A DNA stretch of 64,000 nucleotides from positions 868,001 through 932,000 of the forward strand of contig JAEMGR010000001.1 in the NCBI GenBank assembly GCA_016458225.1, given 5' to 3'. A model generated the notes under the pieces. It worked only from the letters and a program-made list of their open reading frames with translations, ran no database searches and was not told where the DNA came from. The DNA comes from Myxococcaceae bacterium JPH2 (lineage in GTDB: Bacteria; Myxococcota; Myxococcia; Myxococcales; Myxococcaceae). Below, one piece after another: positions 1 through 64,000 of the stretch. Both the position numbers and the translations under genes were made by a program. Positions within the stretch are counted from its first letter, which is position 1, and the number at the start of each line of letters is the position of its first letter.

Positions 1-2
1 CC

Positions 3-2099
3 TATCAGGCCGCGTTCAGCGCCGAGCAGCTCCTCATCCGCACCTTCCGGCTGGATGCCGAGTGGGGCGCGCGCTGGCTGGGCACCTTCATCAAGGAGCG
101 TGGTGGCATCGAGGAGCCGAACCTGGGCGAGCACCTCTCCGATGAGGACCTACGCCTGACAGCACCGCAATTGCTCACGATCGCTCGCGCATGGTCCAAG
201 CGCGGACGCGGCGAAGCCATGCTCGGACTTGCCTCGAGCCTGGGCTCACGCATCGCGCTCGTCGCGGGTCTGCAAGAGCTGCTCGAGTCCGTGCGCGACA
301 CCACCCGTTCATACGTGTTGGCACTCGGCCTCACGCGCGGGATGGCGAAGAACGACCGTCCCCGCTTCGAGGCGAGTCTGGGCGCGACGATGCGGCGCTG
401 GTTCGACCAGGGTTGGGAGCAGAACATCGTCGAACTGGCATCGAGCGAGCCGAAAAGCCAAGCCCTCCACCCGGAGCTGATCGCGGGCTTGGAGCGCGTT
501 GCCCTGCACCTGGGCAACCACTCGGAGAGCGCCCTGATGGCGATGCGGCGCTTCGCGGTGCAGTCGTTCGACATGCTGGTCCCTCGCCTGCTGAAGCAGG
601 ATGCCAGCACCATCCAGTTCTCGGTCGTCCGCGACCACTTGCACAGGCGGAGGCAGGACCTTCTGGGGCCGTACCTGGACGGCCCGGTCATCCACGGCAA
701 GTTCGCCACGGGCACGACGCGATGGCTGCTGCCCTTCGATGCGGACTTCTTCCGATGGACCGAGGCGCAATGCACCGCATACTCGCGCGCGCTCGCGGAG
801 GTGTGCGCGGATCCGGAGCGCGACACGCCGGCATTGCTGACCGCGGTGACTCGGATGGCCGCGCTCGACTGGGCGCCCATGGAGGGCCTGTGCGCCCTGG
901 TGAACGACTCACGGCCGGTGGTGCAGGAGCGTGCCCTTCGGGTGATGGCGCGTTGTGACCAGGGGCAGGGGGCGCCCACGCTGGTGCGCAGTCTGGAGGG
1001 GAGCCTCGCGCGCATCGCCATCTATGGCCTGCGCCGCGCCTTCCATGGCATGCCTCCCGCGCGGGTGGTGGCGCTGCTGGCGGATGTTCCGCTGACGAAG
1101 GTCACCGTGGCCAAGGAGGTGGTGCGCCTATTGGGAGAGATGCGCTCGGACGCCGCCTATGCGCGCCTCGTCGAACTGGATGCGCAGCCGCTTCACCGCG
1201 ATGTGCGCATCGCCTTGCTCCGCGCCCTGTGGGACCACCTGGACCGCGAGCCGACCTGGGGAATCTTCGAACGCGCCGCCACGGGCAGCGACATGGTCAT
1301 GGCCACGCGCGTGGGAGACATCCCGGCCGACCGACTCACTGCCGAGACCGACACGCGCCTGTCCGCCGTCCTCGCCCTGGTGCTGGCGCGGCCCGAGCCG
1401 GAGGCCCGCATCGAGCTGCTTCAGCGCGCTCCCTTCTTGGCCATACGCGACCGCGCGCACGTCTTCCTGGATGCCTGCGGAACGCGGATCGCCTCGCCTT
1501 ATGACATCGAGGTGCAAGCCGCGACGACCGCGCTGCTCACCCGGAGTGACGAGCGCGTCATCTCGCGGCTGGAGCCGCACTTGAGGGCAGTGCTGTCCGA
1601 CCGGCGCGCGCTCCAAGTGGCGACGAGCCTGGTCCTCACGGACATGCGAGAATGGCGTCCCGTGTTCACCGAGGCCGCGCGCATCGCCGAGCGGGTCGTC
1701 AGCGAGGACCCTCGGCTCGTGGCGCTCCGCGTGCGTTGTGCCGCGGCGGGACTGGAGCCGCTGGACTTCGCCGCGCGCATCGCGGAGCTGGGGGAGGCGG
1801 GCCTGCTCGACGCCAACGCGCAAGCGGCCTGCCACGCCGAGGTGGAGCGGCTCCCGCTCGAAGCGCTGGACTCGGTGGGTGCGCGGCTCCGCGCCAGCTC
1901 CAGCGCGGAGGCCCGGCGCGTGGCGCTGGGGTGCCTCGTGCGCGACGCCGGGCCTCGGCGCGGATGGACGCCCGAGAAGCTCGCCGCGCTCGAGACGCTC
2001 CAGGCGGACCCGTCGCCGCTCGTGTCGGGAGCGGCGCAGTTCGTGTTCCCGCCCCGTGAGCTGGCCGCGCACGCTCGGCTGGGCACGCCGAGCGACTGA
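3..2099 (+). CDS. HEAT-repeat-like hypothetical protein (5' end outside window)
   Basis: The reading frame is already open at base 3 and runs to TGA at 2097-2099, so at least 698 residues are present and the true start lies upstream. A TTG at 171 is only an internal codon: the sequence before it (with stretches such as SAEQLLIRTFRLD) has the same Leu/Ala/Arg/Glu-rich composition as the rest. The protein is a succession of amphipathic helices, several in the rhythm of HEAT or ARM repeats (for example around residues 375-400). No signal peptide, membrane segment or catalytic motif is visible. Such solenoids usually act as protein-binding scaffolds; the partner here is unknown. The lack of a named family is my limit, not evidence of novelty. 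Confidence 0.8.
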   Translation, partial: YQAAFSAEQLLIRTFRLDAEWGARWLGTFIKERGGIEEPNLGEHLSDEDLRLTAPQLLTIARAWSKRGRGEAMLGLASSLGSRIALVAGLQELLESVRDTTRSYVLALGLTRGMAKNDRPRFEASLGATMRRWFDQGWEQNIVELASSEPKSQALHPELIAGLERVALHLGNHSESALMAMRRFAVQSFDMLVPRLLKQDASTIQFSVVRDHLHRRRQDLLGPYLDGPVIHGKFATGTTRWLLPFDADFFRWTEAQCTAYSRALAEVCADPERDTPALLTAVTRMAALDWAPMEGLCALVNDSRPVVQERALRVMARCDQGQGAPTLVRSLEGSLARIAIYGLRRAFHGMPPARVVALLADVPLTKVTVAKEVVRLLGEMRSDAAYARLVELDAQPLHRDVRIALLRALWDHLDREPTWGIFERAATGSDMVMATRVGDIPADRLTAETDTRLSAVLALVLARPEPEARIELLQRAPFLAIRDRAHVFLDACGTRIASPYDIEVQAATTALLTRSDERVISRLEPHLRAVLSDRRALQVATSLVLTDMREWRPVFTEAARIAERVVSEDPRLVALRVRCAAAGLEPLDFAARIAELGEAGLLDANAQAACHAEVERLPLEALDSVGARLRASSSAEARRVALGCLVRDAGPRRGWTPEKLAALETLQADPSPLVSGAAQFVFPPRELAAHARLGTPSD

Positions 2100-2163
2100 C
2101 CCCGCCCGGGGCATCGCGCCTTGCGCAGCGGACATCTGCGCCGAGCAACGGACCTCGCGCGAG

Positions 2164-2394
2164 TCAGCTCGCCTTGCGCGCGGACACCTGCCCCGAGCGA
2201 CGCCGCGTCGGCGCCACCTCCGATGGCACGCCGGGCCCCATCCGGTCCGGCAGCCACGCCACGGAGTCCGGCAACGTGGCGGGCTTGCGCTTCGCGGGAG
2301 ACTTCCGCCCCGACTTGCGCGCCACGGACTTGTGCTTGCGCGTGGGCGCAGGCCACACCGACACATCCAGCCAGAACAGCATCCACAGCATCAC
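2164..2394 (-). CDS. small hydrophobic/basic protein, uncertain
   Basis: A 76-residue frame begins with an aromatic, hydrophobic segment (MLWMLFWLDVSVW), followed by a strongly basic stretch (RKHKSVARKSGRKSPAKRK) and a Pro/Arg-rich tail. An upstream in-frame ATG would add 21 residues (to 2457). It is the only plausible gene in the 479-base gap between the HEAT-like gene (ends 2099) and the AraC regulator (starts 2579). The composition could suit a small membrane-associated or nucleic-acid-binding protein. I do not recognise the family, and a chance frame in GC-rich DNA cannot be excluded. The rest of the gap holds nothing I can name. Confidence 0.4.
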   Translation of the reverse strand: MMLWMLFWLDVSVWPAPTRKHKSVARKSGRKSPAKRKPATLPDSVAWLPDRMGPGVPSEVAPTRRRSGQVSARKAS

Positions 2395-2578
2395 GTCCTC
2401 CACGGGCCCCGGACACGCGGGCGCCACTCCAGGGCGCTCGCCCCGGCTACGGCGCATACCTTGCGACGGGGCCGTGACAGCCTCATGTCAGCTATCCGCG
2501 AGGCCTGTTCCGCCCGAGGGCATCCCTACGAAATCCTTGTCGCCGGCCCACCCAGCGCGGTGTGCTGACAGCGTGTCC

Positions 2579-3547
2579 ATGCGCGCCGTGACCTCCGCCG
2601 CCCTCCCCCTGAAAGACCACGCCCTCGAGGAGGACCCCGAGCTCGAGCGCGCCGCCCTCTTCCACAAGCTGGAGCGCGCCGCCGAGCAGCTCCGCCCCGA
2701 GCGGACCGGCGGCATGGACCCATGTGAGGTCCCACTGGCGCGGCTCGGTGTCTATGTCGCGTGGAACCGCGAGCGCTTCCGTCACCTGGACTTCACGCGC
2801 CCACTGCTGGCCATCATCTGCCGCGGCCACAAGGAGGTGCAGCACGAGGGCCGCCGCTTCGCGGTCCCCACGGGGAGCGCGCTCGTGTTGCCCGGCCCCA
2901 TGAGCCTGAGCATCACCAACGTCCCGCACCAAGGGGAGTACCGCGCGTTCGTCATGGACGTCTCGCCCGAGGTGGGTGCCCAGCTCCAGCAGCACCACCC
3001 CTCGCTGTGCGTGTCCCCCACCTTCGGCGCCTTCTCCCCGGACAAGCCCCATGTGCTGAAGCCGAACCGCTCGGCGCTCCTGGCCCTGCTGCACTACTGC
3101 CAGAGCATCCCCGAGGTGGAGACGCACGCCACCGTGCTGCGGCACCGCCTGGAAGACGTGCTGCTGAGCCTGTCTGTCCAGTACCGCGGCCTGTCCGAGG
3201 AGCCCGCGCCTCGCTCCCACTTCCGCCAGGACCCCATCCTCGCCGTGCGCCAGTGGCTCCGCCGAGGACTCGCGGAGACGCCGCGCGCCACGCAGGTGGC
3301 CCGGCAGTTCGGCGTGAGCGAGGCGACGCTGCGGCGCCAGCTCTCGTCCCAAGGCACCACGCTGCGCCAGCTCCTGCTGGAGGAGCGCATGTCGCTGGCC
3401 CACTCGCTGCTGGCGGATCCCCGGCTGGCCATCGCCGAAGTGGCGCAGCGCTGCGGCTACACCTCGCCCGCGAAGTTCAGCCGCCGGTACCGCCACTGGG
3501 CCGGAGTCCCACGCACCCGAGCCCGAGCGGACCGGGCACTTCTTTGA
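2579..3547 (+). CDS. AraC-family transcriptional regulator
   Basis: A 322-residue DNA-binding regulator. Residues ~45-165 resemble the N-terminal AraC-type ligand-binding arm (a cupin-like stretch with HLDFTRPLLAIICRGHKEV and LVLPGPMS). Residues ~230-315 form the double helix-turn-helix: first HTH around ARQFGVSEATLRRQL, second around IAEVAQRCGYTSPAKFSRRYR, which matches the AraC signature ending in the Phe-x-Arg-x-Tyr/Phe-Arg pattern. The ATG at 2579 starts just before the first predicted domain; the frame is open further upstream, but those codons lack family character. An ATG at 2714 is a less likely alternative. The lipoprotein gene downstream (3636) is on the same strand 88 bases away and may be a target, but no operator is obvious. 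Confidence 0.85.
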   Translation: MRAVTSAALPLKDHALEEDPELERAALFHKLERAAEQLRPERTGGMDPCEVPLARLGVYVAWNRERFRHLDFTRPLLAIICRGHKEVQHEGRRFAVPTGSALVLPGPMSLSITNVPHQGEYRAFVMDVSPEVGAQLQQHHPSLCVSPTFGAFSPDKPHVLKPNRSALLALLHYCQSIPEVETHATVLRHRLEDVLLSLSVQYRGLSEEPAPRSHFRQDPILAVRQWLRRGLAETPRATQVARQFGVSEATLRRQLSSQGTTLRQLLLEERMSLAHSLLADPRLAIAEVAQRCGYTSPAKFSRRYRHWAGVPRTRARADRALL

Positions 3548-3635
3548 GCGGCGCGGGAACGCGAGCCCGAACGCCATTCCCTATGAGTCCCTCCACGCGC
3601 CGCCGACTTCCCGGCGGAGCGCGCCAGGGACTCCC

Positions 3636-4553
3636 ATGCGCACCTCTCACCTCCTCTGCTTCACGCTGCTGCTCGCGGGCTGCGACGACTCGCCGCCGAC
3701 GACGCCCCCGCCGTCGCTGCCCTCCCCCATCGTCGTCCAGGGCTTCTCCTCGCCCGAGTCCGCGCTTCACGACCCCGAGGCGGACGTCTACCTGGTCAGC
3801 AACATGTCGGGGAACCCGCTCGTCGCGGACGACGATGGCTTCATCTCGCGCGTCTCGCCGGACGGCACCGTCCAGAACCTCGCGTGGATTGACGGCCGGA
3901 GCGCCGACGTCCACCTCGATGCCCCCAAGGGCATGGCGCTCTCGGGCGACGTGCTCTACGTCTCCGACATCGCCGTCGTGAGGCGCTTCGATCGCCACAC
4001 GGGTCGGCAGCTCAGCGACATCACCCTCGAAGGCGCCACGTTCATCAACGACCTGGTCAGCGCGCCGGATGGCTCGGTGTACGCGTCCGACATGGGGTAT
4101 CGCGACAACGGCGGCGCCTTCGAGCCCACTGGCACCGACGCCATCTACCAAATCCGCCCGGACGGCTCGGTGCGCACGGTGGCCAAGGGCGAGGCGCTCG
4201 GTCATCCCAACGGCGTCGAGTGGAAGGACGGCTTGCTCGTCGCCACGATGGGCACGGGCGACGTCTACCGGCTCTCCGCCGAGGGCACGCGAAGCGCCGT
4301 GCAGCACATGCCGGCGGGGCAGCTCGACGGAATCGTCGCCTTGGCTGACGGACGGGTCGTCCTCTCGAGCTGGGACGCGGGCGACCTGCTCGTGGGCCGA
4401 GAGGGCGGCACCTACTCGACCACCGCGACGAAGCAGATGGGGGTCGCGGACATCGGGTTGGACGCGCGTCGTCAGCGGCTGCTGCTGCCCATGCTGCTCG
4501 ACAACTCGCTGCGCATCGAGACCCTCGACACGGCGCTCGCCCCCGCGCACTGA
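3636..4553 (+). CDS. SMP-30/gluconolactonase-like beta-propeller lipoprotein
   Basis: 305 residues. The N-terminus is a lipoprotein signal peptide with lipobox LAGC (Cys16), so the mature protein should be lipid-anchored in the envelope. The rest is made of short repeats of the NHL/SMP-30 six-bladed beta-propeller type: repeated Asp-Gly-Ser/Thr-Val turns (PDGTVQNL, PDGSVYASD, PDGSVRTV), and the characteristic HPNGVEW and DGIVALADGRVVLSSW segments of SMP-30/gluconolactonase-like proteins. Substrate is unknown; family members hydrolyse lactones or simply bind ligands. A Pro/Thr-rich linker (residues ~20-32) follows the lipidated Cys. It stands alone between AraC (ends 3547) and the convergent peroxiredoxin gene. 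Confidence 0.85.
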   Translation: MRTSHLLCFTLLLAGCDDSPPTTPPPSLPSPIVVQGFSSPESALHDPEADVYLVSNMSGNPLVADDDGFISRVSPDGTVQNLAWIDGRSADVHLDAPKGMALSGDVLYVSDIAVVRRFDRHTGRQLSDITLEGATFINDLVSAPDGSVYASDMGYRDNGGAFEPTGTDAIYQIRPDGSVRTVAKGEALGHPNGVEWKDGLLVATMGTGDVYRLSAEGTRSAVQHMPAGQLDGIVALADGRVVLSSWDAGDLLVGREGGTYSTTATKQMGVADIGLDARRQRLLLPMLLDNSLRIETLDTALAPAH

Positions 4554-4621
4554 AGCCTTGCCGCACGGTGCACACCCGGGAGTGCGCCATGCGTCCCGGG
4601 GGTCGTGCGCCGGGTGCTCGG

Positions 4622-5152
4622 CTACTTCGTCCCGGCGTCGCTGGGGCTGAAGGCGGGCGCGGCCGGCTTGCGCAGCGGACACGCGGTGATGGCGCCGGTC
4701 GGATCGACGGCGTCACCGCCCGAGTCCACCTTGAGGATCTTCCGCCCCTCGCCCACGGTGAACGTGTAGCGCTTGGCCAGCGACAGCACCGGCATCTTCA
4801 CGTCGTATGCGCCGACGAGCTTCCCCTCGGGGTCGGGGATGAACGGGAACGGCGCCTTCAAGTCCGTCTTGAAGCGCGTGAGCGTCTCCGCGTCGTCCAT
4901 GGAGATGGCGAGCACCTGGCCCTGGAGCTTCTCCACCTCGGCGTACCGGTCCTTGTAGGCCGTCAGTTCCTTCGTGCAGCCGCTCGTGAAGGCCTTGGGG
5001 AAGAAGGCCACGATGACCGGGCCCTGCTTCACCATCTCCGACAGCGTGTGCACGGCGCCGGTGGTGTCCTTCACCGTGAAGTCCGGGGCAACTTCGCCCA
5101 CCTGGGGAATGGCCGCGCTGACCAGACCCGCCACGAGCAAGGGAATGAGCAT
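4622..5152 (-). CDS. exported peroxiredoxin (AhpC/TSA, BCP-like)
   Basis: About 176 residues. The start at 5152 is preferred because it begins a clean signal peptide ([14 protein letters not shown], then IPQVG); an in-frame ATG at 5188 would add 12 residues. The thioredoxin fold opens with [14 protein letters not shown], and the peroxidatic Cys lies in [12 protein letters not shown], the P-x-(3)-T/S-x-x-C motif of peroxiredoxins. A second Cys near the C-terminus (ITACPL) could be the resolving residue, although BCP-type proteins usually resolve within the first helix. Predicted role: reduction of hydrogen or organic peroxides in the periplasm or at the membrane. It lies 51 bases downstream of the amidohydrolase gene on the same strand and may be cotranscribed with it. 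Confidence 0.88.
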
Positions 5153-5203
5153 GGCGGGGACTTGAAGGCGTTCCCGCGTGGATTGCAAGCCGGCCCGAGA
5201 GCC

Positions 5204-6490
5204 CTACCCCGCTTCGGCCATGCGGCCCCACACCGAGGCAGCGGCCTCGCGCGCCTGCTCGGCCACCACCGTGGGGTTGACCGACAGCGGCCGGCGCGCC
5301 CACACGCGCCACACCCCATCCACCATCACCGCCTCGACGTGGCGGCTGCCCAGCCCGTACACCACGTGCCACGCGAGGTTGCCCGCCGCGAGCGGCGTGG
5401 GCGGCTGGTAGTCGAGCACCAGCAGGTCCGCCAGCGCGCCCTCGCGCATGGGCCCGATGGCCGCCTCGAACACCTGCGACGCCAGCCGATGCCCGTTGGT
5501 GAGATAGCGCAGCACGTCGATGGGCTGGCCCGCCTCGCGCGAGCGCAGGTAGGCGGCCTGCGCCTCGGCGAAGAGGTCCGCGGAGACGCCATCCGCGCCC
5601 AGCGTGGCGCGCGCGCCGAACTTCAGCGCCGGCGCGTAGCCCACTTCCAACCCCTGGTTCGAGCGCGGCGTGTGGACAATCCACGAGCCCGTCGCGATGA
5701 CCTGCGCGAGGTCCGCCCACGCCAGGTGCCCCACGTGGGCCAGCAGCGTGCGCGGCGAGAGGAGATTCGCGTTCAGCAACCGCGCCACGGGCGAGGCCCC
5801 ATGCCGCTCCAGGGAGAGCCGCTCGTCGAGCGGGTCCTCCGCCAGCGGCACGTGCAGGCCGGTGCCCGTGGCGTGCAGCGCTTCCGACAGCCCTTGGAAC
5901 GCGTCATCGGACAGCGTGAAGCTGGGACCCGCGCCCACCTGGCCTCGGAAGCGGCCCTTGGCCTTCTTCGCGAAGCTGACGGTTTCCTCCAAGCCCTCCT
6001 CGCGCCCGACCGCGCCCACGCGGTCCGACACCGCGTAGGACAGCACGCCGCGCACCCCGACCTCGTGGAGCCCGCGCGCCAGCCGCACCAGCGAGCCCGC
6101 CACCGCCTTCGGAGATGAGTGCAGGTCCAGCAGCGTGGTGGTGCCGCACTGGAGCGCCTCCAGACCGCCCGCGGTGCCGGCCACCTGCACCGCGTCCAGG
6201 TCCAGGGCGTTCTCGTAGCGCCAGCGCACTCGCTCCAGGGACTCTTGATAGGTCTCCAGCGCGGGCTGCGGCATGCCCCGACCGAGCATCATGTGCAGCC
6301 GATGGTGCGCGCTCACCAGCCCCGGGAAGACGAGCTTGCCGGACAAGGCGACGACCTCGTCATCGGGCCTCGGTTGGAGGTCCGGCCCCCGCGCCGCGAT
6401 GCGGTCTCCTTCGATACGAAGGTCCACGCGCTCCACCAGCGCGGGTTCCAGCTCGACGACGTATCCACCCTTGAGGACGGTGCCCAACAT
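5204..6490 (-). CDS. SsnA-like amidohydrolase with incomplete metal site
   Basis: 428 residues of the metal-dependent amidohydrolase superfamily, closest in my judgement to SsnA (selenium-metabolism-associated putative aminohydrolase). Shared features are the LHSSPKAVAGSL segment, HTPRSNQGLEVGY, TLGADGVSADLF, and the C-terminal QAREAAASVWGRM. The start ATG (6488-6490) precedes the small beta domain directly. Metal ligands: the HxH at the end of strand 1 reads H62-H63-R64, so the second His is Arg. The next ligand, normally His three residues before the conserved Glu (HxHxxE), is Pro215 (LHVPLAE). His252 and Asp300 remain. The reading was checked on the DNA. The protein may therefore be catalytically dead or bind one metal differently. 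Neighbour: an exported peroxiredoxin on the same strand. Confidence 0.85.
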   Translation of the reverse strand: MLGTVLKGGYVVELEPALVERVDLRIEGDRIAARGPDLQPRPDDEVVALSGKLVFPGLVSAHHRLHMMLGRGMPQPALETYQESLERVRWRYENALDLDAVQVAGTAGGLEALQCGTTTLLDLHSSPKAVAGSLVRLARGLHEVGVRGVLSYAVSDRVGAVGREEGLEETVSFAKKAKGRFRGQVGAGPSFTLSDDAFQGLSEALHATGTGLHVPLAEDPLDERLSLERHGASPVARLLNANLLSPRTLLAHVGHLAWADLAQVIATGSWIVHTPRSNQGLEVGYAPALKFGARATLGADGVSADLFAEAQAAYLRSREAGQPIDVLRYLTNGHRLASQVFEAAIGPMREGALADLLVLDYQPPTPLAAGNLAWHVVYGLGSRHVEAVMVDGVWRVWARRPLSVNPTVVAEQAREAAASVWGRMAEAG

Positions 6491-6906
6491 CCCTCCAGCA
6501 GACGCAGCGACTGAGTGCCTGACGGTCCCCGCCCCAAGACCCAAACGGAATGCTCCGACGTTAGCACTCCCCCTGAGCCCTGGCGCGCACTGGAAGGGAG
6601 TGCACCCACATGCGGCGCGGCCACGACCCTCGGTGTGCGAAACGTACGTGTCACATCCCCACATCAGGGGGTCGTTTCCGCCCCGGTGTCCCGCCCATCC
6701 AAGCCGTGGAGGTGGGACCTCGGTGCGTGTCCGGACACCTGAGCGGGGGCTGATCCACGCGTCGCCACGAGTGAGCCGGGCACTTCCAGGTCGCAGGCGG
6801 CGCGCCGGGGAACATGTGGGCATCGCGCCTGCCGACAGGGCGGTCGATCAAGCCGTGCAGAAGGAGATTGGGAAGCGGAGCCGCTGCTACGTAGACTGCC
6901 CCCACC
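6491..6906 (+). other. intergenic region between divergent genes
   Basis: 416 bases separate the divergent amidohydrolase and kinase starts. Coding bias is absent in every frame. I see an 8-bp palindrome ACGTACGT near 6641 but no convincing promoter, repeat or RNA gene. It must hold the promoters for both flanking genes. Confidence 0.4.
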
Positions 6907-9012
6907 GTGGAGCCGTCGGAGCAGAGCCTGTATTGGGTGGGCCGCTACCGCCTGAGCGCGCGCATCGCGACGGGTGGCATGGCCGAGGTGTACCTGGGCC
7001 GCCGCATCGAAGAGGACGGGCGGCATGGGCCCGCGGTCGCGGTGAAGCGGTTGATGCCGCATCTCGCCTCGGACCGCCGCATCGTGCAGATGTTCCTCAA
7101 CGAGGCGCGCATCACCGCGCAGGTGCGCCACCCGCACGTCGTCACCATCCTGGAGCTGGGCATGGAGGGCACCGAGCCCTTCATCGCCATGGAGTTGCTG
7201 GAGGGTCGCTCGTTCGCGGAGGTGCGCCAGGAGGCCGCCGAGCGCGGGCAGCGCGTGCCGCTGGGCCTGACGCTGCGGGTGCTCGTGGATGCGTGCCGAG
7301 GACTGGACGCCGCGCATCGCGCCGTGGACGAGAGCGGCCGGCCGCTGCGCATCGTTCATCGCGACTTCACGCCCGACAACATCCATGTGGGCACCAATGG
7401 CGCGGTGAAGGTCATCGACTTCGGCATCGCCAAGGCGGACGCGCTGGGCTCGGGCACGGAGCCGGGGACGCTCAAGGGCAAGTTCTTCTACATGTCGCCG
7501 GAGATGATCGCCGGCCGCTCGGTGGACCACCGCGCGGACATCTTCGCCGCGGGCGTCATGCTGTACGAGCAGCTGTGCGGACGGCGGCCCTTCACGGGGA
7601 TGAACGCCGAAGAGGTCCTCACGCGCATCGCCGAGGGACGCCCGCGCCCGCCCACCGCGTTCGACCCGTCCGTGCCGCCCGCGCTGGAGATGGTGTGCCT
7701 CACCGCGCTCGCGCGCGACCCGGCCGCGCGGTTCGACAGCCTCCAGTCCTTCATCGATGCCCTGGAGTCCATCGGAGGCCAGGCCGAGGTCTCCACGCCC
7801 GCGCAGGTGGCGGCCTACGTGGACGTGCTGTTCCCGCCCGGCACCGACCCCAAGCGGCTGGCGCTGCGGCGTGCGCGGCTCGCGGATCCCTCCCACTCGG
7901 GGACGCCGCCCAACCAGGGCATCGTGCCCCCCAGCTATGCGGCGACGATCCCCGCCGCGATCCTCCCGCCTCCGGGCGTCGCGGGCTCGCCTCCGCCTGA
8001 GCCTGCCACCCCACCGCGCGCGGCGTCGCCCTCGCGCATCGAGGACGCGTCCGCCGGGGAGTCGTCTCGGGGACGCGGCAAGCGTGTGGCGGGGGTCCTG
8101 GGTGGACTGTTGCTGGTGGGTGCGCTGGGCGGCGGCGCGACGTGGTACCTCCGCCAGCCAGGCACGCCCCCCACCGAGAAGCTCGCGCTGGCCGAGGCGG
8201 CCACCACCCCCGAGACGCGCGTCGCCGCCCTGAGTGGACTGGGGACGGACGCACGCGCGACCGCGGTGGAGCTGGCCCGTGCGAGCGCGCTGTTGCTGGC
8301 CTCGGGTGCGCACGCGAAGGCGTTGGAGTTGGCGGAGGCCTATGCCGCGCGCTTCCCGCAGGACGTGGAGGCCCATCTGCTCGCCGCGAGAGCGGCCACC
8401 GAGCTGCGCATGGGCAAGCGCGCGGAGCATGCCCTCGACGTGGCGGCCTCGCTGGCCCCCAAGGACCTCCGCGTCCCGCTGGCCCTCACCGAGCTGCGCG
8501 AGCGCCAAGGCGATGTGCCGGGCGCACTGGCCACGCTGGCGAAGGCCTATACCCAAGCGCCCAATCACTCCGACGTGGCACCGCGCTACGGGCGCATGCT
8601 GTCGCGCGCGAGCCGACTGGACGAGGCCGCGACCGTTCTGTCCAATTGGACGCGCGAGCACGAGGATCCCGAGTCCCTCGCGGAGCTGGGCTTCGTGCGC
8701 TTCCGCCAGGAGCGCGTGGACGAAGCCGCGGCGCTGCTGAAGCGAGCGGTGCGAAAGGGGCCACAGCTCGCCGAGGCGCACTACTACCTGGGTGCCATCC
8801 TCTTCCGTCAGGGCGACGCGAGCGGCGCCGAGCGCGCCTATCGGGAAGCGGAGCGCCTCGCGCCGCAGGACCCGCGAGCACTGGCCGCGCGCTGCCAGCT
8901 CCACGCGCACGCGGGAGACGCCGCCGCCGTGGCCGAGGTCAAGCGAGCCCTCACGGAGCGCTTCCCCGAACGCGCGGAAGCCCTGGCCGCCGAGTGCAAG
9001 TCGGGGAACTGA
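6907..9012 (+). CDS. Ser/Thr protein kinase with transmembrane segment and TPR domain
   Basis: 701 residues from a GTG start. Hanks-type kinase domain at ~14-285: glycine loop IATGGMAEVYLG, ATP-binding Lys47, catalytic loop HRDFTPDN (151-158), Mg-binding DFG (171-173), activation-segment SPE (197-199). The catalytic loop has Phe-Thr-Pro-Asp where Leu-Lys-Pro-Glu/Ala is usual; the catalytic Asp and Asn are kept but the usual Lys is not. A Pro/Ser-rich linker (~330-385) leads to one membrane helix (VLGGLLLVGALGGGATWYL, ~396-415). The C-terminal ~280 residues are helical TPR-like repeats (LAEAHYYLGAILFRQGDASGAERAY). Topology predicts a cytoplasmic kinase and an extracytoplasmic TPR region that could sense or bind envelope proteins. 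This architecture is common in myxobacteria. Confidence 0.92.
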   Translation: MEPSEQSLYWVGRYRLSARIATGGMAEVYLGRRIEEDGRHGPAVAVKRLMPHLASDRRIVQMFLNEARITAQVRHPHVVTILELGMEGTEPFIAMELLEGRSFAEVRQEAAERGQRVPLGLTLRVLVDACRGLDAAHRAVDESGRPLRIVHRDFTPDNIHVGTNGAVKVIDFGIAKADALGSGTEPGTLKGKFFYMSPEMIAGRSVDHRADIFAAGVMLYEQLCGRRPFTGMNAEEVLTRIAEGRPRPPTAFDPSVPPALEMVCLTALARDPAARFDSLQSFIDALESIGGQAEVSTPAQVAAYVDVLFPPGTDPKRLALRRARLADPSHSGTPPNQGIVPPSYAATIPAAILPPPGVAGSPPPEPATPPRAASPSRIEDASAGESSRGRGKRVAGVLGGLLLVGALGGGATWYLRQPGTPPTEKLALAEAATTPETRVAALSGLGTDARATAVELARASALLLASGAHAKALELAEAYAARFPQDVEAHLLAARAATELRMGKRAEHALDVAASLAPKDLRVPLALTELRERQGDVPGALATLAKAYTQAPNHSDVAPRYGRMLSRASRLDEAATVLSNWTREHEDPESLAELGFVRFRQERVDEAAALLKRAVRKGPQLAEAHYYLGAILFRQGDASGAERAYREAERLAPQDPRALAARCQLHAHAGDAAAVAEVKRALTERFPERAEALAAECKSGN

Positions 9013-9324
9013 GCGCGCGCCGCGCGCGGGGGTGACGAGCCCTCGCGACGCAGTCCTCTCGAATCAGCGCCGCGGCATTGGCGGGTGGGGAGCGCGCGAC
9101 TGGCTCAGCATCCGCGCCGCGACCTCGACGGATTGGGAGTAGGCGGCCCGTTCAGCAACACGCGACCCTCCGGCTCGCCCCTTGTGGGCGGCTGGCGAGA
9201 GACAGTGACTTCATGGGCAACGCCCTGTCCCATGTCCGACACGACCTCCTCCGGTTGCATGGGAGTGGTCCACCGCGCACGGGGGCGGGTGCATGCCGGC
9301 ACGCCAGGAGATAAACCGGAGCCC
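9013..9324 (+). other. intergenic region
   Basis: 312 bases between the kinase gene and the esterase gene. No reading frame has coding character. The only structure I see is a weak 6-bp inverted repeat (CATGGG/CCCATG) at 9212-9234. Confidence 0.35.
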
Positions 9325-10338
9325 ATGCGAACCCTTCGCACCGCCCTCGTCGTCAGTTTCCTCGGAACCCTGGCCGCGTGCTCCGACTCACCCGGAACAC
9401 CGGCAGATGCACCGGACTCGGGTGTCGTGCGGAACAACGACGTCGCGCCCCCGGACCGCACGAGCTGCACCGGACTCACCCTGGGCCCTGGCACCGCCGA
9501 GTACTCGATTCAGGGCGGAGGCCGGACTCGGCAGTACACCGTGCACGTGCCGCCGGGCTACGACGCCACCAAGCCCACGCCGGTCATCTTCGCGTTCCAC
9601 GGCTTCACCTCGAACCGCTTGGAGATGGAGCAGCTCACCCAGCTCTCCGCCCTGGGCGACACCGAGGGCTTCATCACCGTGTACCCACTGGGGCTCGACG
9701 CGCACGACCTCTTCGGGGTGAGCGGCGTCGATGCGGGCACCACGAGCTGGAACGCGGGCGGTGCGTGCTGCGGGCCCGCGCAGCTCGCCAACGTGGACGA
9801 CGTGGGCTTCGTGGACGCCATGCTCGCGGACCTCGACACGAAGGTGTGCGTGGATCCGCGCCGCACCTTCGCCACCGGCTTCTCCAACGGGGCCTTCCTC
9901 GCGTACCGACTGGCCTGTGAGCGCGCCCAGCGCTTCGCCGCCATCGCGCCCGTGTCCGGCATGGTGGGCGTCGCGCCTTGCTCGCCCTCGCGGCCCGTGC
10001 CCGTCCTGCACTTCCACGGCACCGCGGACGCCACCATCGCCTTCGACGGCGGCACCGTGGCCTTCGCCACCGCGCCCTACCCGTCCGCTCCGGACTCGGT
10101 GCGGAAGTTCGCCGAACTCAATGGCTGCACCGGCCCGCTCCAGCAGACCTATGCCAAGGGCGACAGCACCTGTGAGGCCTACACCGGCTGCACTCCCGCC
10201 AGCGCCACCGCCAGCCTCTGCACCATCCAGGGCGGACTGCACGCGTGGCCCGGCCAGCCGCTCTACAACAATGGCACCCGCGACCTGGATGCCTCGCGCG
10301 AGCTGTGGCGGTTCTTCCAGGCCCGGCCTCGGCCGTGA
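9325..10338 (+). CDS. lipoprotein esterase, LpqC/PHB-depolymerase type
   Basis: 337 residues; alpha/beta-hydrolase of the poly(3-hydroxybutyrate) depolymerase/LpqC family. Lipobox LAAC places the lipidated residue at Cys19. After a Cys/Pro-rich spacer come the features of the fold: VIFAFHGFTSN (oxyanion region), the nucleophile elbow GFSNG, the acid in HFHGTADATIAF, and the catalytic His in GGLHAWPG. Several paired Cys (ACCGP, CVDPR, GCTG, CEAYTGC) suggest disulphides, consistent with an extracytoplasmic site. A GGAG element lies just upstream of the ATG. It probably cleaves short-chain or aryl esters or polyester; the sequence does not tell which. Its stop codon overlaps the next gene's GTG, so the two are translationally coupled. 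Confidence 0.87.
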   Translation: MRTLRTALVVSFLGTLAACSDSPGTPADAPDSGVVRNNDVAPPDRTSCTGLTLGPGTAEYSIQGGGRTRQYTVHVPPGYDATKPTPVIFAFHGFTSNRLEMEQLTQLSALGDTEGFITVYPLGLDAHDLFGVSGVDAGTTSWNAGGACCGPAQLANVDDVGFVDAMLADLDTKVCVDPRRTFATGFSNGAFLAYRLACERAQRFAAIAPVSGMVGVAPCSPSRPVPVLHFHGTADATIAFDGGTVAFATAPYPSAPDSVRKFAELNGCTGPLQQTYAKGDSTCEAYTGCTPASATASLCTIQGGLHAWPGQPLYNNGTRDLDASRELWRFFQARPRP

Positions 10339-11090
10339 CGCTGCACCCGCGCGCCGTCATCATCAACGCGGATGACCTGGGCTACGACCCGGCGGTGACG
10401 CGCGGCATCCTCCGCGCCCTGCGCGAGGGCATCGTCACCTCCGCCACCCTCCTGGTGAACACGCCCTGGTCCGCGCAGGCCGCGCGCGACGCGGAAGGGC
10501 TGTCCGTGGGCCTGCACCTGAACCTCGCGCGAGGCACGCCCGCGTGGAGCGCCTTCCCCGCCGCGCTCCTGAACGACGGCCTGTTCGACGAGTCCCGAGC
10601 CGCCGCGCTGCCACCCGACGTGGTCGAGGCCGAGTGCCTCGCCCAGCTCGAACGATTTCAAAGCCTCGCGGGCCAGCGCCCCACGCACGTGGACGTGCAC
10701 AAGCACCTGCACCGCCACCCCGACGTGCGGGAGGGACTCATCCGAGCCGCCCGAGCCACCGGGCTCCCCGTGCGCGCGCTCGACCCGACCATGCACCGCG
10801 CCTTCGCCGCGCGAGGCGTGGCCTCTCCGTCCCACTTCCTGGGCGAGACGGGCGCCACCGCGCACTGGACGCTGGAGCGACTGGAGGCCACCGTGAACAC
10901 CCTCCCCGCCGAGGGCATCACCGAGCTGATGTGTCACCCAGGCTTCGCGCCCGAACAGGTGAAGAGTCGCTACAGCGCCCAACGCGAGGTGGAGCTGGCC
11001 ACGTTTCTTCACCCTCGCGCGAAGCAAGCCCTGGCGCGCGCGGGCGTGACGACGGTGGACTTCCGCGCCCTCACTGCCGAGGCGCGCTGA
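10335..11090 (+). CDS. ChbG/HpnK (YdjC-like) family deacetylase
   Basis: 251 residues. The start is GTG at 10335, overlapping the preceding gene's TGA (GTGA). The protein begins directly with the family's first strand (AVIINADDLGY, metal-binding Asp-Asp). Further family motifs are GLHLNLARG, the HVDVHKHLHRHP metal/active-site histidines, and LMCHPGF. ChbG deacetylates chitooligosaccharides and HpnK deacetylates an N-acetylglucosaminyl-hopanoid intermediate; nothing here discriminates between them and no hopanoid genes are nearby. Coupling to an esterase suggests both act on one acylated substrate, which is inference. The 3' end overlaps the convergent histidine kinase gene by 20 bases. Confidence 0.87.
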   Translation: MTLHPRAVIINADDLGYDPAVTRGILRALREGIVTSATLLVNTPWSAQAARDAEGLSVGLHLNLARGTPAWSAFPAALLNDGLFDESRAAALPPDVVEAECLAQLERFQSLAGQRPTHVDVHKHLHRHPDVREGLIRAARATGLPVRALDPTMHRAFAARGVASPSHFLGETGATAHWTLERLEATVNTLPAEGITELMCHPGFAPEQVKSRYSAQREVELATFLHPRAKQALARAGVTTVDFRALTAEAR

Positions 11091-12987
11091 CCGGATCCGC
11101 GTCCGCATGGGACGAGCCGGAGGCCGCGCGCCAGCGGGGCTCCAGGGCCAGCACATTGCGAACTCGCGCCACCAGCTCATCCGGGCTGTAGGGGCGCGCG
11201 CACAGCGAGGCGTCCTCCTGGGCCCACCACGGTCGCTCGTCCCCGGCCAGGAGGATGGGCACCGGACGGGCGCGCGGCAGGGTGGCGAAGGTCTCCAGGA
11301 AGACCCCCACCTGTCCATGCGCGGCGCTGGTGGACAGCACCACCAGGTCCACCGGCAGGTGCGTGGCCCGGCGCAGTGACTCCGCGCCGTCGTGCACCGT
11401 GAGCACCTCGAAGCCCTCCGCGCGCAGCACGCGCTCGGCCACCGCCCCCTGGGTCGAGTCCTCGTCCAGCAGCAGCACGCGCCGAGGCAGCCGCTTCACC
11501 TCGTGCGGCGGCATGCGGGGCAGGCACACCGTGAAGGTGGAGCCCTCGCCCTCCGCGCTCGTCAGCGACAGCCCTCCACCGTGCATCTTCGCGATGGAGT
11601 GGCTGATGAACAGCCCCAGCCCCAGCCCGCCGAAGTTGCGGTGCGACACGTTGCGCGCCCGGTAGAAGCGCTGGAACACCTGGGACTGGTCCGCGCCCGG
11701 AATGCCGATGCCTCGGTCCTGCACGTGGATGCGCGCCTCGCCCGCCAGCCGATCCACCTTCACGCCAATGGACTCGCCCGCCGGGCTGTACTTGTGCGCG
11801 TTCTCCAGCAGGTTCACCAGCACCTGCTCCAGCCGGTCCCTGTCCCCCAAGACCCAGACGCACTCGCGCGGCACATCCACGGAGAAGGGCCGCTCGAAGG
11901 CATGGCGGAAGTGGTCCACCACCTCCGCCACCAACTGCCCCACCTCCAGCGGCGCGAGCTGCAACGCCAGGCGCCCCAGCTCCAGCCGGCTGGCGTCCAG
12001 CAGGTCATCCACCAGGCCTCCCAGCCGGTCCACCTGACGCTTGGCCTTGAGCACGCCCCCCAATTCCACCGGCTGTCCCGCGGCGAGCCTCCGCTCCATG
12101 GAGTACAGGCCCAGTTTCAGCGGCGTCAGCGGCGTCTTCATCTCGTGCGAGGCGATGGACATGAACTCCTCGCGCACCCGCAGCGCCGCCTGCGCCTCGC
12201 GCAAGAGCCGCGCGTTCTCCACCGCCACCGCGAGCTGATTGGCCGCGGCGCTCCACAGCTCCAGCTCGCGCACGGAGAAGGACGTGCCCTGCTCCTTGTA
12301 GAGCAGCAGCAGCCCCACCGTGCGGCGCGGCGCGCACAGCGGCACCGCCGCGAAGATGGAGCCCATCGCGTCGCCGTAGCCCCGCTGGATGCCGAGCTGC
12401 GGCTGTCGCGTGGCCAGCGCCTGGCGGAACGGATCATCCGCGGGGTCGAACGTGTCTTCCGGCGCCTCCGAGCCCGCCAGGTCCGACACCGCGCCCCGGC
12501 GCAGCGGCTGCCCGTCCTCCTCGGAGAGGAACACCTCCGCGCGGCGCACCTGCGCGCAGCGCACCAGCGCCACCACCGCGGCGGCGCAGACGCTGTCCAC
12601 CTCCAGCGACTCGCCCACCGCGCGGGCAATCTCCTGCACCGCCTGCGAGAAGGCCCCCTCGTCGTCCACCCCCGAGGGCTCCATCACCAGCCAGGAGCCC
12701 GCCGGCTCGCCCACCCGCGTGGGCCACACCTGCACGCGCACCTGCCGCAGCGCCCGGGTGATGACGTGCCCGGAATGCGAGTGCCCTTCCCGGATGGCCC
12801 GCTCCACGGCGTCCAGGCTCCGGCCGCGCTCCAGCACGTCCAGCAGCCCGCCGCCGGGGCGCAGCTCCACGCCCGTCTTCGCGGCGAAGCCCTCCTCGCA
12901 CCACTGCACCCGCAGGTCCGGCCCCACGCGCACCATGGCCTGGGGCAGACCCGCGAGGACGTCCTCGATGTCGTGGGGGAGCGGCAT
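11071..12987 (-). CDS. PAS-GAF histidine kinase with C-terminal pseudo-receiver
   Basis: 638 residues, no membrane segment. Order: PAS-like (~5-105), GAF (~115-260), HisKA with phospho-acceptor His281 in [14 protein letters not shown], HATPase (~360-490; N box [12 protein letters not shown]1 DRGIGIP, G2 GGLGLGLF), then a receiver-like domain (~503-610). The kinase core looks complete. The receiver keeps the acidic cluster (LLLDED, 507-510), but the phospho-acceptor position is Ser552 (LVVLSTS instead of LVVLDxxM/P) and the usual Lys is Arg598 ([10 protein letters not shown]). It therefore cannot accept phosphate in the normal way and may regulate the kinase allosterically. ATG 12985-12987 was chosen as the first start next to the PAS domain. 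No response-regulator gene is adjacent. Confidence 0.88.
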
Positions 12988-13184
12988 GCGCGACGGGAAG
13001 GGGGGAGGGGGCGAGCGCTGGATTATGGCTCCTCGGCGGACCGCCGAACTCGCCTCGCGCTCCAATCCAGCGCGTTGGACGTCTCTGGCGTTGGACCGCC
13101 AACACACGCGGGGGCTCAGCAGCCAGGGAGCCGACGGTGGGGAAAGGGATGCATTGGCCCATGCGTGTGCTAGACGACAGCCGC

Positions 13185-13541
13185 ATGCCTTCCCAGCCGT
13201 CCAAGGACCTCCAGACGTTCCCCAACCCGGCCCCCGAGCGCGACTATGAGATCGCCTTCGACTGCCCGGAGTTCACCTGCCTGTGCCCCATGACGGGCCA
13301 GCCGGATTTCGCGCGCTTCACCATCAAGTACGTGCCCGACCAGAAGTGCGTGGAGCTCAAGAGCCTCAAGCTCTACATGTGGGCCTACCGCAACGAGGGC
13401 GCGTTCCACGAGAAGGTGACCAACACCATCGCGGACGACATCATCCGCGCCATCCAGCCGCGCAAGCTCACCGTGGTGGGCGACTTCTTCGTGCGCGGCG
13501 GCATCGGCACCATCGTCACCGTCACGCACGAGAAGAAGTAG
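13185..13541 (+). CDS. queF: NADPH-dependent 7-cyano-7-deazaguanine reductase (QueF)
   Basis: 118 residues, the short unimodular (Bacillus-type) QueF. It reduces preQ0 to preQ1 in queuosine biosynthesis, the only known biological nitrile reduction. Visible signatures: [13 protein letters not shown] with the thioimide-forming Cys34, and the QueF motif [22 protein letters not shown] (shown split here: substrate-binding Glu near residue 56, and NADPH-binding region). ATG 13185 gives a length typical for the short class; ATG 13161 would add eight residues and sits behind a GGAAAGGG stretch. No other queuosine genes are in the window. Confidence 0.95.
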
Positions 13542-13550
13542 GACGCGAGG

Positions 13551-13565
13551 GCCCGCGTCGCGGGC
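13551..13565. terminator. short hairpin between convergent genes
   Basis: GCCCGCGTCGCGGGC folds into a GC-rich stem between the queF stop (13541) and the stop of the convergent small-protein gene (13566). There is no U tract. It could work as a weak bidirectional terminator. Confidence 0.4.
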
Positions 13566-13763
13566 TTACTCCTCCGTCTTCTTCATGATGTCGTCGGCGC
13601 CCTTCTGGAGCTCTCCGCCCAGTCGGTCCGCCGCCTTGTGCACGTTCTCCAGCTGTCGCGCGGCGGCAGCTTGGGGATCCGTCCGCGCGGGCCGGTTCAT
13701 CACGTACCAGACGGCGCCCAGCACCACGCCCAGGCCCACCACAAAAGTCACGATGCGTCCCAT
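13566..13763 (-). CDS. small single-pass membrane protein (YtxH-like)
   Basis: 65 residues: an N-terminal membrane helix (IVTFVVGLGVVLGAVWYVM), then a charged amphipathic helix rich in Ala, Lys, Asp and Glu (NVHKAADRLGGELQKGADDIMKK). The layout resembles YtxH-type stress-associated small proteins, but similarity is compositional and I cannot assign a role. It lies 21 bases downstream of the Ser/Thr kinase gene on the same strand and is probably cotranscribed with it. Confidence 0.7.
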   Translation of the reverse strand: MGRIVTFVVGLGVVLGAVWYVMNRPARTDPQAAAARQLENVHKAADRLGGELQKGADDIMKKTEE

Positions 13764-13784
13764 GGGGATTCTCCTTGTCCCGCC

Positions 13785-14966
<1,182 letters not shown>

Positions 14967-15137
14967 GGCCCGTGTGTCACGACCGGCGCGCTACACTCGC
15001 GAGACCATGCGCCGTACCCCCCCTCGCCTCTCGCGCGTCTCCCTCGGAGCGCTCTGCTTCGACCCGCGCATGCCTCCGCCCAGGTCGCACAAATTCCATG
15101 ACAGCAGCAGACCGGACGGGCGCGGGGAGGACCGCGC

Positions 15138-16256
15138 GTGAGTTCCACCGAAGTTCCTGACGCACTGCCCCTTCCGTCCCCCACCGCGGACAGCCCGGAC
15201 TTCACGCTGCTGGACGGGGGTGCCCAAGCGTATCCGCGCATGCTGGCGGCCATCGCGGGCGCCCAGCGGCGCGTGCACCTGGAGGTCTATGCCTTCGAGC
15301 GCGAGGGCGTGGGCTCGCGCTTCGTGGACGCGCTGATCGCGGCGTGCCGGCGCGGCGTGGACGTGAAGGTGGTGGTGGATGGCTGGGGCAGCGCGAACAG
15401 CAGCCACCAGTTGTCGGCGGAGCTGCGGGACGCGGGCGCGCGGGTGCGCGTCTACAACCCGCTGACGTCGTTCTTCAGCGGTCGCGCGTGGCGCAACCAC
15501 CGCAAGATTCTCCTCGTCGATGACGCGGTGGCCTTCCTCGGCGGCATCAACATCGGGGACGACTACGCGGCCCATGGCGAGGACCCGGGCTGGGCGGACC
15601 TGGCGCTGGAGCTGCGCGGAGACATCTGCCGGCAGCTCGGGGCGCACCTGGACGCGGGCACGTCCGAGCTGACCTCGGGGCCCGTGAGCGTGTTCCTGTC
15701 TGGCTTTGGCGGCGGCCATCGGCTTCGCAAGCGCTACCTGTCCGCCATCGAGCGCGCGACCCAGGAGGTCATCCTCGCGCACGCGTACTTCCTGCCGGAC
15801 AGCGCCTTCGTGAAGGCCCTCAAGCGCGCGGCGCGGCGGGGCGTGAAGGTGTCACTGCTGTTGGCGGGGCGCAGCGACGTGGTGTTCGCCCGCGCGGCGA
15901 CCATGCGCCTGTACCACTCGCTGCTGAAGGCAGGGGTCCGCATCTACGAGTGGACGGCCTCCACGCTGCACGCGAAGGCCGCGGTGATGGATGGCTGCAC
16001 CGTGCTGGTGGGCAGCTTCAACCTGGATCCGCTGTCGCTGGTGAACCTGGAGACGCTGGTGGAGGTGAAGGAGGCGGGCGTGGCGGCCCAGGCCACCACG
16101 TGGCTGACGCAGCACGTGGCCAGCGCCCGCGCCGTCACGCTGAACGAGTGCGGCCGCTCCCGACTCCAGCGCTGGCTGCTGGACGTGGTGGGGCTGACCG
16201 TGGCGCGCCTGGCCGAGCACTTCGCCAACTTCGTCGGCCGGCGTCGGGTGCGCTGA
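15138..16256 (+). CDS. phospholipase D-family cardiolipin synthase
   Basis: 372 residues from GTG 15138, preceded by GGGAGGA. Two PLD phosphodiesterase motifs (HxKx4D) are intact: NHRKILLVD in the N-terminal half and LHAKAAVMD in the C-terminal half, each followed by the usual GGINIGD or GSFNLDP. There is no N-terminal membrane segment, so it resembles the soluble ClsB-type enzymes rather than ClsA. Predicted reaction: condensation of phosphatidylglycerol with a phospholipid to give cardiolipin on the inner membrane. It lies divergent from the kinase gene (starts 14966), 171 bases apart. Confidence 0.9.
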   Translation: MSSTEVPDALPLPSPTADSPDFTLLDGGAQAYPRMLAAIAGAQRRVHLEVYAFEREGVGSRFVDALIAACRRGVDVKVVVDGWGSANSSHQLSAELRDAGARVRVYNPLTSFFSGRAWRNHRKILLVDDAVAFLGGINIGDDYAAHGEDPGWADLALELRGDICRQLGAHLDAGTSELTSGPVSVFLSGFGGGHRLRKRYLSAIERATQEVILAHAYFLPDSAFVKALKRAARRGVKVSLLLAGRSDVVFARAATMRLYHSLLKAGVRIYEWTASTLHAKAAVMDGCTVLVGSFNLDPLSLVNLETLVEVKEAGVAAQATTWLTQHVASARAVTLNECGRSRLQRWLLDVVGLTVARLAEHFANFVGRRRVR

Positions 16257-16427
16257 GGCGTCCGGGGTGAGCGAGGCGCCCGGCCCTCCGCGCGCGCGCC
16301 GTCCGCCGACCCGGGAGTCCCGAGCGCCACGCCGTCCGGGATGCGCTCGGCATGAAGCAGCCCCACCCTTCCTCGACCACGCGCGCCACGCCACGGCCGG
16401 TCGGCGCGCCAGCGGGAGGACGAGGCC

Positions 16428-17021
16428 ATGACCGAGCGAGAGGCGTACCTGCGGAAGCTGGAGGCGGAGAAGCAGCACCTGTCCGCGCGCATCGACGAGC
16501 TGAGCGCCCAGGCCGACATCGAGCGGACCGATGAGGCCCTCGCTGAACTCACCGGCGCCCGCCAGCGCGAGCAGGACTTCGACCGCGAGATGGCCGCGCT
16601 GAAGCAGGCGGACGCGCAAGACTTCCAGCGGCTGAAGGACGGCCTGGAGCGGCTCCGCGTGCGCACCGATTCGTTCCTCCGGAGCGCGGAGTCGCGCGCC
16701 AGCGCCCTGCGCGAGGGCTACCGGCGCAAGCGGGAGGCCGAGCTGCGACAGCTGGGCGCGCAGTTCGATGAGTACACCGCCACCCTGCGCCGCACCCGCG
16801 CCGAGGACGCCCTGCTCACGCGGAGGGAGGTCGAGTTCTTCCGGCAGGGCTTCCTCACCACCAGCGACCTGCTCCAGCGGCTGGGCAGCTCGCGAGGCAA
16901 GAGCTGGGCGGAGACCCGGGCGGAGTACGAGCGCGCGTGGCGAGACCTCCGGGAGTCCTCGCAGCGGATTCGCGCCGACGCCTTGGACCGCGAGGCCGAG
17001 CCGCCGTCCGCGCACTCCTGA
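16428..17021 (+). CDS. coiled-coil hypothetical protein
   Basis: 197 residues, almost entirely charged helix with heptad-like spacing (REAYLRKLEAEKQHLSARI, LKDGLERLRVRTDSFLRSA). Arg, Glu, Gln and Leu dominate. There is no signal peptide, membrane helix or catalytic motif. GAGGACGAGGCC precedes the ATG. It probably makes a long coiled-coil dimer; I recognise no family. It sits alone between the cardiolipin synthase and the Ppx/GppA gene. Confidence 0.7.
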   Translation: MTEREAYLRKLEAEKQHLSARIDELSAQADIERTDEALAELTGARQREQDFDREMAALKQADAQDFQRLKDGLERLRVRTDSFLRSAESRASALREGYRRKREAELRQLGAQFDEYTATLRRTRAEDALLTRREVEFFRQGFLTTSDLLQRLGSSRGKSWAETRAEYERAWRDLRESSQRIRADALDREAEPPSAHS

Positions 17022-17142
17022 AGCTCGGGGGGCCGGGCGCGAAGTTCACGCGGCTGTCACGGGAACGACCCGTCCGGGAGCGAGCGAGAATGGAACCGCT
17101 GCGCTCGGGCGTTGTGAGGCCCTAGACTCCCCGCGCGACCCA

Positions 17143-18666
17143 ATGCCTGCTCCCTCCGCCAAGCCCCCTCATCATCCCGTCCTCGCCGCCATCGACGTGG
17201 GCACCAATGCCGTGCGCCTGGAGCTGGCACGGCCCGACGCGGACGGCGCCCTGGAGACGCTGCACCAGGAGCGAGACCCCATCCGCCCCGGTGAGGGCGT
17301 CTTCGCCACCGGCGTGATGCCCGCCGAGACGGCCGACCGCCTGCTCTCCACGCTGCGGCGCTACGCCGCCCTGTGCCGGCGCCACAAGGCCCAGGTGCGC
17401 GCGGTGGCCACCAGCGCCCTGCGCGAGGCGCGCAACCGCGATGACATCGTCCGGCGCGTGCACGAGGAGGCCGGGCTCCATCTGGAGGTCGTGAGCGGCA
17501 AGGAGGAGGCGCGGCTCATCTGCCTGGGCGTGCTGCACCGCAAGCCCGCGTCCACCCGCTCGCTCCTCGTGGACATCGGCGGCGGCAGCACCGAGGTCGC
17601 CACCGCGGTGGGCGAGCGACCCGACAACCTCTGGAGCCTCGCGCTCGGCTCGGTGCGGCTCACCGAGGTGTTCGACGCCTCCCGCAAGGTGACGCCCAAG
17701 CAGCTGCGCCTGATGCGCAGCTTCGTGTCCGAGGTCCTCCGCAAGACGCTGCCCGCGGACCTGCCCCCGCTGCCCAAGGTGGCCCTGGGCTCCTCGGGCA
17801 CCATCAACGCGGTGGTGTCGTTCGCCGCGGGAGAGAACGGCGGCAACGCCTCCTCGCGACAGCTCACCCAGGCGGTGGAGACGCTGGCGGACCTGACGCC
17901 AGAGCGACGGCGCAAGCGCTTCGACCCGCGCCGCGCGGACATCATCACCTCCGGCGCCGTCATCCTCGAAGGCGTGGTGAAGCACCTGGGCGTGGACTCG
18001 GTGAGCGTCGTCAACCGCGGCCTGCGCGATGGCCTGCTGGTGGACCTGCTCTACCGCCAGGACGAGACGCGCGATGACCACAGCCTCGCCGACGCGGCGC
18101 TCGTCATCGGGCGGCGCTTCCTCTTCGACGAGAAGCACGCCCGGCAGGTGGCGCGGCTGGCATTGGCCCTCTTCGATGACCTCGCGTCGCTGCACCAGCT
18201 CCCGCTGTCGGCGCGGCCCCACCTGGAAGCGGCGGCGCTGCTGCATGACATCGGCAACGCGGTCAACTACGAGCGCCACCACAAGCACACGTACTACCTC
18301 ATCCGGAACGCGGACATCCCCGGCCTCGCGGATGGCGAGCGCGAGGTGATTGCGCGCGTCGCCCGCTACCACCGCCGCAGCCCGCCTGACCCCAGGCACT
18401 CGGGCATGGAGGGCCTCACCCCGCCCGAGGTCCGCACCGTGCGCAAGCTCGCCACGCTGCTGCGGGTGGCGGACTCGCTGGACCGCAGTCACCACCAGCC
18501 CATCAAGGCGCTGAAGGCCACCCACGGACGGGACGGCGTGGCCATCCACCTCACCACGCGCCAGCCCGTGGACCTGGAGCTGTGGAACGCGGAGCGCGAG
18601 GTGCTGCCCTTCCGCCGCGTCTTCGGCAAGCGCATCTCCTTCCACGTGCACCACCCGCAGCGCTAG
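17143..18666 (+). CDS. Ppx/GppA exopolyphosphatase with C-terminal HD domain
   Basis: 507 residues. The ASKHA-fold Ppx/GppA part (~13-310) starts with AIDVGTNAVRLELA (phosphate-1 loop) and has ATSALREARN, SGKEEARLI (containing the catalytic Glu), VDIGGGSTEV (phosphate-2 loop) and the GSSGTINA adenosine-like motif. The C-terminal ~180 residues are HD-type: LLHDIGNAVNYERHHKHTYYLI and LLRVADSLDRSH, the domain found in long exopolyphosphatases. Predicted role: processive hydrolysis of inorganic polyphosphate and/or pppGpp, hence stress and stringent control. The length (~507) matches E. coli Ppx more than GppA. A GTC/GAC-armed hairpin follows. Confidence 0.92.
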   Translation: MPAPSAKPPHHPVLAAIDVGTNAVRLELARPDADGALETLHQERDPIRPGEGVFATGVMPAETADRLLSTLRRYAALCRRHKAQVRAVATSALREARNRDDIVRRVHEEAGLHLEVVSGKEEARLICLGVLHRKPASTRSLLVDIGGGSTEVATAVGERPDNLWSLALGSVRLTEVFDASRKVTPKQLRLMRSFVSEVLRKTLPADLPPLPKVALGSSGTINAVVSFAAGENGGNASSRQLTQAVETLADLTPERRRKRFDPRRADIITSGAVILEGVVKHLGVDSVSVVNRGLRDGLLVDLLYRQDETRDDHSLADAALVIGRRFLFDEKHARQVARLALALFDDLASLHQLPLSARPHLEAAALLHDIGNAVNYERHHKHTYYLIRNADIPGLADGEREVIARVARYHRRSPPDPRHSGMEGLTPPEVRTVRKLATLLRVADSLDRSHHQPIKALKATHGRDGVAIHLTTRQPVDLELWNAEREVLPFRRVFGKRISFHVHHPQR

Positions 18667-18674
18667 GGCCGCCC

Positions 18675-18704
18675 GTCTCCCCGGACGCCGTCCGACGGGG
18701 AGAC
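18675..18704 (+). terminator. hairpin after ppx-like gene
   Basis: Arms GTCTCCCC (18675-18682) and GGGGAGAC (18697-18704) pair perfectly, and an inner GGAC/GTCC extends the stem. It lies 8 bases past the stop. No U tract, as is common in high-GC genomes. Confidence 0.55.
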
Positions 18705-18808
18705 CCGCGCGCGTTGCTCCCCACCCTCGCCATGGCCAGCGTCCGAGGCGCGGGGCTTCGTCACGAGCCCCTCTTTTCGGGAGCGGCCCCACGGGCCAGG
18801 AGCGCGCG

Positions 18809-20023
18809 ATGAAAGCGGTGGTCTTCCATGGTGTGGGTGACATCCGACTGGACGACGTGCCCGAGCCACGCCTCGAGCGGCCCACCGACGCCATCGTCCG
18901 GCTGAGCGCGAGCGCCATCTGCGGCACGGACCTGCACATGGTTCGCGGCACCCTGCCGGGGATGAAGCCCGGCACCATCCTCGGACACGAGGGGGTGGGC
19001 TACATCGAGGCGCTCGGCGACGACGTGCGCAACTTCGACGTGGGCGACCGCGTGGTCATCCCCTCCACCATCGCCTGCGGCAACTGCGTCTACTGCCGGG
19101 CCGGCTACACCTCGCAGTGTGACGTGGCCAACCCGAACGGCTCCGGCACGGCCTTCTTCGGCGGCCCCGAGTCCTCGGGCAGCTTCCCCGGCATGCAGGC
19201 CGAGAAGGTGCGCGTGCCCTTCGCGAACGTGGGGCTGGTGCGCGTCCCGGAGGGCGTCAGCGACGAGCAGGCCATCCTCATCTCCGACATCTTCCCCACG
19301 GGCTACATGGCCGCGGAGCTGGCCGAGGTGACGCCCGGCGACACCGTGGCGGTGTTCGGCGTGGGGCCCGTGGGGCTGTTCGCCATCGCCAGCGCGCTGC
19401 TGATGGACGCCGGCCGCGTGTTCGCCATCGACTGCCATCCGGACCGGCTGGAGCTGGCCCGAGCGCGGGGCGCCGAGGTCATCAACTTCGACAAGGAGGA
19501 CCCCGTGGTGGCGCTGCGGCGGCTCACCGGGGGCATCGGCGTGGATCGCGCCATCGACGCGGTGGGCATCGACGCCGTGCATCCCCACCACGGCCCGGGT
19601 GGACTCAAGGCCCGCGCGGACAAGGCCGGCTTCCAGCAGGAGCAGCGGACCACCGTGCCGCACGCGAAGCCCGCGGGCGCCAACTGGGTGCCCGGGGACG
19701 GGCCCTCCCAGGCGCTGCGCTGGGCCGTCTCCGCCCTGGCCAAGGCGGGCACGCTGTCCATCATCGGCGTCTATCCGGAGACCGCGCGCAGCTTCCCCAT
19801 CGGCGAGGCGATGAACAAGAACCTCACGGTCAACATGGGCAACTGCAACCACCGCCCCTACATCCCCCGGCTCCTGGAGCTGGTGCGCTCGGGCGCGGTG
19901 GACCCGACCTCCGTCATCAGCCACGTGGAGCCCATGACGGGCGCGCTCGAGGCCTACCGCAACTTCGACCTGCGCAAGCAGGGCTGGATGAAGGTGGAGC
20001 TGGAGCCCATGCTCTCGCAGTAG
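18809..20023 (+). CDS. zinc-dependent alcohol dehydrogenase (formaldehyde-dehydrogenase-like MDR)
   Basis: 404 residues of the medium-chain dehydrogenase/reductase superfamily. Catalytic zinc ligands Cys38, His60 and Glu61 (ICGTDLH, GHEGVG) and the structural-zinc quartet Cys90/93/96/104 are present. The Rossmann motif GVGPVGLFA (~178-186) and a following acidic residue indicate NAD(H). A ~40-residue insert around residues 255-305 (HHGPGG, GFQQEQRTT, WVPGDGPSQALRW) is typical of glutathione-independent formaldehyde dehydrogenase-like enzymes. The substrate is not fixed by sequence. It is converging with the SDR gene (20 bases between stops). Confidence 0.9.
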   Translation: MKAVVFHGVGDIRLDDVPEPRLERPTDAIVRLSASAICGTDLHMVRGTLPGMKPGTILGHEGVGYIEALGDDVRNFDVGDRVVIPSTIACGNCVYCRAGYTSQCDVANPNGSGTAFFGGPESSGSFPGMQAEKVRVPFANVGLVRVPEGVSDEQAILISDIFPTGYMAAELAEVTPGDTVAVFGVGPVGLFAIASALLMDAGRVFAIDCHPDRLELARARGAEVINFDKEDPVVALRRLTGGIGVDRAIDAVGIDAVHPHHGPGGLKARADKAGFQQEQRTTVPHAKPAGANWVPGDGPSQALRWAVSALAKAGTLSIIGVYPETARSFPIGEAMNKNLTVNMGNCNHRPYIPRLLELVRSGAVDPTSVISHVEPMTGALEAYRNFDLRKQGWMKVELEPMLSQ

Positions 20024-20042
20024 CGAGGCGTTCCGCCCTGTC

Positions 20043-20723
20043 TCACGCGGCCTTCAGCAGGGCGGGCTCCAGGCGCGAGCCCGAGGGCAGAGCCTCGCCC
20101 TGTCGCTCCACCACCGTGACGAGCCTCGCCGCCATGCCGTCCGGGCCCACCCGCGCGTCCATCGCGCCAGGGTCCACGGACAGGAAGCGCACGCCGGTGC
20201 CCTCCAGCTCCGCGGCCCAGATGCGGCCCAGCTGGTCCATGGCCACCTTGGACACGCCCGCTGCGCCCCAGCGCGGCTGCGCCTCCGCGTCCGAGGACAC
20301 GTGCATCACCAGCCCGTGCCCTCGCCGCACCATGGCCTTCGCGAGGGCATGGGTGATGCGGAACGGCCCCATCACGCTCGTCTCCAGCACGGAGGCCAGG
20401 TAGTCGCTCGCCGTGGCCAGCAGCGGCGACAGCGGCGTGCGCCCCACCGTGCCCGCGGTGTGCACCAGCACGTCCAGCGAGCCCACCAGCGACGTCGCGA
20501 TGTTCAGCAGGGGCTGGACCGCCTCCGCGTCTCCCACGTCGCACGCCAGGCCGTACACCTCCAGGCCCTCTTCGCGCAGGGGATGGAGCGCCGCCTCCAG
20601 CGCCTTCCCGTCGCGGGCCACGCCCACCACCCGAGCCCCGCGCCGCGCGAGGGCGCCCACCAAGGCCAGCCCGAGCCCTCGGCTCGCGCCCGTCACCAGC
20701 GCCGCAGTTCCTACGAGTTTCAT
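20043..20723 (-). CDS. SDR-family protein lacking the catalytic Tyr
   Basis: 226 residues with a classical short-chain dehydrogenase fold: TGASRGLG nucleotide loop (11-18), DVGD, and the central VSS of strand 5. The YxxxK motif reads A155-G-V-S-K159 inside RWGAAGVSKVA, so the proton-relay Tyr is Ala; the DNA codon is GCG. The NNAG motif is HTAG (88-91). Residue Lys159 is kept. It may be a nucleotide-binding, non-oxidoreductase relative, or use another acid. The start ATG (20721-20723) fits the fold; extension to 20768 adds only unstructured residues. It is divergent from an XRE-cupin regulator with 86 bases and a palindrome between them. Confidence 0.88.
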   Translation of the reverse strand: MKLVGTAALVTGASRGLGLALVGALARRGARVVGVARDGKALEAALHPLREEGLEVYGLACDVGDAEAVQPLLNIATSLVGSLDVLVHTAGTVGRTPLSPLLATASDYLASVLETSVMGPFRITHALAKAMVRRGHGLVMHVSSDAEAQPRWGAAGVSKVAMDQLGRIWAAELEGTGVRFLSVDPGAMDARVGPDGMAARLVTVVERQGEALPSGSRLEPALLKAA

Positions 20724-20791
20724 GCGACCACCTCCGGACGCGGCAGGCCTTACCTCAAGCCCGCCCATTCGTTGGAACGCGCGCCATTCCT

Positions 20792-20806
20792 TTGGCAGAT
20801 TGCCAA
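20792..20806. promoter_or_regulatory. 15-bp palindromic operator candidate
   Basis: TTGGCA-GAT-TGCCAA is a perfect 6-3-6 inverted repeat that ends three bases before the ATG of the XRE-cupin regulator, in the divergent intergenic region shared with the SDR gene. The position suits autorepression by blocking the ribosome-binding site or promoter. Binding by the adjacent regulator is inference. Confidence 0.6.
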
Positions 20807-20809
20807 TAC

Positions 20810-21373
20810 ATGAGCGACACCGAAGAGGACCTGGCGGGCCGCCTGGCGCGCAACATCCGCACCCTGCGCGAGCGCCGAGGCGCCACCCAGGCCCAGCTGG
20901 CGAAGCTGGCGAGCGTACCTCGGGCCACCTGGGCCCACCTGGAGTCCGGCGCCGCCAACCCCACCCTGGCCGTGCTGCACAAGGCCGCGGCGGCCCTCCA
21001 GGTGTCGTTGGAGGAGCTGCTGGCCCGGCCCCGCGCGAACGCCCGCCACTACCCGCGCGAGAGCCTGCCGGTGCGCATGCGGGGCGCCGGCATGCTGCGC
21101 AAGCTCCTGCCGGATCCGCTCCCCGGCATGGAGTTCGACCGCATCGAGCTGCCCCCCAAGGTGCGCCTCACCGGCGTGCCGCACACGGCCGGGACGCGCG
21201 AGTACCTCGCCTGCGAATCCGGCGAGATGATCCTCGTGGCCAGCGGCGAGCGCTTCGTGCTCGCGCCGGGCGACGTCGTCGTGTTCCGGGGCGACCAGAA
21301 GCACTCCTATGAGAACGGCGGCGCGCGCACCGCGGTGGGCTACTCCGTCGTGCTGCTGGCCCCGCCGAGCTGA
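20810..21373 (+). CDS. XRE-type HTH regulator with cupin sensor domain
   Basis: 187 residues. HTH_3/XRE domain at ~10-68 (NIRTLRERRGATQAQLAKLA, then RATWAHLESGAANPTLAVL). The C-terminal cupin (~105-185) has GEMILVASGERFVLAPGDVVVFRGDQKHSYEN. This is the layout of small cupin-type repressors that sense a small molecule and often control a neighbouring metabolic gene. The likely target is the divergent SDR gene. ATG 20810 follows a 6-3-6 palindrome; a start at 20792 would put that palindrome in the coding region. The 3' end overlaps the convergent hydrolase gene by 34 bases. Confidence 0.88.
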   Translation: MSDTEEDLAGRLARNIRTLRERRGATQAQLAKLASVPRATWAHLESGAANPTLAVLHKAAAALQVSLEELLARPRANARHYPRESLPVRMRGAGMLRKLLPDPLPGMEFDRIELPPKVRLTGVPHTAGTREYLACESGEMILVASGERFVLAPGDVVVFRGDQKHSYENGGARTAVGYSVVLLAPPS

Positions 21374-22119
21374 GCGAGGAACGCGTCCAGCGCGGCGTTC
21401 ACCGCCTCGGGCGCATCGAGCTGGGCCCAGTGACCCACGCCCTCGATGGGCCGCGACGGCAGGTCCGCCACCAGCCGGTGATACGAACCCGGCGCGTCAT
21501 TGAACCGCGTGACGACGCTCAGCCGAGGGCCCCGGTAGCGCTTCAGCGCCGCCACCGGGTCGAAGGTGAGCAGCGCCCCCAGCGGTCCACTCACCGCCGC
21601 GCGCGGGGTGCGTTGCAGGTCCGCGAGGATGCGCGCCCGCACCTCGGGACGCGAGTCCGCGAACATCGGGGACCAGAACTGCTCCACCACCTGCACCCAC
21701 GCCTCTGAGTCCAGCGCGGCCATCATCCCCTGGGCCTGCTCGGGCGGAATGTCCCGACCGTCCGACGCCGGGTCGAGGAGGAACAGCCCCGCCACCGCCT
21801 CCGGATGCGCGGCGGCCTGCGCCACGCACACCGCCCCGCCCAGGCTGTGGCCCACCAGCACGTAGCGCGTCAGGCCCAGCCTGTGCACCACCGCCTCGAC
21901 ATCCTCCGCCAGCGCCTCCACCGAGTAGCGCCCATCCGAGGGCACCGCCGAGCGCCCATGCCCGCGCAGGTCCAACGCAATGGCCCGCCGGCTCCGACGC
22001 ACGTGCGCGAGCTGCGCCGCCCAGTGCTCGGTGTTGCCTGCGCTCGCGTGGACGATCACCACCGGCACGCCACCCTGTCCCCCATCGTCGACGTACAGCG
22101 CTCCCGCGGGCCCTTGCAT
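21340..22119 (-). CDS. alpha/beta-fold hydrolase
   Basis: 259 residues of the Abhydrolase_1 family. Motifs: VIVHASAGNTEHW (oxyanion region), LDLRGHGRS, nucleophile elbow GHSLGG, acidic residue probably in the LLDPASD or VVTRF region, and catalytic His in GVGHWAQLD. Length and motifs fit carboxylesterase/haloperoxidase-like enzymes; the Ser nucleophile rules out a haloalkane dehalogenase. GGGAGG lies seven bases before the ATG at 22117-22119. It is divergent from a WYL regulator, which probably controls it. Confidence 0.87.
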   Translation of the reverse strand: MQGPAGALYVDDGGQGGVPVVIVHASAGNTEHWAAQLAHVRRSRRAIALDLRGHGRSAVPSDGRYSVEALAEDVEAVVHRLGLTRYVLVGHSLGGAVCVAQAAAHPEAVAGLFLLDPASDGRDIPPEQAQGMMAALDSEAWVQVVEQFWSPMFADSRPEVRARILADLQRTPRAAVSGPLGALLTFDPVAALKRYRGPRLSVVTRFNDAPGSYHRLVADLPSRPIEGVGHWAQLDAPEAVNAALDAFLAQLGGASSTTE

Positions 22120-22187
22120 GACATCCCTCCCAAGTCGCTGGCGCGCGGCAGTGCGCGCCCGATGCCGCATTGAGTACGGGGCATCCC

Positions 22188-22202
22188 TGACAGAAACTGT
22201 CA
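22188..22202. promoter_or_regulatory. 15-bp palindromic operator candidate
   Basis: TGACAG-AAA-CTGTCA is a perfect 6-3-6 inverted repeat four bases before the ATG of the WYL regulator, in the 86-base divergent region shared with the hydrolase gene. A second palindrome, GTTCGG-A-CCGAAC (22209-22221), overlaps the first codons. Either may be the regulator's operator; this is inferred from position. Confidence 0.6.
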
Positions 22203-22205
22203 CCA

Positions 22206-22931
22206 ATGGTTCGGACCGAACGGGTGATGGGACTGTTGGATTTCCTGCGCGGGCGCGAGGCCACCACGGTCGCGGAGATTGCCTCCGCGCTGCGGGTGAG
22301 CCCGCGCACGGTGCACCGGGACCTCGCCACGCTGCGCTCGATGGGGCACCCCATCGAGAGCGACACTGGGCCCGGAGGAGGCGTGCGCCTGGAGGGAGCG
22401 CGCGGGGTGACGGCCGTGCACCTCTCGCCGGAAGAAGTGGCCTCGCTGTGGCTGGCGGCGAACCTGTCGGCCACGGCCACCGGGCTGCCCTGGAGCCGGA
22501 GCACGCGCTCGGCGCTCCACAAGCTGTTCGCCAGCGTGCCCCGTGAACGGGCCCGCCACCTGCGCGCCCTCTGCGAGCGCGTCATCGTGGGACGCCCTGC
22601 CTCCACGCGCGTGCTGGCGGAGGCGGGGACCCCCTCGGAGGAGCTGCTCGGCGTGTTCGAGCGGGCCTTCGCCGCGCAGGTGTGCCTGTCCTTCGACTAC
22701 CGCGACCGCCATGGCCAGCCGAGCCGCCGCTGCGTGGAGCCGCACGGCCTGCTGGTGGAGGCCCCCGTCTGGTACGTGCTCGCGTTGGACGTCGAGCGCG
22801 ACGCGGCCCGCATGTTCCGAATGGACCGCATCTCCCGGCCGAGGCTCGTCCCCGAGCGCCCCTTCGTGCCGGACTTCGAGGGCCTGCGCGCCCGAGCCAT
22901 GGCGCAGCGCGAGCAACCGCCTCCTGGCTGA
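22206..22931 (+). CDS. HTH/WYL-domain transcriptional regulator
   Basis: 241 residues. N-terminal DeoR-like winged helix (HTH_11, ~5-60: TTVAEIASALRVSPRTVHRDLATLRSMG, given here as a motif split at SALRV). The C-terminal WYL domain (~145-215) has the conserved CVEPHGLLVEAPVWYVLALD and a following R-x-FRMDRI. WYL domains bind nucleotides or other small ligands. The short 86-base divergent gap to the alpha/beta hydrolase and the palindromes at the gene start suggest autoregulation and control of that hydrolase. Confidence 0.9.
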   Translation: MVRTERVMGLLDFLRGREATTVAEIASALRVSPRTVHRDLATLRSMGHPIESDTGPGGGVRLEGARGVTAVHLSPEEVASLWLAANLSATATGLPWSRSTRSALHKLFASVPRERARHLRALCERVIVGRPASTRVLAEAGTPSEELLGVFERAFAAQVCLSFDYRDRHGQPSRRCVEPHGLLVEAPVWYVLALDVERDAARMFRMDRISRPRLVPERPFVPDFEGLRARAMAQREQPPPG

Positions 22932-22937
22932 GCCCGG

Positions 22938-23732
22938 CTACTCCAGCCCCTCGTCCGTCAGCACCCGCGCGCCCTTCTGGCGCTGCGTGAGGGGGCGGTA
23001 GCGACGGGCCACCATGGTGCTCAACTTGAAGGGCAGCTCCCGCTCGCGCTCCACGCGCTCGGCCCGCGCCACCAGGGTCTCCTTGGTGAAGCGCTCCGAC
23101 CGCTCCAGCCCCACGAGGATGCGGTTCGTCGTGGGGGGCACCTCGAAGACGGACACGCCGCGGAAGCTCACCTGGTAGGTGCGCACCATGGCGGCGTAGT
23201 GCGGGTTGGCGGCGGACTCCCACAGGTTGCCCACCACCGCGCCGTTGCGCGCCAGCCGCTCCCGCGTGGCGCCGAGGAACTCCCGCGTGGCGAGGTGGCG
23301 CGGGATGTTCTCCGCGTCGAACGCGTCCAGGATGATGAGCCCGTATTCGGGCCCCTCGGCGTCCATGAAGGCCCGGGCATCCGCCACGTGCACCCGGAGC
23401 TGCCCGTCCTCCTCAAAGCCGCAGTACAGCTTCGCCGCGTCGACGACCTCGGGGTCGTTGTCCACCACGTCGATGTGCACCTCGGGCAGCACCGCGCGCA
23501 GGAACATGGGGATGGCGCCGCCGCCCAGGCCCACCACGAGCACGCTCTCGGGCTCGGGCACGAAGGCCAGTCCCACCATCGCCATGCGCGTGTATGGCAA
23601 CTCCAGCCGCAAGGGCTCGCCGGGCCACACCGTGCTCTGTCGGGCCCCGCCCTCGCTGAACCGCAGCGAGCGACAGCCTTCGGAGTCTTCGGTGACGATG
23701 ACGCGCGAACTCTTGGCGTGCTCAGCCGGCAT
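22938..23732 (-). CDS. spermidine-synthase-like methyltransferase-fold protein
   Basis: 264 residues with the Rossmann fold of polyamine aminopropyltransferases. SVLVVGLGGGAIPMFL is motif I, VVDNDPEVVDAAKLY the following acidic strand, and VADARAFMD plus LIILDAFDAENIP the substrate loop. The GGG-A-x-P pattern and the DAFD motif are typical of spermidine-synthase-like proteins that are not true SpeE; the polyamine-binding signature is not complete. No S-adenosylmethionine decarboxylase gene is adjacent. Its first 11 bases overlap the end of the 2OG-Fe(II) oxygenase gene, so the pair is probably an operon. Confidence 0.85.
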   Translation of the reverse strand: MPAEHAKSSRVIVTEDSEGCRSLRFSEGGARQSTVWPGEPLRLELPYTRMAMVGLAFVPEPESVLVVGLGGGAIPMFLRAVLPEVHIDVVDNDPEVVDAAKLYCGFEEDGQLRVHVADARAFMDAEGPEYGLIILDAFDAENIPRHLATREFLGATRERLARNGAVVGNLWESAANPHYAAMVRTYQVSFRGVSVFEVPPTTNRILVGLERSERFTKETLVARAERVERERELPFKLSTMVARRYRPLTQRQKGARVLTDEGLE

Positions 23733-24360
23733 CGCGCCCGTAGTACCACGCGGTGAGCGCCAGCCGGGAGGCGTGGGTGGGCAGCACCTCGTGCTCCAAC
23801 CGCTCGCTCAGGAACACCACCAACGTGTCGAGCCGGGGCGACACCTCCACGGGGGCCTCGCCCTCCGGATACAGCCGGAGCTGGCCCCCATGCGCGGGCT
23901 CCCAGTCCGAGTTCGCGTACCAGATGGCCGTGACCCGCCGGTTGGACTGGCCCGGAAAGGCGTCCAGGTGCCGGGCATAGCGCGCGCCGCCTCCCGGGTA
24001 GCACGCGAGCTGGAGGTCGAAGCGGCCCAGCCCCAGATAGGCGCCCGAGGACAGCGCCTCGCCCAGCGCCTGGAATCGCTCCCACAACGCACCGAGCGCC
24101 GAGTCCGATTGGGGCAACACCCAATCCACATGGTCTCCCCGCACGTGTGAATCCACCGTGCGGTCCGCGCCGCGCCGGATGCCCGCGGGGTGCAACGTCC
24201 CCGCGGCCACCCGCGCGCGTGCCTCATCTCGGACCGCGCGCGCCTCGACCTCTCCGAGGAGCGATGTCCGCAGGAAGTAGCCGCGCGCACCCAGCGCCTC
24301 GACCTCCGCGTCCGTCAGCTCCAAGGGCAGGGCCTCCGGGCCCCCCCACCGTCTGTGCAT
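23722..24360 (-). CDS. 2-oxoglutarate/Fe(II) oxygenase, prolyl-hydroxylase-like
   Basis: 212 residues. The jelly-roll core has the iron triad: His and Asp in YARHLDAFPG, the distal His in RLEHEVLPTHASRLALT, and Arg within the same segment for the 2-oxoglutarate carboxylate. VTAIWYANSDWEPAHGGQLRLYPE is the strand before it (residues shown in part). This fits the EGLN/P4H-type prolyl hydroxylases, which modify proteins such as EF-Tu in Pseudomonas. ATG 24358-24360. Overlap of its 3' end with the next gene (spermidine-synthase-like) suggests a two-gene operon. The substrate is unknown. Confidence 0.87.
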   Translation of the reverse strand: MHRRWGGPEALPLELTDAEVEALGARGYFLRTSLLGEVEARAVRDEARARVAAGTLHPAGIRRGADRTVDSHVRGDHVDWVLPQSDSALGALWERFQALGEALSSGAYLGLGRFDLQLACYPGGGARYARHLDAFPGQSNRRVTAIWYANSDWEPAHGGQLRLYPEGEAPVEVSPRLDTLVVFLSERLEHEVLPTHASRLALTAWYYGRDAG

Positions 24361-24414
24361 GAATGCACACGCTGCCCCAGACGCCCGTCCGTGGGAAGCG
24401 GATACACTGCGCGG

Positions 24415-25029
24415 ATGGCGCGCCTCTCGCGAGTCCTCAGCGTCCTCGCCGCCGCGGTGCTCGGCGCGGCGGGCACATGGCTGCTCCTCCGTCCGCCCTC
24501 GGTCTCGCTGCCCGACACCCCCTCGGTGGCGCAGCAGATGCGCGAGGTCGCTCGCCTGGAGACGCTGGACGTCTCGCTCTACAAGAAGGTCGTCTTCGCC
24601 CCCCAGCCCGAGGCCCAGGACGCGCTCTGGAAGGACGTCATCGCCTGGGCGAAGTACACGCTGCAAGACCCGCACGGCCGCGCCATCGTCTTCGCGGACG
24701 CGCACCTGGGCTTCGACTTCCAGCGCTTCGGCCCCGAGAGCCTCCGCGTCACGGGCACCCGCGTGGACGTCGTCCTGCCGCCCCTGGAGGTCCAGGTGTC
24801 GCTGCGGCCCGGCGAGACGGAGATCATCGACTCCAACCTGGACAGCGCCCAGACGGCCGAGCTGCTGGAGAAGGCCCGCCTCGCCTTCGAGCGCGAGGTG
24901 CGCGAGGACGCGCGCCTGCGCGAGCGTGCCCGCCAGTCGGCCGAGCGCGCGCTGCGGGCGCTCCTCCTCACGCTGGGCTACCGCGAGGTGCGCTTCGTCG
25001 ACCGCCTGCCCATGGGCACCGCCGGCTGA
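24415..25029 (+). CDS. DUF4230 membrane-anchored protein
   Basis: 204 residues: N-terminal membrane helix or uncleaved signal (VLSVLAAAVLGAAGTWLLL), then the DUF4230 domain (KYTLQDPHGRAIVFADAHLGFDF, VDVVLPPLEVQVSL, residues ~75-140) and a C-terminal Arg/Glu-rich helix ending in YREVRFVDRL. The role of this family is unknown. ATG 24415 lies 54 bases from the divergent oxygenase start. Its 3' end is four bases from the convergent TPR protein gene. Confidence 0.85.
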   Translation: MARLSRVLSVLAAAVLGAAGTWLLLRPPSVSLPDTPSVAQQMREVARLETLDVSLYKKVVFAPQPEAQDALWKDVIAWAKYTLQDPHGRAIVFADAHLGFDFQRFGPESLRVTGTRVDVVLPPLEVQVSLRPGETEIIDSNLDSAQTAELLEKARLAFEREVREDARLRERARQSAERALRALLLTLGYREVRFVDRLPMGTAG

Positions 25030-25033
25030 AGCG

Positions 25034-26293
25034 TCACGCGCGCGACAGTCCGTCCGCGGTGAGCCGGAACAAGCCCGGGATGCCGTCTGGCGCGTGCCCC
25101 AGGCGGATGAGCGCCTCGCGCGAGGCCTCGTCCGACTCGCGGCACAGCAGCGCCAGCTCGCGCCGTCCGAGGCTCACCTGGAGCGGGCCCTCTCCGGCCT
25201 GGGACACCACGCGGCGCCACTGCGCGCGGGTCAGCAGTCGCGCGCCGTCGTGCCCATCGCCCTCGGCCACCGCCCAGAGTCCGGTGAAGGCCTCGGCCTG
25301 GCGCACCTCGCCCTGGTCGATGACCACCGGGTGCACTGGCGCGGGTCGCGCTTCCAGGTTGCGCCAGGCCACGGCGTCCACCGCGTCCGCCGTCAGCCCC
25401 GCGCCCTCCAGCGCGGACGCCGGCAGGTAGCGCACGAAGTCCGAGTCCTCCAACACGTAGAACACGTCCATCCCCGCGGGCCCCGGCCGGCGCAGCGCGC
25501 CCACCGCTCCCGCCGGGAAGTCCGCCGGACGCAGCACCGGGCGCAGGCGCGCCTCCAGCCGCGCATCCGCCGCACCCAGCTCCGAGGACAGCCCGCCCAG
25601 CCGCGCCGCGAGCGCGTCCACGTAGGCCGTGAGCCCTCGCGTCCCAGGCGCCTCGCGATACGCGCCGTAGAGCGAGCCCAGGTCCACCCGCCCCACGCCC
25701 CCCGTCACGAGCTTGAGCAGGAGGTCCTTGCCCTGGCGCCGGAAGGCCACGCCCGCGCGGCCCAGCGCCGCGGCCAGCGCGGCGGTGAACTCCGGACGCA
25801 GCACCTGCTCCTGCGGCGTGGGAGGAGGCGGCAGCTCCACGGCCTCCAGCTCCTCTTTCAGCAGCCGCGTCTCCGCGTCGAACGGATCTCTCGCGAGCGC
25901 ATCCGCCACATAGGCCCGGGCGCGCTCGGCCTCGCCCCGACGCAGCGCGAGCACCGCGAGCACCTTGAGCACCTCCGGGTCGTCGGGCCCGAGCGCCATC
26001 GCGTCGCGCAGCTCCACCTCCGCGTCGCCGTGCCGCTCCAGGCCGAGCAGCGCGCGCGCCAGTCCCAGCCGCACCGGGATGTCGCGTGGGAAGTCGCGGC
26101 GCAGGGCCTCCAGCAAGGGCAAGGCCTCGCGCTCGGCGCCCGCGTTGACGAGCGCATGGGCCACCACGAGCCGAGGCGTGGGGCCGCTGCCCCTGCGAGC
26201 CGCGTCGCGCAGCGCGGACAGCTCCGCGTCGGCCAGCACGGCGCCGGACTCGACCTTGCGACGCAGTTGCTCCAGTTCCAGGGGGGATGTCAC
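25034..26293 (-). CDS. TPR protein with DUF1444-like C-terminal domain
   Basis: 419 residues from GTG 26291-26293 (the frame is open upstream but poor in character). The N-terminal ~150 residues form helix pairs of TPR type (VAHALVNAGAEREALPLLEAL, LRDAMALGPDDPEVLKVLAVLALRRG, given as separate helices). The C-terminal ~240 residues resemble the DUF1444/YtpQ family (VFYVLEDSDFVRYLP, VVIDQGEVRQAEAF), whose function is unknown. It lies 10 bases downstream of the hybrid kinase gene on the same strand and may share its operon. Confidence 0.75.
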   Translation of the reverse strand: MTSPLELEQLRRKVESGAVLADAELSALRDAARRGSGPTPRLVVAHALVNAGAEREALPLLEALRRDFPRDIPVRLGLARALLGLERHGDAEVELRDAMALGPDDPEVLKVLAVLALRRGEAERARAYVADALARDPFDAETRLLKEELEAVELPPPPTPQEQVLRPEFTAALAAALGRAGVAFRRQGKDLLLKLVTGGVGRVDLGSLYGAYREAPGTRGLTAYVDALAARLGGLSSELGAADARLEARLRPVLRPADFPAGAVGALRRPGPAGMDVFYVLEDSDFVRYLPASALEGAGLTADAVDAVAWRNLEARPAPVHPVVIDQGEVRQAEAFTGLWAVAEGDGHDGARLLTRAQWRRVVSQAGEGPLQVSLGRRELALLCRESDEASREALIRLGHAPDGIPGLFRLTADGLSRA

Positions 26294-26303
26294 GGCGCGA
26301 ACT

Positions 26304-28343
26304 CTAGTGGGGGGCCTCGGCTCCGCCCAGCCCCGGGTCCGCGTCCGAAGGCTGCGGCGCGCCCTGCCTCCCGAGGAAGTCATCCAAGGCGCCCACGTCG
26401 ATGGGCTTGCGGAACACCGCGTCCACCAGCGCGAGGCTGGCGCGGTTCTGCCCGCGCACGTCCATGCCGGTGACGATGGCCAGGAGCGCCTGCGGTGAGC
26501 GCTCGCGAAGCGCCTTCGCCAGCTCCCAGCCGGACATCTCCGGCATCACCGCGTCCAACAGCGCGGCGTCAAAGCGGCGCCGGTCCCACAGCTGGAGCGC
26601 CACCTCGGGGCTGTGGGCCACCTGCACGTCGTAGCCTTCCTCGGTCAGCACCTCGGCCATCATCCGCGCGTTGTCCAGGTCGTCATCCACCACGAGCACG
26701 CTGCGCGTCTGCTGGAAGCGCCGGTTCGGCTCCGGCAGAGCCTCTTCGTCGGTGGGCTCGGCGGTGGGAGCCCGCGCCTCCGTCACGCGCGGCAGCCGCA
26801 CCACGAAGGCCGCTCCCGGTCCTCGCTCCGAGTTCTCCGCGGACAGCTCTCCCCCCCACCGCTGCACCTGCGCGCGCGCCACCGCCAGGTAGAGCGAGAG
26901 CTGGGGCGCGCCCGGGTCGCGGCGCAGCGGATCAAACAGCCGAGACAGCTCCTCCACCGCGTAGGGCGGTCCCTGGTCCTCGATGCGCAGGGACAGCCAC
27001 GCGTCGCCCTCGCGCTTCGTGGAGACATGCAGCGTGCCCCCGGACTCCATGCGGTCGCGCGCGGACAACAGCAGGTTCACGATGAGTTCGCGGAAGAACC
27101 CCGCGTCGGCGCGCACCTCGCCAGGGCCGCCCAGGTCCAGCTCGACGTGGACGGGGTGCTCGCGCTGCTCCAGCTCGCCGCGCGACAGCTCCAGCGCCTC
27201 GCGCACCGTCTGGTCCACCGGCACGTCGGACAGTCGTTCCTCCGTGCGCTGGACGTTGAACTCCTGGAGCCGCGCCACCAGCTCGCCAATCTGCCGCACC
27301 GTCTTGTCGAGCGCCTCCAAGTGCTCGGGCTTGTACTCGCGCTGCAGGAGCGTGATGCGCAGCCGCAGCACGTTGAGGAAGTTGTTGAGCGCGTGCGCCG
27401 CGCCGCTGGCCAACTGCCCCAGGGCCTGCTGACGCGTGCGCCGCAACAACTGTCCTTGGAGTCGTCGCAGCTCGTCGTGCGCGCTCTCCAGGGCCTTGGT
27501 CTTGTTGACGGACTCGGTGCGGTCCGTGAAGGTCTGGATGACGCCGGCCAGCTCGCCGTCCTCTTCCCAGACGGGCGTGGCGGACAGCTCCAGGGCGGCC
27601 TCCTCGCCGTCAGGCCGCTCCACCCGCATCATCACCCCGCGCACCGGGCCGTGCTCTCGCAGGGCGCGCAGGTACGGCATGTCCTGCGCGTGGAAGGGCT
27701 CATCGGAGGTGTGGCGCGCGTTGACCTGCGACAGCACGGGCGCCATCGAGCTGACGGGACGCGCGCCCACCACCGCGCGCATGGGCACGCCCATCAGCCG
27801 GCTCACCGGCGGCGTGACGAAGGACACGGTGCCGTCCACCTCGGCCAGGAGGATGCCCACGTCCACGTGGTTGAGCACCGACTCCATCACCGCCGCCTCG
27901 CGAAACCGCACCTCCTCCGTCTTCAGCACGCGCGCGTAGGACGCCTGCGCGGACGCGTCCGCCTCCCACACCAGCTCGGACACCAGCTCCGCCACGTGCG
28001 GATCCAACCGTCCATGGCGCCGCGCGTAGACGTAGAAGATGATCTCCGCGAGCGACTTGAACTCGCGCGTGAGGTCGTCCGGCTCGAAGTTCTGTTCGTA
28101 CCGGTAGGCCCCGTGCGAGCGCACCACCTCCGGCCACAGCCGAATGGCGTCTTCGCCCCGGTCCTTGAGCAGCCGGGCGAGTTCGTCCAGGAGCCGGCGC
28201 AGGGGCGCGCGCAGGTCCTTGCCGGGGATGTCCACCTCGTACGTCTCCGCGCGCAGTCGCTTGGCCCACAGGCGAGTGATGCGCTCGCGCTCGGTGTCGA
28301 GCAGCTCGCGAAGGGCGACGATGGCGTTGGCGGTGGTGGGCAC
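26304..28343 (-). CDS. hybrid histidine kinase with active receiver domain
   Basis: 679 residues from GTG 28341-28343 (TTG 28347 is an alternative). The N-terminal ~130 residues are an all-helical RsbR-like domain (LRELLDTERERITRLW). PAS follows (~150-275), then a HisKA-like dimer helix with His317 in GAAHALNNFLN, HATPase (~400-520) and a receiver (~548-660) with Asp597 in ALLDAVMPEMSGWEL and Lys in FRKPID. The HATPase has its N box (ELIVNLLLSARDRM), but the G1 box reads DQGPPY and the glycine-rich G2 box is missing (PGAPQLSLYLAVA). ATP binding may be impaired, or this is a divergent subfamily. No membrane helix is present, so it is cytoplasmic. It probably heads an operon with the DUF1444-like gene. 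Confidence 0.87.
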   Translation of the reverse strand: MPTTANAIVALRELLDTERERITRLWAKRLRAETYEVDIPGKDLRAPLRRLLDELARLLKDRGEDAIRLWPEVVRSHGAYRYEQNFEPDDLTREFKSLAEIIFYVYARRHGRLDPHVAELVSELVWEADASAQASYARVLKTEEVRFREAAVMESVLNHVDVGILLAEVDGTVSFVTPPVSRLMGVPMRAVVGARPVSSMAPVLSQVNARHTSDEPFHAQDMPYLRALREHGPVRGVMMRVERPDGEEAALELSATPVWEEDGELAGVIQTFTDRTESVNKTKALESAHDELRRLQGQLLRRTRQQALGQLASGAAHALNNFLNVLRLRITLLQREYKPEHLEALDKTVRQIGELVARLQEFNVQRTEERLSDVPVDQTVREALELSRGELEQREHPVHVELDLGGPGEVRADAGFFRELIVNLLLSARDRMESGGTLHVSTKREGDAWLSLRIEDQGPPYAVEELSRLFDPLRRDPGAPQLSLYLAVARAQVQRWGGELSAENSERGPGAAFVVRLPRVTEARAPTAEPTDEEALPEPNRRFQQTRSVLVVDDDLDNARMMAEVLTEEGYDVQVAHSPEVALQLWDRRRFDAALLDAVMPEMSGWELAKALRERSPQALLAIVTGMDVRGQNRASLALVDAVFRKPIDVGALDDFLGRQGAPQPSDADPGLGGAEAPH

Positions 28344-28449
28344 GCTCAAGGCAGCAACGTGTGCATGCCGGCTCGGGCAGGCCACCCGTGCGCCCGCCCG
28401 CTCGCCCATGGCCACGACCCGCGTCCACCGCCACCTTTCGGGCGACCGC

Positions 28450-29250
28450 ATGCCAATGAACGACCGCAGACAGGACGACCTGGAGCAGCCCCCCTTGTCG
28501 GAGCAGTCCATGGCCCAGCTCTTCCGCGGGGAGCTGAGCCGCTCGGACACCTGGCGCACCCGCCTGGACACGACGACGAACTGGGCGCTCACCACCACCG
28601 CGGCGGTCATCTCGTTCGGCTTCGCGTCCCCGGACAGCTCCCACGTCACCTTCCTCGTGGGCATCTGGATGGTGGTGTCCTTCCTCCTCATCGAGGCGCG
28701 GCGCTACCGCTACTACGACCTGTGGAACCGCCGCGTGCGCCTCTTGGAGGACGGCTGGTGGGCGCCCATGCTGCGGCGCGAGCCGGTGGATCCAGACGCA
28801 CTGCGCGAGCTGGCGGTGGAGATGTCCCGGCCGCAAATCCAGCTCTCGCTCTCGTCCGCCATCGCCACGCGGCTCAACCGCGCCTACGGGCCCATCCTGA
28901 TGGTCCTGCTCGTCACCTGGTTCTTCAAGGTGTACAGCCACCCGAGGCCACCCGACTCGTTCGGGGAGTTCCTCGACCGCGCCCGCGTGGCCTGGATACC
29001 GGGGGTGGTGGTGATGGGCATCCTCATCGTCATCACCCTGGGGGCGGCGTACTTGTTCCTCGCCTCGCTGTTCATCCGGGCGCCCATGGGCGAGCTGCGC
29101 ACGCGCCCTCGGGGCCGCCGCGCCGCCCTGTGGGAGTCCTTCTACCGGCCCTACGCCATCCACCACCGCCGCCGGACGCGGCGTGCTCCCGCGACGCCCC
29201 CCGGCCCGCCCGCGCCCCGCCCGCCGTCTCCCCCGCTGTTCGAGCCGTAG
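28450..29250 (+). CDS. DUF2270 membrane protein
   Basis: 266 residues with four hydrophobic stretches: two before residue ~90 (TTNWALTTTAAVISFGF, VTFLVGIWMVVSFLLIEA), two after (YGPILMVLLVTWFFKVY, VVVMGILIVITLGAAYLF). Between them is the soluble EARRYRYYDLWNRRVRLLE segment typical of DUF2270. The C-terminus is a Pro/Arg-rich tail. Function is not known. An in-frame ATG at 28456 is an alternative start. It is divergent from the hybrid kinase gene. Confidence 0.85.
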   Translation: MPMNDRRQDDLEQPPLSEQSMAQLFRGELSRSDTWRTRLDTTTNWALTTTAAVISFGFASPDSSHVTFLVGIWMVVSFLLIEARRYRYYDLWNRRVRLLEDGWWAPMLRREPVDPDALRELAVEMSRPQIQLSLSSAIATRLNRAYGPILMVLLVTWFFKVYSHPRPPDSFGEFLDRARVAWIPGVVVMGILIVITLGAAYLFLASLFIRAPMGELRTRPRGRRAALWESFYRPYAIHHRRRTRRAPATPPGPPAPRPPSPPLFEP

Positions 29251-29381
29251 CCCAAGCCCCGCCGGGCAGGCTCGCGCCCACTGGCGGACGCCTCCCTCGT
29301 TCATGGCGCCCATGTCCGAGGCTGAAGCCCTCGCGGATTCCTCCTTCCGGGGGCGGTGCTTTTGTGCTGTGTACCCCCGCC

Positions 29382-30386
29382 ATGGCGAACACGCGCACTG
29401 TGACAATCATCAATGGCGACGGCATCGGACCCGAGGTGACGGCGGCCACCCTCCGCGTCCTCGAAGCGCTCAAGGTCCCGCTCGAGTTCGAGTTCAAGGA
29501 CGCCGGCAGCGAGATCGTGGCCAAGTTCGGCACCAACCTCCCGCACGAGACCGTGGAAGCGGTCCTCCGCAGCGGCGTCGCGCTCAAGGGCCCCACCGGC
29601 ACCGTAGTGGGCGGCGGCCTTCCCTCCGCGAACGTGGGCCTGCGCAAGCGGCTGGACCTCTACTCGTCCCTGCGCCCCGTCAAGAGCGTGCCCAACGTGA
29701 AGACGCGCTACGAGGGCGTGGACCTCGTCGTCGTGCGCGAGAACACCGAGGACCTGTACGCCGGCCTGGAGCACATCATCGTCCCGGGCGTCGTCGAGTC
29801 GCTGAAGATCATCACCGAGAAGGCCTCCACGCGCATCGCGCGCTTCGCCTTCGAGTACGCCAAGAAGGCCGGCCGCAAGAAGGTGTCCGCCGTCCACAAG
29901 GCGAACATCATGAAGCTCTCGGACGGCCTCTTCCTGGACTGCTGCCGCAAGGTCGGCCGTGAGTTCCCGGAGATCCAGTACGAGGAAGTCATCATCGACA
30001 ACCTCTGCATGCAGCTGGTGAAGGACCCGACCCGTTACGACGTGCTGGTGACGGAGAACCTCTACGGGGACATCGTCAGTGACCTGTGCGCCGGACTCGT
30101 TGGCGGCCTGGGCCTGGTGCCGGGCGCGAACATCGGTGAGCGCACCGCCGTCTTCGAGGCCGTGCACGGCACCGCCCCGGACATCGCGGGCAAGGGCATC
30201 GCCAACCCCACCGCCCTGATGATGTCCGCGGTGATGATGCTGGACTGGATGGACCTGCGCGAGGAGTCCAAGCGCATGGCCAACGCCATCCTCAAGGTCT
30301 ACGGCGACGGCAAGGTGCGCACCGGCGACCTGGGCGGCGGCGCGACCACCCGCGACTTCACCGACGCCGTCATCGCCGCGCTGTAA
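29382..30386 (+). CDS. NAD-dependent isocitrate/isopropylmalate-family dehydrogenase
   Basis: 334 residues, beta-decarboxylating dehydrogenase family, IDH3-like in length and motifs. Start INGDGIGPEV; substrate Arg cluster (PSANVGLRKRLDLYSSLRPV in part), RENTEDLYAGLEH with Glu marking isocitrate rather than isopropylmalate specificity; catalytic Lys in HKANIMKL; metal-binding Asp in YGDIVSDLCAGLVGG; and cofactor loop HGTAPDIAGKG. The HGTAPDIAGKGIANP run is the NAD type. It should convert isocitrate to 2-oxoglutarate in the TCA cycle. Its TAA and the convergent SUI1-like gene's stop are adjacent (no bases between). Confidence 0.92.
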   Translation: MANTRTVTIINGDGIGPEVTAATLRVLEALKVPLEFEFKDAGSEIVAKFGTNLPHETVEAVLRSGVALKGPTGTVVGGGLPSANVGLRKRLDLYSSLRPVKSVPNVKTRYEGVDLVVVRENTEDLYAGLEHIIVPGVVESLKIITEKASTRIARFAFEYAKKAGRKKVSAVHKANIMKLSDGLFLDCCRKVGREFPEIQYEEVIIDNLCMQLVKDPTRYDVLVTENLYGDIVSDLCAGLVGGLGLVPGANIGERTAVFEAVHGTAPDIAGKGIANPTALMMSAVMMLDWMDLREESKRMANAILKVYGDGKVRTGDLGGGATTRDFTDAVIAAL

Positions 30387-30767
30387 TCAGCCGACCGTGA
30401 CTCGGCGCACGCCCCGCGCCTCGAGCAGCGCGGGGAGTCGCTCCCGTTGATCGCCCTGGAGGACGAGCGTCCCGTCCTCCAGCGCGCCCCCGCAGCCCAG
30501 CGAGCCCTTGAGCGCCTTGAGCCACACCTCGAGCTGCGCCTCGGGCAGACCGAGCTGCTCCACCACCGTCACTTCCTTGCCGCCCCGGCCCTTGCGCTCC
30601 ATGCGCACCACGGCGCGCGCGGGCCCCTTGGGCTCGGGCTTCGTGGCGGCCGGCTTCGGCGCGGGGCCAGTCGGCAGCGCGTCGCGCTGAGCAGCCAGCG
30701 CGGCGAACGGATTGTGGAAGGGCGCCGCGGGTGCCGGCGCCTCGTCCTTCTTGTCGCGCTTGCCCAT
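30387..30767 (-). CDS. SUI1/eIF1-family translation factor (YciH-like)
   Basis: 126 residues. N-terminal ~50 residues are Pro/Ala/Lys-rich and unstructured. The SUI1 domain (~52-124) has VVRMERKGRGGKEVTVVEQL and LKGSLGCGGALEDGTLVLQGDQ, the conserved Lys-Lys-x-x-GxGG...GxIxxQGxxR pattern. YciH homologues bind the 30S subunit and influence start-codon fidelity. It ends right at the stop of the isocitrate dehydrogenase gene, and 11 bases separate it from the upstream VKOR-DsbA gene on the same strand, so it is probably the last gene of a three-gene run. Confidence 0.9.
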   Translation of the reverse strand: MGKRDKKDEAPAPAAPFHNPFAALAAQRDALPTGPAPKPAATKPEPKGPARAVVRMERKGRGGKEVTVVEQLGLPEAQLEVWLKALKGSLGCGGALEDGTLVLQGDQRERLPALLEARGVRRVTVG

Positions 30768-30778
30768 GCGTCAGTCGC

Positions 30779-32176
30779 CTAGTGGCCGTGGCCCTCATGG
30801 CCGGAAGGCTCGCCGGACATGAACACGCGCGGCGGCGGCAGCGCCTGGAACGCGGGCGCGTTGGCGTCCCCGCCCGCGAGGACGAGCGCGTAGAGCAGCG
30901 CCGGAGCGGGCGGCACCACGCGGCCGTTCACCACCACGAGCGGCGTGCCCTCCAGGTTGAACTTCATCGCGGCCTCCACGTCCGAGCGCAGCTTGCCCAT
31001 CGTCTCGGGGCTCGCCATGCACGCGTCCAGCTGCATGCGCGACATGGAGCCCGACGAGGCGATCTGCACCACATTGTCCGTGTCCAGCATCGCCTGGGCG
31101 TTGAAGAGCTTCTCGCGCAGCTCCCAGAAGTCCGGCGCGCTCTCCAGGCACACCTGCGCCTTGGCGGCCTGGCACCGCACGCTGGGCGCGTCCGGGCCTC
31201 GGCGCGGCATGGCCGGGTTGCACATGCCATCGAGCGGGAACTGACGCGCCTCCACCGACACGGAGCCCGCCGGCACGCGCTTCTTCAGCACGGCCAGCTC
31301 CTCCACCAGCGCCTTGCAGTGAGGGCACTTGCTGTCCGTCCACTCGACAATCTTCACGGGCGCGTCCGCGGGACCGAAGAGGCGACGCGGCGGCGTGGAG
31401 GACGGCTGCGGCGTGGCGGCGCGGTACTGCGCGAGCGCGTCCGACAGGCCCTGGCGCTGCTCCACCGTGAGGCTTCCCAGGAGCAGGTCCAGCGTCAGCG
31501 GCGTGGCGGCCGCCGTGCTCGACGCGTTGTCGGACGAGGACGCCGTCGTGGGCGGCAGGATGGCCCCGGGCGCCGAGGCCTTCGGGGTGGCGCTGCCCGG
31601 CAGCAGGGTGACGACGAAGGCCGCCACCGCGAAGCCCACCGTCCACTTCAGCGCGGGCGCCCACTCCCCGGCGCGCGGCATCACCGGCGCGGGCAGTCCA
31701 CGCCACGCCACCGCGACGAAGGCGAGCACCAGCACGTAGGTGCCCAGACACGTGATGCACAGCGCGCCCACCTGGGCACTCGCGGCGGCGAACGTCACCA
31801 CGGAGACCACGCCCGCGGCGGCCACCAGGCGCAACCCCACGGCGGCCGGGCGCACGTCCCGACCCGAGCGGGCCCACACGAGGTACAGCGACGCGAGGCC
31901 CACGGCGACCAGGCCCCACACGAGCCCGAGGCCCGCCACCGGCATGCCGAACAGCTCATGCAAGCGGCTGGCGAACGGCGAGTTCCACACCGTCTCGCAG
32001 TTGACGTGCTCGGAGATGCCGCAGACGGTGCTGCCGCCCTCGCGGAGGGTCAGCAACTGCGTCCATTGGAAGAGGGACAGGACACTCTCGGCGACCCCGA
32101 GCAGCAGCAGCAGGGACGCGCCGCGCGTGGGGACGGAGGGAGTCGGTGGGGCCTTGGCTGGGGCCTTCTGGCTCAT
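30779..32176 (-). CDS. VKOR-DsbA fusion, disulphide-bond formation
   Basis: 465 residues. N-terminal VKOR domain (~20-195): four or five membrane helices, loop Cys52/Cys60 (VCGISEHVNC) and CxxC Cys140-Cys143 (CITC) facing quinone. Low-complexity Ala/Ser/Pro linker (~197-265). C-terminal DsbA-like thioredoxin domain with CPHC (Cys284/287) followed by KALVEEL, and cis-Pro in GTPLVVVNG. One chain therefore oxidises substrate proteins and passes electrons to quinone, replacing separate DsbA and DsbB. The C-terminus is His-rich (HEGHGH), perhaps metal-binding. It overlaps the upstream cupin gene by four bases (ATGA). Confidence 0.93.
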   Translation of the reverse strand: MSQKAPAKAPPTPSVPTRGASLLLLLGVAESVLSLFQWTQLLTLREGGSTVCGISEHVNCETVWNSPFASRLHELFGMPVAGLGLVWGLVAVGLASLYLVWARSGRDVRPAAVGLRLVAAAGVVSVVTFAAASAQVGALCITCLGTYVLVLAFVAVAWRGLPAPVMPRAGEWAPALKWTVGFAVAAFVVTLLPGSATPKASAPGAILPPTTASSSDNASSTAAATPLTLDLLLGSLTVEQRQGLSDALAQYRAATPQPSSTPPRRLFGPADAPVKIVEWTDSKCPHCKALVEELAVLKKRVPAGSVSVEARQFPLDGMCNPAMPRRGPDAPSVRCQAAKAQVCLESAPDFWELREKLFNAQAMLDTDNVVQIASSGSMSRMQLDACMASPETMGKLRSDVEAAMKFNLEGTPLVVVNGRVVPPAPALLYALVLAGGDANAPAFQALPPPRVFMSGEPSGHEGHGH

Positions 32177-32499
32177 ACGTGCTCCGGAGGAGGGGTCATC
32201 AGGACGAGGAGGCGGGCGGGTTCCGGGCCGTCATTGGCGACCCCGTGCTCCGCGCCCGCGGGTGCGAAGACTGAGGCGCCGGGCCCATGGGTCTCTTCCT
32301 CGGTGCCCACGCGAAAGCGGCACCGGCCCTCCAGGACGACATAGACCTTGTCGGAGGTGGCGTGCCGGTGGGGCTTCTGCGACTGGCCGGCGGCCAGGCA
32401 GTAGACATCCAGGAGGAAGCGCCCGGACTGGAAGACAGCGTGTTTCTGGAGCTTCTCCAGGGAGAACCCCTGGAAGGACGACAGGTGCTTCACATCCAT
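32173..32499 (-). CDS. small cupin protein
   Basis: 108 residues, single cupin_2 barrel. Motif 1 is PHRHATSDKVYVVLEGRCRF (His, His, Glu ligand pattern; shown in part), motif 2 is FAPAGAEHGVANDG. Metal is likely; the substrate is unknown. ATG 32497-32499 follows AAGGAG. Stop and start of the next gene (VKOR-DsbA) overlap as ATGA, so translation is coupled. A TATA-rich promoter candidate lies at 32522-32529. Confidence 0.87.
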   Translation of the reverse strand: MDVKHLSSFQGFSLEKLQKHAVFQSGRFLLDVYCLAAGQSQKPHRHATSDKVYVVLEGRCRFRVGTEEETHGPGASVFAPAGAEHGVANDGPEPARLLVLMTPPPEHV

Positions 32500-32521
32500 C
32501 GTGGCAAACGCTCCTTCGCCT

Positions 32522-32529
32522 CTATATAG
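32522..32529. promoter_or_regulatory. AT-rich promoter candidate between divergent genes
   Basis: CTATATAG is an 8-bp palindrome in otherwise GC-rich DNA, 23 bases from the cupin start (minus) and nine from the YgfZ start (plus). Position suits a -10 element for the cupin operon. No clear -35 was identified. Confidence 0.35.
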
Positions 32530-32537
32530 CGACGGAC

Positions 32538-33614
32538 ATGGAACCGCTGTCGCTGCATTTTGTTCACGAGCGGGCCGGGGCCCGCTTCTTTTCCGTGGGC
32601 GGCCGCGAAGCAGTGGCCGGGTATGGGGACGACGTGGGCGCCGAGTATCGCGCGGCCCGCGACGCCGTGGGGCTCCACGATGCGTCCTACCGCGAAATCC
32701 TCCGGATAACCGGGGAGGACCGCGCCTCCTTCCTGCACGGCATGGTCACCCAGGAGGTGAAGGGCCTCCCGGTCGGCTCGGCCGCCTATGCCGCCCTCAT
32801 CACCGTGAAGGGTTCCATGGTGGCGGACGCCCGCATCCTCAAGCGGGAGGACGACCTCGTCCTGGACACGGAGCCCGGCCTGGGCGCCAAGGTCCGGGAG
32901 TTCCTGGAGAAGTACCTCATCTCCGAGGACGCCGAGCTGCACGACGCCACGGGCGAGCTGGGGTGGCTGCGGCTCCTCGGTCCCCGGACGCCCGCGGTGC
33001 TGACCGCCGCCCTGGGCGCCCCGTTCGAGCCGCTGGCGCACCAGACCACCCGGACGGCCACGCTGGGCGGCCAGGAGGTCCGACTGGTGGGCAACACGTC
33101 GCTGGGCGCCTCGGACGTGGACGTGCTCGTCCCGCGCGCGGGGCTGGAGGCGGTGTGGGCGGCGCTGACTGAGGCGGGCGCGGCCGAGGGCATCCGGCCG
33201 CTGGGCTTCGAGGCCCTGGAGCTGCTGCGGGTGGAGGCCGGGGTGCCTCGGTATGGCCAGGACATGGTGGACACCACCATCCCGCTGGAGGCCAACCTCA
33301 CCCACGCCATCTCGTACAACAAGGGTTGCTACATCGGGCAGGAGGTCATCGCCCGCGCCACCTTCCGCGGACACATGAACCGCAAGCTGGCGGGGCTCCT
33401 GCTCGGCGAGGCGGACGTGGCGCCCGGCACCGAGCTGCGCCGGGGCGGCAAGAAGGTGGGCTGGGTGACGTCCGTGGTGCGCTCGCCCACCCGAGGACAG
33501 CGAGTGGCGCTGGGCTACGTGCACCGGGACTCGCTGGAGCCCGGCACGGAGCTGACCCTCGCCGAGGGCCCCTCCACGGCCACCGTCTCCACCCTGCCCT
33601 TCCCGCCGGGGTAG
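32538..33614 (+). CDS. ygfZ: YgfZ/GcvT-like folate-binding protein
   Basis: 358 residues of the GcvT fold. The YgfZ signature K-G-C-Y-x-G-Q-E is present (YNKGCYIGQEV, ~260-270), along with HDASYREILRITGEDRASFLHG at the N-terminus (quoted in part) and the C-terminal beta barrel with VGWVTSVVRSP and ALGYVHRD. YgfZ (IBA57) helps assemble or repair Fe-S clusters in a folate-dependent way. True aminomethyltransferases of the glycine cleavage system lack KGCYxGQE, so GcvT is unlikely. It is divergent from the cupin operon, and 11 bases before a lipoprotein gene on the same strand. Confidence 0.92.
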   Translation: MEPLSLHFVHERAGARFFSVGGREAVAGYGDDVGAEYRAARDAVGLHDASYREILRITGEDRASFLHGMVTQEVKGLPVGSAAYAALITVKGSMVADARILKREDDLVLDTEPGLGAKVREFLEKYLISEDAELHDATGELGWLRLLGPRTPAVLTAALGAPFEPLAHQTTRTATLGGQEVRLVGNTSLGASDVDVLVPRAGLEAVWAALTEAGAAEGIRPLGFEALELLRVEAGVPRYGQDMVDTTIPLEANLTHAISYNKGCYIGQEVIARATFRGHMNRKLAGLLLGEADVAPGTELRRGGKKVGWVTSVVRSPTRGQRVALGYVHRDSLEPGTELTLAEGPSTATVSTLPFPPG

Positions 33615-33625
33615 ATTCGGCCTCC

Positions 33626-34432
33626 ATGGCCACCTCCTCGTGCTCGCTTCCGCGCCCGCGCTGGCTGCTCGCTGCGCTGGCGATGCTGTCGCTCACCGGC
33701 TGCTTCGACATGGTGGAGGACGTCTGGTTGCACTCGGACGGCTCCGCACGAGTCCGCGTGGACCTGAGCATGCCCCGAGCGCTCCTGCCGCTGGCGCAGG
33801 CCGGCGGAGAGGACCCGGTGGCGCGAGTGAAGGGGCGCACCCAGGCCGCCGAGGGCCGCCTGAAGAACGACCCGGACCTCTCCCACTTCGAGCTGTCCTA
33901 TGCCGAGGAGGGAGAGCTGCTCCACGTCATCTACGACCTGACGGTGAAGGACGCCACGAAGCTGTCGACGCTCCAGCAGCGGGCCCTGGATGTCGCCACG
34001 ACGGAGGAGCGAGCGCAGCTCGGAGGCTTGTGGGGGCTGCGCATCGAGAAGCCTTCGAGCGGCGAGGCCCTCTTCGTGCAGCGCTTCGAGCCGGACCAGT
34101 CGAGCGCGCGCGTGGACACCGACCTCGCGGACGCGGCGGCGAAGGAGTTGGGGCACCGCCTGGCCCTGGCCCTCTTCGCGGACCACCACGTCACAGTGCG
34201 CGTGCACGGCGAGAGCATCGGCGAGACGAACGGCACGGTGAACGCGCAGAAGGACTCCGTCGAGTGGAAGATGCCGCTCGCGGACTTCGTGAATGGCAAC
34301 AACCCGGGCCGAGAGCTGCGCGCGGTCGTGTACACAGGCGCGCCCGCGTGGCTGTGGCCCCTCGTCATCGGAGTCCCGCTCGCGACCTTGGGACTCGCCA
34401 TCGCCTCGGTCCGCCGCAGACGCGCGCCGTAG
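33626..34432 (+). CDS. lipoprotein with C-terminal membrane helix
   Basis: 268 residues. Lipobox LTGC puts the lipidated Cys at residue 26. The middle (~30-235) alternates short strands with charged helices (VRVDLSMPRALLPLAQAG, HVIYDLTVKDATKLSTLQQRA). A membrane helix (WLWPLVIGVPLATLGLAIA) and short Arg-rich tail (RRRRAP) close the protein. It would be anchored both by lipid and by the helix. Family not recognised. It follows YgfZ at 11 bases and is probably cotranscribed. Confidence 0.75.
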   Translation: MATSSCSLPRPRWLLAALAMLSLTGCFDMVEDVWLHSDGSARVRVDLSMPRALLPLAQAGGEDPVARVKGRTQAAEGRLKNDPDLSHFELSYAEEGELLHVIYDLTVKDATKLSTLQQRALDVATTEERAQLGGLWGLRIEKPSSGEALFVQRFEPDQSSARVDTDLADAAAKELGHRLALALFADHHVTVRVHGESIGETNGTVNAQKDSVEWKMPLADFVNGNNPGRELRAVVYTGAPAWLWPLVIGVPLATLGLAIASVRRRRAP

Positions 34433-34460
34433 GCCGCTTGAGCGAACAGCACCGCCGCGC

Positions 34461-35645
34461 TCAGCCCGCCACGAGCATCCCCACCACGCCTCCGCCGAGC
34501 ACGAGCCACGCGGAGTTGATGCGGAAGCGAAGCAGCAACACGGCGGACACCACCGACAGCGCCACCGTCCACCCATCCACCAGCGCCGAGCGCCCGAGCT
34601 GCCACGTCACCAGCGCCATCAGCGCGAGGGACGCGACGTTGACGCCATCCAGCACCGCGCCCGCCGCCCAGGAACGCCGCAGCCGAGGCACCAGCGGACC
34701 GCTCACCGCGACGAAGAAGAAGGCCGGCAGGAAGATGCCCAGCGTGGCCACCACCGCGCCGGGCGCACCACCGAGCACGTAGCCGATGAACGTCGCGGTG
34801 GTGAACACGGGCCCAGGCGTCACCTGCCCCACCGCCACCGCGTCCAAGAGCTGAGCCTGGGTAAGCCAGCCCCAACGCTCCACCAGGTCCGAGCGCAGGA
34901 AGGCCAGCAGCACATAGCCACTGCCGTAAAGGACCGAGCCCACCTTGAGGAAGAACAGGAACAGGCCCTGAAGACTGAAGGGCGTCGCGAGGGCCGCCAC
35001 GCCCGAGGGCACCACGGGCCACAGCGGCACCAGACCCGCCAGCGATGACGGAGTCCCCTGCCGCCGCCGTGCCACCGCGCGAACCACAAGCACGACAAGT
35101 CCCGCGAGCAGCAACACCAGCAGCTCGTCGACGCCCAGCGCGCTGGCAGCCACCGCGCCCACGCCGAGGGCCGCGAGCCCGGCTGTCTTCACAGTGGAGC
35201 GAAGCAAGCCCCACAGGGCCTGGAGCACCACGGCGATGATGACGGGCTTCACGCCATACAGCAGCGCGTCCGCGCGAGGCAGGCTGCCGAACCGCACATA
35301 GGCCCAAGCGATGCCCGAGACGATAAGCGCGGCCGGCAGGATGAAGCAGGCACCCGCCACGATGAGCCCAAGCCACCCCGCGCGCCGGTGCCCGATGTGG
35401 ATGGCCAGCTCGGTGGAGTTGGGGCCCGGGATGAGGTTGCAGGCCCCGAGCAGGTCCACGAACTCCTCGCGAGACAGCCAGCGACGGCGCCGCACGACCT
35501 CATCCTCCATCATCGCGATGTGAGCGGCGGGGCCACCGAAGGCCGTCGTCCCCAAGCGAAGGTACAGAAGGGCAAGCTCCGCCAGCGCGGGCCCCCGAGC
35601 ACGCGGCGACTCAAGCTCGGAGGAAGGTTCGCGCGGTTGACTCAT
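34461..35645 (-). CDS. chrA: chromate transporter, bidomain ChrA type
   Basis: 394 residues from ATG 35645 (an upstream in-frame ATG at 35669 would overlap the preceding gene by 14 bases). Two homologous halves, each with the CHR domain: first half LRLGTTAFGGPAAHIAMMEDEVV and ACNLIPGPNSTELAIHIG, second half LKVGSVLYGSGYVLLAFL and AVGQVTPGPVFTTATFIGY. About ten membrane helices. ChrA exports chromate by a proton-linked mechanism and gives resistance; some family members may have other anions. It is the last gene of a three-gene minus-strand run whose other members are not known chromate genes (no ChrB). Confidence 0.92.
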   Translation of the reverse strand: MSQPREPSSELESPRARGPALAELALLYLRLGTTAFGGPAAHIAMMEDEVVRRRRWLSREEFVDLLGACNLIPGPNSTELAIHIGHRRAGWLGLIVAGACFILPAALIVSGIAWAYVRFGSLPRADALLYGVKPVIIAVVLQALWGLLRSTVKTAGLAALGVGAVAASALGVDELLVLLLAGLVVLVVRAVARRRQGTPSSLAGLVPLWPVVPSGVAALATPFSLQGLFLFFLKVGSVLYGSGYVLLAFLRSDLVERWGWLTQAQLLDAVAVGQVTPGPVFTTATFIGYVLGGAPGAVVATLGIFLPAFFFVAVSGPLVPRLRRSWAAGAVLDGVNVASLALMALVTWQLGRSALVDGWTVALSVVSAVLLLRFRINSAWLVLGGGVVGMLVAG

Positions 35646-35655
35646 CCGCCGCACC

Positions 35656-36219
35656 CTACCCGCGTTCATCCACCGCCTTCAGCAACGGATGGACGACAGC
35701 GCCCATCGACGACAGCGCCTCACAGCGTCCTCGTCCCAACCGCCAGGCCAGCCACAGCGCCGGCAGCGTGAGCAGGTCCGTCACATCCATCACATGCGAA
35801 ACCGGCCGCACCGAAGGCCAAGGAAGGCCCGAGCCCCAAGCGCCCACGGCCCGAGCCGGCCACTGCAAGCTCCCCAGACCCCAACGCCAACCATCCGCCG
35901 CGAGCCGAGACACCTTGGTCGCGGAGAAGCCCAGCCCCGCCACCAGGATGCAAACCCAGAGCACACGCCGAGAGGGACGGAAGTCTCCCATCATTCCAGT
36001 GCGAGCCACTTCCCAAAGCGCCTGCAGCAGCAGCGGGAACATGACGAGCCCCGCCGCATCCGACAGCTTCCCAGTCCACCAGGAAGGCCAGCGGGCCTTG
36101 AAGACATGGTCGTTGAGGACGAGCACGCCTACGGCCAACAACATGCCGGGATGCAACAACATGCTGCCAGGAAAGGGGCGCGAGGGAGCCGACGCATCGC
36201 GAAGCAACGGGAGGCTCAT
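35656..36219 (-). CDS. membrane protein of unknown function
   Basis: 187 residues with about four hydrophobic segments (HPGMLLAVGVLVLND, LSDAAGLVMFPLLLQALW, VLWVCILVAGLGFSATKV, a later LLTLPALWLAWRLG). The HxxKxRxPxWWTGKLSD pattern and DVTDLLTLPAL are probably the conserved core. I recognise no family. Its ATG overlaps the stop of the upstream gene (ATGA at 36216-36219), and ChrA follows 10 bases downstream. Confidence 0.75.
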   Translation of the reverse strand: MSLPLLRDASAPSRPFPGSMLLHPGMLLAVGVLVLNDHVFKARWPSWWTGKLSDAAGLVMFPLLLQALWEVARTGMMGDFRPSRRVLWVCILVAGLGFSATKVSRLAADGWRWGLGSLQWPARAVGAWGSGLPWPSVRPVSHVMDVTDLLTLPALWLAWRLGRGRCEALSSMGAVVHPLLKAVDERG

Positions 36220-36848
36220 GGCTCGAACACGCCCACCGCGAGCCCTTCGGGCAGGGCGGCGTGATCATTGACATGCACATTCGCGAGGGCGTCCCATTCG
36301 ACGTCGACGGTACCCTCGGCGACACCGCGCTCGACTTCAAGGCGCAAGGTCATCGGAAAGGAACACGGCACACCACTCTTCAGTCGACAGTCGGGCGCCA
36401 AGAGCGACAGGAAGGCGCGCTCGCTCACCGCGACTGACTCGCCTGCGGCCCCGAGGGTGACCGATGAGCCCAGAAGCGCGGGAGATTGCCCCGGCGGTTC
36501 CAACACCACACGCAGCCAGGGGCGCTCGGACTTGGACGGATTCGCGGGAGTCCAGCGCGCGGTGGCTCGGACTTGAAGCGCGCCCTCGACACGCTCGAAG
36601 ACATCCTCCGTCGCGGAGACCTGCACCACGAGGACTCGGGTGACGCTCGGCTCCTGTGACGTGAGCTGCACGGGAGCGCCGGTGCGCGGGAGTGAAAAGA
36701 CATCGGGCGACGGAGGCGCGGAAGAAGCCGCCACACTCGCGCAGGCCACGACCAACGCAAGTCGCGCGGCCCACAGTCGCGCACGAGGAGGGATGAACGA
36801 ACGCAGGGGCTGCGGAGTCACCTGAAACGACGGCCTCGTGTCTGACAT
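36216..36848 (-). CDS. exported beta-rich protein of unknown function
   Basis: 210 residues from ATG 36846-36848. A basic N-region precedes a signal-type hydrophobic segment (LWAARLALVVACASVAASSA); a shorter start is not available. The mature part is beta-rich, with phrases like VQVSATEDVFERVEGALQVRA and LRVVLEPPGQSPALLGSSVTL, and two Cys (DCRLKSGVPC) that could bond. No known family. Coupled by ATGA overlap to the following membrane protein gene; together with ChrA it forms a three-gene run. Confidence 0.75.
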   Translation of the reverse strand: MSDTRPSFQVTPQPLRSFIPPRARLWAARLALVVACASVAASSAPPSPDVFSLPRTGAPVQLTSQEPSVTRVLVVQVSATEDVFERVEGALQVRATARWTPANPSKSERPWLRVVLEPPGQSPALLGSSVTLGAAGESVAVSERAFLSLLAPDCRLKSGVPCSFPMTLRLEVERGVAEGTVDVEWDALANVHVNDHAALPEGLAVGVFEP

Positions 36849-37105
36849 TGCCTCGGCTGGACCTTTCCCCGAGAGCCTCATGGCCGCCCCCGAGCACCGC
36901 ACTGGAGTCATCGCGAGCGAACGCGCGCTCCAAGCCCATAGCAAGTCAGGTGCCACCCCTGTCCCGCAGACGCCCAGCAGCCCCGAGCCACCCATCAGGA
37001 CCAGGTCGCGACACGCATGTCATGGAATCGCATCCACCGCTCGGTCGCATCGGATCCACCGCGGAGCACTCTCACGCGGCCCCGTGAGGACAGGCACAGA
37101 CAACC

Positions 37106-38404
37106 TCAAGCCGAGACCCGAAGCACCGGCATGCCCGCGTAGTGGTCAACGTCATCGCGTCCGATGCTCGCGATGTAGCCATCGGGACGAACGAGCACCT
37201 TGGAGTCCCCGCGCGCCAGCAGCGTCGCCCCGGGATGACGGAGCACATCGAAGACGCGCTGGCCATTGGGCAATCGCCCATCCGGCATGCGGTCGCCAGG
37301 GTGAAGCTCGCCCATGGGAACTCCCGACGAGAGAGCGCTCTCCCGATAGTGAAGCCCAAGCTGATTCGTCAGCGCGCCCCGCTTCATCGAGCGATTCACA
37401 TACAGCGTGCGACTCAGGTTCAAGACCGCGGCGGCAACCGGAAGCCGCTCAGCCTGATAGCTGTCGAGAATCGAGTCAGGTCCCCCGCGCAGTGCCCACG
37501 CGAGCTTCCACCCGAGGTTCCAGGCATCTTGAACACCCGTGTTGAGCCCCTGACCTCCCGTGGGCGGATGCAGGTGCGCCGCATCACCCGCGAGAAACAC
37601 ACGTCCCGCTCGGTAGCGTTGCACCATGCGAGCCTGCGGGGTGTAGCTCGATGACGTGAGCACCTCGGAGACGCGGCACTTCGTGACGGACTCAATGAGT
37701 CCCGCCACGTCCTCCACCTTCGGGCACGTCACCTGGAAGAAGTCGGAGTGCGGCATCGGGCACAACCCGAGCATGCCGCCCCGAGCCCAAGGCCAGACAT
37801 GCCAGTCCGCGCGGGACAGGCCCTCGACATTCACATCGCCGACGAGCAGCGTCTTGTCCTCCACGGTCGAGCCAACCAAACCGAACCCGAGCGCCTTGCG
37901 GACCGCGCTCCGTCCCCCATCGCAGCCCACGAGAAACGCACAGCGGACCCGAACACCGTCCGAGAGCGTCACGTCGACTCCATCGTCCCGCTGAACGAAC
38001 GATTCGAAGCGTCGGCCGAACTCCACCGAGACGCCCAGCGACGCGAGGCGGGCGCGGAGCACTCCTTCCGTCTTGAACTGCGGCACTTGCAGCAAGTTGG
38101 GATACGGCATCGCCTCCGTGGGCGCGTGACGCGTCCCGAGCGAGCCACCGCGAAAGCTGAACGGGCCCCAGTGGAAGCGCAGGCGCTGATAGAGGCCGCC
38201 CACCTGCGCAATCTCGGGCATCACCCCCAGCAGGTCGAAGATCTCCTGGGTGCGCGGCTGAATCCCCTTCCCGCGAGAGCCACGGGAAGGCTCCGTCGCA
38301 GCATCGACGATGCGCACCCTCACACCCCGCCGAGCCAGATCCACAGCAAGCGTCAACCCCGTGGGCCCCGCGCCGACGACGAGCACCTCTTGTTCGTACA
38401 CCAT
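37106..38404 (-). CDS. FAD-dependent aromatic-ring-type monooxygenase (PheA/TfdB family)
   Basis: 432 residues. Flavin-binding motifs: GxGxxG in VLVVGAGPTGLTLA (~7-20), the DG motif GCDGGRSAVRKALG, and the GD motif RVFLAGDAAHLHPPTGGQGLNTG (quoted in part). Together they mark a class A flavoprotein hydroxylase, like phenol or pentachlorophenol monooxygenases and polyketide hydroxylases. The usual C-terminal thioredoxin-like domain is short here (ends near MPVLRVSA), so the protein is smaller than the ~500-residue norm. Starts at 38404, 38413 or 38419 are all possible; the fold begins right after 38404. Control by the divergent TetR gene is implied by the operators between them. The substrate is unknown. 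Confidence 0.87.
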   Translation of the reverse strand: MVYEQEVLVVGAGPTGLTLAVDLARRGVRVRIVDAATEPSRGSRGKGIQPRTQEIFDLLGVMPEIAQVGGLYQRLRFHWGPFSFRGGSLGTRHAPTEAMPYPNLLQVPQFKTEGVLRARLASLGVSVEFGRRFESFVQRDDGVDVTLSDGVRVRCAFLVGCDGGRSAVRKALGFGLVGSTVEDKTLLVGDVNVEGLSRADWHVWPWARGGMLGLCPMPHSDFFQVTCPKVEDVAGLIESVTKCRVSEVLTSSSYTPQARMVQRYRAGRVFLAGDAAHLHPPTGGQGLNTGVQDAWNLGWKLAWALRGGPDSILDSYQAERLPVAAAVLNLSRTLYVNRSMKRGALTNQLGLHYRESALSSGVPMGELHPGDRMPDGRLPNGQRVFDVLRHPGATLLARGDSKVLVRPDGYIASIGRDDVDHYAGMPVLRVSA

Positions 38405-38410
38405 ACGAAC
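38392..38410. promoter_or_regulatory. TetR operator candidate, copy 1
   Basis: GTTCGTACACCATACGAAC is a perfect 7-bp inverted repeat (spacer CACCA). It covers the monooxygenase start codon region. It matches the second site at 38419-38434 in 13 of 16 positions when that one is read on the minus strand. Confidence 0.65.
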
Positions 38411-38416
38411 CATCCT

Positions 38417-38434
38417 CATCGTACGATGTACGAA
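38417..38434. promoter_or_regulatory. TetR operator candidate, copy 2
   Basis: On the minus strand this reads TTCGTACATCGTACGA, a 6-3-6 inverted repeat (TCGTAC/GTACGA), and it contains the perfect 12-bp palindrome CATCGTACGATG (38417-38428). It overlaps the first possible ATG of the TetR gene (38426), which favours the start at 38435. Confidence 0.65.
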
Positions 38435-39115
38435 ATGCAAGGACGGCCGAAGAAGCGGGCGAAGAAGCCGGAGGCGACCCAGTCCATCTGGACACGCCAG
38501 GAGCCGAGCACACGGCAGCCCAAGCTCTCGCGAGCGAAGATTTCCGAAGCAGCCATTGCCATCGCGGACACCGAGGGCTTCGACGCGGTGAGCATGCGAA
38601 GCGTCGCCCAGAGGCTCGGAGGCTCGACGATGAGCCTCTACTACTACGTGAAGACCCGAGCCGAGCTGTTGGCCCTGATGGACGACGCGCTGATGGGCGA
38701 ACTGCTGCTCCCCACCGTGAGCAAGAAGGGCCCACAAGCCCTCCTCGACATCGCGCTCGGCACAGCGGAGATGCTGCGGAGGCATCCCTGGGCGCTGGTG
38801 GCGATGAGAGGAGCCCCACCGGGCCCCAACGCGCTCAGCCACGCGGAGCAGTGTCTGGAGACCCTGGCCGAAACAAAGCTCTCCGCGAAGGAGAAGCTGA
38901 CGCTATTGGCAATGGTGGACGACTACGTCTTCGGCCACGCCCTCAGAGAAGCCGAAACACAGACTCCAACGGATGAAGCCCTCGCGAAGAAACTAATGGA
39001 GACAGGGAACTTCCCAAGGCTCGAAGAGACCTTCCGCCACGGGAAGCCAACCCCCGACCCCAAGCGCCTCCGCCGAGGACTCGAAGCCCTCATCCGCCTG
39101 TCCCTGCCGCTCTGA
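38435..39115 (+). CDS. TetR-family transcriptional regulator
   Basis: 226 residues from ATG 38435 (an ATG at 38426 adds three residues). A Lys/Arg-rich lead precedes the TetR_N helix-turn-helix (ISEAAIAIADTEGFDAVSMRSVAQRL, then GGSTMSLYYYVKTRAELLALM; quoted in pieces). The C-terminal domain (DDALMGELL onward, ~90-220) is the ligand-binding and dimer part, TetR_C_1/C_3-like. The divergent FAD monooxygenase gene is the likely target; two homologous palindromes lie between the genes. Such pairs typically respond to the aromatic substrate. Confidence 0.9.
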   Translation: MQGRPKKRAKKPEATQSIWTRQEPSTRQPKLSRAKISEAAIAIADTEGFDAVSMRSVAQRLGGSTMSLYYYVKTRAELLALMDDALMGELLLPTVSKKGPQALLDIALGTAEMLRRHPWALVAMRGAPPGPNALSHAEQCLETLAETKLSAKEKLTLLAMVDDYVFGHALREAETQTPTDEALAKKLMETGNFPRLEETFRHGKPTPDPKRLRRGLEALIRLSLPL

Positions 39116-39169
39116 CAGCCCTGGGCACTCAGCAGGCTCACCCTTTCGAATTGACGATGCCAGGGGCGT

Positions 39170-39508
39170 TCAGTCGCGTCTGGTCCCCACGTCGTTGTTT
39201 CCCAGCACCACAAAAGAATCATTCACGTAGTAGTGCGCCAACGCAGCAACCAACTCACCAGGCTGAACATCAGGTTTTTGGCGGCGTGCATTCACGACGA
39301 CCTGTCGAATCTGTGCTGTGGACAGAATCATCATCAGACCCTTCTCCGACGCGAGCTGAGGCAGGCCGTCAGAATACAGATCGCGCTCCAACATCAGGCA
39401 CTCACTCTCTACCGTCCATGGCGGTCCGCCACGCATGTAGAGCGCATACCCTCGAGGGCGGTCTCCAACTTCGCACAACACCGTTCCCAACGACTCAAGC
39501 CGACTCAT
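39170..39508 (-). CDS. small orphan protein, DUF7716-like
   Basis: 112 residues, clearly less GC-rich than its neighbours. The segments ALYMRGGPPWTVESECLM, SEKGLMMILSTAQIRQVVVNAR and LVAALAHYYVNDSFV recall DUF7716-type small proteins, some of which I believe occur near toxins as immunity-like proteins. This match is from memory and is tentative. The ATG overlaps the end of a transposase remnant (TGA at 39505-39507). It is isolated from other genes, so it may be an orphan immunity gene left in the island. Confidence 0.6.
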   Translation of the reverse strand: MSRLESLGTVLCEVGDRPRGYALYMRGGPPWTVESECLMLERDLYSDGLPQLASEKGLMMILSTAQIRQVVVNARRQKPDVQPGELVAALAHYYVNDSFVVLGNNDVGTRRD

Positions 39509-39862
39509 TTTGAACGCCCTCCTCTTTTACTCCCCTGATGCACACCAAGGAGGGCGCCCATACGAAGCAGAGCGGAGGTGACGCGCGCGCCTCGCAGCAG
39601 CTTGGGGCGGCCCGTCGGGCACCCACTTCTTAGCCTCTCTCGCCTCGTCGTCTTCAATGTTCACATGGACGATACCGCGAAGGTGGATGACGAACCCGAA
39701 CCTGTCGAGCAGTTCGTCCAGGGTGACGTCTCCCAATGCCCCGTCTGCGAGCACCGTCACCTGCACACGAGGAGACAGCATTTGAAGCAACCGTGCCAGC
39801 AGCGCCGCGCCCGGACTCCGAGCAACCTCGGGTAACCCGCCTCGCTGCGAGCGACGGGGACG
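39505..39862 (-). pseudogene. IS4-type transposase remnant, frameshifted
   Basis: The frame from 39862 to about 39617 reads LLQMLSPRVQVTVLADGALGD, DELLDRFGFVIHLRGIVHV and EAREAKKWVPDG, the central DDE core of IS4-family transposases (usually VTVLADRGFGD...GFxYVIRFRGNIHV). After VPDG the homology moves to another frame (GRPKLLRGARVTSALL), ending at TGA 39505-39507. The start, the first catalytic Asp and the C-terminal Glu are all missing. No terminal inverted repeats were seen. It is the decayed trace of an insertion beside the toxin cassette. Confidence 0.72.
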
Positions 39863-39966
39863 CTAGCGGGACTCCAGTCCGGAGCGTCTGTCAGCGCCAT
39901 CATTCATGACAGGCAGTTACACCATGGATACCCCGGCGAATGGGGTCAATGACAGAAAGGCTCCGC

Positions 39967-41319
39967 ATGCTACCGCGATGGGCGGCGGCCCTGATGCTCG
40001 TGATGCTGGCCGGATGCAGCGGCACCACGAAGTCCGTGCGCCTGCACACGGGACAGGGCGACCCCGGCATCGTCACTCCGCGCACTGGCGATGCCGCGCT
40101 GGTGGAACTGGACGCAGGCGACTTCGCCGAGGTCGTCGAAGCGCTGGCCCGAAGCGTGCGGCCGTCCACGCGTCCCCAGGAAGCGGCGCGTCGGTTGTTC
40201 GAGATGGATTCTCGCAGCGGTTCGTACCTGTACGAGATACGCAGCCACCGTGTCATCCCGCAGAGCCCAGGCGAACAGCCAGAGGGGCAACAGCCCACGA
40301 CTGAAGTCGAGTTGACACGGGCATACCTGCGCTGGTGCGAGCGCACTCACAAGCCCGGCGATTGCCTGCGACTCCTCGTGGAGAGTCCCACCGTCACCGG
40401 GGATGGCCGTTACGCCCTGGCCATGGCCCAGGCCGAGGGCGTCGTAATCGGCGAGCTGATGGCTGCCTTCAAAGATATGGCCGACCCCCAGGCCATGCTG
40501 TCGGCGGTTCTGTGGACGTGCACCACCTACATGGTCTTGCTCGCGCTGCCCGAGCCCACCTCGAAGGGCGTGGCCGCCGTGATGACCGCCTCGCTCATTG
40601 CCTACGTAGGGATCGATACGTTCTGGAGCCTCATCGTGGGCTTCAAGCGACTGGTGGAAGAGACGGAGCGGGCCACCACGTTTGACGAACTCCGCGAGGC
40701 TGGAGAGCGCTACGGCAAGGTCATGGGTCGCAACGCTGCGCGAGCGTTCGCCATGTTGGCCACGGCTGCCATCGGGGACACTGCGGCGGGGCTGGGGTCG
40801 AAGGTGCCAATGCTCCCCAGCGCCGCACAGGCAGCGGTGCAGGCCGAAACGCAAATGGGAATCAGGCTCGCGGCGGTCGCATCCGTGGGAACGGTGGCCG
40901 TAAGCGCCGAGGTTGTCACCATCTCCCTCGCGCCCAGCGCGGTGGCCATGGCGGCCGGAGTCACGAGCAACGGAACACCTGCCAAGTCCGGTTCCACAGG
41001 CACCAGGGCCTGGAACTCATTCAGCGGGTTCAAGAAGGCCATGGGGCCTGCGGGCCCGAACAAGGAGTGGCACCACATCGTCGAGCAGACCCCGGGCAAC
41101 GTGAACCGCTTCGGCCCTCAGTCCCTCCACAACACCGAAAACATCATCCCACTGGACAAGAAACTGCACACCGACGTCAGCGCCCTCTATTCGTCGGTGC
41201 GACGCGATATCACCGGCTCGACATTGACCGTGCGGCAATGGTTGGGCACACAGTCCTTCGCAGCCCAACGTGACTTCGGGCTGTTGGCCATTGAGAACGT
41301 CGGAAAGGGGCTCTGGTGA
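39967..41319 (+). CDS. sitA: SitA-like lipoprotein polymorphic toxin with HNH-type nuclease domain
   Basis: 450 residues from ATG 39967 (AGAAAGG upstream; ATGs at 39949 and 39940 are in frame). Lipobox LAGC puts the lipidated residue at Cys17. A long N-terminal region (~20-330) has no enzyme motif and includes one or more hydrophobic stretches (AMLSAVLWTCTTYMVLLALP, VAAVMTASLIAYVGI; given as parts). The C-terminal ~85 residues form a toxin domain: EWHHIVEQ (His369-His370), then RFGPQSLHNTENIIPLDKKLH, the HHIVEQ...HNTxNI pattern of His-Me-finger/HNH nucleases in polymorphic toxins. The arrangement matches SitA, lipoprotein toxins of myxobacteria passed between siblings by TraA/B outer-membrane exchange. 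A SitA5-like group is suspected. Immunity gene follows with TGATG overlap; no sitB-like gene precedes. Confidence 0.82.
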   Translation: MLPRWAAALMLVMLAGCSGTTKSVRLHTGQGDPGIVTPRTGDAALVELDAGDFAEVVEALARSVRPSTRPQEAARRLFEMDSRSGSYLYEIRSHRVIPQSPGEQPEGQQPTTEVELTRAYLRWCERTHKPGDCLRLLVESPTVTGDGRYALAMAQAEGVVIGELMAAFKDMADPQAMLSAVLWTCTTYMVLLALPEPTSKGVAAVMTASLIAYVGIDTFWSLIVGFKRLVEETERATTFDELREAGERYGKVMGRNAARAFAMLATAAIGDTAAGLGSKVPMLPSAAQAAVQAETQMGIRLAAVASVGTVAVSAEVVTISLAPSAVAMAAGVTSNGTPAKSGSTGTRAWNSFSGFKKAMGPAGPNKEWHHIVEQTPGNVNRFGPQSLHNTENIIPLDKKLHTDVSALYSSVRRDITGSTLTVRQWLGTQSFAAQRDFGLLAIENVGKGLW

Positions 41320-41669
41320 TGAACTTGGATGAGCTTGTCGAGCAGTTCGCCCAGAACGTCGTCGCCCAGAACGAGGCCATCTTCCGGGGCGACGCCAAGA
41401 CTGGGAACAAGCACGCCAGGAAGTACGGCGCCGCAGTCGACAAGCTCCTCGCCCACGGAGACGCCGGGCGTGAAGCGCTCTCCGTATTGCTCAAGCATGA
41501 GCGAATGGACGTGCGCGTGATGGCGGCCGCCCATCTGCTCCGCTACCGCACGGCCGAAGCCAAGGCCGTTCTGGAGGAAGCAGCCAAGGGCCAGGGCCTG
41601 GTCCCATTTGGGGCCCAGCAAACCTTGAAGCGATGGGAAGAAGGAACCTGGGCGCTCGATCCGGCATGA
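41319..41669 (+). CDS. sitI: DUF2019 immunity protein for the SitA-like toxin
   Basis: 116 residues, helical, HEAT-like DUF2019 protein: LDELVEQFAQNVVAQNEAIFRGD and DVRVMAAAHLLRYRTAEAKAVLEEAA are characteristic (shown as segments). The ATG shares its A with the toxin's TGA (TGATG), so translation is coupled and a cell making the toxin makes the antidote at once. DUF2019 proteins are repeatedly linked to polymorphic toxins. The acidic N-terminal helix could block the basic nuclease. Functional pairing is inferred from position and family. Confidence 0.8.
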   Translation: MNLDELVEQFAQNVVAQNEAIFRGDAKTGNKHARKYGAAVDKLLAHGDAGREALSVLLKHERMDVRVMAAAHLLRYRTAEAKAVLEEAAKGQGLVPFGAQQTLKRWEEGTWALDPA

Positions 41670-41690
41670 CCGCCGGGCTCCAATCACAGC

Positions 41691-42269
41691 TCAGTGCGCA
41701 CTCGCGCGTGACTCGGCGGAAGCCACGGCGTGCTTGGCCATGTCCTCGAGTCCGGCAGCCCCGAGGCGCGCGAGTCCTTCCTCGAAGTTCTTCCCCTGCA
41801 TGCTGTCCACGTCCAGAAGCACCGAGAACGCCTTGCCCACGAAGCCGTTCTCTCCCTCCATGCGCCAGGTCACCTTCGTTCCCTTCCCGTCCGGCACCAG
41901 GAGAAACACCGCGTAGCTCGTGGCCGAAAACGGCTTCAAGAACACCATCTCCACCCGCACCCGCTCGTCGGGCTGGCTCTCCTGGATGGTCAGCCGCCCC
42001 TCGCCCATCTGGTTGTTTCCCTTCCACGCGTACCGCGCCCCCACACCCGTCGGCGATCCATCGATGCGCCGCTCCGCGTTCGGATCCAACTTCTCGTAGG
42101 GCGACCACCGACCCCACTGGTGGAAATCATTGAGCAACGTGAAGACGACGGACGCGGGCACCGGGAGATGCGCCGTGCGCTCGATGCGGAACGCCGCCGG
42201 ACGCGTGGCGACAAACGCGATGAAGCCGACGACGAGCACCGCGAGCGCAAGGAGGATGTACGTGGCCAT
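41691..42269 (-). CDS. SRPBCC-family protein with N-terminal membrane helix
   Basis: 192 residues from ATG 42267-42269. First ~22 residues form a membrane helix (YILLALAVLVVGFIAFVA). The START/polyketide-cyclase-like SRPBCC domain follows (FRIERTAHLPVPASVVFTLLNDFHQWGRWSPYEKLDP, quoted in part; later YAWKGNNQMGEGRLTI and TKVTWRMEGENGFVGKAFSVLLD). Such proteins bind hydrophobic ligands. It lies 21 bases after the convergent immunity gene end. Upstream 129 bases separate it from the MaiA gene; nothing visible there. Confidence 0.85.
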   Translation of the reverse strand: MATYILLALAVLVVGFIAFVATRPAAFRIERTAHLPVPASVVFTLLNDFHQWGRWSPYEKLDPNAERRIDGSPTGVGARYAWKGNNQMGEGRLTIQESQPDERVRVEMVFLKPFSATSYAVFLLVPDGKGTKVTWRMEGENGFVGKAFSVLLDVDSMQGKNFEEGLARLGAAGLEDMAKHAVASAESRASAH

Positions 42270-42398
42270 GGGAATCTCTCTTTCGTGGGGAGAGCCGAAG
42301 CAGGCTTCCATCCCGACAACGAATGAGGATTCGGTGGATCGACACGGCCCGCATTTTTCCGGCCTGCGGGCCGTGCCACGGGGCCATCGCCCCTTGGA

Positions 42399-43051
42399 CT
42401 ACACCGGCTGCGCGTCGGGCTGACGGTCCGGATGCGCCGCCTGGAAGGCGGGGAGCGCCTCACACGCGGCCTCGATGCGCAGCAGCGTGGGGAACGCCGC
42501 CACGTCCACCGCGAAGCGCCGCGCGTTGTAGAGCTGCGGCACCAGGCAGATGTCCGCCAGCGACACCGCATCCCCCACACAGAAGCGACCCGCCAGCGGC
42601 TTCACCGTGGCCTCCAGCGCCTCCAGGCCCCGGCCAATCCAGTGCGCCGCCCAGGCCCGCTCGTCCACCTTCAGCTCGTTCTTCAGCTTCTGGAGGACCG
42701 ACAGGTTCTGCAACGGCTGGATGCCCGAGTTCACCATCTCCGCGAGCATCCGCACCCGGGCCTTCAACAGCAGATCCTCGGGGAACAACGAAGGCTGCGG
42801 AATGCGCGCGTCCAAGTACTCAAGAATGGGGAGCGACTGGGACAGCCGCCGCGTCTCGCCGCCCTCCGTCCACTCCAGCGTGGGCACCGTGCGCATGGGA
42901 TTGAGCGCGCGGTACTCGGCCGTGTTCTGCTTGCCCCCGTCCTCCATCAGGTGCACGGGGATGTACTCGTAGGACAGGCCCTTGAGGTTCAGGCCCGCCC
43001 GCGCACGCCAGGACGCCGAGGAGCGCCAGTAGCTGTAGAGCCGCAACCCCT

Positions 43052-43055
<4 letters not shown>
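42399..43055 (-). CDS. maiA: maleylacetoacetate isomerase (zeta-class GST)
   Basis: 218 residues. The zeta-class motif SSxSxRxR appears as SYWRSSASWRARAGL near the N-terminus, followed by the thioredoxin-like GST_N (YIPVHLMEDGGKQNTAEY, NPMRTVPTLEW) and the helical GST_C domain. It converts maleylacetoacetate to fumarylacetoacetate with glutathione in tyrosine/phenylalanine breakdown. Overlap with the FAH gene (ATGA at 43052-43055) means the enzyme order FAH then MaiA in one operon, consistent with the pathway. Confidence 0.92.
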
Positions 43056-44032
<977 letters not shown>

Positions 44033-44340
44033 TGCCGGGCTCCCTGGCGGCCAGGAGAAATAGCGGCGGCCGCCGCGTGCGCCCCGGCTTTTCCGCCGGG
44101 GGGCGGGGGGAGTCAAGCGTTCGCATGGGCATGGCGCACCGAGTCCACGCGCCCACACCTACAAGCAGCCACGCGGGCCGTCCGCGCCTCGCCTCGTCCG
44201 CGGGGACGGGGCGACCAGGCACACCCACCCGGTCGTCGCGGACCGCGTCCGTTGCCGGACGGTGACGAGCATTCCCAGCATGAAGGCGGCGGCCATTTCG
44301 CGCCCAGGCACCCGCCGCATGCGCGGCGACCGGAGGAGCC
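44033..44340 (+). other. intergenic region with leader hairpin
   Basis: 308 bases between the divergent FAH and glutaminase genes. A GC-rich hairpin at 44082-44101 (CCCCGGC/GCCGGGG with a six-base loop) is the only structure I see; on the minus strand it would lie in the FAH leader. No reading frame has coding character. Confidence 0.35.
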
Positions 44341-45474
44341 ATGTCGAGGACGATGAGCCAGCGGTGGAAGCAGGGAGCGGTGCTCGGTGGCGTGCTGTGG
44401 CTCATGGGCCTGCCCACGGGCGCGCTGGCGCTCGCACCCCAAGCCGACGCGTCGACCTCGTCCTCGAAGCAGGAGGCCGCCAAGCAGCGCGCGGACATCA
44501 CCGACGAGCAGGCCAAGAGCGCCATCCAGCACGCGCATGATCAGTTCCGCTACGTGAAGGACGGCAAGAACGCAGACTACATCCCGTTCCTCGCGCAGGT
44601 GAACCCGGACTACTTCGGCATCGTGCTCGTCACGGTGGATGGGCGCGTCTTCGAGGTGGGGGACAGCCAGCAGCCCTTCGCCATCGAGTCCGTCTCCAAG
44701 CCATTCACCCTGGCGCGCCTGCTCCAGGACGTGGGCGCGGAGACGGTGGAGACGAAGATTGGCGCCAACGCCACGGGCGCGCCGTTCAACTCCATCACCG
44801 TCATCGAGGAGAACAAGGAGGCCAAGCGTCCGCCCGCGGGCAACCCGCTGGTGAACGCGGGCGCCATCGCCTCGGTGAGCATGGTGCCAGCGGGCAACGC
44901 CGACGAGCGCTGGGCGCGCATCCTCGGCACCTACAACCTGTTCGCCGGGCGCAACCTCTCCGTGAACCAAGAGGTCTATCGCTCCGAGTCGGACACCAAC
45001 ACGCGCAACCGCGCCATCGCGTGGCTCTTGAAGTCCTATGACGTCATCCCGGGCGACCCCATGGAGGCCTTGGACATCTACACGCGCCAGTGCTCGGTGG
45101 CCATCACCGCCAAGGACCTCGCCGTGATGGGCGCCACGCTGGCCAACGGCGGCGTGAATCCCCTCACGGGCAAGCGCGTGATTGACGAGAAGAACGCGGA
45201 GAAGGTGCTGTCGATGATGCTCACCACGGGCCTCTACGAGAACTCGGGCAAGTGGTCCTTCGACGTGGGCCTGCCCGCCAAGAGCGGCGTGGGCGGCGGC
45301 ATCGTCGCCGTGGTGCCGGGGCGCTTCGCCATCGCGACGTTCTCGCCTCCGCTGGATGAGGCGGGCAACAGCGTGCGCGGCCAGAAGGCCGTGCAGTCCA
45401 TCGTGGACTCCATCGGTGGCGACGTCTTCAACGACCATGCGCCCGGCACCGGACAGCCCGCGGCCCGCCCCTGA
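44341..45474 (+). CDS. glsA: exported glutaminase, GlsA type
   Basis: 377 residues. Serine-dependent beta-lactamase-fold glutaminase: SxxK is Ser117-Val-Ser-Lys120 in AIESVSKPFTLARL, and the segments APFNSITVIEENKEAKRPPAGNPLVNAGAIAS (quoted in parts) and NTRNRAIAWLL are family hallmarks. An N-terminal signal-like stretch (LGGVLWLMGLPTGALA) and a Ser/Thr/Lys spacer suggest export to the periplasm or outside, unlike cytoplasmic E. coli YbaS. It hydrolyses glutamine to glutamate and ammonia, consistent with a predatory, amino-acid-feeding lifestyle. An S9 peptidase gene follows on the same strand 98 bases on. Confidence 0.92.
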   Translation: MSRTMSQRWKQGAVLGGVLWLMGLPTGALALAPQADASTSSSKQEAAKQRADITDEQAKSAIQHAHDQFRYVKDGKNADYIPFLAQVNPDYFGIVLVTVDGRVFEVGDSQQPFAIESVSKPFTLARLLQDVGAETVETKIGANATGAPFNSITVIEENKEAKRPPAGNPLVNAGAIASVSMVPAGNADERWARILGTYNLFAGRNLSVNQEVYRSESDTNTRNRAIAWLLKSYDVIPGDPMEALDIYTRQCSVAITAKDLAVMGATLANGGVNPLTGKRVIDEKNAEKVLSMMLTTGLYENSGKWSFDVGLPAKSGVGGGIVAVVPGRFAIATFSPPLDEAGNSVRGQKAVQSIVDSIGGDVFNDHAPGTGQPAARP

Positions 45475-45572
45475 GCGGCACGGGCTCGCGCGGTTCCCCC
45501 GGGGATGGGGTTTGGGTCACAGTGTCGGGCGGGCGGTCCCCGCCGCCCGATACCCCATCGCCCGGAGTCCGC

Positions 45573-47510
<1,938 letters not shown>

Positions 47511-47526
47511 CGCGCGACCTGGGAGA

Positions 47527-47558
47527 AGCGGTGGGCGACGCCTCCGCCGCCCACCGCT
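47527..47558. terminator. bidirectional terminator hairpin
   Basis: AGCGGTGGGCG (47527-47537) pairs perfectly with CGCCCACCGCT (47548-47558) over 11 bp with a ten-base loop. It lies between the convergent S9 peptidase gene and the Cys-rich protein gene. No U tract. Confidence 0.7.
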
Positions 47559-47573
47559 CCACCCGCGCACGAC

Positions 47574-47981
47574 TCAGACCCGGAGCGGATTCACCGCCTC
47601 CGGGCACTCCCAATAGGTGTACTCGCACACCGCTCGGGATGGATCACACGGCACCTGAAGGACGGTGATGAGTTCGCAGGGGTGACGCGGAGCCTCCGCC
47701 TCACCCGTCTGACGCGTGCGGCTGTCGCTCGCCGCGCCCTCCGAGGCTTCAGTCCTCGGAGCTTCACTGCCGCGGGCTTCACTTCGGCGCGGAGGTGGAA
47801 CGACCTCCGCGTGGTTGCCCGCTTGTCCACTTCCCTGGGAGCGCCCCTTGCCCTTGCGAGAGGCCCCCCGCGCTTCCTGCCTCGACTCCCCCGACGGTGG
47901 TACCGACATGAACGACACCACCGGCAGGAGTCCTGGCGCCGCACCCAGCATCGCGCCGAGGACGTACAGCCTGGTTCTCAT
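47574..47981 (-). CDS. small exported protein with Cys-rich C-terminus
   Basis: 135 residues. Signal peptide (RLYVLGAMLGAAPGLLPVV) and AAGGGGG before ATG 47979-47981. The middle (~30-100) is a Ser/Arg/Glu-rich, disordered region (SRKGKGRSQGSGQAGN and on). The last ~32 residues have four Cys (CELITVLQVPCDPSRAVCEY, then WEC), which may form two disulphides. I know no family for it. It may be a secreted small effector or structural protein of the myxobacterial envelope. Confidence 0.65.
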   Translation of the reverse strand: MRTRLYVLGAMLGAAPGLLPVVSFMSVPPSGESRQEARGASRKGKGRSQGSGQAGNHAEVVPPPRRSEARGSEAPRTEASEGAASDSRTRQTGEAEAPRHPCELITVLQVPCDPSRAVCEYTYWECPEAVNPLRV

Positions 47982-48189
47982 GAAACCCCCTTGCCGGCTC
48001 GACCGCCCGCGCACGACACGGCGCGCGGGGCCCGATCGAACGGCAGCGACGAGGGTCGCGGGTGGGTCTGACATTCCCCGCCCTCCAGGACAACACGGAC
48101 ACCGGCCAGGCACGCGGGAAAGACACACGCCGGTATCCGATGACGGTCCCAGCGGGTACTATGCCCGCCCTCTCTGGAGCCGTAACCGA

Positions 48190-48564
48190 ATGCCATTTCA
48201 GATCCACGTCCACCCGCCGCGCATCCTCGAGGTCATTTATCCCGCGGAGGTCACCGCGGAGGACCTGGCCGAGTACGAGAAGCAGCTCAAGGGGGTCATC
48301 GCGAGCATCGGCGGGGACTGGTCCGCGCTGGTGGACCAGTCGCAGCTTCGGGTGATGCCCTCCAACGTGGTGGGCGTGATGGCGAACCTGAACGCCTATG
48401 CCCAGCTCCACGGCATGCAGCGCTCGGCGCGCGTGGTGACCGACCCGTCCAGCGGCCTGCAGGCGTGGCGCATGACGAAGCGGGCCATGCTCAACATCCC
48501 CGCCCGCACGTTCCAGACCCGCGCGGAAGCCCTCGAGTGGCTCCAGAACCCCGACGCGGACTGA
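48190..48564 (+). CDS. small STAS/SpoIIAA-like protein
   Basis: 124 residues: MPFQIHVHPPRILEVIYPAEVTAEDL start in pieces, then EYEKQLKGVIASIGGDWSALVDQS, the alternating strand-helix pattern of SpoIIAA-like proteins. RMTKRAMLNIPARTF and EALEWL follow. The STAS phosphorylation Ser is not obvious. ATG 48190 chosen because the fold begins there. Nothing links it to the genes around it. Confidence 0.7.
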   Translation: MPFQIHVHPPRILEVIYPAEVTAEDLAEYEKQLKGVIASIGGDWSALVDQSQLRVMPSNVVGVMANLNAYAQLHGMQRSARVVTDPSSGLQAWRMTKRAMLNIPARTFQTRAEALEWLQNPDAD

Positions 48565-48721
48565 GCCCCCTTTCCCCAGGGAGACAGCGCCGCCCACTGT
48601 CCCCGGGCGAGCACGTCTCCTGTCCAGCCGGATAACCTCTCGGTCGTCCGGCCAAGCTCCTCACCCGCCCCTTCCAAGCGAGGCTTGACAGCCCGGGGGC
48701 CGCCATCTAACGCACAGCGCC

Positions 48722-49969
48722 ATGAGCACTTCCGGTTCGTCGCCGCAGCGTCCCATCAGCAAGAAGGGTCCCTTCCGCGTCCTGCTGCTGGAGAACATCC
48801 ACGTGTCGGCGCAGGAGATGTTGTCCGCGGAGGGCCTGTCGGTGGAGCGGCTGTCCGCGGCGCTCAAGCCGGAGGAGCTGGCGGAGCGGCTGCAGGGCGT
48901 GCACCTCTTGGGCATCCGCAGCAAGACGACCATTCCGCCGAGCGTGCTGGCCAAGGCCAAGGACCTGCTCGCGATTGGCGCGTTCTGCATCGGCACGAAC
49001 CAGGTGGACCTGCCGTCGGCCAATCAGCACGGCGTCCCGGTGTTCAACGCCCCGTTCAGCAATACGCGCAGCGTGGCGGAGATGGTGTTGGCGGAGGTGG
49101 TGGTGCTGACGCGCCAGCTCTTCGACCGCAGCCGCGAGGTGCACCTGGGCCAGTGGCGCAAGGTGGCCACGGGCAGCCACGAGGTGCGCGGCAAGACGCT
49201 GGGCATCATCGGCTATGGCCACATCGGCTCGCAGCTCGGCGTGCTGGCCGAGTCGCTGGGCATGCGCGTGCTGTACTACGACGTGATGACCCGGCTGCCC
49301 CTGGGCAACTCGCGCCCGGTGGCCACGCTGGCGGAGCTGTTGGGTCAGTCTGACTTCGTCACCCTGCACGTGCCGGCCACGCCGTCCACGCACATGATGA
49401 TGGGCGCGGAGCAGTTCGCGCAGATGAAGCCGGGCGCGTGCCTCATCAACGCCAGCCGCGGCACGGTGGTGGACATCGGCGCGCTGGCGCAGGCGCTGCG
49501 CTCCAAGCACCTGAGCGGGGCCGCGGTGGACGTCTATCCCGAGGAGCCCGAGGGCAACTCGGACGGCTTCGTCACCGAGCTGCAGGGCCTGTCCAACGTG
49601 GTGCTCACGCCGCACATCGGCGGCTCCACCGAGGAGGCGCAGGCGTCCATCGGCAAGGAAGTGGCCACGTCCCTGCTCAAGTTCTTCAAGTCGGGCGCCA
49701 CCACGGGCGCGGTGAACTTCCCCAACGTGGAGAACCCGCTCATCCCCGGCACGCACCGCATCCTCAACGTGCACCGCAACACGCCGGGCGTGCTGCGTGA
49801 CATCAACCGCATCGTCTCGGACCTCAACGCCAACATCCACGCGCAGGTGCTGAGCACGGACTCCAACATCGGCTACCTGGTGATGGACCTGGACCAGGAC
49901 GTGTCCCAGCAGGTGTGCGAGGCCATCGCCAGCCTGAGCACGGACATCAAGACGCGCATCGTGTCCTGA
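48722..49969 (+). CDS. serA: D-3-phosphoglycerate dehydrogenase
   Basis: 415 residues, E. coli-SerA-like with a C-terminal ACT domain. NAD-binding GYGHIGSQLG (~165-175), catalytic Arg in NASRGTVVD, Glu in AAVDVYPEEP, His in LTPHIGGSTEEAQ. The ACT-like region (NTPGVLRDINRI, NIGYLVMDLD) would bind serine for feedback inhibition. It catalyses the first step of serine synthesis. The next gene, convergent, encodes a D-2-hydroxyglutarate-dehydrogenase-like protein, matching the known coupling of SerA side activity (2-oxoglutarate to D-2-hydroxyglutarate) to its removal. Confidence 0.93.
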   Translation: MSTSGSSPQRPISKKGPFRVLLLENIHVSAQEMLSAEGLSVERLSAALKPEELAERLQGVHLLGIRSKTTIPPSVLAKAKDLLAIGAFCIGTNQVDLPSANQHGVPVFNAPFSNTRSVAEMVLAEVVVLTRQLFDRSREVHLGQWRKVATGSHEVRGKTLGIIGYGHIGSQLGVLAESLGMRVLYYDVMTRLPLGNSRPVATLAELLGQSDFVTLHVPATPSTHMMMGAEQFAQMKPGACLINASRGTVVDIGALAQALRSKHLSGAAVDVYPEEPEGNSDGFVTELQGLSNVVLTPHIGGSTEEAQASIGKEVATSLLKFFKSGATTGAVNFPNVENPLIPGTHRILNVHRNTPGVLRDINRIVSDLNANIHAQVLSTDSNIGYLVMDLDQDVSQQVCEAIASLSTDIKTRIVS

Positions 49970-49987
49970 CGTCCGCGCGCTCGTGGC

Positions 49988-51391
<1,404 letters not shown>

Positions 51392-51456
51392 GGCGCAGGC
51401 GTATTTCACGCATCGCGCCATGACAAGCCCGAGGGTGACGGAGCCAGGGGACCTGA

Positions 51457-52026
51457 CTACCTGGCGCCGCTCGACCGCTGCGTCTGGCACCACGAGCTTG
51501 CGCGGACCGCGGTGGTCTCCAGCAGCTTCCGCAGCCGGGCCACGGGCTTGGGGGGCGCGGGCGCCTGGTCGTCCCAGACGAACTCCACCTCCACGGTCCG
51601 CGTCCCCGCCGTCACGGTGATGTGCTCCTGGAGGCGATACCCTGGGGTGTTCACCCGGACCTTGGGCAGGCAGGGCCAGGTGCGCGCGGAGGCCTTGCCT
51701 CGGGAGTAGCGCAGCGGCCCCTCGGGAAGCTGGGGGAGGAGCGCGGCGATGGCCGCGGTCCGCGCCGGATCGTCGTCCAGTCGGACGGCCTCCGGCGAGT
51801 GGAAGTTGTGGTTCTTCACCGACACGTCCTTGATGGAGCTGTAGTCGGGGTCGGACGCGACGACGAGCGTGACGTGGTCCTCACTCACGCCCGAGGAGGA
51901 CTCACGGACGAGGGACGTCTGATACTCCACCGTCCAGAGCAGCGCTGGCTCGGGCTCGGCGTGGGCCGAGCCTCCCGGCAGCAAGCCTGACACGAGCAGC
52001 AGGGCCCACAGCGACAACGACTTCAT
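51457..52026 (-). CDS. exported protein of unknown function
   Basis: 189 residues from ATG 52024-52026 (ATG 52050 would add eight residues). Signal peptide (LSLWALLLVSGLLPGGSAHA). The mature part is beta-rich (LLWTVEYQTSLVRESS, YRLQEHITVTAGTRTVEVEFVW) and ends in a proline-rich helix with one Cys. Family not recognised. Confidence 0.7.
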   Translation of the reverse strand: MKSLSLWALLLVSGLLPGGSAHAEPEPALLWTVEYQTSLVRESSSGVSEDHVTLVVASDPDYSSIKDVSVKNHNFHSPEAVRLDDDPARTAAIAALLPQLPEGPLRYSRGKASARTWPCLPKVRVNTPGYRLQEHITVTAGTRTVEVEFVWDDQAPAPPKPVARLRKLLETTAVRASSWCQTQRSSGAR

Positions 52027-52060
52027 CCGGAGCAGGGTTCGTCCTCGCATCCGGAAAGTC

Positions 52061-52756
52061 TTAGCACCCGGGGCCGTCCTCCTTCATCGGGACGCGGATG
52101 AGCAAGGGCTGCGTGCCCGTGGCCAGCACCTCTTCGCCCACCGCGAGCAGCTCTCCCCGAGCCCGCACCTCCAGCCGCCCGAGCGCCGCGGCGGGAGGCA
52201 CTTGAGGAAAGCGGAAGCAGCCCCGCGCGTCCGTCCGCGTGCTCAAGCGCAGCGTGGGCAGCTCCACCAAGGCGCCGGGAATGGGCTCGTCCCCGGGCCC
52301 CACCACGCAGCCCTGGAACGTCTCGTCCGACTCCGACGCCACGCCCACGGGGAAGCCCACGCGGCGAGGCACCGGCGCCTGGCGCTCCTTGCGCACCGGG
52401 ACGCGCAGGCGGAACCCCGGGCGCGGAGGAACGCGCAACCCGGCCCAGACCGCCGCGGCCACGGGCGCCAGGTCCACCTCGAACTCCGACTCCTGCATGG
52501 CCGCGAACACCAGGTCACCCAAGAGCCGGTGCGCGGCTTCGGGCGAGGCCGCGCCCGCGGTCACCAGGTAGCAGACCGAGAACTGCAGCGGCGCACGCCG
52601 GCCCGTGCGAGCCGCCGGCGCGGGCGCCAGCTCCAGCAGGTACAGGCAGACGCCGCGCTCCAAGGTCTCGCGATCGGGCACGCCCAGATGCACCGGTGCA
52701 TCCGAGGCGATCCGTCCCACCCACGCCTTCAAGCGTTGATCGACCTCGTCGATCAT
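52061..52756 (-). CDS. DUF4255/Pvc16-like protein with carboxypeptidase-regulatory-like domain
   Basis: 231 residues. N-terminal ~100 residues resemble the DUF4255/Pvc16 N-terminal domain (IDEVDQRLKAWVGR, LQFSVCYLVTAGAASPEAAHRLLGDLVFAAM shown as parts). A Pro/Arg-rich middle follows. The C-terminal ~85 residues read GCVVGPGDEPIPGALVELPTLRLSTRTDARGCFRF (in parts), the GxVxDxxG.PIxGAxV.......T..dG.f.f pattern of carboxypeptidase-regulatory-like beta sandwiches. Pvc16-type proteins usually sit in contractile-injection clusters; none is here, so it may be a stand-alone relative. The N-terminal match is tentative. Confidence 0.6.
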   Translation of the reverse strand: MIDEVDQRLKAWVGRIASDAPVHLGVPDRETLERGVCLYLLELAPAPAARTGRRAPLQFSVCYLVTAGAASPEAAHRLLGDLVFAAMQESEFEVDLAPVAAAVWAGLRVPPRPGFRLRVPVRKERQAPVPRRVGFPVGVASESDETFQGCVVGPGDEPIPGALVELPTLRLSTRTDARGCFRFPQVPPAAALGRLEVRARGELLAVGEEVLATGTQPLLIRVPMKEDGPGC

Positions 52757-52889
52757 CCAGTCCCTCGAATCCCGGGCCGTCCCGTGCCGCCCAAGTCACT
52801 CCTTCACCAGCAACGCACCTTCGCACCCCCTCCCGCCCACGCCCATGGCCCTCCAGGATTATCATGGAGTTCTTGTTAAAACAGTTGTG

Positions 52890-52940
52890 CGGGTTTCCAC
52901 ATGCCCAGGTGGGAGACCGAACACCCACCTGGGAAACCCG
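52890..52940 (+). promoter_or_regulatory. bulged leader hairpin upstream of envelope operon
   Basis: CCCAGGTGGG (52904-52913) pairs with CCCACCTGGG (52924-52933), and an outer CGGGTTT (52890-52896) pairs with AAACCCG (52934-52940), leaving a seven-base bulge on the 5' side. It follows an AT-rich, promoter-like stretch (TTCTTGTTAAAACAG, ~52871-52885), 75 bases before the OMP start. Could be an mRNA control element or an operator. Confidence 0.55.
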
Positions 52941-53014
52941 AGGGCGTCGCTTCTCTTTCACCGGGCCTTCCGCGAATGATGCCCCCTGGGCCGGAAACCA
53001 GTGGAACGACATCC

Positions 53015-53647
53015 ATGATGATGATGGGCATACCTCCAGAACGACGACGCAGTCCTCTTCGACTCGCGCGGCAGGTGGCGGTGCTGTTGGGCGTGTTGAC
53101 ACTTGGCCTGGGCGCCCAGGCCCAGGCCCAGGAGGGCGAGGGCGGGAAGTACAAGCTGGGTTTGCTGGTGGACGCGGGAGCGCCTCACGGGGTGGGCGTC
53201 TCGGCGGTGGTGCGGCCGATGCCGTGGCTGCGCTTGCAGGCAGGCCCCACGACGAACTCGCTCAGCTTCGGCCTGCGCGGCGGTGTGAGCGTGCTGCCCC
53301 TGCAGACCTTCATCTCACCGTCCATCAACGCGGAGGCGGGGCACTACTTCGGCTCGGACTACAACGACGTCATCGACTGGCTGGGCCGCACGCCCGGGCC
53401 GGCCACGGCGGGCATCCGAGACGTCGCCTATGACTACGTGGGCGGCAGCCTGGGCCTGGAGGTGGGCGCCAGCAACCGCTTCAACTTCTTCCTGCACCTG
53501 GGCTTGAGCTACGTGGCGCTCAACGTGAAGGACCCCACGCCGCTGCTCCAGGACGCGACGAACGACGACAGCGTCACGGCCGGACCGCTCCACGTGCGCG
53601 CCACCATCCCCTCGGTGAAGCTCGGCTTCATCTTCTACTTCTTCTGA
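53015..53647 (+). CDS. outer-membrane beta-barrel-like exported protein
   Basis: 210 residues. Four consecutive ATGs (53015, 53018, 53021, 53024) make the exact start unclear. Signal peptide VAVLLGVLTLGLGAQAQA, cleaved near Gln. The mature part alternates strands (KYKLGLLVDAG, WLRLQAGPTTNSLSFGLRGGV, FFLHLGLSYVALNV) and ends in FIFYFF, the C-terminal aromatic typical of outer-membrane barrels. It probably makes an eight-stranded barrel. The lipoprotein gene 17 bases downstream is likely in the same operon. Confidence 0.8.
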   Translation: MMMMGIPPERRRSPLRLARQVAVLLGVLTLGLGAQAQAQEGEGGKYKLGLLVDAGAPHGVGVSAVVRPMPWLRLQAGPTTNSLSFGLRGGVSVLPLQTFISPSINAEAGHYFGSDYNDVIDWLGRTPGPATAGIRDVAYDYVGGSLGLEVGASNRFNFFLHLGLSYVALNVKDPTPLLQDATNDDSVTAGPLHVRATIPSVKLGFIFYFF

Positions 53648-53664
53648 GCCAGGAGCCTCCCGCC

Positions 53665-54210
53665 ATGCGCATTCCTTCCTATCGGGCGCTCCTGCTCTGC
53701 GCCGCGCCGCTGCTCGTCACGGGCTGCGACTCGCTGTTCACCCTCGAGGTCGAAGCCGAGGAGATCTGCAAGACCCAAGCGGACGTCTCGTTCCCCGCCG
53801 CGCCCTCGGGCACCGCGAGCGTCCAGCAGTCGCTCTCCCTGCCACTGGGAGACTTCGCGGAGCCGCTGCCCGAGGACGTCGAGGTGACGTCCGAGCTGCG
53901 CCTCAAGACGTTCGAGGTCAACGCCAACACGGACCTGAGCGGCGTCGAGCGCGCCACCGTGTCCGTGCGCAAGCCCGGCTCCGAGGACGTCATCCTCGTG
54001 GGTGAGTACCGCCGCTCCGGCACCGGGCCCGTGCGCCAGCTCCGCCTCACCGGCGGCGGCGCGGTGGACGTGCTGGATTTGGCCAAGCAGAGCGACCTCG
54101 AGTTCGTCTTCGACGCGAAGGGCTCGCTGCCGTCCTCGCAGTGGACCGCCAGCATGAAGGTCTGCGCCGCCGTGAAGGCGCGGGCCAACTACTTCAACCT
54201 GCTGTTCTGA
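53665..54210 (+). CDS. lipoprotein of unknown function
   Basis: 181 residues. Lipobox LVTGC (Cys21). AGGAG sits upstream of ATG 53665. The mature part is beta-rich (VSFPAAPSGTASVQQSLSL, VEVTSELRLKTFEVNAN) with two Cys besides the lipidated one (EEICKT, MKVCAA) that may form a disulphide. I know no family. Close spacing (17 bases) to the upstream barrel gene suggests an envelope operon. Confidence 0.75.
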   Translation: MRIPSYRALLLCAAPLLVTGCDSLFTLEVEAEEICKTQADVSFPAAPSGTASVQQSLSLPLGDFAEPLPEDVEVTSELRLKTFEVNANTDLSGVERATVSVRKPGSEDVILVGEYRRSGTGPVRQLRLTGGGAVDVLDLAKQSDLEFVFDAKGSLPSSQWTASMKVCAAVKARANYFNLLF

Positions 54211-54221
54211 CCGTTCGTGCG

Positions 54222-54251
54222 CCCGGCGCCTCGGTTCCTCGAGGCGCCGGG
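54222..54251. terminator. bidirectional terminator hairpin
   Basis: CCCGGCGCCTCG (54222-54233) and CGAGGCGCCGGG (54240-54251) pair over 12 bp with a six-base loop. Located between the convergent lipoprotein and fatty-acid-hydroxylase-like genes. Confidence 0.72.
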
Positions 54252-54260
54252 GCCGCGAGC

Positions 54261-54746
54261 TCAGGACGCGACCGCCGCCGGCTGCACGCCGAGGAACTCG
54301 CGCCGCGTCCCCATCACGTGGTCGAAGAACGGGTGCGTCACGCACCAGTTCGCGTTCTGGTCGCGGCCCATGTGGTGATCGTAGTGCCAGGGCAGGTGCG
54401 AGCGCGCCCACGCGGGGTCCAGGTGCGCGCGGCGGTGCACGCGGTAGTAGTTCGCGGCGCAGGCCCAGACCGTGCCCACGAAGAAGGGCGCCACGGGGAA
54501 GAGGGGCGCGTGGGCCAGGGCCAGCACGGCCAGGGCGAGCAGCTCCTTGGTCTGCGCGGACCACGTCCACAGCGAGCGCAGGTACTGGTCATCCACCATG
54601 TCGTGGCGGCGCGACTTCTGGTGGTGCTCGTTCCAGTGGAAGCTCCAGATGCTGCCCTTGCGGCGCCCCAACCCGTGGAGCACGTGCTTGTGCAGCACCC
54701 ATTCCCCGAAATTGGAGTACGCCCAGCCCAGCGGGATGCCAATCAT
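54261..54746 (-). CDS. sterol-desaturase/fatty-acid-hydroxylase-like membrane protein
   Basis: 161 residues. Eight-His di-iron clusters of the sterol desaturase family: HKHVLHG, HWNEHH, HRRAH and HLPWHYDHH. Two hydrophobic stretches (LLALAVLALAHAPLFPVAPFF, MIGIPLGWAY) anchor it. It could hydroxylate or desaturate a fatty acid or lipid head group in the inner membrane. ATG 54744-54746 chosen; a TTG at 54788 would extend it. Divergent TetR gene and a near-palindrome are consistent with lipid-responsive control. Confidence 0.82.
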   Translation of the reverse strand: MIGIPLGWAYSNFGEWVLHKHVLHGLGRRKGSIWSFHWNEHHQKSRRHDMVDDQYLRSLWTWSAQTKELLALAVLALAHAPLFPVAPFFVGTVWACAANYYRVHRRAHLDPAWARSHLPWHYDHHMGRDQNANWCVTHPFFDHVMGTRREFLGVQPAAVAS

Positions 54747-54792
54747 GGCCTTCTCCGGCGGGCCGCCCGGCCGACGGCCCAGCCACAAACAA

Positions 54793-54806
54793 TGACTATT
54801 TGGTCA
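54793..54806. promoter_or_regulatory. imperfect palindrome, TetR operator candidate
   Basis: TGACTATTTGGTCA lies between the divergent hydroxylase-like and TetR genes. TGAC/GTCA arms pair; the centre is imperfect. It is AT-richer than the surroundings. Confidence 0.4.
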
Positions 54807-54844
54807 CTCTTTTTGTATCCCGTGACGCGCTGGAGTGCAAACCC

Positions 54845-55537
54845 ATGGCGACCCTGAAGCGGCCGGGCCCACACGGCGGGCCCCGAGACGTCAACCGGAG
54901 GGAGCGGACCCGTGTGCTGGAGGACGCCGCGCTGCGGCTGTTCCTGGAGCGGGGCCTGGACGCGGTCACCATCGACGACATCACCCAGGCGGCGGGGGTG
55001 GCCAAGGGGACGTTCTACCGCTACTTCGAGGACAAGGCCGCGATGGTGGACGCGCTGCTGGCGCCGGTGCGCGAGGCCCTGCTGGAAGGCCTGGAGGCGT
55101 GCGGGCGCGCGCTGGTGGCGGCTCGGGACGTGGAGTCCATGTTCGAGGCGTACCGGGCGATGGCGGCGGTCATCGCGGGCGCGCTCTTGCAGTACCCGGG
55201 CGTGGTGCGGCTGTACCTCCAGGAGTGCCGAGGGCCGGCGGTGGGGGCGCGGCAGAAGGTGGTGTCGCTGGCGAGGCAGGTGGCGCACCACGCGGTGGAC
55301 ATCACGCAGAAGGCGCACACGCACGGGCTCCTGCGGCCCATCCGTCCGGCCGTGAGCGCGCTGGCGGTGGTGGGCGCGGTGGAGCGGCTGCTCCTGGCGG
55401 TGCTGAGCGAGGAGGACGCGGGGCTGGGCAATCCGCTGGAGATTCCGGACGCGCTCACCACGCTGGTGTTGGACGGGCTCAGGCGGCCGGGAGGGCCCGC
55501 GCGCCGGAAGTTGGACGGAGAGCCCAAGCGCCCGTAA
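54845..55537 (+). CDS. TetR-family transcriptional regulator
   Basis: 230 residues. TetR_N helix-turn-helix at ~20-66: RTRVLEDAALRLFLERGLDAVTI, then DDITQAAGVAKGTFYRYFEDK (quoted in pieces), the GVxKGTFYRYF pattern being strongly diagnostic. The C-terminal domain is helical (VESMFEAYRAMAAVIAGALL). Divergent gene encodes a fatty-acid-hydroxylase-like protein, the likely target. A lytic transglycosylase gene follows on the same strand at ten bases. Confidence 0.9.
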   Translation: MATLKRPGPHGGPRDVNRRERTRVLEDAALRLFLERGLDAVTIDDITQAAGVAKGTFYRYFEDKAAMVDALLAPVREALLEGLEACGRALVAARDVESMFEAYRAMAAVIAGALLQYPGVVRLYLQECRGPAVGARQKVVSLARQVAHHAVDITQKAHTHGLLRPIRPAVSALAVVGAVERLLLAVLSEEDAGLGNPLEIPDALTTLVLDGLRRPGGPARRKLDGEPKRP

Positions 55538-55547
55538 GGGTGGGAGC

Positions 55548-56426
55548 GTGGGACACAAGCGAGCCCGGGGCGGGTTCCAGATTCCAGGGTGGGCGTGGTG
55601 GCTGGTGCCGTGCGTGCTGGGCCCCGTGGTGGTGCTCAACCTGCTGGTGGCCTGGCTGGGCGACACGCAGGTGCCGCTCCTGTCCTTCGACTTCCTGGCG
55701 ACGAAGGCGCGCGCGCTCGGGGCGTACGTGCAGCATCGGCCGTCATGCGTGCTGGACAATCACCCACCGCTGGAGCCGCTCGTCGTGGCCGCCGAGCGAC
55801 GGCATGGCATTCCGACGGGGCTGCTCCAGGCGTTAGTGCAGGTGGAGTCCGAGACGCACACGCATCGCATCTCGGCGGCGGGGGCGATGGGGCCGGGGCA
55901 GCTCATGCCGGACACGGCTCGCCAGCTGAGAGTGGACGACCCCTTCGACCCGGGACCGGCCATCGAGGGCAGCGCGCGTTACCTGGCGGAGCAGCTGCGC
56001 CGCTTCGATGACGTGCGGCTGGCGGTCGCGGCCTACAACGCGGGGCCGGGCGCGGTGAACGGACACGTGCCCCACAACGGCGAGACCGAGTTCTACGTGG
56101 CGAAGGTGATGACCGCCTACGCGCGCCTGCGTCCGCCCCCCGCGCCCACGGTGAGGCCACCCCTGCGTGTCGCGGACAAGCGAGACACACCGAGCCCGGT
56201 AGCCAGAACGAAGCCCGAGCCCACCCCGCGTCCGCAGCCCGTGGCGGAGCGCCCCGTGACACGGCCGACGTCCAAGACTCCGACGGCGCGCGCCCAGAAG
56301 GTGGCGGAGCGCCCACAGCGCAAGCCCACCGCACGGGAGCGTCTCCCTGCGAAGCCATCTGTTCGGGGCGTTCGACGAGAAACAGCTCCGAAGAAAGCTT
56401 CGACACACGCGACGCGCGGCGCGTGA
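55548..56426 (+). CDS. membrane-anchored lytic transglycosylase with basic tail
   Basis: 292 residues from GTG 55548. Membrane helix ~15-38 (WAWWLVPCVLGPVVVLNLLVAW). SLT domain at ~75-200: catalytic Glu in ALVQVESETHT, then AAGAMGPGQLMPDTARQL, and VAAYNAGPGAV with PHNGETEFYVAKVM. It should cleave peptidoglycan between MurNAc and GlcNAc in the periplasm. C-terminal ~95 residues are disordered, Pro/Arg/Lys/Thr-rich and highly basic, perhaps binding wall or nucleic acid. GTG spacing (10 bases) after TetR implies cotranscription. Confidence 0.9.
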   Translation: MGHKRARGGFQIPGWAWWLVPCVLGPVVVLNLLVAWLGDTQVPLLSFDFLATKARALGAYVQHRPSCVLDNHPPLEPLVVAAERRHGIPTGLLQALVQVESETHTHRISAAGAMGPGQLMPDTARQLRVDDPFDPGPAIEGSARYLAEQLRRFDDVRLAVAAYNAGPGAVNGHVPHNGETEFYVAKVMTAYARLRPPPAPTVRPPLRVADKRDTPSPVARTKPEPTPRPQPVAERPVTRPTSKTPTARAQKVAERPQRKPTARERLPAKPSVRGVRRETAPKKASTHATRGA

Positions 56427-56595
56427 CCTCGCACTGAGCCAGACTTGAGGCAGGCAGCCCTTGAAGCAGGGGCCCTGCGGCGTGCAGCAGCACCAGTAAG
56501 GCACAGCGTACGGAAGGCCCTTCACAACGAGTAGCCCGCTTCACTCGCTTTGGGTCGAGCTGCTAAGTCCATGGCGAAAGCCACGGGAGTTCATT

Positions 56596-58578
56596 CTGAA
56601 GCTCGCTCTCCAGTCGCCGTCTCGTGCGTTCTACGCAGCAACGATTTCAGACTTCCTTCAGACACAACCCGATGAACTCATCGGGCTGCTGACCCGGAAG
56701 CATGTTGCCCACCACGCCGCAGCCGAAGCAGAGCAAGTGCACGCCTGGGGACGCGAGATTGACATCCTCCGTGCGGCGCTTCAGCACCTGGGCCCCGCAT
56801 GCACTTCCTGGGGAATCCTGCTGGAGTTCTCGCTGTATCGCCTCGGCAAACGCATGGACGCCATCCTCCTTGCGGCAGGGACGGTGGGCGTCATTGAGTT
56901 CAAAATTGGCGCAAAGCATTACGAGGCGGCTGACTGGCAACAACTTGAGGGCTATGCGCATGCACTGCGCGACTTTCACGCGGCCTCGCAGACTCGCCCC
57001 ATTGTTCCCATTCTCTGCGCCGAGAACGGTCCGACGCGACCAATCACGATGGTGCTTCACGACCAGGTTGCCAATGTCGTTGAAACCAACGCGAGCAACC
57101 TGCATGAGGCCCTGAGACAGCTGCCTCCCGGTCCCAATCTGCTCTCATGGGAAGAGTTCGAGGCGTCGCCCTATCGGCCCACGCCAACCATCATCGAGGC
57201 GGCCCGCGCAATCTATGCCGGGCACACCCTCGCGGATATCGGCAGAAGCGATGCCGCCACTCAAGCCATCTCGGACGCCATCGAGTTCCTCAAGGCGACA
57301 GCACATCGGGCACAACAGAACCGAGAGAAGATCATCTGCTTTGTCACGGGCGCCCCCGGTGCGGGGAAAACCCTCATCGGACTCGACCTTGCACTCACAA
57401 CTCGCCTTGATGACAGCCCAGCAGCCTTGCTCTCTGGGAATCCTCCTCTTGTTCATGTTCTGACCGAGGCCCTGGCCGAAGATGCGTCTGCCCGAACGCG
57501 CACGCCAAAAACCAAGACACGGCCACAGGCACAAGCCGCGATTCAGAATCTTCTCGGCTACCTCAAACAGCACACCACTGGCGCCGCCCCTCCGGAGCAC
57601 ATCGTTGTCTTCGATGAAGCACAGCGAGCTTGGGATGCGACCATTGGGCAGAAGCTCCTGGAACGACCCGACTCTGAGCCAGAGATTTTCCTCTCCATTC
57701 TTGAGCGGCTCGACTGGGCCCTTCTCGTGTGCCTCGTTGGGCCAGGGCAGGAGATCAATCGCGGTGAACAGGGCCTCTCCCTCTGGGGAGAAACACTCCT
57801 TCGCGCCGCCGCCACAGGCCGGAAGTGGCACATTCTGGCGGCCCCGCAAGCCCTTACTGGGGGACCCGACGTCTCCGGGACGGGGCTGTTCGGAGCACAC
57901 CCGTCCCATGGAATCCAGGTCGACACGGAGCCTCGACTCCATCTCACCAACTCGATTCGTTCCTACCGCAACGAACACCACGGCAAGTGGGTGGCGAGTC
58001 TGCTTGACGGGAATCTGAACCAAGCTCGCCAGGCGACCGCAGCGATGGCAGCCCCACCCGCCCTTCTGACGCGCAATCTCCAAACAGCCAAGAACTGGCT
58101 CCGGAGATATCGTCGAGGAGGCAGGACGGTGGGTCTCCTTGCCAGCTCGGGCGGAGTTCGCCTCATCGCGGAGGGGATTCCGCCTCCGCCTATATCCAAA
58201 GAACTGGATGCCATTGGCCACTGGTTCCTGAAGCCGCACACGGACTATCGCAGTTCTGGCGCACTGGAGTCCCCGCTCAGCGAGTTCGGCTGCCAGGGGC
58301 TCGAACTTGACTATGCCGGCATCTGTTGGGGCGGCGACCTGCTCTGGACCAATGCGTCGTGGCAGGCACGGCAAATGAGCGCGCCGAAGTGGAAAATCGT
58401 CCGCGACGAGTCTCGCAGACAATTTCGCCTCAACAGTTACCGCGTCCTCCTGACGCGGGCACGCGCCGGGCTCATCATCTACGTGCCAGAGGGAGAACCG
58501 GAGGACCCCACCCGAGTCCCAGCCGAGTTCGACCGCATCGCGGACACACTGCACCAAGCCGGCTGTGAGCGCATCTGA
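56596..58578 (+). CDS. PD-(D/E)XK nuclease fused to DUF2075/Schlafen-group-3-like helicase
   Basis: 660 residues if translation starts at CTG 56596, six bases after GGGAG. The first ATG/GTG/TTG in frame is GTG 56737, but sequence before it (SRAFYAATISDFLQTQPDELIGLL, in part) matches, as I recall, the conserved start of DUF2075 proteins. From CTG: N-terminal nuclease-like region with Glu77, Asp88 and Glu101-x-Lys103 (LLEFS, KRMDAILL, GVIEFKIG), the PD-(D/E)XK pattern. P-loop helicase domain: Walker A GAPGAGKT (~252-259), Walker B VFDEAQRAW (~338-346), and a C-terminal RVLLTRARAG motif VI-like element (near residue 620). Lower GC and Lys/Ile codons unlike neighbours suggest recent transfer. Likely a defence-type nuclease-helicase, not proven. 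Confidence 0.82.
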   Translation: MKLALQSPSRAFYAATISDFLQTQPDELIGLLTRKHVAHHAAAEAEQVHAWGREIDILRAALQHLGPACTSWGILLEFSLYRLGKRMDAILLAAGTVGVIEFKIGAKHYEAADWQQLEGYAHALRDFHAASQTRPIVPILCAENGPTRPITMVLHDQVANVVETNASNLHEALRQLPPGPNLLSWEEFEASPYRPTPTIIEAARAIYAGHTLADIGRSDAATQAISDAIEFLKATAHRAQQNREKIICFVTGAPGAGKTLIGLDLALTTRLDDSPAALLSGNPPLVHVLTEALAEDASARTRTPKTKTRPQAQAAIQNLLGYLKQHTTGAAPPEHIVVFDEAQRAWDATIGQKLLERPDSEPEIFLSILERLDWALLVCLVGPGQEINRGEQGLSLWGETLLRAAATGRKWHILAAPQALTGGPDVSGTGLFGAHPSHGIQVDTEPRLHLTNSIRSYRNEHHGKWVASLLDGNLNQARQATAAMAAPPALLTRNLQTAKNWLRRYRRGGRTVGLLASSGGVRLIAEGIPPPPISKELDAIGHWFLKPHTDYRSSGALESPLSEFGCQGLELDYAGICWGGDLLWTNASWQARQMSAPKWKIVRDESRRQFRLNSYRVLLTRARAGLIIYVPEGEPEDPTRVPAEFDRIADTLHQAGCERI

Positions 58579-58579
58579 G

Positions 58580-59467
58580 TCACAGCGCAGGCAGCCTTCG
58601 CATCCATTCCGCGATTCCCTGACCGATCGCGTGCGGGTGATCTTCCTGGATGAAGTGCAGGCCGCGCCCCAGCTCGATGACTTCCAGGTGCGGCATGTTC
58701 TCGCGGCACCACGTCACCAGCGGAGGCGGCACGAGCACTCCCGGCTCGACGGCGAACAACAACTTGGGGAGCGGTGAGCGACAGAGCGCGTCTCGATATC
58801 GCACCACGACCTCCGCGACGTCCGCGGGCTGTCCCGCGACGGGAATCTCGCGCGGCCAGGCCAGGGTCGGCTTGCGTGAGACTCGGTCTGGGAACGGCGC
58901 TCGGTAGTGCGCCATTTCGGCTGGCGTCAGCCCTCTCACCACGGAGCCCGGCAACACCTGCTCCACGAAGATGTTCTGGTCGAGTACCAGCTCCTCGCCC
59001 ACACCCGGTTCGCGGAAGCGCTGGAACAAACCTCGCGCGCGCTCCGGGAACTGCTCCCACGACGAGAGCGGCGACAAGAACGCCTCCATGAAGGCCACGC
59101 CCCGGATGCGCTCCGAATGGCGCATGGCCCAATCCAATCCGAGCGCCGAACCCCAGTCATGGACCACCAGCGTGATGCGGTTCAATCCCAACGCGGAGAT
59201 GAACCCATCCAAATACCGCGCATGGTCCGCGAATCGATACCCCAGCTCGGGCTTGTCCGAGGCCCCCATCCCGATGAGGTCCGGCGCGATGCAGCGCCCC
59301 AAGCCCCGCAGGTGCGGAATCACATTGCGCCAGAGATAGGAGGACGTGGGGTTGCCGTGCAGGAACAGGATGGGGTCACCCTGCCCTTCATCGACATACG
59401 CCATGCGGGAGCCGTGCACCTCGACGAAGCGGTGCGTGAAAGGAAATTCAGCGGAGATAGAGGTCAT
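58580..59467 (-). CDS. haloalkane dehalogenase
   Basis: 295 residues. Alpha/beta hydrolase with Asp nucleophile in VVHDWGSALG, halide-binding Asn in LHGNPTSSYLWR and the Trp after the nucleophile, and catalytic His in GLHFIQEDHPH. These are the HLD-II (DhaA/LinB-like) features; the catalytic acid (Glu) is probably in AFMEAFLSP. It hydrolyses carbon-halogen bonds to alcohol and halide. It ends one base from the convergent helicase gene and follows an ECF sigma gene by 13 bases on the same strand, so the two may be cotranscribed. Confidence 0.9.
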   Translation of the reverse strand: MTSISAEFPFTHRFVEVHGSRMAYVDEGQGDPILFLHGNPTSSYLWRNVIPHLRGLGRCIAPDLIGMGASDKPELGYRFADHARYLDGFISALGLNRITLVVHDWGSALGLDWAMRHSERIRGVAFMEAFLSPLSSWEQFPERARGLFQRFREPGVGEELVLDQNIFVEQVLPGSVVRGLTPAEMAHYRAPFPDRVSRKPTLAWPREIPVAGQPADVAEVVVRYRDALCRSPLPKLLFAVEPGVLVPPPLVTWCRENMPHLEVIELGRGLHFIQEDHPHAIGQGIAEWMRRLPAL

Positions 59468-59480
59468 GGTTCTTCCTGGG

Positions 59481-60296
59481 TCAATGAATGGAGCCGAGCA
59501 TCGTGCGCAGCGTCGCGACGAAATCGGTCCGGCCCGTGGACTCGGGTTCGCTTCGGTAGAAAGCCGTGACGCGCCGGAGCTCGGAGAGCGTCGTCATCTG
59601 GGTACGCAGGGCCGCCACGGAGCCCTCGGGGCTCGCGGGCTCGGAGCCATCGACCCGGCCCAGCTCCTGCGCACGGCCCAGCCTTCGGTGACACGCACAG
59701 GCCGCCGTGGGGTTGGCGATGCCACAGTGGCGATTCAAGAACGCGCTGAGCGCGGAGCGCGCCCGACTGAGTCGCTTGCGGAACGTGGCGGGCTCGATGT
59801 CGAGAATCTCGGCGGCGTCCGAAGAGGAGAACTCGAGCAGCTCGCCCAGCACGAAGGCGATGCGGTGGTCTCCATCCAGACACTGGAGCATCGCCCGGCC
59901 ACAGCGCAGCTTGAGCTGCTGATGGAGGATGGCGTCCTCGGTGCGCTCGACCGCGTCCACATCCAGCCCCTCCGTGAGGTCCTCCGCGAAGGCCTCGAAG
60001 GTGCCGCGCGCCGAGGCGGCCCGCTGCGCTCGGAAGTCCAGAATCCTTCGGACCGCGATGCGCCAGGCCCACGTGGAGAAGCGTGACTCACCGCGAAACT
60101 GGGCCAGCCGCGTCACGATGCGGATCAGCGCCTCTTGCGTCGCGTCCTCCGCGTCCTGGCGATCCAGGAGCATCCGAAAGGCCACGTTGAAGAGGGGGCG
60201 TTCGAGCGCCTGGATGATCGCCTCGACCGCGCGTGCATCGCCCTCGGAGGCTCGGGCCACCAGCTCGTTCGTCACGTCCGACAAGGTGTTCGTCAT
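59481..60296 (-). CDS. ECF sigma factor with Cys/His-rich C-terminal extension
   Basis: 271 residues. Sigma-70 region 2 at ~20-95 (RPLFNVAFRMLLDRQDAEDATQEALIRI, in part) and region 4 at ~125-185 (ILDIEPATFRKRLSRARSAL). An extension of ~85 residues follows with HCGIANPTAACACHRR, a possible zinc-binding anti-sigma-like element, then a helical tail. The extension may regulate activity in cis. Neighbours: haloalkane dehalogenase gene downstream; another ECF gene is divergent (116 bases away). No separate anti-sigma gene is visible. Confidence 0.88.
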   Translation of the reverse strand: MTNTLSDVTNELVARASEGDARAVEAIIQALERPLFNVAFRMLLDRQDAEDATQEALIRIVTRLAQFRGESRFSTWAWRIAVRRILDFRAQRAASARGTFEAFAEDLTEGLDVDAVERTEDAILHQQLKLRCGRAMLQCLDGDHRIAFVLGELLEFSSSDAAEILDIEPATFRKRLSRARSALSAFLNRHCGIANPTAACACHRRLGRAQELGRVDGSEPASPEGSVAALRTQMTTLSELRRVTAFYRSEPESTGRTDFVATLRTMLGSIH

Positions 60297-60412
60297 GGGT
60301 TCGGAGGATTAGACCGCCCGCCTCACGGAGCTGTGACCGGGAATCGTCACGTCCGCGCCAGGTCGGCCCTTTCGCGCGGGCGGCCCTCGGGAACTCTGGT
60401 AGAGCCCGGTCC

Positions 60413-61405
60413 ATGGCTGACTCGCCCTCGATGCCTGGACCCTCGGTGGAACTCGACCTGGAGGAGCACCGCACCGCGCTCACCGGCCACTGCTACCGGA
60501 TGCTGGGCTCCATCACCGAGGCAGAGGACGCCGTCCAGGAGACCTTCATTCGCGCGCTCCGCCACCGCGACCAGTTCGAGGGCCGCGCGAGCCCGCGCGC
60601 GTGGCTGTACCGCATCGCCACCAACGTGTGCCTGGACGCAATGCACGAGAACTCGCGCCGGGCACGCCCCACCGAAATGGGAGCGCCCGCCGTGCCCCAG
60701 GACGCGGTCCTCACCACGCTCCCGGACTCACACTGGGTGGAGCCCGTCCCGGACGCCCTGGTGCTGCCCACGCAGTCCACGCCCGCGGAGCTGGTGATGA
60801 TGCGCCAGAGCATCCGGCTGGCCTTCGTGGCCGCGCTCCAACATCTCCCACCCCGGCAACGGGCGGTGCTGTTGCTCACGGAAGTGCTGGAATGGTCCGC
60901 CGCGGAGGTCGCGGAGGCACTCGACATGACCGTGGCCGCCGTCAACAGCGCGCTCCAGCGAGCCCGCGCCACCCTGACGACGCGCGACCTCAGTCCCCGC
61001 ACCCCGCTGTCGGAGGTCCAGGCCTCCCTGGTGCAAAGCTACGTGGACGCCTTCGAGCGCTATGACATGGAGGCCCTCACCGCGCTGCTGCACCACGAGG
61101 TGAGCATGTCCATGCCGCCCAACTCCCTCTGGCTCCGAGGCGCCAAGGACATCCGCGACTGGCTGGTGGGGCGCGGCGCGGGCTGCCGAGGCTCTCGGCT
61201 GGTCGCCACGACCGCGAGCGGCGCGCCCGCCTTCGGCCAGTATCGAGCCGGAGGCCCTGGCGGAACGTTCACGCCCTGGTCTCTCACGGTGCTGGAGATT
61301 CAGGGCGACCGCATCATCGGACTGAACTACTTCCGGGACACCCCGAAGCTGTTCCCGCGGTTTGGCCTACCAGCCTTCCTGCCTCCCGAAAAAGCCGGAC
61401 CCTGA
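60413..61405 (+). CDS. ECF sigma factor with SnoaL-like C-terminal domain
   Basis: 330 residues. Region 2 (~20-90: HCYRMLGSITEAEDAVQETFIRALRHRD in part), region 4 (~150-210: LPPRQRAVLLLTEVLEWSAAEVAEALDMTVAAVNSALQRAR in parts), then a SnoaL/NTF2-like domain (~215-325: SYVDAFERYDMEALTALLHHEVSMSMPP). This SigG/ECF56-like layout uses the C-terminal domain as an internal regulator. It heads the plus strand against the other ECF gene; a hairpin follows and a VOC protein gene lies 75 bases on. Confidence 0.9.
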   Translation: MADSPSMPGPSVELDLEEHRTALTGHCYRMLGSITEAEDAVQETFIRALRHRDQFEGRASPRAWLYRIATNVCLDAMHENSRRARPTEMGAPAVPQDAVLTTLPDSHWVEPVPDALVLPTQSTPAELVMMRQSIRLAFVAALQHLPPRQRAVLLLTEVLEWSAAEVAEALDMTVAAVNSALQRARATLTTRDLSPRTPLSEVQASLVQSYVDAFERYDMEALTALLHHEVSMSMPPNSLWLRGAKDIRDWLVGRGAGCRGSRLVATTASGAPAFGQYRAGGPGGTFTPWSLTVLEIQGDRIIGLNYFRDTPKLFPRFGLPAFLPPEKAGP

Positions 61406-61413
61406 TTTTTCTG

Positions 61414-61444
61414 CACGGGCACCGATGATTTTCGGCGGCCCGTG
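61414..61444 (+). terminator. hairpin after the SnoaL-type sigma gene
   Basis: CACGGGC (61414-61420) and GCCCGTG (61438-61444) pair, with an inner CCGA/TCGG. The T-run lies before rather than after it, so termination on the plus strand is uncertain. Confidence 0.45.
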
Positions 61445-61480
61445 GAGTCATAAAGAAGAACCCATTTTCTGGAGCATTCC

Positions 61481-61900
61481 ATGGCCACGACGAACACTCC
61501 CCGCAAGGTCTTCATCAACCTCCCCGTGAAGGACCTGAAGGCCACCAACGCGTTCTTCACCAAGCTGGGCTTCCAGTTCAACCCGCGCTTCAGCGACGAC
61601 AACTCGACGTGCATGATTCTCAGCGAGGAGGCCTACGTGATGCTCCTCGTGGAGAAGCGCTTCAAGGACTTCACCAAGAAGGACATCTGCGACACGCGCA
61701 AGGCGACCGAGGGCCTGTTCGCCCTGTCCTGTTCGAGCCGCGCCGAGGTCGACTCGATGGTGAAGACCGCCATCGCCGCGGGCGGCTCGCATGCCGCCGA
61801 GCCGCAGGACCACGGTTTCATGTACGGCTGGAGCTTCTACGACCTCGACGGGCACCACTGGGAGGTCTTCTACATGGACATGAGCGCCATGCCCCACTGA
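61481..61900 (+). CDS. VOC-family (glyoxalase-like) protein
   Basis: 139 residues, single vicinal-oxygen-chelate unit: KVFINLPVKDLKATNAFFTKLGFQFNP first beta-alpha-beta, then CMILSEEAYVMLLVEKRF, and YGWSFYDLDGHHWEVFYMDM at the end (all in parts). Metal ligands are likely His in DGHHWE and Glu in WEVFYM. The substrate is unknown; small VOC proteins act as glyoxalase, dioxygenase or resistance proteins. It could be driven by the neighbouring ECF sigma factor, a common pairing, but no promoter motif was confirmed. Confidence 0.85.
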   Translation: MATTNTPRKVFINLPVKDLKATNAFFTKLGFQFNPRFSDDNSTCMILSEEAYVMLLVEKRFKDFTKKDICDTRKATEGLFALSCSSRAEVDSMVKTAIAAGGSHAAEPQDHGFMYGWSFYDLDGHHWEVFYMDMSAMPH

Positions 61901-61911
61901 GCGTGACGCCT

Positions 61912-61940
61912 GTCGGCGGAGGACATGCGCCTCCGCCGAC
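61912..61940. terminator. bidirectional terminator hairpin
   Basis: GTCGGCGGAGG (61912-61922) and CCTCCGCCGAC (61930-61940) pair perfectly over 11 bp with a seven-base loop, between the convergent VOC gene and the broken secreted-protein gene. Confidence 0.75.
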
Positions 61941-61951
61941 TGGAACGTGGA

Positions 61952-62557
61952 CTACTCCGCGCTGACGCCCTGGCTCAGCGCCTGGGCCTGCACGAAGTCC
62001 ACCGACTCCGCCGAGCCGTTGGTCCCCGTCACCGCGTACGAGAGGATGACCCACGAGCCCTCGGGCACGGACTCGGGAATCGACACGTCCAGGGTGCCGC
62101 CGCGCTGGAGGGTGAACCCCGACGACGACAGCAGGCGCATGCTCGACATGAGCGCGGTGTTGGCCGCGGTCAGGTTCGCCAGCGCCGTCTGGGCCGTCCA
62201 ATACATCGACTTGATGCTGCTGGAGTGGTCCTGGGTATTCCATCCCACGTGGATGGTGCGGCCATTCACGATGGCGCTCCCATTCGGCCCGTGGAAGCCC
62301 TGCCAGTGGATCAGCGTGTCGCTCCCCGCCGCGCCCTTGAACGGCGCATTGAAATATCCGTAGTAGGGATGGGTCGTCGACTTCTAGCCATTGAATGTCG
62401 ACGTCACCGTCTCCGCCCCCGCCAGGACCACGGCGATGTCATAGGCGGTGGGGCCCGTGTTCTTGATGTCCTTGTTCACGTCATAGGCAAGCGCCGACGA
62501 CGCGGCGAACACAAGCACCAGGGACGACGCCAGGAAGCCATTGCGAGCAGAGATCAT
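61952..62557 (-). pseudogene. exported protein gene interrupted by in-frame TAG
   Basis: One frame runs from ATG 62555-62557 to TGA at 61952, 202 codons, broken only by TAG at 62384-62386 (codon 58). GGGAG lies six bases before the ATG. Signal peptide NGFLASSLVLVFAASSALAYDV precedes NTGPTAYDIAVVLAGAETVTSTFNG (in part), then stop, then KSTTHPYYGYFNAPFKGAAGS and on, with VGWNTQDHSSSIKSMYW. Both sides have coding character, with no frameshift, so a point mutation, sequencing error, or suppression are the options. The C-terminal part recalls beta-sandwich secreted proteins of unknown function. Confidence 0.75.
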
Positions 62558-62691
62558 GAGCCACTCCCGAGGGGCTGCCTGAAAGCCGCCGGGCCTCCAG
62601 GGTGCCGGCAGGGTATGGCTCGGCGTTCACACTCATAATCGTGGAATTCGGGGAGCGAACACTGCGCGAAAGCCCCCGCAGACCGTGCGGC

Positions 62692-64000
62692 ATGAGAGAG
62701 TCTCTCCGCATGGGAGCTGCTTCGCGAGGCTGGGTTCACCTCCGCTCAACGTGGGCGAGAGCGGGAGGCGTCGTGGCGAGTCTGCTGATGCTGGTGCCGT
62801 GGCTCGTGCTCGCGGCGCCCACGGCGCCCACCTCCGCGGAAGTGCTCGTGGGGACCTGGGGCAGCGAGAGGCTCCTCGGTCCCCAGGTTCGAGGCGAACT
62901 GACGCTCGTGAGTCATGAAGGCGCATGGCGTGCGCGCATCGCGGGGTTCGACGTCCCCGCGCGCGTGGAGGGCGGGAAGCTCCGCGTCACCCTCCCGGGT
63001 GGACAAGGAGAGCTGAGAGGTCCCGTACCGGAAGCCGGGCAGCGCATCACCAGCCACTGGATCCAACCGCGCGTCCGCATGAGCGGCATGAAGTTCGCCA
63101 CCCCCGTGACGCTGACACCGCTTCAGCCGGGCGTCTGGCGCGGCGAGGTCGCGCCCCTGGAGGATCGCTTCTCGCTGTACCTGGTCGTTCGCAAACAGCA
63201 GGACGACACGGTGGAGGCGTTCCTCCGCAATCCGGAGCGCAACCTCGGCGGCAAGCAGTCCTTCCGCGTCGAGCTCCAGGGCGATGCCGTCCGCCTCAGC
63301 GCCAAGGGCGGCGGCCTCCACCTCGAAGGAACGTATGACGCGAAGTCCGCGCGGCTGTCCCTGCGCCTCCCCGCGATGGAGGAGACCTTTGAGTTCACGC
63401 GGCGCGACCGGGACCAGGCCGTGGGGCTCTACGCGCGCACGCCCGAGACAGGCCCGTATGTGTATCAACCCCCGCTCGCGGAGGACGATGGTTGGGCGAC
63501 GACCTCGCTCGACGCGGCGGGGATGGAGGCCGAGCCCGTTCGACAGCTCGTGCAGCGCATCCTCGACCAGGAGCCGGGCCCTGAGGCCGCGCCCGCCATT
63601 CAAGGACTGCTCATCGCGCGCCACGGGAAACTCGTGGTCGAAGAGTACTTCCAAGGCTTCGACAAGGAGCGCCCGCACGACTTGCGGTCCGCGGCGAAGA
63701 GCTACGCCTCCGTGATGATAGGCATTGCCCTGGACCGGGGCGCGCCCTTCACCGTGGACACCCCAGTGCTCGCGCTGTTCCCCGAGTACAAAGGGAAGGT
63801 GGCGAACCTGGATGCGCGCAAGCGCCGGCTCACCGTCGCGAATGTGATGTCCATGTCCACGGGCCTGGCATGCGACGACGATGACCCGGCCTCGCCGGGG
63901 AACGAGGACCGCCTCGATGACGACGTGCCGGACTGGTACCGCTACACGTTGGACCTGCCCATGGTGGCAGAGCCCGGGAAGCGCGGCGTCTACTGCTCGG
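62692..64000 (+). CDS. exported class C beta-lactamase-family serine hydrolase (3' end outside window)
   Basis: At least 436 residues, still open at base 64000. Signal segment (GVVASLLMLVPWLVLAAP). The N-terminal ~210 residues are a beta-rich region (SEVLVGTWGSERLLG, LSLRLPAMEETFEFTR) not typical of beta-lactamases. The beta-lactamase-like domain begins ~residue 275: IQGLLIARHGKLVVEEYFQG, then the SxxK motif SAAK (Ser333-Lys336) in LRSAAKSYAS, then LALFPEY and VMSMSTGLACDDDD. Family members are esterases, D-aminopeptidases or penicillin-binding-like. It is divergent from the TAG-broken gene (134 bases). Confidence 0.88.
   Translation, partial: MRESLRMGAASRGWVHLRSTWARAGGVVASLLMLVPWLVLAAPTAPTSAEVLVGTWGSERLLGPQVRGELTLVSHEGAWRARIAGFDVPARVEGGKLRVTLPGGQGELRGPVPEAGQRITSHWIQPRVRMSGMKFATPVTLTPLQPGVWRGEVAPLEDRFSLYLVVRKQQDDTVEAFLRNPERNLGGKQSFRVELQGDAVRLSAKGGGLHLEGTYDAKSARLSLRLPAMEETFEFTRRDRDQAVGLYARTPETGPYVYQPPLAEDDGWATTSLDAAGMEAEPVRQLVQRILDQEPGPEAAPAIQGLLIARHGKLVVEEYFQGFDKERPHDLRSAAKSYASVMIGIALDRGAPFTVDTPVLALFPEYKGKVANLDARKRRLTVANVMSMSTGLACDDDDPASPGNEDRLDDDVPDWYRYTLDLPMVAEPGKRGVYCS

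What the first reader, a model, noticed from the sequence alone, without database searches (positions are those of the whole stretch)
56596..58578. Nuclease-helicase gene with no standard start codon for its conserved N-terminus
The frame is open from 56500, and residues upstream of the first GTG (56737) look like the family's conserved N-terminus. No ATG, GTG or TTG exists there. CTG 56596 follows GGGAG with six-base spacing. Either a CTG (or ATT 56593) start is used, or the gene lost its start and makes a shortened protein, or a frameshift upstream from ATG 56571 is involved.
Basis: partly seen in the sequence, partly recalled or inferred. Interest (0 to 1): 0.65.

Follow-up and report, generated by a model that had tools for sequence, protein, structure and literature searches.

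The report
Defence nuclease-helicase gene starting with CTG
A likely anti-phage nuclease-helicase gene in a bacterium has no ordinary start codon for its conserved front end and most likely begins with CTG, a very rare start codon in bacteria, exactly where its three closest relatives begin with TTG.

Summary
The frame is open from 56500 to the stop at 58576-58578, with no ATG, GTG or TTG before GTG 56737. GTG 56737 is not the family start: it lies directly after a glutamine invariant in the 15-row alignment and inside a predicted helix. Of 74 full-length homologues, 71 have a canonical start before or within one codon of the conserved N-terminus. The protein matches the PADLOC candidate defence family PDC-S41 and Pfam SLFN-g3_helicase.

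The new evidence is positional. The three closest homologues (60-64% identical) all have TTG at exactly the codon where the window has CTG 56596. CTG is preceded by GGGAG at 6-nt spacing; GTG 56737 has no such site. CTG with such a site at exactly that codon occurs in 0.16% of random stretches. The N-terminal codons show no relaxation in this lineage.

Translation most likely starts at CTG 56596. Rivals are a recently lost start in a decaying gene, or a base error. No expression data were available. This is a rare case of a known phenomenon, of modest interest.

The parts
56585..56589 (+). Shine-Dalgarno-like GGGAG, 6 nt before CTG 56596
   Evidence: duplex with the 16S 3' end -6.9 kcal/mol, against -3.4 for GTG 56737
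56596..56598 (+). CTG, proposed start codon (codon 1)
   Evidence: aligned without gap with TTG in L036, L034 and L033
56596..58578 (+). PDC-S41 / SLFN-g3 nuclease-helicase gene, 660 codons plus stop
   Evidence: PADLOC PDC-S41 E 5.9e-213, Pfam SLFN-g3_helicase E 2e-62
56623..56736 (+). conserved N-terminus, codons 10-47, upstream of the first canonical start
   Evidence: 15-row alignment with invariant Q47; strand 13-16 and helices 17-22, 25-39 in the model; no lineage-specific relaxation
56728..57021 (+). nuclease-like core, residues 45-142, with invariant E77, D88, E101 and K103
   Evidence: invariant columns and helix-three strands-helix-strand order; naming as PD-(D/E)XK is recalled
56737..56739 (+). 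GTG, codon 48, first canonical start; judged internal
57334..58488 (+). Schlafen group 3 helicase domain (PF09848)
56430..58579 (+). segment absent from the same-genus genome G001, carrying only this gene; ends approximate

Best explanation
The gene is an intact, probably horizontally acquired, single-gene candidate anti-phage nuclease-helicase (PDC-S41 type). Its translation starts at the non-canonical codon CTG 56596, decoded as fMet by initiator tRNA and positioned by the GGGAG ribosome-binding site six bases upstream. CTG takes the place of the TTG found in its nearest relatives, so the full 660-residue protein with its conserved N-terminus is made, presumably at low level. Shown: missing canonical start, conserved N-terminus, positional match to TTG, good ribosome-binding site. 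Inferred: use of CTG in the cell, low level, defence function.
For: The three closest homologues (L036 64%, L034 60%, L033 60% identical) have TTG at exactly this codon, nine codons before the conserved arginine; with the window they form one branch at 100/97 support in a 28-row tree. GGGAG at 6-nt spacing gives -6.9 kcal/mol, against -3.4 for GTG 56737. CTG with a core site at this exact codon: 0.16% of random stretches. Codons 10-47 are not relaxed in this lineage: 5 unique changes against 4 in L036, compared with 84 against 49 in codons 48-660. No stop in 660 codons. UUG-to-CUG start changes are rare but recorded: 1 of 2,468 ancestral UUG starts (PMC5622118, passages).
Against: No expression data. 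CUG initiation complexes are less stable than AUG, GUG or UUG ones (PMC11497404, passages). The leader DNA matched nothing at E 0.001 or better in 188 other genomes drawn from the phylum, so the positional match rests on an ungapped but poorly conserved nine-codon stretch. Only one of the three TTG relatives passes the same core-site rule (L033); L034 has its core at 10 nt and L036 has none before its -9 TTG. L036 also has a TTG at -11. The window is sister to the three, not nested among them, and is flagged for unusual composition in the tree. Broken copies of this gene family occur elsewhere, which raises the odds of decay.
Confidence: 0.62

Rival explanations
1. The start was lost by mutation and the gene is newly broken: it makes nothing, or only a 613-residue product from GTG 56737 lacking the first 47 residues.
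For: CTG is a poor start; family members with internal stops or split frames exist (L154 and L177; split places in G887, and in G1243 and G1089). The window branch has more unique amino-acid changes than L036 overall (84 against 49 in codons 48-660).
Against: No stop or frameshift in 660 codons, no extra change in codons 10-47, and a well-placed ribosome-binding site kept. GTG 56737 has a weak site, cuts into helix 45-69 and drops three predicted secondary-structure elements.
Confidence: 0.22
2. A base error in the assembly hides an ordinary start codon.
For: The genome is a 144-contig draft and no reads can be inspected here; the nearest relatives have a canonical codon at that place.
Against: The rest of the 660-codon frame is intact, and consensus substitution errors are rare in modern assemblies (general knowledge).
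Confidence: 0.09
3. Another near-cognate, ATT 56593 or CTG 56560, is the start.
For: Both are in frame upstream of the conserved part.
Against: ATT is 3 nt from the GGAG core, CTG 56560 has only a -3.6 kcal/mol site, and the three nearest relatives have their TTG at the 56596 position.
Confidence: 0.05
4. Translation begins at ATG 56571 in another frame and shifts frame into the gene.
For: ATG 56571 exists upstream.
Against: Weak site (-3.6 kcal/mol). The nearest relatives have an in-frame TTG. I saw no recognisable slip site by eye; none was searched for by a tool.
Confidence: 0.02

Closest known systems
PDC-S41 (PADLOC candidate phage-defence family, one gene)
   Same: Whole-length match, profile positions 3-652 of 657, E 5.9e-213
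   Different: No canonical start codon for the N-terminus. Of 74 other full-length copies, 71 have one before or within one codon of the conserved N-terminus, one has ATG five codons further in, one has ATG followed by a stop, and one could not be assessed
SLFN-g3_helicase (PF09848), formerly DUF2075 (older name recalled)
   Same: Helicase domain, E 2e-62
   Different: Fused behind a nuclease-like domain, as in the other rows of the 15-row alignment
Rare bacterial CUG-initiated genes (PMC5622118, passages)
   Same: CTG at a codon where relatives have a TTG start
   Different: Here inferred from relatives at 60-64% identity, not from closely related strains

Membership tests
PDC-S41 | Match to the PADLOC profile over its whole length | tested here: met
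   positions 3-652 of 657, E 5.9e-213
PDC-S41 | Family N-terminus translated | tested here: inconclusive
   present and conserved in frame but without a canonical start
PDC-S41 | Anti-phage activity | not testable with these tools
   the family is itself only a candidate; a search for the name found no paper
SLFN-g3 helicase with PD-(D/E)XK-like nuclease | Walker A and B motifs and helicase profile | tested here: met
   PF09848 E 2e-62; invariant P-loop and FDEAQR columns in 15 rows
SLFN-g3 helicase with PD-(D/E)XK-like nuclease | Nuclease core with D and ExK | tested here: met
   invariant E77, D88, E101 and K103 in 15 rows, secondary-structure order in the model; catalysis not tested; motif name recalled
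CUG-initiated bacterial gene | No canonical start usable for the conserved N-terminus | tested here: met
CUG-initiated bacterial gene | Ribosome-binding site at workable spacing before CTG | tested here: met
CUG-initiated bacterial gene | Protein shown to begin at that codon | not testable with these tools
   needs N-terminal peptides or ribosome profiling

The most novel reading that the evidence does not exclude
Weak start codons are selected in this nuclease-helicase as a translational throttle: the clade of the window gene keeps TTG or CTG at one fixed codon so that a potentially self-damaging defence enzyme is made only in traces, and the CTG is an adaptive further step. In favour: in 3 of 10 other Myxococcota copies, the window's three nearest relatives, TTG is the only canonical start within 45 codons upstream. 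TTG is the nearest start in 10 of 71 copies overall, against 2,468 UUG among 68,906 ancestral starts in PMC5622118 (sum of the counts). Against: in three more Myxococcota copies with TTG nearest (L028, L031, L032) an ATG lies 3-5 codons further upstream, one of the ten (L125) is a run-on frame, and the copies are not independent.
Probability: 0.12. Interest if true: 0.5.

Novelty: new member of a known kind. Interest (0 to 1): 0.33.

Why it matters
Gene callers that accept only ATG, GTG and TTG would report this protein 47 residues short, losing a conserved part. If confirmed, it is a natural CUG start in a candidate defence gene with a TTG counterpart in relatives, useful for asking whether weak starts throttle dangerous enzymes. 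Otherwise it is an ordinary curiosity of start-codon evolution.

Tried and rejected
GTG 56737 as the family start: rejected, because all 14 other rows of the alignment carry sequence before invariant Q47 (the L010 row was entered one codon after its ATG), and because of the homologue census and the model. In the larger alignment the Q and W of this motif are both present in 66 of 74 rows, so they are not strictly invariant there.

Frameshift from ATG 56571: rejected.

Loss of the start by truncation at an insertion edge: G001 lacks the gene, and homology to G001 ends about 165 bases before CTG, so the edge is not at the start codon. The leader matched nothing in 188 other genomes drawn from the phylum, so I could not tell whether it came with the gene. 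Repeats: one imperfect inverted pair (56414-56431 with 58454-58471, 83%) has its left arm at the left edge, but its right arm lies about 110 bases inside the gene's end; I read it as chance. No tRNA gene in the window, no sigma-70-like promoter in 56300-56760, and no unusual RNA fold near the start (z -0.13).

A control for missing starts across 400 kb, comparing orthologous frames of G000 and G001, failed: upstream DNA is too alike in the two species, so 83 of 195 evaluated pairs were flagged, many through plainly wrong frames or an ordinary start further in (part of that output was cut). It gives no base rate; I used the published rate instead.

The first homologue search in genome contigs, by short peptide patterns, gave 8 loci; plasmids gave 4 records; viral contigs gave none. 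NCBIfam gave no family. Of the 8 loci, L009, L010 and L013 are not in the census.

A Cys-rich reverse frame in the leader (56525 down to 56439) had no convincing relative: best match outside its own place E 0.027.

The pre-submission recheck changed two things: only 1 of the other 270 frames has lower GC3 (I had first counted the gene itself), and the TTG excess in the family is weaker than I had first counted, so I lowered the novel reading from 0.15 to 0.12.

Full report
WHAT IS THERE. On the + strand the frame is open from 56500, after TAA 56497-56499, to TGA 58576-58578. The only canonical starts are GTG 56737 and later. Codon numbers below count CTG 56596 as codon 1.

WHAT THE PROTEIN IS. 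The frame matches PADLOC PDC-S41 from profile position 3 to 652 of 657 (E 5.9e-213) and Pfam SLFN-g3_helicase (E 2e-62). A 15-row alignment shows invariant E77, D88, E101 and K103, an invariant P-loop and an FDEAQR motif. The AlphaFold2 model from this alignment has mean pLDDT 87.7, with a helix-three strands-helix-strand unit at residues 45-142. I read this as a PD-(D/E)XK-like nuclease joined to a Schlafen-type helicase (the nuclease name is recalled). The best fold matches in the PDB by E-value are human SLFN11, a chain of RecBCD and human SLFN14, all at TM-scores near 0.3 or lower, which supports no more than a helicase kinship. A profile search of solved structures gave only two weak hits.

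WHERE IT LIES. The same-genus genome G001 has the flanking genes, a transglycosylase-domain gene to the left and an alpha/beta-hydrolase gene to the right. The two matching blocks are 94% and 89% identical, with about 280 bases between them in G001, and G001 has no match to the family. Homology stops at about 56430 and resumes at about 58579. The gene's GC3 is 0.68 against a median of 0.88; 1 of the other 270 frames called in 400 kb is lower, with the caveat that my frame caller favours high GC3. It is therefore probably an acquired single-gene insert.

THE START. Profile position 3 of PDC-S41 corresponds to codon 10. GTG 56737 is codon 48, directly after Q47, which is invariant in the 15 rows, and lies inside predicted helix 45-69. 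A GTG start would drop strand 13-16 and helices 17-22 and 25-39, which are modelled with confidence. For a census I took 74 full-length places that had been fetched as loci (profile start 9 or less, end 620 or more); 7 further full-length places had no locus and were not examined. Of the 74, 71 have a canonical start before, or within one codon of, the arginine column (55 ATG, 10 TTG, 6 GTG as the nearest). The other three are L095 (ATG five codons further in), L154 (ATG present but a stop follows) and L177 (a stop within the P-loop, so its N-terminus was not assessed). One of the 71, L125, has its nearest start 49 codons upstream, in a frame that runs on from an upstream segment. The copies are not independent of one another.

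The three closest relatives, L036 (64% identical), L034 (60%) and L033 (60%), join the window gene on one branch at 100/97 support in a 28-row tree. All three have TTG at exactly the codon where the window has CTG 56596, nine codons before the conserved arginine. L036 has a second TTG two codons earlier. The window is sister to the three rather than nested among them, so the direction of the TTG-CTG change is not fixed. The next relatives, L103-L105 at about 52% identity, have ATG four codons before the arginine.

The ribosome-binding site before CTG gives -6.9 kcal/mol with the 16S tail, compared with -3.4 for GTG 56737 and -3.6 for ATG 56571. The TTG relatives give -8.0 (L033), -6.6 (L034) and -2.2 (L036; -5.6 for its earlier TTG). 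A GGAG, GAGG or AGGA core at 5-9 nt occurs before 7.8% of 6000 random CTGs, and 22% reach -6.9 kcal/mol at any spacing. Of the TTG relatives only L033 meets that core rule. Among 20000 random 20-codon stretches free of stops and canonical starts, 4.4% hold some near-cognate with such a core, 2.8% a CTG, and 0.16% a CTG at the exact codon. The core rule was set after seeing the window.

IS THE UPSTREAM PART STILL UNDER CONSTRAINT? In codons 10-47 the window has 5 amino-acid changes not shared with its relatives and L036 has 4; in codons 48-660 the numbers are 84 and 49. The N-terminus is thus not decaying faster than the rest. The numbers are small, and a very recent loss of the start would not show.

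PRIOR FROM THE LITERATURE. In PMC5622118 (passages) 1 of 2,468 ancestral UUG starts, 1 of 5,080 GUG starts and 2 of 61,358 AUG starts switched to CUG. The event is rare but recorded. PMC11497404 (passages) reports that CUG initiation complexes are less stable than those on the canonical codons. The study that measured all 64 codons in E. coli (Hecht et al. 2017) was not held; that it found weak but measurable CUG initiation is recalled. A search for 'CTG start codon' with 'Myxococcus' found no paper, and one for 'PDC-S41' found none.

A NOTE ON NAMES. That the window comes from a myxobacterium (phylum Myxococcota) is my inference from genome size, composition and gene content, not the result of a call; the groups called Myxococcota copies here are the matches, which searched the window's own phylum.

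VERDICT. CTG 56596 is the best-supported start (0.62). A recently lost start (0.22) and a base error (0.09) are the main rivals. Step by step: the missing canonical start, the conserved N-terminus and the positional match are shown; use of CTG in the cell, low expression and defence function are inferred. It is a rare member of a known kind.

Noticed in passing
L154 and L177; places in G887, G1243 and G1089: Some PDC-S41 copies in other phyla are broken by internal stops or split into adjacent frames, so decay is not unusual in this family.
   Followed up: partly
L125: The PDC-S41 frame (819 aa) runs on in frame from an upstream segment that looks Nudix-like (motif recalled), either a fusion or a missing stop.
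   Followed up: no
window 56439-56525, - strand: Cys-rich reverse frame (VKGLPYAVPYWCCCTPQGPCFKGC...) in the leader of the insert; best match outside its own place in 60 genomes E 0.027.
   Followed up: partly
L033, L034, L036 (and L028, L031, L032): TTG is the only nearby canonical start in 3 of 10 other copies of this gene in the window's phylum, and the nearest one in 3 more that also have an ATG 3-5 codons further upstream.
   Followed up: partly
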